A stretch of DNA of 35,316 bases from a virus. Shown here in pieces: positions 1 to 35,316 of the stretch (within the stretch, counting starts at the first letter, position 1; the number at the start of each line of letters is the position of its first letter). The notes under the pieces are model-generated. The model did no database searches, was not told the origin of the DNA, and saw only the letters and a list, made by a program, of their open reading frames with translations. The stretch spans positions 1 through 35,316 of IMG/VR virus record IMGVR_UViG_3300031785_000022; one strand, given 5' to 3'. Both the position numbers and the translations under genes were made by a program.

Positions 1-668
1 ATCACATTGAATCCTGGCGCTGGTTTTACATATCTTCCAATCTTCTTGAGGAAGACTCCTTTTCCTTCGAGGATTGATTGAAGGCAAAGAATCTTGTTGG
101 AAGCCAAGTCAATTTCGTCAAGCAATAAAATCGAGCCGCGCTCCAAGGCCTCGATGATCGGGCCATTATGCCAAACAGTTTGACCGTTGAGTAAACGGAA
201 TCCACCAATGAGGTCATCTTCATCTGTTTCAATAGTAATGTTTACACGAATAAGTTCTCTCTTGAGAGATGCACAGGCCTGTTCTACAGAAAATGTTTTA
301 CCATTTCCAGAGAGACCAGTGATAAAAGTAGGATAAAAAAGACGAGACTGAATAATCTTTTTAACGTCTTGAAAACTACCAAACTGGACGAAAGTATCAT
401 CTTTAGTAGGGATAAGGGATTGTTGTGTTGAAGGTAATGCAGCAGGCGCCTCAAATGATTTTTCAATTTGAGCAACTTTCTTTGCAGTAACCTTTAAATT
501 CCACTTACCACGAGTCACTTTGAAGTCTTTCAAGTAACGAGTGATAGTGTAGTACTTGTAGCCATGAGATGCACAATATCCCTTGACATCAGCAGTAGTA
601 ATTTTTGATCCGTATAGATTTGTTAGGTCTGAGATCAATTCAGATTTTTTCACGATTGGTTGGAACAT
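1..668 (-). CDS. cobS: MoxR/CobS-like AAA+ ATPase (C-terminus cut off by window)
   Basis: The frame opens with ATG at 668 and stays open to the window start, giving about 222 residues of an unfinished protein. After an N-terminal region of about 90 residues that looks helical and basic, a Walker A motif GLSGNGKT sits at residues 118-125. A Walker B of MoxR/midasin type (SILLLDEIDLAS) follows about 60 residues later. This is the signature of AAA+ ATPases of the MoxR/CbbQ/CobS group, annotated as CobS in T4-like cyanophages. Such ATPases usually remodel a target together with a VWA-domain partner, and a VWA gene lies just upstream (1493-3637). In bacteria CobS and CobT insert cobalt during B12 synthesis, but here that role is only inherited from the name. 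The gene has its own promoter-like region and follows a terminator, so it is probably expressed separately from the gene before it. Confidence 0.85.
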   Translation of the reverse strand, partial: MFQPIVKKSELISDLTNLYGSKITTADVKGYCASHGYKYYTITRYLKDFKVTRGKWNLKVTAKKVAQIEKSFEAPAALPSTQQSLIPTKDDTFVQFGSFQDVKKIIQSRLFYPTFITGLSGNGKTFSVEQACASLKRELIRVNITIETDEDDLIGGFRLLNGQTVWHNGPIIEALERGSILLLDEIDLASNKILCLQSILEGKGVFLKKIGRYVKPAPGFNV

Positions 669-680
669 TTTTTCTCTTGT

Positions 681-701
681 GTCTATATATCAATTATAGA
701 C
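681..701 (-). promoter_or_regulatory. Sigma-70-like -10 box inside a dyad before the AAA+ gene
   Basis: On the minus strand a perfect TATAAT lies at 698-693, about 25 bases before the ATG at 668. A 17-base spacer leads to CTTACA at 721-716 (four of six matches to TTGACA), which sits in the loop of the upstream terminator. The -10 box overlaps a perfect inverted repeat with arms GTCTATA at 681-687 and 695-701. The dyad could be an operator or an early hairpin in the transcript. The promoter call is moderate because the -35 match is weak. Confidence 0.5.
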
Positions 702-730
702 AAAAAAAGAGGGCATGTAAGCCCTCTTGT
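702..730 (-). terminator. Intrinsic terminator after the late 198-aa/42-aa gene pair
   Basis: An 8-bp perfect stem (AAGAGGGC at 707-714 pairing with 721-728) closes a 6-base loop. On the minus strand it is followed by a run of seven T (complement of 708-702). This is a textbook Rho-independent terminator, nine bases beyond the stop of the 42-residue gene at 740. Confidence 0.9.
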
Positions 731-739
731 GCAGCTTTG

Positions 740-868
740 TCAACTGTCTTTTAAATGCGGTGCAGCTTCATATAAAGGTTTTCCAGTTATTCGACTTTTA
801 AAACCTTTCTTATATCTCTGCCATGCAAGAGTGTTTGCACTCTTGTCAGCGTTAGTCACAATCATCAT
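740..868 (-). CDS. Small protein of 42 residues, unknown function
   Basis: A short frame starts with ATG at 868, overlapping the TAA stop of the upstream gene (TAATG), and ends with TGA at 742-740. The protein begins MMIVTNADKSANTLAWQRYK and ends in EAAPHLKDS; it is hydrophilic and slightly basic. The stop/start coupling, the same strand as all neighbours, and a terminator immediately after the stop all support a real gene. The pattern AWQRYK...GKPLYEAA resembles short hypothetical proteins I associate with marine T4-like phages, but I cannot name a family. It should be co-transcribed with the 198-residue gene from the late motif at 1486-1492. Confidence 0.65.
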   Translation of the reverse strand: MMIVTNADKSANTLAWQRYKKGFKSRITGKPLYEAAPHLKDS

Positions 869-1464
869 TACATTTGTTCAATAGCTTTATTAGTAGCGTC
901 TGTTCTATTTTTTAGTTTTTGAATTAATCCAGGCTTCTTAGTATCTGTTTTAGTTTTTGGAGTTCCATACATTGTTCCCATTTTCTCTGCGGCTTTCTTT
1001 ACACCATAAGCACCTAATGCTGCTCCACCTAATTTAATAGCCATTCCAGCCAAACCTTCAGAAATTTCATTCAATTCATCTTCAGATAAATTTATCATAA
1101 TTTTAATCGCTTCCTGTTCATCACAACCTTCATCAATTAATTTACCCTTTACAAGATCAAATAAGTCAACACCTTCTTTCTTCATATCGTCTTTCTTATC
1201 TTCTTTCTTACCCTTTTTCTTCATAAGATAATTTTTAAGACCTTCAGGCATCTTACCTTCATTGAGTTCCTCTTTCTCTTCATGCTCAATTACATTACCA
1301 TCAGCGTCTTTTTGGTGGTGTTCATAGATTGCTCTATACGCATCCATTAAGGAACTAGGAGAGGGAGCAGATCCATATTGTGTTCTACCTAGATCTGCTT
1401 GAGTCTTCTCGCCAGATGGTATCATACCACTGGAAATCATGTCTTTTGAAACTTTATGATCCAT
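868..1464 (-). CDS. Late-expressed Lys/Glu-rich protein, probable virion-associated, unknown function
   Basis: This 198-residue protein is highly charged, with a Lys-rich stretch at residues 78-97 and a small Gly/Ala-rich segment at 138-155 (GLAGMAIKLGGAALGAYG) that could form an amphipathic or membrane-touching helix. The segment DAYRAIYEHHQKDADGN near residue 41 is typical of hypothetical or structural proteins in marine T4-like phages. Several [LI]-x-E-G sites (residues 67-70, 110-113, 134-137) resemble the T4 prohead protease consensus, so an internal head protein is possible. A CTAAATA late motif lies 22 bases before the start, which supports late expression. It ends in a TAATG overlap with the 42-residue gene. 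No enzyme motif is visible. Confidence 0.75.
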   Translation of the reverse strand: MDHKVSKDMISSGMIPSGEKTQADLGRTQYGSAPSPSSLMDAYRAIYEHHQKDADGNVIEHEEKEELNEGKMPEGLKNYLMKKKGKKEDKKDDMKKEGVDLFDLVKGKLIDEGCDEQEAIKIMINLSEDELNEISEGLAGMAIKLGGAALGAYGVKKAAEKMGTMYGTPKTKTDTKKPGLIQKLKNRTDATNKAIEQM

Positions 1465-1485
1465 CTTTATTTTGGAATTTAGAAC

Positions 1486-1492
1486 TATTTAG
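1486..1492 (-). promoter_or_regulatory. Late promoter motif CTAAATA
   Basis: The minus strand reads CTAAATA at 1492-1486, just past the stop of the VWA gene and 22 bases before the ATG at 1464. It fits the cyanophage variant of the gp55-dependent T4 late promoter (TATAAATA). The motif is short and the DNA AT-rich, so the position before a start is the main support. Confidence 0.55.
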
Positions 1493-3637
1493 TCATGCAA
1501 CCAGTTCTATAAACTCACTAAGAATCTTTTTGTTCATCTTCTTACCTTTAAGACTTTTACCAAAGGCTCTCTTGATCTCAGCTTTGGTTGCATCTTCTTT
1601 GACTTCAAATTCATCATCACTTGCAAGTGCAGTTGTAGATAATCCAAAGTAGGTATCATATGCAGATGATTTGATTGAAACAGACCTATTCTTTTTCCAA
1701 CCTTTCATGATTTTATTATACTCTTCATCTGTCCACCCATGATAACGACGAATGAATGAACCAGCATCACGAGAAGATAGAAGACGAATACCGATGAAGT
1801 TTACTGTTGGGAATGTATCTTTGAGATTGTCAAGTAAAACTTCAGTGAATCCAAAAGTAGAATCCTTGACACGATATGTCTTACCAAGTTTACGGTCACG
1901 AAGGAATGTACCAGACCAGATAGCAGCCCTACCCATGTATGGTTCATCTTCCCAGTGACGTTGAACTTCATTATGAAAGGAAGGTGTATAAGCTTCACCA
2001 TCAGTAAGAACAACACATTGAACTTTCTCAACCTTATTGTCTTTCTTGAACTGAGGAATGATTTGATGTAAACAAATTAAAGACTCATCTAATGGTGTAC
2101 CTGATAAACCCATACCAATAGGAACTTGGAATCTATCTCTATCATCCCAAGAAACATTAGAGTAACCAAATCGAGTAGCCATACGATAGATGTTTCTCAT
2201 CTGATGGTCTAGAGTTCTAACATTAACCTTAGATGTGAATAGATTCATAAGACTAAATGATTCTTCAATGCAAACTATGTTGTTCTTTGCTGTATAACGT
2301 GACTCCCTCATATTGTGATAGGGATGACAGTTTGTAAAAGCATAAACATCAAATGGAATCTGAACCTTACGACAGAACCAGATTAGATTGTATAACTGTT
2401 TGATTGTATCTTTCATGATGTAAGACATTGAGCCAGACCAATCAAGAATAAACACTAGTCCATGATTCTTACCATCAGGTAGAACTGTAACCTTCTTGAA
2501 GATATCTTCACAGTATTGATATGTGTGAAGTTTTGACATATCAAGCATTCCTGTTCTTGCAGTTGCAGCACGAGCGTATGCAGATGCTGACTTCTTCATC
2601 TCAAACTCTTTGACAAGATAGTTGACTTCTTTTCTTGCAGATACTCTGAACTCATCAAACTCTTTATCAGCATTGAAGAAATCTGATGTTGTATTTTCAC
2701 GCCACTCAAAATCAATATTCTTATGAATGAACCAGTTAGGGATGATAACTTTGTCAAGGTCTAAGTCATTTGGTTTCTCAACATAAAGAGTCTCACGACC
2801 AGCTTGATTTACTAAATCCTTGAGTGACTCTTCAAGATTCTCAACAGTTTCAGCCTTTGGTTCGTCACCAAGAGTGATGCCACCTTTTGAATATGCTTGG
2901 TCATCATAGTCTAAACCATCATCTTCATCATCCCACTCATCTTCATTTTCAACATCAGACTTTTCCGAATCTCCTTCAGTGCCTTGAGTTGTGGTGCGAT
3001 ACTCTTGCTCATTGTCACCATCACCATCTTCCATCTCATCCTTTGGATTCATCTCTTCAATCTCTTGTTGTTCTTTCTTCTTCTGTTCTAATTCTTCTTT
3101 CGCATACTCCCAGATAACTTTTGAATACTCAAGAACATCATCAAATGTTTCTGCTGACTTGACCATACTTACAAGAGTCTTTTCATAATCAGTGAAATCA
3201 ATATCAATAAAGTTACCAATCTTAAAATATAAATTTAGTCTGTCAGCAATACCCATACCATTCACATCAATGCTACCCAACTTAAAGAAGTCCATTCCTT
3301 GTAGTTCTTTGTATCCAATGAAGAATGTCTTTGGAAGACCAGCATACTTTCTCTTCATCAACTTCTCAATACGAGCATCTTCAACTATGTTTACAAATGA
3401 TGGTGGTATATCATATCTATCTAACCAATCTTCACATGGAGTGAATAGTGCATGACCAACTTCATGTGCAACTAACATATCATAAACTTCACTTGATGCC
3501 TTCTCCCATAATGGAAGAACTAAAACTCTTGTCTCGACATTGAAACTTGCAGTTTCGACTTGTTTGTGTTCTACAATCAAATCTTCTGTAGCGAGTAACT
3601 TTGCAAGTTGTGATTTAATTTCTTGTTGGATGGACAT
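1493..3637 (-). CDS. cobT: CobT-like VWA-domain protein with HEXXH metallopeptidase motif
   Basis: The 714-residue protein has an N-terminal zinc-protease-like signature, HEVGH at residues 58-62. A downstream acidic helix (VNIVEDARIEKL, about 82-93) could supply the third metal ligand. A very acidic linker covers about 186-245. The C-terminal half is a von Willebrand A domain with a complete MIDAS: DWSGSMS at 399-405, SGTPL at 512-516 and LTDGE at 544-548. Cyanophages carry this as a CobT-like or peptidase protein, and it is the expected partner of the MoxR/CobS-type ATPase at 1-668. MoxR-VWA pairs generally act as chaperone or remodelling systems; the phage target is unknown. A good RBS (GAGAGG) precedes the ATG at 3637, with a possible -10 box further upstream. 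Family assignment is firm, function inferred. Confidence 0.85.
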   Translation of the reverse strand: MSIQQEIKSQLAKLLATEDLIVEHKQVETASFNVETRVLVLPLWEKASSEVYDMLVAHEVGHALFTPCEDWLDRYDIPPSFVNIVEDARIEKLMKRKYAGLPKTFFIGYKELQGMDFFKLGSIDVNGMGIADRLNLYFKIGNFIDIDFTDYEKTLVSMVKSAETFDDVLEYSKVIWEYAKEELEQKKKEQQEIEEMNPKDEMEDGDGDNEQEYRTTTQGTEGDSEKSDVENEDEWDDEDDGLDYDDQAYSKGGITLGDEPKAETVENLEESLKDLVNQAGRETLYVEKPNDLDLDKVIIPNWFIHKNIDFEWRENTTSDFFNADKEFDEFRVSARKEVNYLVKEFEMKKSASAYARAATARTGMLDMSKLHTYQYCEDIFKKVTVLPDGKNHGLVFILDWSGSMSYIMKDTIKQLYNLIWFCRKVQIPFDVYAFTNCHPYHNMRESRYTAKNNIVCIEESFSLMNLFTSKVNVRTLDHQMRNIYRMATRFGYSNVSWDDRDRFQVPIGMGLSGTPLDESLICLHQIIPQFKKDNKVEKVQCVVLTDGEAYTPSFHNEVQRHWEDEPYMGRAAIWSGTFLRDRKLGKTYRVKDSTFGFTEVLLDNLKDTFPTVNFIGIRLLSSRDAGSFIRRYHGWTDEEYNKIMKGWKKNRSVSIKSSAYDTYFGLSTTALASDDEFEVKEDATKAEIKRAFGKSLKGKKMNKKILSEFIELVA

Positions 3638-3660
3638 CTAAACCTCTCGTATATGTCCTT

Positions 3661-3666
3661 ATTATA
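3661..3666 (-). promoter_or_regulatory. Possible -10 box before the VWA gene
   Basis: The minus strand has TATAAT at 3666-3661, 24 bases before the ATG at 3637. I see no good -35 at standard spacing; TTGTTT lies 19 bases upstream. An inverted repeat (GCACAA at 3675-3680 and TTGTGC at 3695-3700) lies in the same gap. An early promoter is plausible but weak. Confidence 0.35.
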
Positions 3667-3707
3667 ATTCCTCAGCACAAAATAGAAACAACGATTGTGC
3701 CACTAAT

Positions 3708-3962
3708 TTAATCGTCTACACCTGTCGCATAGTCTAAAGCTCTCTTTGCAGTTCGCATTAAACGAACTCTACGCATATCATGAGTATTAGGTAGTGTCAA
3801 AGAAAATCCTAAAAGTTCTCCTTCTGGGTCATCTGGAAGTCCTACTGGTTGAATGAAGAATATGCCTGCGTGTGCAACACACTTCCAACCAATATCAACA
3901 AAACCTAAATCTCTTAACGCACATTCTAACTTAAGTGAGTGGCAGGCCTCCTCTAGTATCAT
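3708..3962 (-). CDS. Small unknown protein, 84 residues
   Basis: This 84-residue protein begins MILEEACHSLKLECALRDLG and has alternating hydrophobic segments (DIGWKCVAHAGIFFI, then LLGFSLTLP) that suggest a small alpha/beta fold. Three Cys are present but not in a zinc-finger arrangement, and there is no membrane segment. I do not recognise a family. It starts 25 bases after the stop of gp46, and a CATAAATA late motif overlaps that stop, so it may be transcribed late rather than with the recombination genes. A 70-base gap separates it from the VWA gene. Confidence 0.65.
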   Translation of the reverse strand: MILEEACHSLKLECALRDLGFVDIGWKCVAHAGIFFIQPVGLPDDPEGELLGFSLTLPNTHDMRRVRLMRTAKRALDYATGVDD

Positions 3963-3984
3963 GCGGATTACCGTACTTTGATTT

Positions 3985-3992
3985 TATTTATG
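3985..3992 (-). promoter_or_regulatory. Late promoter motif CATAAATA
   Basis: CATAAATA reads on the minus strand from 3992 to 3985 and contains the TAA stop of gp46. It ends 23 bases before the ATG at 3962, a spacing shared with other late-motif sites in this window. Confidence 0.5.
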
Positions 3993-5697
3993 TCATACGA
4001 CTAAATCCTTTGACCTTTTCAAATTGTATCAGGTCTTCAAATCTATCATGTAGAGATTGCTTGTGTGATATAACAAATACGTTTGCATCCTTAATTACAT
4101 ATTTTACTATCTTTAAAAATTCTTCTGTTCCAAATCCATCAAGTGAACTATCAAATACTTCATCCATGATTAGTAGATTTGTGTTGACTGAGTTTTTAAA
4201 TCTAGCAACCTCCCTCCATGTGAAGAGAAGTGCTAGATCGATTCTCATTTTTTCACCTTCACTGAAGGATGAATATGAGAAGTCCTCATGAATCGGAGAT
4301 TGAATGGTCTCATTGAACTCTTCATCAAGTTTGAAATTAATATAGAAGTCCATCATCCTGAGATACTTATTAACCTGTTGGTTGATAAGTGGTAGATACT
4401 TTTTGATGATTTTGGACTTTACGCCACCATCCTTGAGAAGTGAGTAGGCAAAGTCATGATGTAGTATTTCTTGTTTCTTCTCTCCTAAAGATTCATAAGT
4501 CTCTTTTAGTTTTTTGTCAAATTCAGTTAGTTTCTCATGTTCAGAATTTCTGTTTTCAAGTTGATTGGTAATAGTTTGAATTTCTGATTCAAGTTCTCTG
4601 ATTTGTTTTTGACAGACAGAGATCTTAACGTTGTTTTGAGAAATTTCATTCGTGAGTTTGGTTGATTCTTTAGTGAGTTGGACAAATTGACGTTCCCTTT
4701 CTTCTTCATTTGTTATTGCTTTTTCTAGTTCTTGATAACCAGATTGTAGTTCTTTAGCTTTCTGTTGGGCTTCGTCAAGTTTATTTAGCCTAAACTTTTC
4801 ATCTATACCTTGTGTACAAGTAGGACATACCGTATTTTTACTGAAGAACTTATGTTCTTTCTTTACTGTTGATGCTTTGTTTGATATCTTTCCCTTTAGA
4901 TTTCCTAACTCTTTAAGTTTCTTACTGGCACCTACATATTTCTCTTGTTTCTTAATTAGGTTAGATACTTCATCTTGCATATCTTTATTTGACATTGAAT
5001 GATTATCTACTTCCTCATCTAAATCATTTATCTTATTTCTTTTAGAATCAATTCTTTCTTTACCTCTCTTTTCAATCTCCTCCATAAAGTTCTGTTGCAT
5101 CTCTAACTTTTCTTTCAAAGATGTTTTCTTTAACTCTAGAGTTCTAACTGTGTCTTTCTTATCTCTTATCTTATCTCGAATAATATTATTCATCGCTGAG
5201 AATATCTTAATGTCCAATAAATCTTCTATGACTTCTCTTCGATTTGAACCTGACAGTTGCATGAATGGAACAAATGTACTACTACCCAGTATGACGATTT
5301 GTGTAAATGACTTATAGTTCATCTTCACAACATTTTGTTCTAACCATTTCTGTTGGTCATTGGCAGCAGAAGATTGATTCATCATTTGTCCGTTGCGATG
5401 AATCTCAAATATATTTGGTTTGATACCTCTACGAATAAACCAATCTGTTGACCCGATTGTAAAATCTAATTCAACTACACAGTCTTTTTCATTTGTAGCA
5501 TTTACAAGTTGAGATTTATTAATCTTACGAAAGGGTTTATTGAACAAAACAAAGGTAAGTGCATCCAACATAGTGGATTTGCCAGCACCATTTGTACCAA
5601 TAATAACTGTATTCGATTTTTTATTTAAGTCAATCTCAGTCCACTGATTACCAGTAGACAGCAAATTACGCCATTTTATCTTTTTGAAACAAATCAT
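3988..5697 (-). CDS. 46: gp46 recombination endonuclease subunit (Rad50/SMC-like ATPase)
   Basis: The 569-residue protein is close to T4 gp46 (560). Walker A GTNGAGKST is at residues 34-42. Two long coiled-coil arms surround a zinc-hook CPTC at 291-294. The ABC signature (SSFSEGEKMRIDLAL) lies near 476-490, Walker B (LLIMDEVFDSSLD) at 508-520 and the H-loop (VISHK) at 542-546. With gp47 it forms the phage Mre11-Rad50 complex, which resects DNA ends to load the recombinase during recombination-dependent replication. The ATG at 5697 lies 32 bases inside the preceding small gene in another frame. This start preserves the N-terminal beta strand found in T4 gp46. Confidence 0.97.
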   Translation of the reverse strand: MICFKKIKWRNLLSTGNQWTEIDLNKKSNTVIIGTNGAGKSTMLDALTFVLFNKPFRKINKSQLVNATNEKDCVVELDFTIGSTDWFIRRGIKPNIFEIHRNGQMMNQSSAANDQQKWLEQNVVKMNYKSFTQIVILGSSTFVPFMQLSGSNRREVIEDLLDIKIFSAMNNIIRDKIRDKKDTVRTLELKKTSLKEKLEMQQNFMEEIEKRGKERIDSKRNKINDLDEEVDNHSMSNKDMQDEVSNLIKKQEKYVGASKKLKELGNLKGKISNKASTVKKEHKFFSKNTVCPTCTQGIDEKFRLNKLDEAQQKAKELQSGYQELEKAITNEEERERQFVQLTKESTKLTNEISQNNVKISVCQKQIRELESEIQTITNQLENRNSEHEKLTEFDKKLKETYESLGEKKQEILHHDFAYSLLKDGGVKSKIIKKYLPLINQQVNKYLRMMDFYINFKLDEEFNETIQSPIHEDFSYSSFSEGEKMRIDLALLFTWREVARFKNSVNTNLLIMDEVFDSSLDGFGTEEFLKIVKYVIKDANVFVISHKQSLHDRFEDLIQFEKVKGFSRMT

Positions 5698-5953
5698 TCT
5701 TTGGTGGAACCACGATATCGTCTGGTCTAATTATATTATACATGTAATCGTGCATTTCGCAAGCCCTCATTGCCACGAAATCATCTATCTCTATCACACT
5801 CATCTCTGGATAATCATCTTCAATTGATATTAACTCAGCATATCTATCGGCATCATCCTCCTCTTCAAACATTAAAAGAACTTTATCTCCATCATCATTC
5901 TCGATGGAGAAAGCACCGTCCTCTTCAAATCCTTTAACCGCTAAGATAAACAT
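5666..5953 (-). CDS. DUF3110-like small acidic protein between gp47 and gp46
   Basis: The 95-residue acidic protein matches my memory of the cyanobacterial DUF3110 family: an opening strand (MFILAVKGFEEDGAFSIE), then a core with LLMFEEEDDADRYAELI, and a C-terminal PP motif (IVVPPKN). In cyanobacteria these are short proteins of unknown function. Its presence is one of the better host clues in the window. The start at 5953 overlaps the gp47 stop as TAATG, and the end overlaps gp46 by 32 bases, so it is translationally tied to both nuclease subunits. A role as an accessory or regulator of gp46/47 is inference from position only. Confidence 0.8.
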   Translation of the reverse strand: MFILAVKGFEEDGAFSIENDDGDKVLLMFEEEDDADRYAELISIEDDYPEMSVIEIDDFVAMRACEMHDYMYNIIRPDDIVVPPKNDLFQKDKMA

Positions 5954-6996
5954 TACTCAACCTCACAGGCCTCCCGATAAACGTCTTGAAGTATTTCTGT
6001 AATCACAGATTTATCTAAGTCAACTTCAGACTCCTGTATATATCTATTTAACAAAGATATTGTATCTTCTGATTCATCTGCTTCAAACTCTTCTCCTTCT
6101 GTAAAATCAAAGTTTTCAACAATCTTGAGTTCTGCTAGATTTGATGAGTAAAGTTTATCAATGTACTTTTCAAATTGTTTTGGATCTGACTTCTTACGAA
6201 CAATTACCTTTAATATTTTTTGATCATACTTTGTAATATCTAACATTTGATGTGGTGTATCTTCGTAATATAAATTATGAAAAAGTTGATATGGATTATT
6301 AACTGGTGTATGTTCTAAAGTATCTGTATCAAACAAATGAAATCCACGATTTCGATCATTTACATCATTCCAATACATCTCATATGGATTTCCTAAGTAA
6401 AATACATTTTCTTTATTTGACCTCATATGATAGTGTCCAGAATAAACTCTTTCAAACTTATCAAAGACATTTGAATCCATACCATGTTCCATAAAATGTC
6501 CACGAGTTGCCATAAAACCATTCAGTTCTAGATGACCCATCACACATGGAGAATCACTATCATCAATTAATTGTAATGTTTTTTCTTCATTCTCAGAATT
6601 AATCCAAGGCACAAATAAAAATTTTGTCTTATCAATCTTAACTTCTTCAGCTTCTGAATATATCTTTACGTTATCATACTCTCTTAAAAAAAGATTGACC
6701 CCACTTAACTGATTTGTATTCTTATAATATGCTGTATGATTACCTACAATAGTATGAACAGTAATTCCTAATTCTTCTAATCTATCATAATAATGATTCT
6801 TTGCCCATTCTAATGACACAAAATCAACACCCTTACGACTATCAAAGGTATCACCCATATCAACTATGGTTGTAATACCCTCTTTAATTAAAGTTGGAAA
6901 GAATATGTCTTCATAAAATTTTAAAAAATAATCATGAAATAATTTTGAGTTTTTTCTTGCACCAAAATGTTGGTCTGTAATGATGGCTATTTTCAT
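5953..6996 (-). CDS. 47: gp47 recombination endonuclease subunit (Mre11-like)
   Basis: The 347-residue protein (T4 gp47 is 339) shows the complete calcineurin-like phosphoesterase series: DQH at residues 8-10, GDTFD at 48-52, GNH at 85-87, GHLE at 154-157 and GHYH at 187-190. These residues bind the two metal ions of Mre11 nucleases. It pairs with gp46 to process double-strand ends for strand invasion. The start at 6996 lies one base after the stop of the 2OG oxygenase gene, and the stop overlaps the start of the DUF3110-like gene. All catalytic motifs appear intact. Confidence 0.97.
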   Translation of the reverse strand: MKIAIITDQHFGARKNSKLFHDYFLKFYEDIFFPTLIKEGITTIVDMGDTFDSRKGVDFVSLEWAKNHYYDRLEELGITVHTIVGNHTAYYKNTNQLSGVNLFLREYDNVKIYSEAEEVKIDKTKFLFVPWINSENEEKTLQLIDDSDSPCVMGHLELNGFMATRGHFMEHGMDSNVFDKFERVYSGHYHMRSNKENVFYLGNPYEMYWNDVNDRNRGFHLFDTDTLEHTPVNNPYQLFHNLYYEDTPHQMLDITKYDQKILKVIVRKKSDPKQFEKYIDKLYSSNLAELKIVENFDFTEGEEFEADESEDTISLLNRYIQESEVDLDKSVITEILQDVYREACEVE

Positions 6997-6997
6997 A

Positions 6998-7615
6998 TTA
7001 ATGAAATCTACCTTGAGTAGGATTAGTTAAAGTTATGTTAAACGATATTGATATTCTATCTTCATTAGATTTATTTTCCATAACTTGATGTTGTAAATGA
7101 GATGGAAAAACTATCATTCTACCCTCTATTGGAGGAAGCCAATAAGAATGGTGAATAAAATATTTATCGTTAAATTTTTGATCATAAGAATTTATCTCGG
7201 CATAAGTGTGATGTCCATTTGGATTATCAAATGATATTACTCCACAATCTTTAGGAGATTTAATCCACATTACACCAGACAAATGTGAATTGGGATGACT
7301 ATGCAAAACATTGTAAGAGTTAGGATAATTAATATTAACCCAAGCACTGGCTCTCATCTCAGTTGTGTTTTTGATTGAAGGAAATGAACCTAAACCTTTA
7401 AGAATTGTTGAATGAAGTAAATTATTCATATCAGACAACCGAAAACCTTTTGATTGCCAACCATGACGATTTGAAATACTATGTCCTTTTGGATCTTGTT
7501 CTCTTAATTTATAAACTTGAAAAATTAAATTATCTTTAAATTCATCAAATCCATCAGTGTCAAAAATATGAACAGTTGAGGGGAAAAGATTTGCTATACT
7601 ATATTTTACACTCAC
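6998..7615 (-). CDS. Putative 2OG-Fe(II) oxygenase
   Basis: The 205-residue protein resembles the phage/marine 2OG-Fe(II) oxygenase family (the TIGR02466 type as I recall it). It has a His-rich motif HSHPNSHLSGVMWIK from residue 105, a following FDNP strand, and a distal PSHLQHQV (from 171) with EDRISISFN (from 185), which would provide the second His ligand and the 2-oxoglutarate-binding Arg. Such enzymes hydroxylate proteins, nucleobases or small molecules; the substrate here is unknown. The likely start is GTG at 7615, overlapping the TGA of gp55 (CAGTGAGTG), with AAGGA upstream. It sits between gp55 and gp47 and should share their transcript. The exact iron ligands need a structural model. 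Confidence 0.8.
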   Translation of the reverse strand: MSVKYSIANLFPSTVHIFDTDGFDEFKDNLIFQVYKLREQDPKGHSISNRHGWQSKGFRLSDMNNLLHSTILKGLGSFPSIKNTTEMRASAWVNINYPNSYNVLHSHPNSHLSGVMWIKSPKDCGVISFDNPNGHHTYAEINSYDQKFNDKYFIHHSYWLPPIEGRMIVFPSHLQHQVMENKSNEDRISISFNITLTNPTQGRFH

Positions 7616-8088
7616 TGATAATTCATCCTTGTTTGCACTGAGTCTTTAATTTGATTGTAATCAGAACTACTACCTGTCATGTCACCATCAACAGTAAAGA
7701 CTTCTTCATAACCAGATCTTTCAATAATTTTAGTTTTAATTTCTAATTGTTTCTTTTCCTTTTGTATTCTACGAAGAAAAGCATAATGTATAATTTGTGT
7801 AAAGTAAGCAAAAGGGTTCTTAGATTTTTCTGGATTAAAATTATTAATATACTGAACACAGTTTTCAATACCATCACATACCATATCATCCTTAAACATA
7901 TAGTTCACAAAGTTAGGTTTAAAGGATAAATGAGTTGCAATCTTAAGAAAACATTCCCCAAGATAATTTGTGATGCGAGGTTTCGCTTCACCTCTCTCTG
8001 CAGCTAAGGCGACCTTCTCTTTATACTCTACAATAGCGGCGAGGAACTCTTTATTATTTACATAATGTTCCGATCTTTTTCTTGCCAT
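7612..8088 (-). CDS. 55: gp55 late-transcription sigma factor
   Basis: The 158-residue protein matches T4-like gp55 (T4: 185 residues), a minimal sigma-70-family factor that directs host RNA polymerase to late promoters. The central region (NPFAYFTQIIHYAFLRRIQK) corresponds to the sigma region 2 helix that contacts the core enzyme and the -10-like element. The N-terminus carries a helical segment, and the C-terminus is short and polar. It starts with ATG at 8088 without a strong RBS and is preceded by the best sigma-70 promoter in the window. It is thus positioned to be made by unmodified host polymerase before the late motifs are used. Its stop overlaps the oxygenase start. Confidence 0.93.
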   Translation of the reverse strand: MARKRSEHYVNNKEFLAAIVEYKEKVALAAERGEAKPRITNYLGECFLKIATHLSFKPNFVNYMFKDDMVCDGIENCVQYINNFNPEKSKNPFAYFTQIIHYAFLRRIQKEKKQLEIKTKIIERSGYEEVFTVDGDMTGSSSDYNQIKDSVQTRMNYQ

Positions 8089-8120
8089 GAAATGTTTTGA
8101 TAGTGTTCATTCATAACATT

Positions 8121-8149
8121 ATTATACACTATAATCAAACGCTTGACAA
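8121..8149 (-). promoter_or_regulatory. Sigma-70 promoter for gp55
   Basis: On the minus strand TTGTCA (8149-8144), a 17-base spacer and a perfect TATAAT (8126-8121) form a near-consensus host-type promoter. Transcription would start about 8114, some 26 bases before the gp55 ATG. This is the cleanest early promoter in the window. Confidence 0.78.
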
Positions 8150-8154
8150 TACCC

Positions 8155-8180
8155 TAAAAAACAGTTACAATAACTCTGTA
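8155..8180 (-). terminator. Possible weak terminator between the Sm-like gene and gp55
   Basis: The minus strand reads ACAGAGTTATTGTAACTGT followed by six T. The arms ACA..GTTA and TAACTGT can pair around a TTG loop with a two-base bulge. The stem is AT-rich, so termination would be partial. Its place just before the gp55 promoter fits a boundary between transcripts. Confidence 0.4.
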
Positions 8181-8198
8181 AGGGTTCAAAGGAAGGGA

Positions 8199-8600
8199 TT
8201 AGCTATTATTAAAGATATTCTCTAGGCTCTTGCGAGCATCCTTAACATTAGATATGTAACCCATTTCTTTTGTCATCTTTGGATTTGGTTTTTCTTTGCA
8301 AGGTTCAGTTTCATAATATGCTTTTACAAATCTATTATATGCTTTAATTACATCTTCGTCAGAAACCTCACATGTAGTAATAACATTACTCATCTTCACT
8401 ATATATGTTGTTTCTCGACCTGTTTTTATCCAAGGTTCAATTTTGATAATACTGACTCCTGGCTTTCTTGTAAAACTTGAGTGACCAACCATCGCAGGGC
8501 AATCTAAAGTTATTACATCAAGTTCTGGTGAAGGTTCAATTTTTGCAATAATTTCCTCACCTGTTTTTAATTTTACAACTGCTAAAAATTTATCTGACAT
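8199..8600 (-). CDS. Small protein with Sm/LSm-like N-terminal barrel (tentative)
   Basis: The 133-residue protein opens with FLAVVKLKTGEEIIAKIEPS, and strands continue through ITLDCPAMVG and a later MSNVITTCEVSDEDVIKAYN. The KLxTGEEIIAKI strand-turn-strand opening is what I associate with Sm-like folds in marine phage hypothetical proteins, which in cells bind RNA. The C-terminal 35 residues are helical and charged. It overlaps the end of uvsW by 19 bases and so is co-expressed with the helicase. The family call is pattern-based, and a non-RNA-binding beta-barrel is equally possible. The gene itself is secure. Confidence 0.7.
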   Translation of the reverse strand: MSDKFLAVVKLKTGEEIIAKIEPSPELDVITLDCPAMVGHSSFTRKPGVSIIKIEPWIKTGRETTYIVKMSNVITTCEVSDEDVIKAYNRFVKAYYETEPCKEKPNPKMTKEMGYISNVKDARKSLENIFNNS

Positions 8601-10063
8601 TTTTTTAAAGGTATCGTAAGCATTTCATAATTAAAGTTTTCTTCGTTATAAATCTTTACTCTCTCCATCATATGATTTAAAGTATAGTTTTTAGAGGATC
8701 CGTATGTAATATCATCAGCAATATCAAATAGAGTTGCCTTGATTTTATTGTCACCTTTTCTTAAAACTCTTCCTATACTCTGTAGGTTTCGTATCTTTGA
8801 TTTGTTTGGTGATGCAAATATAACGTTATGAAGATTTTTAATATTGATTCCTGTTGAGAAAGTTCCATATGATGCGATAATGATTGCATTATCTTCTTTT
8901 TCTGTGATTCTACGAACTTCTTCTCGATCCTCAGTATCAACGCCTCCGTGAACAAAGAAACATTTTCTGTTTTCTTCCTTGTTACTATTTATGAGGTCGA
9001 ATAACGGAAGACCATGTGACTCAACTCTTGTATATAAAATAAGAGTATTTCCTTTTTGATCAAGAGTGAGATTTTTAATAAAGTTATTTCTCTGTGTATG
9101 TGTGATTAGATATTGTATTTCATCCTCATAGTTTTCAAATTTTCTTGCTGGATGTTTAAGTGTTAGAACTTTGATGTTTAGTTTTGACAGATATCCTTTC
9201 TTCATCAATTCATCTGTACGAATTATTTTATAGGTTGGGCCAAATAATCCTTCCAATACCCATTTGTGTGTTTGTGTGCCATCAAGTGTCCCTGTAAAAC
9301 CGTATCGATATTTACAATCAAGCATCTTTGTCATGATACTGACGAGAGATTTTGATTTAAATAAATGTGCTTCATCACCAATCACTACATCAAAGTTATT
9401 AAAATATTTTCTATCAAGTTTATAGATTGACTGCCATGTAGTAATTGTAACACTATCATCACTGATTTTATCTCTTCCAGCATAAACACGATGACAATAC
9501 TTTTCGACATCCCATCCATAATCCTCAAAATCTTTATACATCTGTTCGACTAGAGATGTGGTTGGAACTACAATTAGGACTCTACGGTTATGCGAGCTCG
9601 CATGATATCTTGTAATTGCATAGATCATTAATGACTTGCCCGATGCAGTTGGTGATAGTAACAACTTACGATTATGTCTTAGTGCATCATGAATACCCAT
9701 GATTTGATACGGTCTGGGTTTATGTTTTGATATACTTTTTACATAATCTGTGACACCCTCTGGTGATATCATTTCATTCTCTTCAAGTGGCAAACCATAG
9801 AATTTACTTCCCTCAAACTCATAGGTATATCCTTTACGATTACAGAATGATATGACTCGATCTACAAGACCAGTGTAAATCTCATTCTTTCTCATGTCAT
9901 AAAGTCTTATCTTTCCATCCCAATACTTATTACGATATTGTGGCATAAACTTGGCGCCAGGAACTTCAAATGTAAAATGATCTGAAAGTTCATGATACAC
10001 ATATTGTTCTGAGTCTATCGTAACAAAGACTTCATTTTTCTTTTTGATAATTAAGTGGGTCAT
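8582..10063 (-). CDS. uvsW: UvsW-like DNA/RNA helicase
   Basis: The 493-residue superfamily 2 helicase is near T4 UvsW length (502 residues). An N-terminal domain of about 100 residues precedes motif I SPTASGKS (137-144), motif II DEAH (230-233), motif III GFTGT (255-259) and motif VI QSIGRVLRKG (428-437). UvsW unwinds branched DNA and R-loops, drives branch migration and helps switch replication from origin- to recombination-dependent initiation. The start at 10063 overlaps the uvsY stop as ATGA, matching the functional link between the two proteins. Confidence 0.96.
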   Translation of the reverse strand: MTHLIIKKKNEVFVTIDSEQYVYHELSDHFTFEVPGAKFMPQYRNKYWDGKIRLYDMRKNEIYTGLVDRVISFCNRKGYTYEFEGSKFYGLPLEENEMISPEGVTDYVKSISKHKPRPYQIMGIHDALRHNRKLLLSPTASGKSLMIYAITRYHASSHNRRVLIVVPTTSLVEQMYKDFEDYGWDVEKYCHRVYAGRDKISDDSVTITTWQSIYKLDRKYFNNFDVVIGDEAHLFKSKSLVSIMTKMLDCKYRYGFTGTLDGTQTHKWVLEGLFGPTYKIIRTDELMKKGYLSKLNIKVLTLKHPARKFENYEDEIQYLITHTQRNNFIKNLTLDQKGNTLILYTRVESHGLPLFDLINSNKEENRKCFFVHGGVDTEDREEVRRITEKEDNAIIIASYGTFSTGINIKNLHNVIFASPNKSKIRNLQSIGRVLRKGDNKIKATLFDIADDITYGSSKNYTLNHMMERVKIYNEENFNYEMLTIPLKKCQINF

Positions 10064-10494
10064 GTAAATCCAGCTTGGAATTTATGCCATTCAATTGAGT
10101 TCTTTATCTGATATGTGCGATTTGATATTTGTTTGAGAATACTCTCTGTATAATTTATCATTACATCATAGTATTCGACTTTTAAATTTGTTTCTGATAC
10201 TCGATCATCAGCATCCATGTATCTAATCAGTGCGTCTTTATCTCTAACTTTTTTTGGAAATGGTTCTTTTTCATACACCTCTGGATCTGCCTTTCCAGAG
10301 TAGTATTCATATCTTTCATGACGAACACTCTTTTGTATCTTCTGAGCTTTTGTTCGTAATAAAATTAAATTGTTTAATATTTCGTGATATTTGGAATGCA
10401 GTTGAGGAACCTTAATTGATTCTTCATGCATATTATCAATATCAATTTTACAGTCCTCTTGCCACATGGACTGAATCTTATCAAGATTTATCAT
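10060..10494 (-). CDS. uvsY: UvsY-like recombination mediator
   Basis: The 144-residue protein (T4 UvsY: 137) keeps the conserved core ARxxRYEYYSGK-type motif (here RHERYEYYSGKADPEVYEKE), the acidic DADDRVSET segment and a C-terminal helix ending in WHKFQAGF. UvsY forms hexamers that load the UvsX recombinase onto single-stranded DNA covered by gp32. It sits directly before uvsW with an ATGA overlap and six bases after the tail-tube-like gene. Length, motif and neighbourhood agree, so the call is strong; uvsX itself is not in the window. Confidence 0.93.
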   Translation of the reverse strand: MINLDKIQSMWQEDCKIDIDNMHEESIKVPQLHSKYHEILNNLILLRTKAQKIQKSVRHERYEYYSGKADPEVYEKEPFPKKVRDKDALIRYMDADDRVSETNLKVEYYDVMINYTESILKQISNRTYQIKNSIEWHKFQAGFT

Positions 10495-10500
10495 GTAAAA

Positions 10501-11097
10501 TTATTTTTGGAAGTTATTATCTATTCTAACACCATTCGGATCAGTTATGTTAAATATCGTATATTTAAAAGTCACCTCTGCTGTAAAATAGTTGTAGTCA
10601 CGAGTTGTAACATCAAAATCTAATGTTGAAAGTGAGATTGGAAATGCATCTTTAAAATTAATTAAAACACTAGGTTTATAGTTACTATTTAAAACTTGTA
10701 ATGTAGCGTCTGAAAATTCAAAATAACGTGGATCTCCATCATCACCTACATTACGATTAGTTCTAAAATCATCTTTTCTTAGTTGTTCAAATTGACCTAT
10801 AGACTCAGGATATCCGAGTCCAGTCATCCACTTGTAGATTGATAGATAGTTCTCCATCTTTTCATCTACTAAAAAACGAACGCTTAAATCATCATATAAA
10901 ACTTTATCTCCAGGCACAGCGATATCTTTCAAATAAGATGGTTGAACCGCAGTTCCCATGCTTATTTGAGGTATGTTCGCAGATTGGCAAAGAAAATCAA
11001 CCTTTGGTGTTTTAGTTAAAATTAACTTAAAACCAAGAGGAGACATGTAGTTCCTGTTGGCTATCTGTTTGTCAAAGGGTGATACTGAATCAGTCAT
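10501..11097 (-). CDS. Second tail-tube-like structural protein
   Basis: The 198-residue protein has the layout of the T4 gp19 tail-tube fold: an early strand (SPLGFKLILTKTP), a CQSANIPQISMG segment, a PGDKVLYDDLSVRFLVDE beta-hairpin, a helix (YLSIYKWMTGLGYP) and closing strands with FTAEVTFKYTIFNI. It parallels the true gp19 at 17069-17680 segment by segment but is clearly diverged. Candidates are a tube-initiator or tail-completion protein, the slot where cyanophage genomes often list gp3. It overlaps the preceding 40-residue frame by 8 bases, and uvsY begins after its stop. Structural role fairly sure, exact identity not. Confidence 0.7.
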   Translation of the reverse strand: MTDSVSPFDKQIANRNYMSPLGFKLILTKTPKVDFLCQSANIPQISMGTAVQPSYLKDIAVPGDKVLYDDLSVRFLVDEKMENYLSIYKWMTGLGYPESIGQFEQLRKDDFRTNRNVGDDGDPRYFEFSDATLQVLNSNYKPSVLINFKDAFPISLSTLDFDVTTRDYNYFTAEVTFKYTIFNITDPNGVRIDNNFQK

Positions 11098-11212
11098 TTA
11101 CTTTTTGCAATTTTTTGATTCTCTTAACATAAAGAATCTCAGCGGGTGAGTATAAAATTGGATTTTTCTTTGATCTTTTGATAATAAGTTTTGCAGCTTC
11201 TTTATCGTCCAT
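11090..11212 (-). CDS. Small basic protein of 40 residues between gp23 and the tail-tube-like gene
   Basis: ATG at 11212 opens a frame of 40 residues (start MDDKEAAKLIIKRSKKNP, end KKLQKVND) closing with TGA at 11092-11090. It overlaps the next gene by 8 bases, the tight packing expected of real genes here. The protein is Lys-rich with two probable helices and a SPAE turn. A CTAAATA late motif ends only 6 bases before the ATG, and I see no Shine-Dalgarno sequence, so translation may be leaderless, or the motif may serve only the downstream gene. No family recognised. Confidence 0.5.
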   Translation of the reverse strand: MDDKEAAKLIIKRSKKNPILYSPAEILYVKRIKKLQKVND

Positions 11213-11217
11213 GTTAC

Positions 11218-11224
11218 TATTTAG
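11218..11224 (-). promoter_or_regulatory. Late promoter motif CTAAATA
   Basis: CTAAATA reads on the minus strand at 11224-11218, directly downstream of the gp23 terminator and upstream of the 40-residue and tail-tube-like genes. It would restart late transcription past the terminator. Confidence 0.5.
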
Positions 11225-11228
11225 ACAC

Positions 11229-11253
11229 AAAAAAAGAGACCCTTTCGGGTCTC
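11229..11253 (-). terminator. Intrinsic terminator after gp23
   Basis: A perfect 7-bp stem (GAGACCC with GGGTCTC, 11236-11242 and 11247-11253) holds a GAAA tetraloop on the minus strand. A run of seven T (complement of 11235-11229) follows. It lies 22 bases after the gp23 stop and should end the highly expressed capsid transcript. Confidence 0.93.
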
Positions 11254-11275
11254 CGTAAAAAATATGCAATATGAC

Positions 11276-12682
11276 TTACATAAGGTTTGTAACAGATACT
11301 CTTCTGTAGTAGCGGTTAGCGTTAACAGTAAGTGTTCCTGATCCTTGTGTTGTACCTTGTGAGAATGGGTTCTCAACCATTCCGTAACGAGTCTTAAAGC
11401 CAATTTTTGGTTGGAATGTATCCTGACCAACGGCTCTAACCATCTGTAGTGGAACGTAAGGACAATAGAATAGACCAGCATCGTAAGGTGAAGTACCTTT
11501 GTATCCGATAACATAGTACTGAGTTGCAGCACTGTTTGCAGCGAATGGGTCGATGTACACTCTGTACTTACCGTTGATAACACCAGCAAATGTATTACCT
11601 GTGTCGTCTACGTTTAAGTTAACGTTAAGAGCAGGGGTGTAATCTAGAACACCAGCCATTGTTAATGCAGAAGCAACGTCAGCAGAGCAAAGGATGATGT
11701 TACCCTTTCCACGACGAGTTCTTTGTGCAATAGCGTTTGCATCTCTTTCAATCTGGAATAGAAGTCCTTTGAACTTCTCAACAGACCATCTACCATTTGA
11801 GTCAACGTCTAAGTTGAATGTACCAGCAGATGCTACGTTAACCTGAGCACCAGTCTCAGCAGTTTTGTAGATTGTTCTAATAACTTCTCTGTTGATTTCA
11901 GCAAGAATTTCAGTTGATAGAATGTTTGCTAACTCAGCCTCAGCGTTCAATCCGTGGATTGCCTTAAGGTCTTGAGCTAATTCTAAACTGTACTGTGCCT
12001 TTAGAGCTCTTGACTTTGCAGTCACAGTAACTTTCTCGATTGAGAAAGCCATCTCGTTGAAAGTCTTTCCAGATTCTCCAAGATCTTCTGAGTCATCTGT
12101 TCTCATACCTTGACCAACATCATAAGCAATCTGAGTTGCTGATGTTGAAGGGTTAAGTGCGCCTGGGTTAGTACCTGACTGAGCAGTTGTACCTAAACCA
12201 GTTGCAGCACCAGAGAATCCATCTGTAAGATCGTTCTCTTGGTTCTGTCCAGAGAATGCTGAATCTGGTTCGTTGAATAATGCCTCTGTTCCAAGCATGT
12301 TGTTAGCATTTGTGCCATCAACAAATCTGGATCTCATTGCGAAAATAAGTCCTGTTGGAGCGTTCATTGGTTGAACACCAGCAAGGTCATATGCCACCAA
12401 GTTAGGCATAGATCTTCTAATCAATGAGATTAGAACAGGGTCAAAACCAGCAACAGGGCCAGTTGCTGTTGCACCACCAGAGAAACCAGCACTTGAACCA
12501 GTGTTAGTATTTACTGTTGGAGCTTCTGAGAGGAATGATCTTTCCTCATTTAAAAATCTTTCTTGGTTCTCAAGCAAGACAGCAGTTACCGCTTTACGAT
12601 GATTGTCCTTGATTTCATCAATTCCATCATGCTCTAGAAGGGGCTTCCACTTCTCTTGCAATTGTTCTGCGTTGCCAAACAT
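11276..12682 (-). CDS. 23: gp23 major capsid protein
   Basis: The 468-residue protein has the length of marine T4-like gp23 (T4: 521). Recognisable features are the N-terminal targeting region, RRSMPNLVAYDLAGVQPMN-type and FSIEKVTVTAKSRALKA-type core segments, and a C-terminal MVENPFSQGT. A likely prohead protease site is FLSE/APT (cut after residue 53), matching the T4 [LI]-x-E rule, so about the first 53 residues would be removed on maturation. It forms the hexamers of the head shell. No gp24 vertex-protein gene follows, as is usual for cyanophages. It follows scaffold gp22 after a 50-base gap and is followed by a strong terminator. An AGGT sequence precedes the ATG. Confidence 0.97.
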   Translation of the reverse strand: MFGNAEQLQEKWKPLLEHDGIDEIKDNHRKAVTAVLLENQERFLNEERSFLSEAPTVNTNTGSSAGFSGGATATGPVAGFDPVLISLIRRSMPNLVAYDLAGVQPMNAPTGLIFAMRSRFVDGTNANNMLGTEALFNEPDSAFSGQNQENDLTDGFSGAATGLGTTAQSGTNPGALNPSTSATQIAYDVGQGMRTDDSEDLGESGKTFNEMAFSIEKVTVTAKSRALKAQYSLELAQDLKAIHGLNAEAELANILSTEILAEINREVIRTIYKTAETGAQVNVASAGTFNLDVDSNGRWSVEKFKGLLFQIERDANAIAQRTRRGKGNIILCSADVASALTMAGVLDYTPALNVNLNVDDTGNTFAGVINGKYRVYIDPFAANSAATQYYVIGYKGTSPYDAGLFYCPYVPLQMVRAVGQDTFQPKIGFKTRYGMVENPFSQGTTQGSGTLTVNANRYYRRVSVTNLM

Positions 12683-12732
12683 TTGCGTTTTTACCTAATA
12701 AGTTTACGTTTGATTAATTAACAAGTTGAGAT

Positions 12733-13797
12733 TCACTTTTTAGTGGCATGGGATAGTGCCTGGATGTATGCCGCCATACTACCAGAAACTTCTGGTGATG
12801 CAGCGCTTTCGTTTAACACTTCCGAGTCACTTCTTTTTGGAGCAGTCTTGAAGTATGACTCTTTTAGAGTCTCAAGCTTTTCCTTATAAGATTCTTCACT
12901 TTCAAACTCAACACCTTCGGCAAGTGAAGCGAGCTTTTCCTTCTGAGTGCTTGATAAGCCTTCAGAAACATCGGAAAGGATATTACCACCTGTTGCCTCG
13001 GAGAGACTCTTAGTGATAGTTATGTTCTTCTCGATTTGCTCGTTGAGTTTTGATTCCATTTCGTCAAGTTTGTCTACCATATTCTCAACGACATCATATT
13101 TATCTTCAGGGATTGATACATAATGTTCTTCAAATAGATTTCTCATTCCACTTAGGAATGATTCTGTCATCTCTGACTTAAGACCACGCTCTACTTCGAG
13201 TGCGTTTTCTTGTAACCACTCATCTGCGACGTACTCTAAGTAAGAGTCAACACGCTCGATAAGTTCGTCTTTCATGCCTTCGACCTCTTCTACGAGCTTT
13301 GCTTCGTAGTGAGCTTCCATGGCTTCTCTAAGTTCGGTAACTTTAGACTTTAGAGCAGCCTCGAAAATTGTCTTAGCTTTTTCTCTAAACTCTTCGGAAA
13401 GTTCCTGTCCACCGAGAAGTGCATTAACATCATCATCGATGTCCACTTCATCAGTGATTTCGGGAAGTTCAGTAACTTCCTCTTCAGCAACTTCTTCCTC
13501 AGCGACTACTTCTTCTTCAGAAGTTTGATCTTCTGCAACCACTTCCTCTTCGGTCTCGACTTCTTCCATTTTTGATTTAGCCATGACACCTTTTACTGAT
13601 TTAAGATTTGCTGCATATGATCCTTCACCAGCTGGATCCTTTAATTTATTAGAATCGTCTGTTGGTGAATTGTTTTCTGGAGTTGGGCCACCGAGGTCTT
13701 CATAACTCACGCCTGCCATAGTTTGCATAGGCTCAGCTGGTTTTGCACCCTTGGTTACGGCGTTCTCCATTTCTTGTAAATTTTTCCCACGGGACAT
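12733..13797 (-). CDS. 22: gp22 prohead scaffold protein
   Basis: The 354-residue protein is strongly acidic, with a Glu-rich block at about residues 79-130 and long predicted coiled coils in the second half, as expected of the T4-like head scaffold core. Several [LI]-x-E sites (for example in SLSEATGG and VLNESAAS) suit digestion by gp21 when the scaffold is cleared. It lies in the T4 order between protease gp21 and capsid gp23. Start at 13797 is supported by a GGAGAG ribosome site. A TATAAATA late promoter precedes it. Sequence conservation of gp22 is low, so composition and position carry the call. Confidence 0.93.
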   Translation of the reverse strand: MSRGKNLQEMENAVTKGAKPAEPMQTMAGVSYEDLGGPTPENNSPTDDSNKLKDPAGEGSYAANLKSVKGVMAKSKMEEVETEEEVVAEDQTSEEEVVAEEEVAEEEVTELPEITDEVDIDDDVNALLGGQELSEEFREKAKTIFEAALKSKVTELREAMEAHYEAKLVEEVEGMKDELIERVDSYLEYVADEWLQENALEVERGLKSEMTESFLSGMRNLFEEHYVSIPEDKYDVVENMVDKLDEMESKLNEQIEKNITITKSLSEATGGNILSDVSEGLSSTQKEKLASLAEGVEFESEESYKEKLETLKESYFKTAPKRSDSEVLNESAASPEVSGSMAAYIQALSHATKK

Positions 13798-13834
13798 TTG
13801 AACTCTCCGAATTACCTTTTGTATAATCTGTTTT

Positions 13835-13842
13835 TATTTATA
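13835..13842 (-). promoter_or_regulatory. Late promoter TATAAATA for gp22-gp23
   Basis: A full T4 late consensus TATAAATA is read from 13842 to 13835, in the 48-base gap between gp21 and gp22 and 38 bases before the gp22 start. It probably drives scaffold and capsid together, since no motif lies in the gp22-gp23 gap. Confidence 0.8.
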
Positions 13843-13845
13843 TAT

Positions 13846-14496
13846 TTAAAGATTTGCTAAGAAATCTTCAAAGACGCTTAATTTCTTTTCGTCTAATTTG
13901 TTTTGATCAACTAGTGTGTTGATGCGTTTGTATGTTTTAGTTGCAATCCTCTCACGAAGTATGCCACCATCCCATACCCAATCCTTTCCTTCCATAATGC
14001 CATCTACGAAAGCGTCTGGAGCAGAAGGATCTGCAACGATATCAGCAGCAGTAGCAAGAGTAAAATCTTCTCCTACTACACTGTATCCTTCGTTAGTCTT
14101 ATTTAAAGACCCTACACCTCTTGATGAAACACCAAGTTTAACACCCTCACCTAATAAATTAGATGCGATCTTACCCATTGGAGTGCTAAGAATCTTTGCT
14201 TTTCCTATAAAGTTATTTCCACTTTCTTTAAGTGAAACAATTTTATGTGATACTCTGTCAAGATTGACAGTCGGGCCATCTGGATGACCTAGTTCTCCAA
14301 GAGCTCTACCTTTATCAACAAAGTTTTCGTTATATCTTCCAACTTCACGAGCAAGAGTCTCCATTGGATACATTCTACCATTACGATTTTTTATTTCACC
14401 TTGAAGGAATACACCTTCAATAAACAGATTCTTCTTACCGTTGCGATTCTCAACAATAACTTCAACCTGTTCTATTTCTTCTGTAATGAGTTTCAT
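13846..14496 (-). CDS. 21: gp21 prohead core protease
   Basis: The 216-residue protein (T4 gp21: 212) shows the herpes-assemblin-like T4 prohead protease pattern. GELGHPDG carries the catalytic His (residue 71), and LGVSSRGVGS (121-130) carries the nucleophile Ser and oxyanion Arg. The N-terminal FIEGVFLQGEIKNRNGRMYP is also characteristic. It cleaves scaffold, capsid and internal proteins after [LI]-x-E sites during head maturation. The ATG at 14496 overlaps the TAA of the preceding gene (TAATG), implying coupled translation. Confidence 0.95.
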   Translation of the reverse strand: MKLITEEIEQVEVIVENRNGKKNLFIEGVFLQGEIKNRNGRMYPMETLAREVGRYNENFVDKGRALGELGHPDGPTVNLDRVSHKIVSLKESGNNFIGKAKILSTPMGKIASNLLGEGVKLGVSSRGVGSLNKTNEGYSVVGEDFTLATAADIVADPSAPDAFVDGIMEGKDWVWDGGILRERIATKTYKRINTLVDQNKLDEKKLSVFEDFLANL

Positions 14497-15056
14497 TATT
14501 GTGCTCCTGAGATTTGAACCTGTTGTGCAAATAATTGACCAGATGTTGTATGGTCAGTCACCGCTGAAACAGTCAGTTGTCTTCTTGCCTCTGCTGCAGT
14601 TACAACTGCATTATCGGAGTTAAGAACTCGACTGTCATGATCAATTGTTAATTCTGCACCGAATTGTGCATATCCAATCGTTCTAGCTTCTTGTACTGAA
14701 ACAATTTTTGCTGTCGTATTGAATCCAGTTACACCAGTGACACCTGATATGACAATCACATCATTAACTTTGAATGGATTACCCATTCCCTCTGGAAGTG
14801 TAATGACTGTTGCAGCTCCCTTTGTAATTCCAGCAACTCCGATAGAACTAACTCTACCCAAATTTAAAGTTGCAGAACCATTTGCAGGGACATAGTAATC
14901 AGTTGTAGTTGCAGGCCCAGTAGTTCCAATTGCTACATGTTGACCAGCGTTTTTAGCAACAACTCTAAGTGTGTCCGATTGTACTGTAAAAGTTTGTGAA
15001 GCACTTGTTTGATTCGTTGCAAAACTAAAACCAGCGCCTACAGGTTGATGTGCCAT
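14496..15056 (-). CDS. Beta-rich structural-type protein in the gp68 position, unknown
   Basis: The 186-residue protein is rich in Thr, Val, Ala and Gly with few charged residues. It begins MAHQPVGAGFSFATNQTSAS and contains alternating strand-like segments (ATVITLPEGMGNPF, NDVIVISGVTGVTGF). In T4 this position, between gp67 and gp21, is held by the helical core protein gp68, which this does not resemble. The composition suggests a virion surface or fibre-like beta fold, perhaps a head decoration protein, but no family is recognised. It directly abuts the upstream 75-residue gene (TAAATG) and overlaps gp21, so all three are co-expressed with the late head genes. Confidence 0.7.
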   Translation of the reverse strand: MAHQPVGAGFSFATNQTSASQTFTVQSDTLRVVAKNAGQHVAIGTTGPATTTDYYVPANGSATLNLGRVSSIGVAGITKGAATVITLPEGMGNPFKVNDVIVISGVTGVTGFNTTAKIVSVQEARTIGYAQFGAELTIDHDSRVLNSDNAVVTAAEARRQLTVSAVTDHTTSGQLFAQQVQISGAQ

Positions 15057-15284
15057 TTACTCTTCCTCTTCGGTTTCTTCAGCATTATCAAGTTCACCAA
15101 CTGTTTCTGATTCTGGTTCTACATCTTCTTCAGATTCAAGTTCATAACCCATCATTGCATTTGCAACAGCAGGTTTAAGAGCATCCACTCTTGCAGTAGC
15201 CTTTGCAAATAATTGATTTTTTATTGAATCACTAATTTCAGATGGAGATTCATCTGCAATCATCAAGTTCATTAATTCATCCAT
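15057..15284 (-). CDS. 67: gp67-like prohead core protein
   Basis: The 75-residue protein has a helical N-terminal half (MDELMNLMIADESPSEISDS...) and a very acidic C-terminal tail of mainly Glu and Asp from about residue 51. T4 gp67 is 80 residues with the same helical-then-acidic layout and the same place after portal gp20. It would be part of the scaffold core and be cut by gp21. A TATAAATA motif precedes it by 27 bases. The match rests on length, composition and synteny rather than strong sequence identity. Confidence 0.75.
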   Translation of the reverse strand: MDELMNLMIADESPSEISDSIKNQLFAKATARVDALKPAVANAMMGYELESEEDVEPESETVGELDNAEETEEEE

Positions 15285-15310
15285 GAGATAAAAATCCTAT
15301 ACCTATGTTT

Positions 15311-15318
15311 TATTTATA
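15311..15318 (-). promoter_or_regulatory. Late promoter TATAAATA for the core/protease genes
   Basis: TATAAATA at 15318-15311 on the minus strand includes the TAA stop of gp20 and lies 27 bases before the ATG at 15284. Confidence 0.75.
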
Positions 15319-17005
15319 TCTCGCCACCTTTGGGAACTCCTGGCGATTCTGGAGCTTCAATACTTGTCTCGTCAATTTCTGGTTCTATTTCACTTTTTCC
15401 CTTTCCTTGACTATTAAGTTCTGAGACTTGTTGTGCTAACATCATCTCTTGTTCAGTAGGTAAAATAATACCAGCTTCTTTTTCTGCTTTAATAAGTTTA
15501 TCTTGTTCTGCTAATTCACTATCAGTCTGACGTAAAATCTTACGACGAATATAATCAACAGAATAGTATTTTCCAATATAAGGATCAGCAGTTTGTACAA
15601 GTCCTAATCTTTCATTCATTAATTCTGCCTCTTTAAGTTCCGCAAAATGATTATCATATAAGAAATCATATTGAATATGATCACTCATTGTTTCCCATTC
15701 TTGGGGAGTTACTACATTTTTAAGGATTAATTGAGTTTTAAGAATATCATGAAAGAGATTACTAAATCTTTTTCTCATTCTTCCAACAAACTTAGTGAAC
15801 TTAAGTTCATCTCTTAATATTTCTGATGATCTACCTAGACTAAATGAACTATTATCAGCCATACGAGACTCAGGAACATTCAAAGAACGGAAAAGTTTCT
15901 TTTGGAAATACTCAACGTCAGTAAGTTCTCCTAAGTTTTGCCCGCCAGGCAATGTGGATATTTCAGTTCCACGACCACCTTCTCTACGAGGAAGCCAAAA
16001 ATCTTCCATCATGGACATGTATTTTTTATCATCACGAATCTCACCAGTATTAGCATCGTAAGTTAATTTATTACGATATCTCGCCATAACTTCACGAAGA
16101 TATTGTTCCGCTTTTGCTTTTGGTAAATTACCTACATCAATATAGAATATTCTTCTTTCTGGAGCTCTTGATAATCGATAGATAACAAGACTATCTTCAA
16201 TCATTCTTAATTGATTAAGTGCCTTAATTGCTTTCTGTAGATAAGAGAGAACAGTTTGTTTGTTACGATCTACTAAACCTGACGTGCAATATGCAACTGC
16301 GTCTTTAGCAAACTTAACTGCATCTTTCTGTTGTCCTGTAACTGCAACAGAACCATATTGGTTTTTTTGATATGAATGTGGGGTGTATATAAAATATTCC
16401 GATAATCCTTCAAAATCTGCATTTAGTGGATCATTACTAGCGCCTGGATTATTGCCTGGCGTATATTGAATGGCATTTGCACCACCTTTTTTCTTCTGTT
16501 CTCTTACATATTTGATTTTAAGTGCATCAATATATCTAAGTTCTTTAATTCCTTCTTCTGGTTTTTCTAAATCTATAACTTTATGGTAATATATTCTTCC
16601 GTCTACATACCAGTTACGAAATATCTCATGTGCTTTTTTATCAAAATCCAGCATCTCTTTGATATACTGAAACTCATCACGAATAATTTGTTTTACTCTA
16701 TCTCCAGCCTTTAAATTTTCTAGATCAATTTGAATCGGTGAATCATTTTGATCTGCAACTATCGCTTCACATAATATATCCTCTATCGCAGAATCAACTT
16801 CGGGATGAAGTGACATCTCACGATATCTACGAATTAAATCATATTCTGTTTTAAATACGCCCTCTACATCTAAATATTGACCATAAAATCCAGACGCCAA
16901 ATAGTAGTCTGCACCATCCTCATTATTTTTAGGGACGGGCGAGACTACTGATGGTGACGGTTTCTTATACGAATCATCAATCGAGAAACCAAATAATTGT
17001 GCCAT
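15314..17005 (-). CDS. 20: gp20 portal vertex protein
   Basis: The 563-residue protein (T4 gp20: 524) contains conserved portal segments such as YREMSLHPEVDSAIEDI, LVIYRLSRAPERRIFYIDVG and FWLPRREGGRGTEISTLPGG, all hallmarks of T4-like gp20. It forms the dodecameric ring through which gp17 packs DNA and on which the head assembles. Compared with T4, the C-terminus has an added acidic, Pro/Glu-rich tail (about residues 530-563). It sits between gp19 and the gp67-like gene and has its own TATAAATA promoter 26 bases upstream. All conserved regions appear intact. Confidence 0.97.
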   Translation of the reverse strand: MAQLFGFSIDDSYKKPSPSVVSPVPKNNEDGADYYLASGFYGQYLDVEGVFKTEYDLIRRYREMSLHPEVDSAIEDILCEAIVADQNDSPIQIDLENLKAGDRVKQIIRDEFQYIKEMLDFDKKAHEIFRNWYVDGRIYYHKVIDLEKPEEGIKELRYIDALKIKYVREQKKKGGANAIQYTPGNNPGASNDPLNADFEGLSEYFIYTPHSYQKNQYGSVAVTGQQKDAVKFAKDAVAYCTSGLVDRNKQTVLSYLQKAIKALNQLRMIEDSLVIYRLSRAPERRIFYIDVGNLPKAKAEQYLREVMARYRNKLTYDANTGEIRDDKKYMSMMEDFWLPRREGGRGTEISTLPGGQNLGELTDVEYFQKKLFRSLNVPESRMADNSSFSLGRSSEILRDELKFTKFVGRMRKRFSNLFHDILKTQLILKNVVTPQEWETMSDHIQYDFLYDNHFAELKEAELMNERLGLVQTADPYIGKYYSVDYIRRKILRQTDSELAEQDKLIKAEKEAGIILPTEQEMMLAQQVSELNSQGKGKSEIEPEIDETSIEAPESPGVPKGGEI

Positions 17006-17017
17006 AGTATAACTCTT

Positions 17018-17033
17018 ATACCTTTGAAGGTAT
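17018..17033 (-). repeat. Inverted repeat at the gp20 late promoter
   Basis: A perfect 7-base dyad ATACCTT-CA-AAGGTAT spans 17018-17033, beginning within the TATAAATA motif and covering the expected transcription start. It could form a small hairpin at the 5' end of the transcript; with a two-base centre the end pairs would open. Confidence 0.4.
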
Positions 17034-17038
17034 TTATA
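17031..17038 (-). promoter_or_regulatory. Late promoter TATAAATA for gp20
   Basis: Full consensus TATAAATA at 17038-17031, in the 63-base gap between gp19 and gp20, 26 bases before the gp20 ATG. Confidence 0.8.
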
Positions 17039-17068
17039 TTATAACTTATATCCTAAAAAATATCAACC

Positions 17069-17680
17069 TTATGTGGTGCCTGGAGCTGGTGCAGCTGGTA
17101 AACCATTACCTACTGTCCAGAATAAGTAATTGAATGTTACTTGGAACTCTTCAATTGAATCTGTTGCACCATAATCAAGAGGAATCGAACTCACAACGGA
17201 TGGATAAATTCCCTCAAAGTTGTATGTTCTTAAAACATTGATTGTTTCTCCACCTGTTGATGAAGCACTAGTTGTTTTACCACCTCTAGAAAGTTGAAAA
17301 ACTTCAGCTTTGGTCTGATAATTTGATGGACTTATATCACCGACATCAAATTGAAGATCGTTAATTTTGTTACTCCACTGTTCCATTGCGTCTCTAATAT
17401 TAAATTTAGAGTCGTTAATAACAGTTACTGTCCAAGGATCAAATGTGCGATCCCCAGCTACAGGGAGAACACGACCTCTAAATGGAACTGGGATATTTCC
17501 GATATTAGCAGCTGGTATTTCAGCTGCTTTGACCATGAATCTTACATCGTCTCTGTAATCGGCTTGACCAATAACACCATCTGGTAACTCAATATTCACT
17601 TCAAATAGATTTGGTCTTGCACCACCACCAACTAATCTATCTCTAAAATTAGTGATGTTTCTTTCTGCGAATGTTGCCAT
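17069..17680 (-). CDS. 19: gp19 tail tube protein
   Basis: The 203-residue protein (T4 gp19: 163) shows the marine T4-like tail-tube pattern: NLFEVNIELPDG, a VKAAEIPAANIG segment, VPFRGRVLPVAGDRTFDPWTV, and the closing strands FQVTFNYLFWTVGNG. Stacked hexamers of gp19 form the inner tail tube under the sheath. A strong GGAG ribosome site stands before the ATG at 17680 and a CTAAATA motif 24 bases upstream. It follows gp18 as in T4. The extra length relative to T4 comes from loops and a Pro/Ala-rich end. Confidence 0.95.
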   Translation of the reverse strand: MATFAERNITNFRDRLVGGGARPNLFEVNIELPDGVIGQADYRDDVRFMVKAAEIPAANIGNIPVPFRGRVLPVAGDRTFDPWTVTVINDSKFNIRDAMEQWSNKINDLQFDVGDISPSNYQTKAEVFQLSRGGKTTSASSTGGETINVLRTYNFEGIYPSVVSSIPLDYGATDSIEEFQVTFNYLFWTVGNGLPAAPAPGTT

Positions 17681-17703
17681 TTTCTTTTTTTAACTCCTGT
17701 TGT

Positions 17704-17710
17704 TATTTAG
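17704..17710 (-). promoter_or_regulatory. Late promoter motif CTAAATA for gp19
   Basis: CTAAATA at 17710-17704 lies in the 41-base gap between gp18 and gp19, 24 bases before the gp19 ATG, with GGAG between. Confidence 0.6.
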
Positions 17711-17721
17711 ATGGACTTTAA

Positions 17722-19929
17722 TTAAACTCGACCAGCGACTTCTTGGAAGCTAACTCCAGTTCTAGTCGCAACAAATGTAAGACCGATGAAGTTGATCGAA
17801 CGAGCTGGTTTGATAAAGATATCACACTTAAACTCATTTGCATCAATCACGTCGGGTGTGTTATTTGTTTCATCACAAATAACTAAGAAGTCCGTAATAC
17901 CTCTCTTAGATTGAACTCCACGAAGGAATGGTTCAACAATGTTACGGAAGTTTGCTCTCGTAATTTCATCGTTAAACTCAAAGAGTTGAGTTCTTGCAGC
18001 AATTTCAATTCTTGCCTCTAGGTTCAAGAATAAACGACGAACGTTAATTCTATCAAAGGCAGAAGCAATTGCTAATCCAGTCTTATCACCAAATAAGAGG
18101 AATCCACCGCCAGGTGAGAATATCACTGGGTTGATTCTCTTCACATATAAAGAATCTCTTTCAGTTTTGTTAGGATTATATGCAAGTTTAACAGTATTCA
18201 AGATGTTTCCTCTTTGAGGCCCAGCTGGTGAGAACCAAGGGAACTGTTCCTCAGATGTTCTTGCCATCAATCCACCGATGTCACCGTTAAGTGGCATAAA
18301 TCTGAATGCGTTGTTAAATCTATCAAACTGATATTTGTAACCTGAGTCAAAGACTGCGAAAGATGATGATGTAATTGGATCATAGAACTGTATAACGTTC
18401 TTAGTTTGTTGTTTCGCATTAGTTATGTTAACAACTGTCTCTCTGTTTGGAGAGATAACTGCTAAACAATCCTTTCTTTGTTCTGCGATTGCAATTAATT
18501 TATTTGCTTTTGCTTGTGATTCTGTCTGACTACCTGTAATGCCAGGGCCGTTAAGTAAGAAGTTGACTGAGTATTCTGCCTCATTCTCAAAGATTTCATA
18601 ACCACCGATTATGTTTCCGAGAGATGTTGAGTAACCACCTTCTGTACTTACACCAGAGTAATCCTTACCACCTTGTAGTTCATAAAGTTTATTACCCACA
18701 AAGTTAAAGTTAACATCCTGTGCATCTTGACTCCAAGTATTATCTGATGTTGATGATGGAGTAAATGCAGTTATGATACCAGATGCAATAGATCCGTTTC
18801 CTGTTGCAATTCCAATAAAGATGTTGTTAGATCTTTCTGAAACATGATCTTTATAATAGATCGCATCTCCAAAAGAGTTCTTTGCATCATCTGCCTTTGA
18901 TAAGAATGTAAACTTCTCAAGAATTGCACCTGTTGCTCCAGATATTTTTCCACTGTCATCTATAACAACGATATGAAGTTCATCATTTGAACCATTTCTT
19001 GCTGCGGAATATCCACTAGTGCCTGGTTTTTCAGCAATCTCTTTCCACTGTAATGCACCATTCTTTAACTGAATGAACTGATTGTCATACCAATCATCAA
19101 CTTGGAAGATTGTTGCACAAGTTGAAATACCAGCATCAGGGTTTGCAATAGTTGAAGAACTACTTGAAAATAGAACGCCAGGGCCAGGTAATGTATTACT
19201 TGTTTTTGTTCCTGTTGTGAATGCGAAGATTCCATCTTCTGTATAACTTACTGGGAAAATTGTTCCAGCAGCAGATACACGATTTACAACCTTAACATCA
19301 ACTGTACTTGCACCAACACCAGTAACAATACCTTGAACATATCCATCTGCGGTTGATGTTGTGCCTGGGCCAACTATTGTTCCACTGATAGGTTGTGTAA
19401 CCGCCATACCAACAGTAACATTTGCTACCACATGAGGTGTAACATGAAGTTGTTGGTCTGCAGCACCATCAATGTATGCAACCTTCATTCCGTTTGCATA
19501 ACTGCCTGGGTTTCTTGCAGCTAATCTGTATGTAACAGCGTCTTCGTAATTATTTTGATAATCTTCAAAAGATTTAATTTTAAGACTTGAAGTTGATCCA
19601 ATACCTGTTGGATGTGTTACGGGCATTCCACCCACGTTTGCGTTATTTAAATTCGCACCGTCTGCTCTAACGACTCTTAATATACCACCATACTGTAGAT
19701 AGTTTGAAGCGGTGTACCAATATTCGTATTGTCTATCGTTTGTTTTTGGTTTTCCAAAAAGATCGATCATATCTTGCTCATTCTCGACAAGCAAAGGTTG
19801 TAATACAGGGCCTCTTTCAAAAGGGCCTACTATCGCACCTGTCTGATCACTTATGGAGTCAATTCTACCAACCGTAAGGTCAACTTCCCTAACCTTAACG
19901 CCTGGAGATACTAAACCTATGCCAGCCAT
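17722..19929 (-). CDS. 18: gp18 contractile tail sheath protein
   Basis: The 735-residue protein (T4 gp18: 659) starts with the typical sheath N-terminus VSPGVKVREVDLTVG...GPFERGP. It ends with the conserved C-terminal domain (VICDETNNTPDVIDANEF...) that makes the inter-subunit mesh. The middle (about residues 130-430) is an enlarged Ser/Thr/Gly-rich region, probably surface-exposed protrusion domains. One part (about 155-260) looks like an inserted beta module. It contracts to drive the tail tube through the host envelope. A GGAG ribosome site and a CATAAATA motif precede the ATG at 19929. Confidence 0.96.
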   Translation of the reverse strand: MAGIGLVSPGVKVREVDLTVGRIDSISDQTGAIVGPFERGPVLQPLLVENEQDMIDLFGKPKTNDRQYEYWYTASNYLQYGGILRVVRADGANLNNANVGGMPVTHPTGIGSTSSLKIKSFEDYQNNYEDAVTYRLAARNPGSYANGMKVAYIDGAADQQLHVTPHVVANVTVGMAVTQPISGTIVGPGTTSTADGYVQGIVTGVGASTVDVKVVNRVSAAGTIFPVSYTEDGIFAFTTGTKTSNTLPGPGVLFSSSSSTIANPDAGISTCATIFQVDDWYDNQFIQLKNGALQWKEIAEKPGTSGYSAARNGSNDELHIVVIDDSGKISGATGAILEKFTFLSKADDAKNSFGDAIYYKDHVSERSNNIFIGIATGNGSIASGIITAFTPSSTSDNTWSQDAQDVNFNFVGNKLYELQGGKDYSGVSTEGGYSTSLGNIIGGYEIFENEAEYSVNFLLNGPGITGSQTESQAKANKLIAIAEQRKDCLAVISPNRETVVNITNAKQQTKNVIQFYDPITSSSFAVFDSGYKYQFDRFNNAFRFMPLNGDIGGLMARTSEEQFPWFSPAGPQRGNILNTVKLAYNPNKTERDSLYVKRINPVIFSPGGGFLLFGDKTGLAIASAFDRINVRRLFLNLEARIEIAARTQLFEFNDEITRANFRNIVEPFLRGVQSKRGITDFLVICDETNNTPDVIDANEFKCDIFIKPARSINFIGLTFVATRTGVSFQEVAGRV

Positions 19930-19965
19930 GTTTTTCTCCGAAGTTCCACGTTGTTTTACTAAATT

Positions 19966-19973
19966 TATTTATG
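19966..19973 (-). promoter_or_regulatory. Late promoter CATAAATA for gp18
   Basis: CATAAATA at 19973-19966 lies in the 75-base gap before gp18, 37 bases upstream of its ATG. Confidence 0.65.
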
Positions 19974-20012
19974 AAATGCTACCTCTCTAAATGGGGAAAC
20001 ATGACGTGAACG

Positions 20013-20237
20013 CTACCAATCAGGATAAATGTCTACCCTTTCTCTTTTTTTTCTTCCCTGAGATACTCTTTTAATTGAACATCTTTTACACTCATATGCA
20101 TATGCTGACGGTACGTTTCCTCGATCTTTCCTAGTTTTGTAAAAATCATTTATCAACTCTTTCATCTCACCACATATCTTACATTTTCTCTGTTCAAAGA
20201 GTAAATGTTCTAATCCAAACTGATCCTCAAGTTCCAT
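20013..20237 (-). CDS. Small zinc-ribbon protein
   Basis: From ATG at 20237 (TGATG overlap with the preceding stop, GGAG nine bases upstream) the protein is 74 residues. It contains two Cys pairs, CKICGE and CKRC, about 25 residues apart with NDFYKTRKD between them, a four-Cys zinc-ribbon layout. The pattern resembles the zinc-binding part of HNH-type nucleases, but no HNH residues follow. The end is basic (RVSQGRKKRERVDIYPDW), suggesting nucleic-acid binding. Upstream in-frame starts (ATG 20246, TTG 20252) exist but fit the ribosome site less well. Role unknown; position between gp17 and gp18 is accessory. Confidence 0.7.
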   Translation of the reverse strand: MELEDQFGLEHLLFEQRKCKICGEMKELINDFYKTRKDRGNVPSAYAYECKRCSIKRVSQGRKKRERVDIYPDW

Positions 20238-20482
20238 CAAAACCATCTCCAAGGTAACATTGACATACCTAACATATTCAATACTGGTTCAAATGCTAGT
20301 GCGATTAATGTAAACATTAAAACTTCTATGAAAAACTGTTTCCACAGAGGTTGTTTTAACTTCCATTCTTTAAACTTATTTGGTTTTCTTGCACGTTCAT
20401 ATGCTCCTGACTTTTCACCAATAAGATCTGTCCACCAACTTGGATCTACAATGTTTCCTAATAATTTTAAAAGTCTAATCAT
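20237..20482 (-). CDS. Small membrane-associated protein after gp17
   Basis: I choose ATG at 20482, which overlaps the gp17 TGA (ATGA), over GTG at 20494. This gives 81 residues. The N-terminal half is amphipathic and basic (IRLLKLLGNIVDPSWWTDLIG). A C-terminal hydrophobic stretch (FFIEVLMFTLIALAFEPVLNMLG) is probably one membrane helix, preceded by positive residues. Position after the terminase is conserved in my recollection of cyanophages, but the function is unknown. It is not expected to be a holin, since a single helix plus a long polar half is not diagnostic. Confidence 0.7.
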   Translation of the reverse strand: MIRLLKLLGNIVDPSWWTDLIGEKSGAYERARKPNKFKEWKLKQPLWKQFFIEVLMFTLIALAFEPVLNMLGMSMLPWRWF

Positions 20483-22125
20483 CTGTAATCCCACATGTAA
20501 GAACGATCACCATACTCATCAGCATGCCATCTATCTCCCTCAGAGTCAACAAAACTTTGATCCTCTGTCCCATCAACAATAAAACCAAATGGTGACATAT
20601 CCTGTTCTATCTGATCTCTTTGATCTTCATATATTCTTTTTCTTACGTCTTGATCTGTAAGTTCTTTAAAGTAATCTTGTTGAACTAACCATGCATAAAT
20701 CACAAGACACATAGCCAAGTCATCATTACATCCCTCTTCTGCTTCAAATGAGTTATGTTTCTGTATGAATGTAGTGAGTTCAGATATAATATCATAATCA
20801 TTGAATATTATCTTTTCATCTTCAATCAAAGTTTTTAAATTAGAACATCCAACTTTCTTTACAGTCTTGGACATCTTCACACCAAGTTGTGTTTTCTTAC
20901 CTGAGAATCCTTGTCCTACAATTTGACCAGCACGACCTCTCATAGAACATAATAGAAGATTATCATACTCTAAGTCATACTGAATGATACTTGCAACTTG
21001 ATCTCCAATATCATTTACCTCGCATAAAATAAAAGCGTTGTTATATGCCTTCGCAATATCTACGATGATATTGGGGAACAACATTGGTTTTATTTCATTA
21101 TTCTTATACTTACCAATTACCTTGTGTGGAAATGATGTAATATCCGTGATTATAAATGCAGAATAGTCAATACCAACACCACGAGCCACGTCAACTGTAA
21201 TCACATAATCATGATTCTTAATTGGTTCAAAATAGATATCTAATCCACGATTACTTTGTATTGGTTCATCATATACTAATGATTTCAATTTTGCAGAACT
21301 AATTAAAGTATCAACAGAACCTAAAAACTCACACTCAAACTCAACACGAAACTGTTGTTCTGATGTGTTTGCAATAGTTTGTTCCTTCCAATATTGATCT
21401 CTGCCTGGCACTTCAGACCAGTGAACCTCAGTTGGCACATATTCATTCTTTTCTCTTTCAGCATCATGCCACATTCGGTAGAAATGATTCATACCATGTG
21501 GTGTTGATACAACTATGACTTTTGTTCGTTGACCAGAAGAGATAGTAGGATAAACAGATGCAAAGAATTGGTCAGCAATGTGATTTGGGATAAAAGCGAA
21601 CTCGTCAAGAAAGATGACATTATAGGATCCACCTCGGACAGCAGATGCAGATGTAGACGCAGCGAGAATTTTGGATCCATTTTCTAACTCCAGAGAACCT
21701 TTGTTCCAAACAAGAACACCTTGTTGCATCCATTTAGGTAAGTTTTCATATGCAAGTTGTAATCTACCTAAAAGGTCACGAGCAGTTGATGCCTTGTTTG
21801 CAAGTATTGCTATATTTACATTATCATTAAACACAGCATAATGCAACAAGTAAGATACAACAGTTGTAGACTTTCCAGTCTGACGAGGCATCTTACAGAT
21901 GTTAAATCTATCATTATGAAAATTATTGATTAATTTTTCTTGAAATGGATATAAATTAAAATTAACTAGACCCTCATCAAGAGAAACAATCTTGATATAG
22001 TTTTTTGCAAAGTAAACAGGATTATCCTTACACTTGATGAACTCCTCAATATTCTCTTGAGTAAATTCAACTTTTACATTCGCTTTCTTTAGATTCGGAT
22101 TACCAAGATATACAGTATCAGACAT
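20479..22125 (-). CDS. 17: gp17 large terminase subunit
   Basis: The 548-residue protein (T4 gp17: 610) has the packaging ATPase Walker A MPRQTGKST (79-87), Walker B VIFLDE (170-175) and coupling motif VVSTPHG (205-211). The RNaseH-like nuclease domain follows, with ITVDVARGVGIDYS (Asp near 314), an acidic CEVNDIGDQ segment and a distal CNDDLAM motif. It cuts concatemeric DNA and drives it through the gp20 portal. Unlike T4, its partner gp16 is not adjacent: about 6 kb of fibre-like and basic genes lies between. ATG at 22125 follows the 63-residue gene by 15 bases. Confidence 0.97.
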   Translation of the reverse strand: MSDTVYLGNPNLKKANVKVEFTQENIEEFIKCKDNPVYFAKNYIKIVSLDEGLVNFNLYPFQEKLINNFHNDRFNICKMPRQTGKSTTVVSYLLHYAVFNDNVNIAILANKASTARDLLGRLQLAYENLPKWMQQGVLVWNKGSLELENGSKILAASTSASAVRGGSYNVIFLDEFAFIPNHIADQFFASVYPTISSGQRTKVIVVSTPHGMNHFYRMWHDAEREKNEYVPTEVHWSEVPGRDQYWKEQTIANTSEQQFRVEFECEFLGSVDTLISSAKLKSLVYDEPIQSNRGLDIYFEPIKNHDYVITVDVARGVGIDYSAFIITDITSFPHKVIGKYKNNEIKPMLFPNIIVDIAKAYNNAFILCEVNDIGDQVASIIQYDLEYDNLLLCSMRGRAGQIVGQGFSGKKTQLGVKMSKTVKKVGCSNLKTLIEDEKIIFNDYDIISELTTFIQKHNSFEAEEGCNDDLAMCLVIYAWLVQQDYFKELTDQDVRKRIYEDQRDQIEQDMSPFGFIVDGTEDQSFVDSEGDRWHADEYGDRSYMWDYR

Positions 22126-22140
22126 AATAAATTAACAATT

Positions 22141-22332
22141 TTATGCAGTTTTGATTTTAGTTTTCTTTTTTGTTATAGGAATGGGAAGATTAAAACCAGT
22201 TCCCTTTCTAAATTTTTCTGCACTTTTCATTTTAACATCCGTAGTCCTTATAATGGTATCTTTAGGTTCGTAATGTTTTGGATTAACTGCTGGGCCCATA
22301 TAACCCTCTCTGAATTGTTTAAATGTTTTCAT
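22141..22332 (-). CDS. Small basic protein of 63 residues upstream of gp17
   Basis: The best start is ATG at 22332, sharing one base with the stop of the 1041-residue gene (TAATG). The protein starts MKTFKQFREGYMGPAVNP and ends in a Lys-rich tail (ITKKKTKIKTA). The MKTFKQF opening recurs, as I recall, at the start of several structural-type proteins of marine T4-like phages and may be a targeting or processing signal. No fold or enzyme motif is visible. Coupling to the basic modular protein on one side and gp17 on the other suggests a head or packaging role, as inference only. Confidence 0.65.
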   Translation of the reverse strand: MKTFKQFREGYMGPAVNPKHYEPKDTIIRTTDVKMKSAEKFRKGTGFNLPIPITKKKTKIKTA

Positions 22333-25300
22333 TAGCACTTCCACCTTCTTCGTGCTTGTCTTAATCTACTATTCGGATCTTTTGCAGCCTTTGGAAACTT
22401 CTTCATTTGTCCAGCACTTCTTGCACAATAACTCTTTCTTCTTTTCGCATCTTTAGATCCTTTTTTGACTTTACCAGTCACAGCAGTCTTTAACTTAGAG
22501 CCAGGATTGCGACGACGATATGCTTCAACACCTTTTTGTGTCATTCCAGCACCTTTTTTTGTAGGTCTCTTGTGTCCAGATTTGACACTCATACCTTTCA
22601 TATCATCTTCAGCAACATATTCTTCGGCAGTAGTGGTTGTATGATCCTCATCCTTTTCATTCTTTTTGAGATTTTTTTCTTTTTCTTTTTTTGATATCTT
22701 TGGGCCACCGACTGGATCACCGTACTCATCTCTTTCAACATCTTCACCCATCATCACAGTAGGTTCGCCTGGTTCAAGATCTCTAGGTAAGAATGACATT
22801 ACCTTTGCATCAGGATATAATTTTTGAACTTCTTTCTCAATCTGTTGACGAGTTGGTCTAGAGACAGATGGTACAAACATCTGAACCATATATGTTTTAC
22901 CTCTCCATGTCAATATGACTCTGTAAGTGTGTCCGTTTTTTACTAGACGAGTTTTTGATTCATTAGTTTCCTCAGGCTCTAGGAAGTTAACCTTCTCTTG
23001 ATCCTTCTTTTTCATTACCTTTTTTGCTTCCTTACCAGCGTCTCTTTCTCTAGTGTATTCTGATGAAGACCCTTTCTTTTTTCTTTTAAGAAAAGTAATT
23101 CCTTCTTCTACTTGAGCTTTTTTTTTATCTTTATCTTTATCTTTTTTCTTTTTATCGAACGCTGACATTTGACCTGATGGTTTGCCTGATCCTCTAAAGA
23201 TACCATAAGATGTTCCCTCATCTACCTTGTCACCATTTTTCTTTTCCTTCTTCTTTTGTTCACGATATGTGTCTGCCGTGAATTTTTTAAGTCTCTCTTC
23301 TGCTGCCTTTTTTTGTTCTGGTGTTTCCATATGACTAAGATCTGCATATCCCTTAAATCCTTCACCAGTTAATTGATGAGTTGTTTTATCCTTCACACGT
23401 TGTTGATAATCTTTTTGATTTATTGTGGGAGCGATGATGGGTTTGTTGATAAATTCTTTTGTTTTCTTTATTACTTTCTTACCAACATCTTTGACCGTAT
23501 CTATTATACCCTCATCAACTTTCTCATTTTCAGATTTTTTATTTAGTTGTGATTTATTTACTGATACCCTACGAAATTTCACCCCAGCTTTTGGTACAAG
23601 CACACTTGTCATTTCCTCATCAAATTCAACTTCCTCTTTTTTTACACAGTTATTGTATCTCTTACCAAACATCATCTTAGTGCCTTTCTTTTCATATCCT
23701 TTCCAACACTTCTTTCCAGCTTCATTTAACTCAATCATACCAGCAGCTTCAAGTGCTGCAACTTGCATTGGTGAGAATCCCTCTTTCTTTGTTTTATTAC
23801 CCCAGTTTGCTGCACCAACCTTACGACACTTAACTAAAGCACCAGATGCATATGCACTTGGCCATACAGAGTATCTTGATTTAACTTTATGATAACAGGC
23901 GTCTTTTGTTCCGCTACCCTTACCTTTTTTATCTTTGGCTTCGTTAACAAAACTTTCACTTGTTGGTACGTCTGTATCTATTTTTTTCACAGGTGTAGTG
24001 TTTTTTAATTTTTCTAATGCCTTATCAATGAAACCTGGCTTCTTGATCGGATCACCACCAGATCCAAATTTCTTTTTCTCTGTTATTTTTTCTTCGTTTT
24101 TAATACCCAAATATCTTGTGGTAGCTGGACTTACTTTTTTATTAAATGGTTTAGGTATATTCACTGATCCGCTGCCTGGAGAAATTTTGTTTATGTCATC
24201 AACTCTCTTTTTAGTTTGTCTATTTACAGTATCAACCACATCTTTAGTTAGACGAATAGGATTTGGTATTGGTGTTTTTCCAAGATATCCATCACCCTTT
24301 GTACCTTTAAAGATATTTTCTACGGTGTACTCTTCTTTTTTCATTTTTCTTTTTGGATCAGTAGAAACATTAGTTGGTTTTGCTGCACCTGACTTCTGTG
24401 GTTGATTTGGATCAGCAGCTCTCTTTCTTCTTGCAGCACTATCTCTTTCATTCTTACTCATCGACCTTCTCTTGGAAGATGACACACACTTAGGAGTTGA
24501 TTTCTGGCCAGGCTGTCTTGCACATGGTTTACCATCATACTTACCACCAACTTGAACCCATCCTCTCACCTTACGTCCAGATTTGGTAGTACCACTTGAT
24601 TTACCAAACCAATCACGAAGACCTTCTTCGCTTACATTATATTTATCATCTTCAACACCTTCCATGGCCTGTTTGCGAATCGTTGCAAAATAAACCTTCT
24701 TACCTTCTTCTTTACCATATTGTTTCTGCATGCTCTTTTTCATATCAGACTTATCATATTTTTTCTTCAACATGGTATCTTTTCTCTTCTGTGCTGGAGT
24801 CATGGTCTCCTCCTTTACGCTCTTAGGTTTCTTACCTTTCTTCTTCATATCAATTGCAATCGCAGCTTGTTGTGCAGGGTTTGCTGCTTCGTTCATTTTC
24901 TTAGTTTTCTTTTTCATTGCATTGATGTATTTTCTGTAGACAGCCGCTTCAGAGGTTTTACCCATCTCTCTCGCCCTTTGTTCCATAGCAACAGCCGCTT
25001 GAATCTTATGAGCATGCGATCTAGAAGAATTCCTGATTTTTGAGACAGACGCTTTTGCTTTAGCCACGTCCTTGAAACCAAGTCCATGAATAGTTCCTTT
25101 AGGATCTTCATCAGTATATAAGTCAGAGTGTTTTTTAGATTTTGCTGGTTGTCCTGCTTTTCTTGGAATACGAGGATTTGACTTTTCGTAAATTATCGAT
25201 TCACCCATTCCACCACCGCCATTGCCACCACCATTACCACCAGAACCACCGTTACCATTTCCAGAACCATTCCCGCCGTTCCCATTTCCGTTAGAACTTC

Positions 25301-25457
25301 CGTTACCATTGCCGTTACCGTTACCATTTCCACTATCAGAACGATTATCTCCTCTTGCAAGATATCCACGAGCACCTATGTGATACCCACGAGGAATCTT
25401 CTTACATTTCTTATCTGTAAAACAGTAATATTTGCCTGGCGGACACTTCTTAGCCAT
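22332..25457 (-). CDS. Large Lys/Arg-rich multi-module protein, probable virion/DNA-associated
   Basis: The 1041-residue protein is highly basic and made of short modules joined by disordered linkers. These are a Cys module (residues 1-35, KKCPPGKYYCFTDKKCKK), a Gly/Asn linker (43-84), a helical module (about 106-190), a Cys/basic module (about 279-345, with GKPCARQPGQKSTPKC), another Cys module (about 517-607), a small alpha/beta module (about 834-895, with YRVILTWRGKTYMVQM), and a C-terminal Arg/Lys module (956-1041, SGHKRPTKKGAGMTQKGV start, RRRWKC end) like the DUF6321-type proteins of marine viruses. Similar modules occur alone in marine phages, from memory. Repeated VDEG, VEEG and LNEA junctions look like protease sites. 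A TATAAATA promoter precedes it, so it is late. DNA condensation in the head is a reasonable guess, not shown. Confidence 0.8.
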   Translation of the reverse strand: MAKKCPPGKYYCFTDKKCKKIPRGYHIGARGYLARGDNRSDSGNGNGNGNGNGSSNGNGNGGNGSGNGNGGSGGNGGGNGGGGMGESIIYEKSNPRIPRKAGQPAKSKKHSDLYTDEDPKGTIHGLGFKDVAKAKASVSKIRNSSRSHAHKIQAAVAMEQRAREMGKTSEAAVYRKYINAMKKKTKKMNEAANPAQQAAIAIDMKKKGKKPKSVKEETMTPAQKRKDTMLKKKYDKSDMKKSMQKQYGKEEGKKVYFATIRKQAMEGVEDDKYNVSEEGLRDWFGKSSGTTKSGRKVRGWVQVGGKYDGKPCARQPGQKSTPKCVSSSKRRSMSKNERDSAARRKRAADPNQPQKSGAAKPTNVSTDPKRKMKKEEYTVENIFKGTKGDGYLGKTPIPNPIRLTKDVVDTVNRQTKKRVDDINKISPGSGSVNIPKPFNKKVSPATTRYLGIKNEEKITEKKKFGSGGDPIKKPGFIDKALEKLKNTTPVKKIDTDVPTSESFVNEAKDKKGKGSGTKDACYHKVKSRYSVWPSAYASGALVKCRKVGAANWGNKTKKEGFSPMQVAALEAAGMIELNEAGKKCWKGYEKKGTKMMFGKRYNNCVKKEEVEFDEEMTSVLVPKAGVKFRRVSVNKSQLNKKSENEKVDEGIIDTVKDVGKKVIKKTKEFINKPIIAPTINQKDYQQRVKDKTTHQLTGEGFKGYADLSHMETPEQKKAAEERLKKFTADTYREQKKKEKKNGDKVDEGTSYGIFRGSGKPSGQMSAFDKKKKDKDKDKKKAQVEEGITFLKRKKKGSSSEYTRERDAGKEAKKVMKKKDQEKVNFLEPEETNESKTRLVKNGHTYRVILTWRGKTYMVQMFVPSVSRPTRQQIEKEVQKLYPDAKVMSFLPRDLEPGEPTVMMGEDVERDEYGDPVGGPKISKKEKEKNLKKNEKDEDHTTTTAEEYVAEDDMKGMSVKSGHKRPTKKGAGMTQKGVEAYRRRNPGSKLKTAVTGKVKKGSKDAKRRKSYCARSAGQMKKFPKAAKDPNSRLRQARRRWKC
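25210..25331 (-). repeat. Gly/Asn low-complexity coding repeat
   Basis: Residues 43-84 of the basic modular protein are almost only Gly and Asn with a few Ser, encoded by short GGN-AAY trinucleotide repeats. It is a flexible linker and a likely site of repeat-length change. It is not a CRISPR array. Confidence 0.85.
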
Positions 25458-25479
25458 GAATGAATCGTATCTTCAAGTA

Positions 25480-25487
25480 TATTTATA
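25480..25487 (-). promoter_or_regulatory. Late promoter TATAAATA for the basic modular gene
   Basis: Full consensus TATAAATA at 25487-25480 overlaps the last codons of the fibre gene and lies 23 bases before the ATG at 25457. Confidence 0.75.
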
Positions 25488-28206
25488 CTTTTATTGTAGT
25501 CTTAGATAATTTAAATACTGTGGAATCGGCAGACGTAGGTGTTGCACGAAGTCTTAGATTACCACTGTTAATATCAGCGTCAAATGTGGCAAGAACTGCA
25601 CCTGTCCGAATCGTTCCATACTCACTCATAAACGCAACTGTTCCGTTATGAATCACGTTGATTGTTGTCATATGATATTGAGTTCCTCTTGTCACTTGAA
25701 CTTGGAAAGTTGCAGATCGAAATACTGTTGCAGAGATACTTGATATTGTATCTGCACTTGTAGATGTAGTTGTTAAAGTATCACTTGAAAGTGTGACAAT
25801 GCCTGGATCTCCAAGATCCACACCAGCAGATGCGGTCATGATACCAGTTACAGAGATATCATTCTGATCTAGAGATGTAATCGTTCCAGCAACAGATAAG
25901 TTACCACTAATAACTGCATCAACAGCATTTACATTAGTAATAGTAATTGTTGGAGAACCTGTTAAACCTTGAGCACTGACTGCCAGTGTGGCGTTTGATG
26001 CGGTTCCTGTTAAGTCACCAGTTACATCACCAGTTAAATCACCAATAAATGTTGTTGCAGTTGTAGTTCCAGATACGTTTACATTCTGTAGGAAGGTTGC
26101 GTTTGTATTAGTTCTGATATTTTCAGTCGCTGCAATACCAGTTAAGTTTGCACCAGATATCGCTGGTAGTGTAGATGGGAATCTTGCATCTGGTATTGTT
26201 CCTGAATTTAGATTTGATGCATTCAGGGCAGACCCAGTAATAAAACCAGCACCATTAGTAAGTTGGTTGTTATTAGAGGGTATGGTTGGTGTGTTTGTAA
26301 AGTTATTATAGTTAAGATAGTGTGACCCAGCTAAGTCATTAAGTGTTACAGCATTCGCTGCCGTGGTAGCATTAGACGCTGTTCCCGTTAAGTCACCCGT
26401 AAAGCCACCCACAAAACTTGATGCAGTGATAATACCAGATGTGTTAACAGATACAGTGGTTCCAATTCCAACAGACTTAGGAGTTCCAACTGCATCAGTA
26501 AATTCAATCTCACCTTTACTATCTTGTTTGATAGTGATTGTGTTTGCAATACCAATAACAATCTCTTCAAGACCACGAAGTTGTTTTGCAGTTGGGTCAA
26601 GAACAATCGAACCTGTACCAATTGTTAAAATACCAGTGACTCTGGCATCTCCAGTTACTACTAAATCTTCACCATAAACTCCTGTATCTACACCAACATG
26701 AACTTTAGTTGAACTTGTGATACCTGTTGCAAATACATCACCGTCTTTACTCAATGTGATACCACTACCAACTAAAACTCCAGCTCTTGCGGTAACGATT
26801 CCGATTGAGTCTACATTTGTTACATCCTCATATGTTAAGACACCACCAACAGTTACGTTTCCACTGAATGTTCCAGTCGCTGCAGTCAGTCCGTTAATTG
26901 TAATACTTGGTGTCCCTGTTAATCCAGCAGAAGTCCCTGTAATGTTATCACTTGCGGTGATAAAGTTAGCACCGTTTGTGAGTTGATTGGTATTAGTGAA
27001 TGAAGTTGTGATATATCCAGCACCATTTGTCAACTGATTATTGTTTGACGGTATGGTTGGAGTGTTTGAAAAATTATTGTAGTTTAGATAATATGATGCG
27101 TCCTGACTGTTTAACTTGATTGCATTACTTGAATTTATCTGTATCGCATTGCCCATATATCCATGAGATGAGCACTGATAATGAAGAATTGTAGGTGTGG
27201 AATCTGTAACTTCTAAATCAACATAACCTGACCCAACTGTAACTCCTGTTGTATATGCAGTTGCCTTTGCAGCATCAAGATAGAATCGAAATGGATGACT
27301 ACTATTTGAACTGTCTGACACATCAAAACGATATGTTCTGCCAGGAGTAAGTGTAAGAAATGGTGATTGAACATTATCTAAAACATATCCGTTATCACTT
27401 CCACTTCCATAATATCTGTGTTCTCCATCTATCTTACTCGCAACCTTGACTGTGATTGTCTTAGTTGATGCGTGTGGTGCTATTAGATGACTGAATCCTG
27501 AGAACTGTGCAGCAGTGATGATTCCTGATGTGTTTAGACTATCTTGTGTTCCAATCCCTGAAGTAGAACCACCTATAAATTTACCAGTTGACGCTTGATA
27601 TTGAAGAACCTTGCCATCTACCTTTGCACTATCTTCATCAACATCATCAAGCTTTAAAAGATTAACTTCACCAGATCCTGGCCCGTGTGCAAGAACTTTG
27701 TATAATATATCTCTAACTTGTTTGATTTCTGATTTAAGATTATCTAAACTCGTCTCATCTGAATTTTCAATTTCTTCTTTTAGATTTGTTTCCTCAATAA
27801 ACTTAATTGCCTGTGCAACGGTATCACTTATCTTTGGTGTTTTAATCGGTTCTGGTTTGATTAAATCAACAACTTCAAATGATGGATTATCATCAGCGTC
27901 CTCTAAAGAAGACACATCAAAATCTTCAGGCACTCCAACAGTCACTGCTGGTTCTGTGATATCTTTGACTTCTTTTGGATTTTCGATTACATCTATTATC
28001 GAATCTAGTTGTTCAATTAATTTTTCTTCTTTCTTCTTTTGTTTTTTTATGTTTACTTTTGCTTCCTTGATTCCAGTAACGACAGACGAAGTTAGGACAT
28101 CAAGATTGATGTCTGCTTCCTTGAGAAGATTATCAAACTCCTCTTTCTTTTCTTTCTTGGCCTTTCCGAGAAGACTAAAAAATTCTGATAGTTCTGGAGA
28201 TTTCAT
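25483..28206 (-). CDS. Fibre-like virion protein with a cupredoxin domain
   Basis: The 907-residue protein has a charged, coiled-coil N-terminal third (1-175), a linker (LLKLDDVDEDSAKVDGKVLQ), then beta-structured repeats typical of phage fibres. Residues about 243-358 look like a type-1 copper domain: His304 in SSHPF, then Cys345-x2-His348-x2-Met351 in HYQCSSHGYMGN, on a Greek-key-like strand pattern. The rest has repeats of forms GIITAxxFxG, TGDLTGTASNAT and NNQLTNGAGxIT, the last in two similar copies near 374 and 640. It lies between gp16 and the basic modular gene and starts in an ATGA overlap with gp16. Fibre or appendage role is inferred from repeats; the N-terminus would anchor it. 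Confidence 0.8.
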   Translation of the reverse strand: MKSPELSEFFSLLGKAKKEKKEEFDNLLKEADINLDVLTSSVVTGIKEAKVNIKKQKKKEEKLIEQLDSIIDVIENPKEVKDITEPAVTVGVPEDFDVSSLEDADDNPSFEVVDLIKPEPIKTPKISDTVAQAIKFIEETNLKEEIENSDETSLDNLKSEIKQVRDILYKVLAHGPGSGEVNLLKLDDVDEDSAKVDGKVLQYQASTGKFIGGSTSGIGTQDSLNTSGIITAAQFSGFSHLIAPHASTKTITVKVASKIDGEHRYYGSGSDNGYVLDNVQSPFLTLTPGRTYRFDVSDSSNSSHPFRFYLDAAKATAYTTGVTVGSGYVDLEVTDSTPTILHYQCSSHGYMGNAIQINSSNAIKLNSQDASYYLNYNNFSNTPTIPSNNNQLTNGAGYITTSFTNTNQLTNGANFITASDNITGTSAGLTGTPSITINGLTAATGTFSGNVTVGGVLTYEDVTNVDSIGIVTARAGVLVGSGITLSKDGDVFATGITSSTKVHVGVDTGVYGEDLVVTGDARVTGILTIGTGSIVLDPTAKQLRGLEEIVIGIANTITIKQDSKGEIEFTDAVGTPKSVGIGTTVSVNTSGIITASSFVGGFTGDLTGTASNATTAANAVTLNDLAGSHYLNYNNFTNTPTIPSNNNQLTNGAGFITGSALNASNLNSGTIPDARFPSTLPAISGANLTGIAATENIRTNTNATFLQNVNVSGTTTATTFIGDLTGDVTGDLTGTASNATLAVSAQGLTGSPTITITNVNAVDAVISGNLSVAGTITSLDQNDISVTGIMTASAGVDLGDPGIVTLSSDTLTTTSTSADTISSISATVFRSATFQVQVTRGTQYHMTTINVIHNGTVAFMSEYGTIRTGAVLATFDADINSGNLRLRATPTSADSTVFKLSKTTIKV

Positions 28207-28619
28207 TTATCATCTTTATTTTGATTCTTGATTAATTTTGATAACTCCGCTGTTGAACCTACAAATAATGCGTTTGTAACATTTGTAGGCCCTTTGTTTG
28301 GATCTTGTTCAAGATCCTTCATCTTCTGCTGTAAGTCAATAAGTTTGTCTGTTGTATCTGCAACTGCTTTGATTGTAGTTGCAGCGACTTCATATGCTCT
28401 TGCAGAGTCTGACTCTTGTGCTAATTCTAATATACCATTCACTGCTTCTTGTCCTTTCTCAACGAGAGAGTATAAGTTTGCACGACTGTATTCATAATCT
28501 TTTTCAGAATCGTTTTGGTCACTCTTTTTCAGTTGATTCTTTCGAGGTTCAATCTTATCGTTTTCAACGACCTCTGTATCAACATTAAGTGCTTCCTCGA
28601 TAGAATCAAAATTTTTCAT
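28203..28619 (-). CDS. 16: gp16 small terminase subunit
   Basis: The 138-residue protein (T4 gp16: 164) aligns by eye with T4 gp16. A central two-helix region (YSRANLYSLVEKGQEAVNGI, then ESDSARAYEVAATTIKAVAD) is followed by the conserved tail NVTNALFVGSTAELSKLI, equivalent to T4 NATVFMGSPTEL. The N-terminal 35 residues are charged and variable. gp16 forms a ring that recognises DNA and regulates the gp17 motor. It follows gp15 by 7 bases and overlaps the fibre gene by 4. Confidence is high because of the tail motif and synteny. Confidence 0.9.
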   Translation of the reverse strand: MKNFDSIEEALNVDTEVVENDKIEPRKNQLKKSDQNDSEKDYEYSRANLYSLVEKGQEAVNGILELAQESDSARAYEVAATTIKAVADTTDKLIDLQQKMKDLEQDPNKGPTNVTNALFVGSTAELSKLIKNQNKDDK

Positions 28620-28626
28620 AACTCTC

Positions 28627-29670
28627 CTAGATGTCTATACCCTGTGAAGGACTGAATTCCTTACCATCACTAAAGAATGATGTCATTTCATCAAATCCAA
28701 AATCATCACCAAATTCAATTGATGCATTATCAGTTGCACTGAGAACACCAATAGATGTATTGTGTTCATGTTTAGCAGCAATCGTGTTATCATGACCACG
28801 GAACACGGTTATATTCTGACCACTGATACTTCTAATTTTCATAATTTCAGTATCAATGATAATTCTCTGATTTGCAGCTAGATCGGTGGTTGCACTAACC
28901 TTGAAGGTTGTGACCTTCTCAGATATTGCACCATCAATAACTGTTGCTGTATCATCATCATAATTTTCCTTTGCAGTTGGTGTTGCACTGTATCTAATAT
29001 TACGTCTTGCAGTTTTAATATTAGTATCAGTATAGTAGTCAACATCAACTTTCTTGATAAGACCTTCTGGATTATCTGCAACTGGGCCGAACAGATAAGT
29101 TTTTGCGGTGAATGATAGAGTATAAATTATAATTCTACGACTATCAAAACCTCCTTCATATTGGTCACTATAGTTTATACTTTCTAAAACTATTGGAATA
29201 TCTTTTTTCTCACCTATTGAACTAATTAAATTAACTGTGATGTTAAATGATGGTTGAAAGTAAGGAACAATCTGTTCTAATATTTGTAATGCATCATCAC
29301 TTAACTTTGCCATAATGCTAAGTTCAAACCCTACGTTGTATGGAACAGGCATATAAACTTTTTTTGCATTCGTTCCATTTTTTGTAAGGAATGTTTGTGC
29401 GATTCCAGTCTTTCGAGTTGGATCATATTGTAATCCTTGCATCTCAAAGGATAATCTAGGAAGAGTTATAGCTGTCTCTCTGTCTAAATCTGGTTGTTGT
29501 TGAATTCTTGCCAAGAATTTCTGCATTGGCCCATAAGCCAATGGCACTTTCAAGACACTAAAATTTGTCCCACTCGCATCTTTGTGTCGAACGTTAATAT
29601 TATTAAAGAGAGTACCGAAACCGATAACTGTCTTTCTTAATATTTCATGATAGAAATAAGTACCTAACAT
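28627..29670 (-). CDS. 15: gp15 tail sheath stabiliser/terminator with C-terminal extension
   Basis: The first 230 residues match T4 gp15 (272 residues): MLGTYFYHEILRKTVIGFG opening, LPRLSFEMQGLQYDP, the strongly conserved EQIVPYFQPSFNITV, and RRIIIYTLSFTAKTYLFGPV. It caps the sheath and tube and joins the tail to the neck. Residues about 246-310 form an added beta module (TDLAANQRIIIDTEIMKIRS followed by ITVFRGHDNT and AAKHEHN) not found in T4 gp15. A similar module appears in the large tail protein at 32539-35316. A CTAAATA motif precedes the start by 17 bases. Confidence 0.93.
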   Translation of the reverse strand: MLGTYFYHEILRKTVIGFGTLFNNINVRHKDASGTNFSVLKVPLAYGPMQKFLARIQQQPDLDRETAITLPRLSFEMQGLQYDPTRKTGIAQTFLTKNGTNAKKVYMPVPYNVGFELSIMAKLSDDALQILEQIVPYFQPSFNITVNLISSIGEKKDIPIVLESINYSDQYEGGFDSRRIIIYTLSFTAKTYLFGPVADNPEGLIKKVDVDYYTDTNIKTARRNIRYSATPTAKENYDDDTATVIDGAISEKVTTFKVSATTDLAANQRIIIDTEIMKIRSISGQNITVFRGHDNTIAAKHEHNTSIGVLSATDNASIEFGDDFGFDEMTSFFSDGKEFSPSQGIDI

Positions 29671-29686
29671 ATCAAAGCTTTCTAAC

Positions 29687-29693
29687 TATTTAG
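29687..29693 (-). promoter_or_regulatory. Late promoter motif CTAAATA for gp15
   Basis: CTAAATA at 29693-29687 contains the TAA stop of gp14 and lies 17 bases before the gp15 ATG. Confidence 0.55.
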
Positions 29694-31078
29694 AATGTTC
29701 CGAACGGATTGCCCTCAGAAAAGTCTAAAATGGCATCAGCTTCGGTTTCAAAGTCTGCATTATCATTATATTGATCCGCCTTATATTGTGAATTTGGATA
29801 ATCATTTGGTGTATCATAATCAACTGATAGTATTACATATTCTGCACCAGATTCAAGACCTTTAATCTTTTCGCCAACTTGAAATTGCATCTTAGTTAAC
29901 ATACTTACATCCAAAGTTCTAGAGTTTGCATCCCATACTTTAACTCTTGCAGTTTCTGAAGAATCTGATGATACTTGAACTGTTTCATTGAAGATATAAT
30001 CACCATCTCCTATTGATGTTGCAGCGCCGATTGTAATCGTTGGTGCAGTTGTATATCCACTACCAGCATTACTAATTCTGATTGCACTGATCGTTCCACC
30101 AACCATTACTGCCTCAGCAGCTGCGTCTGTTCCTCCTGATGGTGCGGTAGTAATCGCAACATTTGGTGTAGTAGTGTAACCAGAACCACCAGACGTAATT
30201 GTAACAATACCTACCGAACCTAAAGTAGTGATGCCAGCAGTCGCTATACCAGTGCCTGGCACGGTTACAGTGGGTATTCCGATGTATCCACTGCCAGGAT
30301 TGATTAAAAGAATTTTATCGATAGATTTTGCAGTTCCAATACCAGATCGAGATGTCATGATTGCAACCGCAGTCGCATCTACGCCAGGTGATGTACTAAT
30401 TGAAACAGTTGGTGCGGTGAGATATCCATATCCATCATTCTGTAAAAATATTTGTTGAACCGCACCAAAATTAAGAGTTGTATTTGCAGTTGCAGTGCTA
30501 CCAATACCTGACACAACTAATCTTGCAATATAACCCTCTGTTTGAACAACTTCATCAATTGCATTTACATTTGTATCAATGACTTCATCTTCATATTCAA
30601 ATAATTCGCACTGTAATTGATAGACATAATTCTTTTGTAGTTGGTAAAATGGTCTCTCATGTTCTACAAACTTAATTTCAAACATTCTTTTTCCCAAAGG
30701 AAAGAATATTAAATCTCCTTCTTTTGGACGATTTGATAATTCATAATCATCTTCCTGTTGTTCTAAAAATGGTGCAACTGCTTCCTCAAATCTTTCTTTA
30801 GATATTACAAATGTTGCTTCATCGGTAACTCTAATACCAAACTTTGTGAGAACATCTCCTGATCCAGCATATCCATCAATATTCATCAAATATGCTTCAA
30901 GAGGAAATGCTTGATCAAATCTAGATTCAATCACCTCTTTCATAATTGTTCTTGATGTCATCAACTTACGAGGAATGTAATGACACTCGATGCCATACAT
31001 TCTTAGTTGTTCATTAACTAAGTCTTGTACTAAACCTTGCTCTCCTTTAGAGCCTTGTAGAAAAAATGGATTTAACAT
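29690..31078 (-). CDS. 14: gp14 neck protein with an inserted beta-repeat region
   Basis: The 462-residue protein is far longer than T4 gp14 (256). The N-terminal 175 residues match gp14 well: YGIECHYIPRKLM, FPLEAYLMNIDGYAG, LTKFGIRVTDEATFVISKERF, and FEIKFVEHERPFYQLQKNYVYQLQCELFEY. From about 183 to 350 lies an insertion with four repeats centred on G-x-G-Y (216, 262, 298, 339), each followed by xxPxVxI-type strands. The original C-terminal part resumes afterwards with FNETVQVSSDSSETARVKVW. gp14 and gp13 form the neck that joins head and tail. Start at 31078 overlaps the stop of gp13. Confidence 0.93.
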   Translation of the reverse strand: MLNPFFLQGSKGEQGLVQDLVNEQLRMYGIECHYIPRKLMTSRTIMKEVIESRFDQAFPLEAYLMNIDGYAGSGDVLTKFGIRVTDEATFVISKERFEEAVAPFLEQQEDDYELSNRPKEGDLIFFPLGKRMFEIKFVEHERPFYQLQKNYVYQLQCELFEYEDEVIDTNVNAIDEVVQTEGYIARLVVSGIGSTATANTTLNFGAVQQIFLQNDGYGYLTAPTVSISTSPGVDATAVAIMTSRSGIGTAKSIDKILLINPGSGYIGIPTVTVPGTGIATAGITTLGSVGIVTITSGGSGYTTTPNVAITTAPSGGTDAAAEAVMVGGTISAIRISNAGSGYTTAPTITIGAATSIGDGDYIFNETVQVSSDSSETARVKVWDANSRTLDVSMLTKMQFQVGEKIKGLESGAEYVILSVDYDTPNDYPNSQYKADQYNDNADFETEADAILDFSEGNPFGTF

Positions 31079-31920
31079 TATCCAATCATATCAAGTGGTG
31101 GCATTTCGTAATCACTGGACATCTTCGCTCTGATTTCTGCGAGCTCTCTTTCTCCATCATCATAGATTTGACGACCATTTAGTTGAATACCGCCAGGTAA
31201 TTGAACTCCTTGGAATTTTATTAAGTTTTGACCCCATTGTCTTTTACATAACGCAGTGAAGTATCTCTTTAAAAACTGATCGTTGTACACTTTTGTGAAA
31301 TCATTTGGATCTAAAACACGGAAACAATCAATCACAAAGTAGTCATCTACGTTTACTGCAGCTGCCCAATCAACGTCAATATAAAGACGATCTTGACGAA
31401 TATTAAATCTATATCTTACATTTGGATTTAATAAGAAAGTGATGTCTTCTAATTTAGTTTGAACCATTGAATATTGAAGAAGATCGATAGATCCAAAGGC
31501 ATATAAATCATTTAAAAATAATTGATATCGTATATTAAACAAACCATCATAAACTGTATCTGATCTAACTTTAAAAATATTATTAACTCCAATTACAGAT
31601 GGAGGCATTTGAATATAATTATTATTCTCCTCAAGATCAAAAGTTGTTGATAAACCAACTGTTGATGTTGTGGTGGTTGTTGTAATTCCAAGAGTGGAAT
31701 CTCCTCCTCTTGCTTGTCCTCTATCAATATCATCTTGCGTAATCTTATATTTCAAATACATCCTTGCGATGCCGTCATAATGTCTCTCTTGATATATTTG
31801 AATAGCATCATCTAACAGATCTTGAAACTGTTCATCTGCAACGTTAATCTCTAAGACAGGAAAACCCAACTGTCTTTTTGCGTAATCTATTAATCCTTCT
31901 CTGGAACTTGGTTGAGCCAT
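31078..31920 (-). CDS. 13: gp13 neck protein
   Basis: The 280-residue protein (T4 gp13: 309) starts with the conserved LIDYAKRQLGFPVLEINVADEQFQDLLDDAIQIYQERHYDG pattern (residues about 10-50), nearly diagnostic for gp13. It forms the dodecameric neck collar on the portal. A good ribosome site (GAGGTG) precedes the ATG at 31920, only 9 bases after the preceding stop, and its end overlaps gp14. No unusual insertions apart from a Thr-rich loop around residues 75-95. Confidence 0.95.
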   Translation of the reverse strand: MAQPSSREGLIDYAKRQLGFPVLEINVADEQFQDLLDDAIQIYQERHYDGIARMYLKYKITQDDIDRGQARGGDSTLGITTTTTTSTVGLSTTFDLEENNNYIQMPPSVIGVNNIFKVRSDTVYDGLFNIRYQLFLNDLYAFGSIDLLQYSMVQTKLEDITFLLNPNVRYRFNIRQDRLYIDVDWAAAVNVDDYFVIDCFRVLDPNDFTKVYNDQFLKRYFTALCKRQWGQNLIKFQGVQLPGGIQLNGRQIYDDGERELAEIRAKMSSDYEMPPLDMIG

Positions 31921-31929
31921 TCTTCACCT

Positions 31930-32292
31930 CTAAGTTGAAATACCTGTTCTGACAAGCACATTACCCTCTATAATTTTAAAGAAAGTGGAACCAGAACTTA
32001 CGTTAACATCATATAGATATCTACCCTCGGATAAACTTCTAGTTACAGTTGAACCCATAGAAAGAGTAACTTTACCATCTGTGTCTCCAAGTGTCACGCC
32101 AAAAGTATTTGCAGTTCCAATCGCAGATTTCTTCATATTGCTTCTTCCAGTATAGTTAGAAAAATCTATACTAGAACCAGCAGAAGTTCTAATCGTAAAA
32201 GTAGTGTTAAAATCAGCACCAGAAAATATGGTAAGATTTACACCATATGGAACAGCGACATCTGGATCAAAAGTGATTACCTGTTGTGCCAT
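31930..32292 (-). CDS. Small beta-rich virion-type protein, unknown
   Basis: The 120-residue protein is rich in Thr, Ser, Gly and Phe, with short strands throughout (FDPDVAVPYGVNLTIFSGAD, then GKVTLSMGSTVTRSLSEGRY) and ends LVRTGIST. Its look is of an immunoglobulin-like or jelly-roll structural protein. I recall similar proteins in cyanophage structural blocks but cannot name a family. It lies between two tail-related genes and the neck genes, and a CTAAATA motif ends 10 bases before its ATG, which supports late expression. Confidence 0.7.
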   Translation of the reverse strand: MAQQVITFDPDVAVPYGVNLTIFSGADFNTTFTIRTSAGSSIDFSNYTGRSNMKKSAIGTANTFGVTLGDTDGKVTLSMGSTVTRSLSEGRYLYDVNVSSGSTFFKIIEGNVLVRTGIST

Positions 32293-32296
32293 TTTT

Positions 32297-32542
32297 CTAA
32301 TTATTTAGTTTTTGAACAAGAGTAGATAAGAGGCCTTTGATTTCTCCTAGTTCACCCTTTACATTATCAAGGTCTTCTTTCATTTTATTCAACTCATTAC
32401 TTTTAGCTTTTGAGATTTTTTTGCGTTTCATATAATCCAAATACGCCTTTTTGTCACAATTAATGATAGCTGTAGAATCGGAATCTCGATAGAGTCCGAT
32501 TTTACCTTCGACAGGGACTAGTTCAATTTCTTCTTCCATCAT
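32297..32542 (-). CDS. Small coiled-coil protein, unknown
   Basis: The 81-residue protein has an N-terminal strand region (ELVPVEGKIGLYRDSDSTAI) and a C-terminal helix of about 45 residues with a heptad pattern ending LLSTLVQKLNN, so it probably oligomerises. The first ATG at 32542 overlaps the stop of the large tail protein (ATGATG), and the second Met is equally possible. Linkage to structural genes suggests an accessory virion or assembly protein, but nothing shows its role directly. Confidence 0.65.
   Translation of the reverse strand: MMEEEIELVPVEGKIGLYRDSDSTAIINCDKKAYLDYMKRKKISKAKSNELNKMKEDLDNVKGELGEIKGLLSTLVQKLNN
32302..32308 (-). promoter_or_regulatory. Late promoter motif CTAAATA before the 120-residue gene
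   Basis: CTAAATA at 32308-32302 lies at the end of the coiled-coil gene, 10 bases before the ATG at 32292. It could also serve gp13 and gp14, which have no motif of their own. Confidence 0.45.
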
Positions 32543-35316
32543 GCAAGTGCGATAGCTCTAAGATCTTTAATATATGGTGGTTGTGCTTGATTAGTTCCAA
32601 CCATATCAATTTTGATTTGGAATCTTGTAAATGGTGCTAACTCTTCAAGTGTGAATTCATAATCTTTAAATGTTTCATGAACAGTGGGTGTTACAGGATC
32701 ATCAGGTTTTCCGTTATTATTAGTTTTGTTAATAATATTACCATTTTGATCTATGTTAGCAAAGCCTGGGAATAAATCAAAATCTTTTTCCATACTATTT
32801 TCAGATTCTCCTTCAGAAAGAACTTTGTACATGACTCTAATATCAGAACTGTCTCTTCGATATGCAGCAAATTGAACTTTAAGACTTGTTGCTGGATTTT
32901 CTAAAACAATTAAATTAGAAACATAAGTTGCTGCACAAGGATCTTGACCTGTTTGATTAACTCTCGAATCTGATGCAAAATCGGAAACAGGACTGTTAAT
33001 TCTGTTTGTGGTTAATATTGCACTAACTCGATCCAAATCAATGGCTGGTGAAACATTGTCATCTGCACTAGTCATTGCAAACTCAAATGTCATTGACTTA
33101 TTGCCAGGTAAATCTGTTAATTGTCTATCTTCATTTACCTTAGACGCAATCATTCGAGGTGTTTCAAAATGATTCATATCATCAAGTGTAATATCCACAA
33201 ATCCCTGATCAACAAATGATGTTTCAGAACCATCAATACTTGTTGCTGAGATTGTCCTTACTCTACCACCAATAGTTGTTGCATTTGGTAGTAAGGTTTG
33301 AACATTAGGTGTGAGAGTTTCAAACTGCACGTTTTGTGTTGCAGTTACATTTAAACCACCAGCACGTTTTGTTGATGAGAAGAATCGATCTGGTAAAGTT
33401 CCGCCACTTCTGTCTGTTCCATCACTATTCATATCAACTTTGATATGATAGAAATCTAAATCTTTTGGATCTGTTACAGTTGCAGCTGGATTGTTCATAT
33501 CATGAGTCTTATTGATTCTTCGGAGAGAAACTCCAGCAAATTCATACTTTTTAATTACATCTCCAGATGAATGACTTGATTTAATTGTAGCATCAATACC
33601 TCTAGTGGTGATACCAGTAATCGAACTATCTGAAACACCAGTATAAGAAATAATTTCATCCCCTAAAATCGCATATCCATAATTTGTTGTTCCGACACCA
33701 ACACCCTCGAATGTTGCAAAATTAGATGCTGCGATTACAGGTATATCTGATAGAGAGTTATTGTCATAATCAGCAGTTAATTTTGTCTCAGGAACATCAG
33801 AGTCAACACCAGATATTGTAACTAGGTTATTAAAAGCGTGTAATGCATGAGATCTATGATCAACTTTAAAATGTAATCCATCATTGTCTGTATCAACATC
33901 AAAGGTTGTAATAGTTACACCACTTCCGATATTACCTTCAACAGTGGTTCCAATACCAGTGGTTCCATCTAATCCAAGAACTTGTGAACCATTATTGAAT
34001 CCAATTGTTCCAATACCAGTGTTAAATGAACCTTGGATGTTATCAATCACTAAACTATTTCTCTCAGTAATTAAACCAACAGAAACAACAGCTCCACTTC
34101 CATTTCCAAGACCAAGTGTTCCAATTCCTAAAGTATCACCAACTGCAAAGTTTTTACCACCATCAGTAAGAGTGACTGCACTTATCACTCCATTATTAAC
34201 TGTAATGTTTCCAACCGCTCCAGTTCCCTCACCTGTTTGAGTAACCATTGGGACACTAGAGTATGTAAGAGAACCACTTGAAGGTGTATAACCGACGCCA
34301 GGATTAATGATACTTAAATCATTTGGCCCACCCATAGTTGCAACACCAGCGACATTGATTAGAGTTGCAGAGGCATTTAAATTACCAAACTGACTAATTG
34401 TAACGCCAGGGACTAATCCAGCTGTATCTGGAATGGTTGTTCCTAATCCAACCACAGCCTTTTTAGAAAGAGCAGTAATTGAATTTTCTGGTAAGGTTAT
34501 AACTTGATCATTACCTTCCTGTAACTGTGGACTAAAGAATCTAGCTACACCCGCTGTTTCTGAATTGAATTCCGCCTGGAAAATGGTAAATTTCAAATCT
34601 TCAAACTGACTTGGATCCCATGTAGCACCGTTCTGTGATTTGAACAAAGATCCTAAGTATGGTTGTTGACTAATTATAACTTGTTGTTCATCAGGTAATC
34701 CAGCAGTAGATATGTCTACCTCTCCCATTCTTGATATCCAAGCATTATAATTTAGTGAATTAGAAATTAAAACAATTGCAAAACGTTCATTATCGCCTGG
34801 CAAATATAAAGGAGAATCAAATGTAAATTTGGTTGGTATTGATGCATCCTGTGAAATATTAACTTCACTCGGATCTAAAATTACCTCACCAAACGGTATT
34901 ATCGTGGATCCTGGCAGTCCAGTTTCAACAGGTCTAATTTGTAAGGTCACTGGAATACTTTCATCTTTTGATTGAAAGAAAACATCAATTGATGTGAGAT
35001 AGATACCATTAGGATACTCATCAGTAATTTGGAATGTTTGTGCTATTGGATCCCTATTCCTTCCACCTCTTCTTCCTCTATTTCTTCCTCTTCTAAATCT
35101 TCCTCTTCTTACTCTATTTCTAACTCTAGTATCTGTTCCTCGTCCTCTTCTTCCAAATCTGCCTCCAAAAGATCTACCAATTAGTCTAGCTGAAACTCCT
35201 GTAATTGTTGTACTCTGAGCAACTTCTTTTGTTACTCTATTATTGATAACTCTCTGGTCTTCTATATCAATTCTTTCAATCTGAGGAACTCTAGTTGTTT
35301 GAATAGTTTGTTGTTT
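32539..35316 (-). CDS. Large tail/baseplate structural protein (N-terminus cut off by window)
   Basis: The frame is open without a stop from 32539 to the window edge, giving 925 visible residues; GTG 34950 is internal. An Arg/Gly-rich stretch (residues 44-88) leads to a DPIAQTF motif (89-95) followed by a beta domain (GIYLTSIDVFFQSKDESIPV, then FDSPLYLPGDNERFAIVLIS). I associate this domain with the large VrlC or gp10-like tail proteins of marine T4-like phages. Middle parts carry GVGYTP and GGKNFAVGDTL beta repeats, and a module (about 537-597, GDEIISYTG and ITTRGIDATIKSSH) like the one in gp15. The C-terminus has a lectin-like strand pattern ending FTRFQIKIDMVG. Baseplate wedge or attached fibre network is likely; exact identity is open. 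Confidence 0.75.
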   Translation of the reverse strand, partial: KQQTIQTTRVPQIERIDIEDQRVINNRVTKEVAQSTTITGVSARLIGRSFGGRFGRRGRGTDTRVRNRVRRGRFRRGRNRGRRGGRNRDPIAQTFQITDEYPNGIYLTSIDVFFQSKDESIPVTLQIRPVETGLPGSTIIPFGEVILDPSEVNISQDASIPTKFTFDSPLYLPGDNERFAIVLISNSLNYNAWISRMGEVDISTAGLPDEQQVIISQQPYLGSLFKSQNGATWDPSQFEDLKFTIFQAEFNSETAGVARFFSPQLQEGNDQVITLPENSITALSKKAVVGLGTTIPDTAGLVPGVTISQFGNLNASATLINVAGVATMGGPNDLSIINPGVGYTPSSGSLTYSSVPMVTQTGEGTGAVGNITVNNGVISAVTLTDGGKNFAVGDTLGIGTLGLGNGSGAVVSVGLITERNSLVIDNIQGSFNTGIGTIGFNNGSQVLGLDGTTGIGTTVEGNIGSGVTITTFDVDTDNDGLHFKVDHRSHALHAFNNLVTISGVDSDVPETKLTADYDNNSLSDIPVIAASNFATFEGVGVGTTNYGYAILGDEIISYTGVSDSSITGITTRGIDATIKSSHSSGDVIKKYEFAGVSLRRINKTHDMNNPAATVTDPKDLDFYHIKVDMNSDGTDRSGGTLPDRFFSSTKRAGGLNVTATQNVQFETLTPNVQTLLPNATTIGGRVRTISATSIDGSETSFVDQGFVDITLDDMNHFETPRMIASKVNEDRQLTDLPGNKSMTFEFAMTSADDNVSPAIDLDRVSAILTTNRINSPVSDFASDSRVNQTGQDPCAATYVSNLIVLENPATSLKVQFAAYRRDSSDIRVMYKVLSEGESENSMEKDFDLFPGFANIDQNGNIINKTNNNGKPDDPVTPTVHETFKDYEFTLEELAPFTRFQIKIDMVGTNQAQPPYIKDLRAIALA
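35053..35187 (-). repeat. Arg/Gly-rich coding segment
   Basis: Twenty of 45 residues are Arg, mostly in RGR, RRG and RNR units, encoded by a polypurine run (AGA, GGA) on the minus strand. It forms a positively charged, probably disordered linker in front of the DPIAQTF domain. Confidence 0.8.

Follow-up and report, generated by a model that had tools for sequence, protein, structure and literature searches.

In phage T4, the internal head proteins IPI, IPII and IPIII are basic, lie in the head with the DNA, and lose an N-terminal propeptide of 10-19 residues when gp21 cuts after x-x-E. Within this leader, residues 4 and 7 serve capsid targeting and residues 8 and 10 processing, and the cleavage rule of gp21 is stated as L/I-x-E (PMC9026906). 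The T4 core proteins gp22, gp67 and gp68 are single precursors with many [hydrophobic]-x-E sites, cut into many pieces that are mostly removed (PMC9026906). In the giant phages phiKZ and SPN3US, multiple inner-head proteins are processed after x-x-E by related proteases whose P3 preference differs between lineages (A, S, G); in the sections of that work consulted, long propeptides come off single proteins, with no mention of a chain of small modules that can replace one another (PMC5694885). The polyvalent proteins of phages and plasmids are multidomain, packaged with DNA and likened to polyproteins by their authors (PMC5512222), with enzymatic domains and often a peptidase of their own.

Here, we describe a gene from a T4-like cyanophage, found in a window of 35,316 nucleotides (the whole stretch of DNA analysed), whose 1041-residue product is, with a rough probability of 0.72 as judged from sequence, a polyprotein of internal head proteins cut apart by gp21. 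Such a polyprotein would be expressed late and enter the prohead core, where the S77 prohead protease gp21 would cut it after the Glu of the [V/I/L/M/F]-x-E sites that separate the modules. About 10-13 small proteins or peptides, most of them basic, would be freed, stay with the packaged DNA and take the place of the products of the separate internal-protein genes of T4. The packaging route, the cleavage, the retention, the contact with DNA and any role of the modules after ejection are steps that we infer. Whereas each T4 internal protein has its own gene and a single cut, the cyanophage protein carries many modules with a site per junction.

A modular basic protein

The open reading frame proposed by the first-pass annotation holds up on the (-) strand with 1041 codons, as does its Lys/Arg-rich, Cys-containing character (245 K+R versus 128 D+E; 11 Cys). 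By sequence, the protein is a member of the T4-GC 119 / phrog_727 / DUF6321 family of cyanophage proteins, with significant similarity over several modules: it matches phrog_727 (E 3.7e-85) and S-SM2_109 of GC 119 (58.6% identity, 48% of the protein covered), and DUF6321 (PF19846) is found at residues 969-1039 with 42.8 bits, above the curated cut-off of 28.5. Its relatives occur in more than 400 sequenced phage records and in viral contigs that number in the hundreds or more. In the databases and literature consulted, the family has no recorded function, processing or module structure; literature searches returned no paper on DUF6321 and, among titles and abstracts, none that describes a head polyprotein in cyanophages. 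Pfam shows DUF6321 and no other domain, and neither the Pfam nor the PHROG scan reveals an enzyme domain; polyvalent proteins, by comparison, have several enzymatic domains and often an internal peptidase, and the proposed cutter here is encoded by a separate gene. A PDB search with the whole protein matched low-complexity sequence only.

The earlier count of five or six modules was too low: ten or more can be delimited by homology (J, H, I, A, B, C, D, E, F and G), besides a segment K with few relatives (Table 1). Relatives show 47 module architectures, order swaps included; in S-SSM7_236, for example, module J lies at the C-terminal end instead. The disorder and charge predictions that the first-pass annotation had called for describe a strongly basic protein with ordered modules and linkers of pLDDT <50 in an AlphaFold2 model built on a 35-sequence alignment, in which module B, although invariant in sequence, is predicted with low confidence. 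Ten of the 12 junctions fall in 10-residue blocks of mean pLDDT <=50, the exceptions being E190 (89, helix end) and E579 (51). Conditional on cleavage, the predicted fragments span 26-229 residues, and 12 of 13 have a pI of at least 9.3.

The module F fragment is not basic. Sequence and fold searches of the PDB gave nothing significant for it: its best fold matches, a ribosomal protein (Z 5.1), T7 Gp2 (Z 5.0) and, more weakly, the RNA polymerase epsilon subunit (Z 4.7), lie below the level that the tool treats as meaningful, and clear matches in a viral library, where named, are cyanophage relatives. These weak resemblances, together with the non-basic charge, leave room for a variant compatible with the polyprotein reading, in which processing is the same and the modules are mainly effectors of anti-restriction or takeover, ejected into the host, rather than DNA-condensing peptides. 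Internal proteins vary widely, the targeting sequence alone being conserved, and one of them, T4 IPI, is ejected and inhibits restriction (PMC3012670); however, most of the fragments are simply basic and the structural matches are not significant, and we regard this variant as tentative, with somewhat better than one chance in three.

Table 1. Features of the locus, all on the (-) strand; a slash marks the known or predicted cut.
Feature	Residues	Positions	Remarks
Modular basic protein, predicted head polyprotein	1-1041	22332..25457	family T4-GC 119 / phrog_727
gp21, Peptidase_S77 prohead protease		13846..14496	proposed processing enzyme
gp22 scaffold		12733..13797	motif-rich; reference substrate
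gp23 maturation site FLSE53/A		12521..12532	same place as T4 FLTE/A
63-aa ORF MKTFKQFRE/GYMGPAV...		22141..22332	capsid-targeting-like leader
Module J	1-36	25350..25457	Cys-containing; CPPGKYYCFTDKKCKKIP
Linker	38-85	25203..25346	Gly/Asn-rich, disordered
Predicted junction MGE86/S		25197..25208	weaker support
Module H	120-187	24897..25100	SHAHK helical module
Predicted junction MNE190/A	188-191	24885..24896	at end of predicted helix
Predicted junction VKE216/E		24807..24818	ahead of module I
Module I	218-268	24654..24806	MTPAQKRKDTMLKKKY
Predicted junction VSE277/E		24624..24635	ahead of module A; E277 >=90% conserved
Module A	278-378	24324..24626	GLRDWFGKS..CARQPGQ..KCVSS
Predicted junction VNE506/A		23937..23948	ahead of module B; E506 >=90% conserved
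Module B	507-557	23787..23939	SGTKDACYHKVKSRYSVWPSAYASGALVKCRK
Predicted junction LNE579/A		23718..23729	ahead of module C
Module C	580-608	23634..23720	KKCWKGYEKKGTKMMFGKRYNNCVKK
Possible junction FDE614/E		23613..23624	
Predicted junction VDE649/G		23508..23519	segment has few relatives
Segment K	650-742	23232..23510	partly helical; few relatives
Predicted junction VDE747/G		23214..23225	ahead of module D
Module D	748-778	23124..23216	TSYGIFRGSGKPSG
Predicted junction VEE785/G		23100..23111	ahead of module E
Module E	786-830	22968..23102	GITFLKRKKK
Junction TNE833/S, off-consensus		22956..22967	ahead of module F; most relatives V/I/M/L at P3
Module F	834-905	22743..22958	predicted beta-beta-alpha-beta fold
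Predicted junction VAE950/D		22605..22616	ahead of module G
Module G	951-1041	22335..22607	DUF6321 (PF19846); net charge +26

Junction sites and the prohead protease

The six [VML]-x-E-[GA] sites first reported lie exactly at residues 188-191, 504-507, 577-580, 647-650, 745-748 and 783-786, and this pattern occurs nowhere else in the protein; about five further sites (MGE86/S, VKE216/E, VSE277/E, FDE614/E and VAE950/D) extend the list. The wider pattern [VILMF]-x-E-[GASE] is seen 10 times where composition predicts 3.7, a count reached in 0 of 400 shuffles. Across 74 non-redundant relatives the motif is seen 491 times against 188 expected, although the reversed motif reaches 296 and locally E-rich linkers inflate such counts. 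It is about ten times denser in linkers (901/42211) than in module cores (82/40537). At a fixed offset ahead of modules, scored in non-redundant upstream contexts (<50% identical; background 0.7-2.3%), hydrophobic-x-E is found in 27/39 cases for A, 26/49 for B, 22/47 for C, 5/7 for E and 27/34 for F, which for A, B, E and F amounts to 53-79% of unrelated contexts, and residues further upstream are unconserved. The junction of module G, whose HMM begins inside the domain, was judged by eye outside this test.

These data bear on whether the chain is cut at all. If it stayed whole in the head, the x-E junctions would be linker or module-shuffling seams, and the shuffling of modules and the E/K-rich linkers, in which the reversed motif is common too, are consistent with that. 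However, a DNA seam should preserve codons, yet those at P3, P2, P1 and P1' vary while the amino-acid pattern persists (GAA and GAG at P1; V, I, M and L codons at P3), which places the conservation at the protein level. Enrichment at P1 does not extend to D, N or Q, small-gene versions retain a leader that closes with this site, and modules of phages without S77 have no such site. An uncut virion protein is thus unlikely, at about one chance in eight.

The co-occurrence with S77 is seen in the window and in all six polyprotein phages tested. The comparison suggested by the first-pass annotation was with phages in which modules are separate genes: in five smaller phages of this kind the junction sites are missing, and S77 is absent from all four tested. 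In Mosig EXVC030M, a possible positive control, the module gene runs off the record end.

Among the 117 ORFs of S-SM2, gp21 ranks first for motif excess, the polyprotein second and gp22 sixth. In S-SCSM1 the polyprotein taken singly shows no enrichment (4 motifs versus 2.5 expected), and the virion proteins listed by mass spectrometry for S-SCSM1 show no excess as a group (p 0.67), most being tail proteins. An excess of the same kind as in gp22 would also suit a core or scaffold substrate whose pieces leave the head before packaging, like those of gp22, gp67 and gp68. In contrast to those proteins, the 1041-residue protein is basic (the 12 of 13 fragments above) and built of conserved small modules, predicted to be folded; one homologue bears a virion-protein annotation, and gp22 is already encoded next door. 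We consider the core-substrate reading improbable, a shade more so than the uncut chain.

The polyprotein reading thus passes most sequence tests, including junction conservation and core depletion, and the proposed likeness to the gp21 rule stands for the conserved hydrophobic-x-E and for the presence of an S77 protease gene in this genome, but not for P3, which is mostly V or M where gp23 of the same phages retains L/I. This P3 preference is one of its two main weaknesses; E190, which lies in a predicted helix, and the off-consensus F junction of this copy also count against it.

Leaders and small-gene versions

The start of the 63-residue ORF overlaps the polyprotein stop (TAATG). We looked for an aromatic residue at positions 4 and 7, a hydrophobic residue at 8 and E10; the leader MKTFKQFRE/G of this ORF fits at 4 and 7 and has its Glu at 9, resembling IPI (MKTFKEF); IPII and IPIII begin MKTYQEFIAE/A. 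Module F is likewise a standalone gene with a leader in S-SSM7 and relatives (MKSFKSINE/E or MKRFRTLRE/E). The likeness to the T4 proteins described here is one of leaders. A standalone gene beginning MKTFKQFQE/EWSNKYKKSIDC.. is fused inside S-SM2_108 as KTFEEFRE/SWSNKYKKSIDC.., and leader-like segments are also internal elsewhere, for example KKFQDFMDE/GQKCWKGY. Some polyprotein relatives begin MKSLN[TI]FIDE/G. The N-terminus of the 1041-residue protein, MAKKCPPGKYYC, has no classical capsid targeting sequence, the other main weakness of the polyprotein reading.

In five whole phage genomes the DNA pattern of the MKTFKQF leader showed no excess over a backwards control, and the case for leaders accordingly stands on single genes, not on counts. 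In S-SCSM1 only four ORFs fit the leader pattern, one of them a virion protein, which makes the comparison of virion with other proteins in that phage uninformative. Our literature search for capsid targeting sequences in cyanophages returned nothing beyond a review of T4. The nucleotidyltransferases of S-SM2 and S-SCSM1 have leader-like starts as well (MKSFFQFLSE/A and MKSFLQFLKE/A, respectively).

Virion evidence and genomic location

Virion proteins of S-SCSM1 were identified by mass spectrometry (PMC9602691), and the homologue SSCSM1_29 carries the annotation 'virion protein', which supports the presence of a polyprotein homologue in virions; for the 1041-residue protein itself the case is one of sequence. 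Packaging in the manner of T4 internal proteins, as first suggested, takes its support from this annotation and not from the N-terminus of the present copy.

The gene lies between a tail-fibre gene and TerL, and in S-SM2 and P-TIM68 a family member immediately precedes gp17, whose counterpart in the window is separated from the gene by a single small ORF. This position could point to a structural protein associated with the terminase or neck; however, gp16 is annotated separately in S-SM2 and S-SSM7, and such a role is very improbable. The identity of a terminase partner was rejected because the family is located elsewhere in S-SSM7 and P-SSM4, in the latter beside a cytidylyltransferase gene.

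For the T4-like marine phages, the polyprotein reading suggests, somewhat less firmly than it holds for this gene, that the scattered internal-protein genes of T4 have been turned into one shuffled polyprotein, each bead with its own prohead-protease site and sometimes a remnant targeting sequence, by which a whole, varying set of head cargo would be supplied from one gene at fixed stoichiometry. If true, this would give a function to a widespread unexplained gene family of abundant ocean phages, and the head-maturation protease would double as a processor of a cargo polyprotein. Leader or junction would offer a simple sequence rule to find proteins in cyanophage heads, and the leader-like starts of nucleotidyltransferases would give a reason why these enzymes recur in cyanophage virions.

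Setting and family of the 1041-residue protein

The 35 kb window is part of the genome of a T4-like myovirus of the cyanophage type, and its minus strand carries TerL, gp18, gp19, gp20, gp21 (the S77 prohead protease), gp22 and gp23 in succession; the 1041-residue ORF lies a short way upstream of TerL. The protein ends in a DUF6321 domain, and as a whole it matches phrog_727 and T4-GC 119, neither with an assigned function; on sequence similarity it is filed in T4-GC 119. With tblastn, the number of phage records holding a relative is 409 for an E cut-off of 1e-5 and rises to 446 when this is relaxed to 1e-3. Elsewhere in the window, a 75-residue protein with a strongly acidic tail lies between gp20 and gp21 and, resembling T4 gp67 in position and style, is a possible prohead core protein. 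A tail-fibre-like protein contains a stretch (SSHPFRFYL..ILHYQCSSHGYMGN) similar to the copper site of cupredoxins.

Features discussed in the text (L numbers denote retrieved phage records; a slash marks the putative cut)
Feature	Coordinates	Strand	Observation
1041-residue protein	window 22332-25457	-	
75-residue protein	window 15057-15284	-	
Tail-fibre-like protein	window 25483-28206	-	
S-SM2 SSM2_161, nucleotidyltransferase (NMNAT-like, T4-GC 190)	L168:34761-35987		N-terminus MKSFFQFLSE/A
S-SCSM1_91, nucleotidyltransferase (NMNAT-like, T4-GC 190)	L251:38819-40048		N-terminus MKSFLQFLKE/A
S-SM2 SSM2_162	L168:35995-37404		x-E site excess
S-SM2 SSM2_067	L167:2782-3921		x-E site excess
S-SCSM1_89	L251:36357-37328		x-E site excess; annotated virion protein, adjoins NMNAT gene
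S-SCSM1_92	L251:40061-41623		x-E site excess; annotated virion protein, adjoins NMNAT gene
S-SSM7_235, small basic gene	L259:3948-4313		beside polyprotein gene
P-SSM4_157 and _158, small basic genes	L159:3492-4294		beside polyprotein gene
CRP-901 module ORF	L258:1468-1635		with next ORF, modules B and A

Junctions between modules

The first-pass annotation had proposed a basic modular polyprotein, cut at six [VML]-x-E-[GA] sites. All six positions are exact, and the protein is indeed strongly basic (245 K+R versus 128 D+E). With two stretches of it as queries, we gathered 157 loci, defined ten modules and inspected the preceding residues, basing the statistics on upstream contexts less than 50% identical to one another. 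That proposal turned on conservation of the junction residues, and in these relatives they are conserved. Glu occupies P1, directly before the putative cut, at 91% of module-F and 84% of module-A junctions, and P3, two residues upstream, is hydrophobic at 80% and 66%, respectively; residues farther upstream are near random. The combined pattern stands at a fixed offset in 27/39 (A), 26/49 (B), 22/47 (C), 5/7 (E) and 27/34 (F) contexts, against a background of 0.7-2.3%. A DNA recombination seam would preserve codons, but these vary, with both GAA and GAG at P1 and GTT, GTC, GTA, ATT, ATG and CTT at P3. The motif is ten times rarer in module cores (82/40537) than in linkers (901/42211). AlphaFold2, with 35 relatives, predicts ordered islands amid low-confidence linkers and places 10 of 12 junctions in blocks with pLDDT ≤50. 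Predicted separately, module F forms a beta-beta-alpha-beta domain (pLDDT 79). Comparison of this fold with solved structures gave nothing significant, and its clear matches are phage relatives only, the S-SCSM1 virion protein among them.

The broader motif [VILMF]-x-E-[GASE] occurs 10 times in the 1041-residue protein versus 3.7 expected, a count reached in none of 400 own-composition shuffles. By the same measure gp22 (13 versus 6.9) and gp21 (5 versus 1.9) of the window are motif-rich; a pair of short ORFs, each holding two matches, likewise scores high, and TerL, sheath and tube show no excess. When the 117 S-SM2 ORFs of at least 150 residues are ordered by motif excess, gp21 comes top, followed by the polyprotein, with gp22 in sixth place, so an unbiased count recovers the polyprotein alongside the protease substrates that were expected. 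Across 74 non-redundant polyproteins the motif occurs 491 times versus 188 expected; replacing E by D, N or Q abolishes the excess (ratios 0.7-0.9), and K gives 1.3. The reversed motif occurs 296 times, so part of the excess is owed to local E-richness; the fixed-offset junction test is the stronger evidence. Neither the S-SCSM1 copy individually nor virion proteins at large show enrichment.

Separate modules, leaders and putative virion cargo

Five phages of 35-58 kb (C75C1, HTVC027P, HTVC010P, Skadi-7 and CRP-901) encode modules G, B or A individually, in small genes that lack a junction-type site before the module. An S77 search found the protease in 6/6 polyprotein phages versus 0/4 of these (C75C1, HTVC027P, HTVC010P and CRP-901), so fusion and sites travel with the protease, a comparison confounded by phylogeny because all six are T4-like cyanophages. 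In CRP-901, a Roseobacter phage, modules B and A lie side by side as separate, unannotated genes.

T4 IPII and IPIII begin MKTYQEFIAE/A and IPI begins MKTFKEF; residues 4 and 7 serve capsid targeting, and residues 8 and 10 processing (PMC9026906). The ORF after the polyprotein begins MKTFKQFRE/G, its start overlapping the polyprotein stop codon (TAATG), and an ORF of this kind adjoins the polyprotein in 11 of 50 loci with enough sequence. In S-SSM7, module F is a small gene directly upstream of TerL (MKSFKSINE/E..), and loci found with it also hold small-gene copies, with leaders such as MKRFRTLRE/E. A second cargo gene exists standalone (MKTFKQFQE/EWSNKYKKSIDC..) and within S-SM2_108 (KTFEEFRE/SWSNKYKKSIDC..), which from its sequence looks like a fusion with leader and site retained. 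Some polyproteins carry leader-like segments internally (KKFQDFMDE/GQKCWKGY, SFQQFSE/KCWKGY) or N-terminally (MKSLNTFIDE/G). Leaders of the small basic genes in S-SSM7 and P-SSM4 are MKNFQEFQE/A, MLSFKSFNQLWE/E and MLSFKAYLAE/K.

The S-SCSM1 homologue is an annotated virion protein, and virion proteins of that phage were identified by mass spectrometry (PMC9602691). The S-SM2 record describes its GC 119 member as 'similar to Synechococcus phage S-SM1 protein', a note otherwise borne mostly by structural genes, and we infer that it marks the S-SM1 proteome set (PMC3037559). The T4-GC 190 nucleotidyltransferase has been detected repeatedly in cyanophage virions by proteomics papers; its N-termini in S-SM2 and S-SCSM1 closely match the T4 capsid targeting sequence, and such a start could be the reason for its packaging. 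Given the properties of S-SCSM1_89 and _92 (Table), a second cargo island around the S-SCSM1 NMNAT gene is likely.

Proposed processing in the prohead

The most economical account of these sequence patterns would be that gp21, acting in the prohead, frees a set of internal head proteins from a polyprotein precursor. The chain would enter the prohead and be cut there at its junctions; twelve cuts would yield 13 pieces of 26-229 residues, 12 of them with a predicted pI of 9.3 or more, to be retained in the head as internal head proteins. Such working would resemble that of T4 internal proteins and of a gp22-style multi-site precursor; this copy, however, has no classical T4-type leader at its start and is therefore not filed as a T4 internal protein.

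T4 cleavage follows L/I-x-E (PMC9026906), as does gp23 of the window (FLSE/A), whereas the polyprotein junctions favour V and M at P3. A V-x-E/G site in gp22 is retained in 4/5 cyanophages, and the P3 preference of related proteases varies between lineages (PMC5694885); by analogy, it is thus plausible that cyanophage gp21 accepts V/M. The original interpretation is partly supported and strengthened at the sequence level: junction conservation, motif excess and S77 co-occurrence favour cleavage, and the P3 residues and the unenriched S-SCSM1 copy weigh against it. Module order is changeable (47 architectures; J is N-terminal here and C-terminal in S-SSM7_236), as expected if each module acts alone after release.
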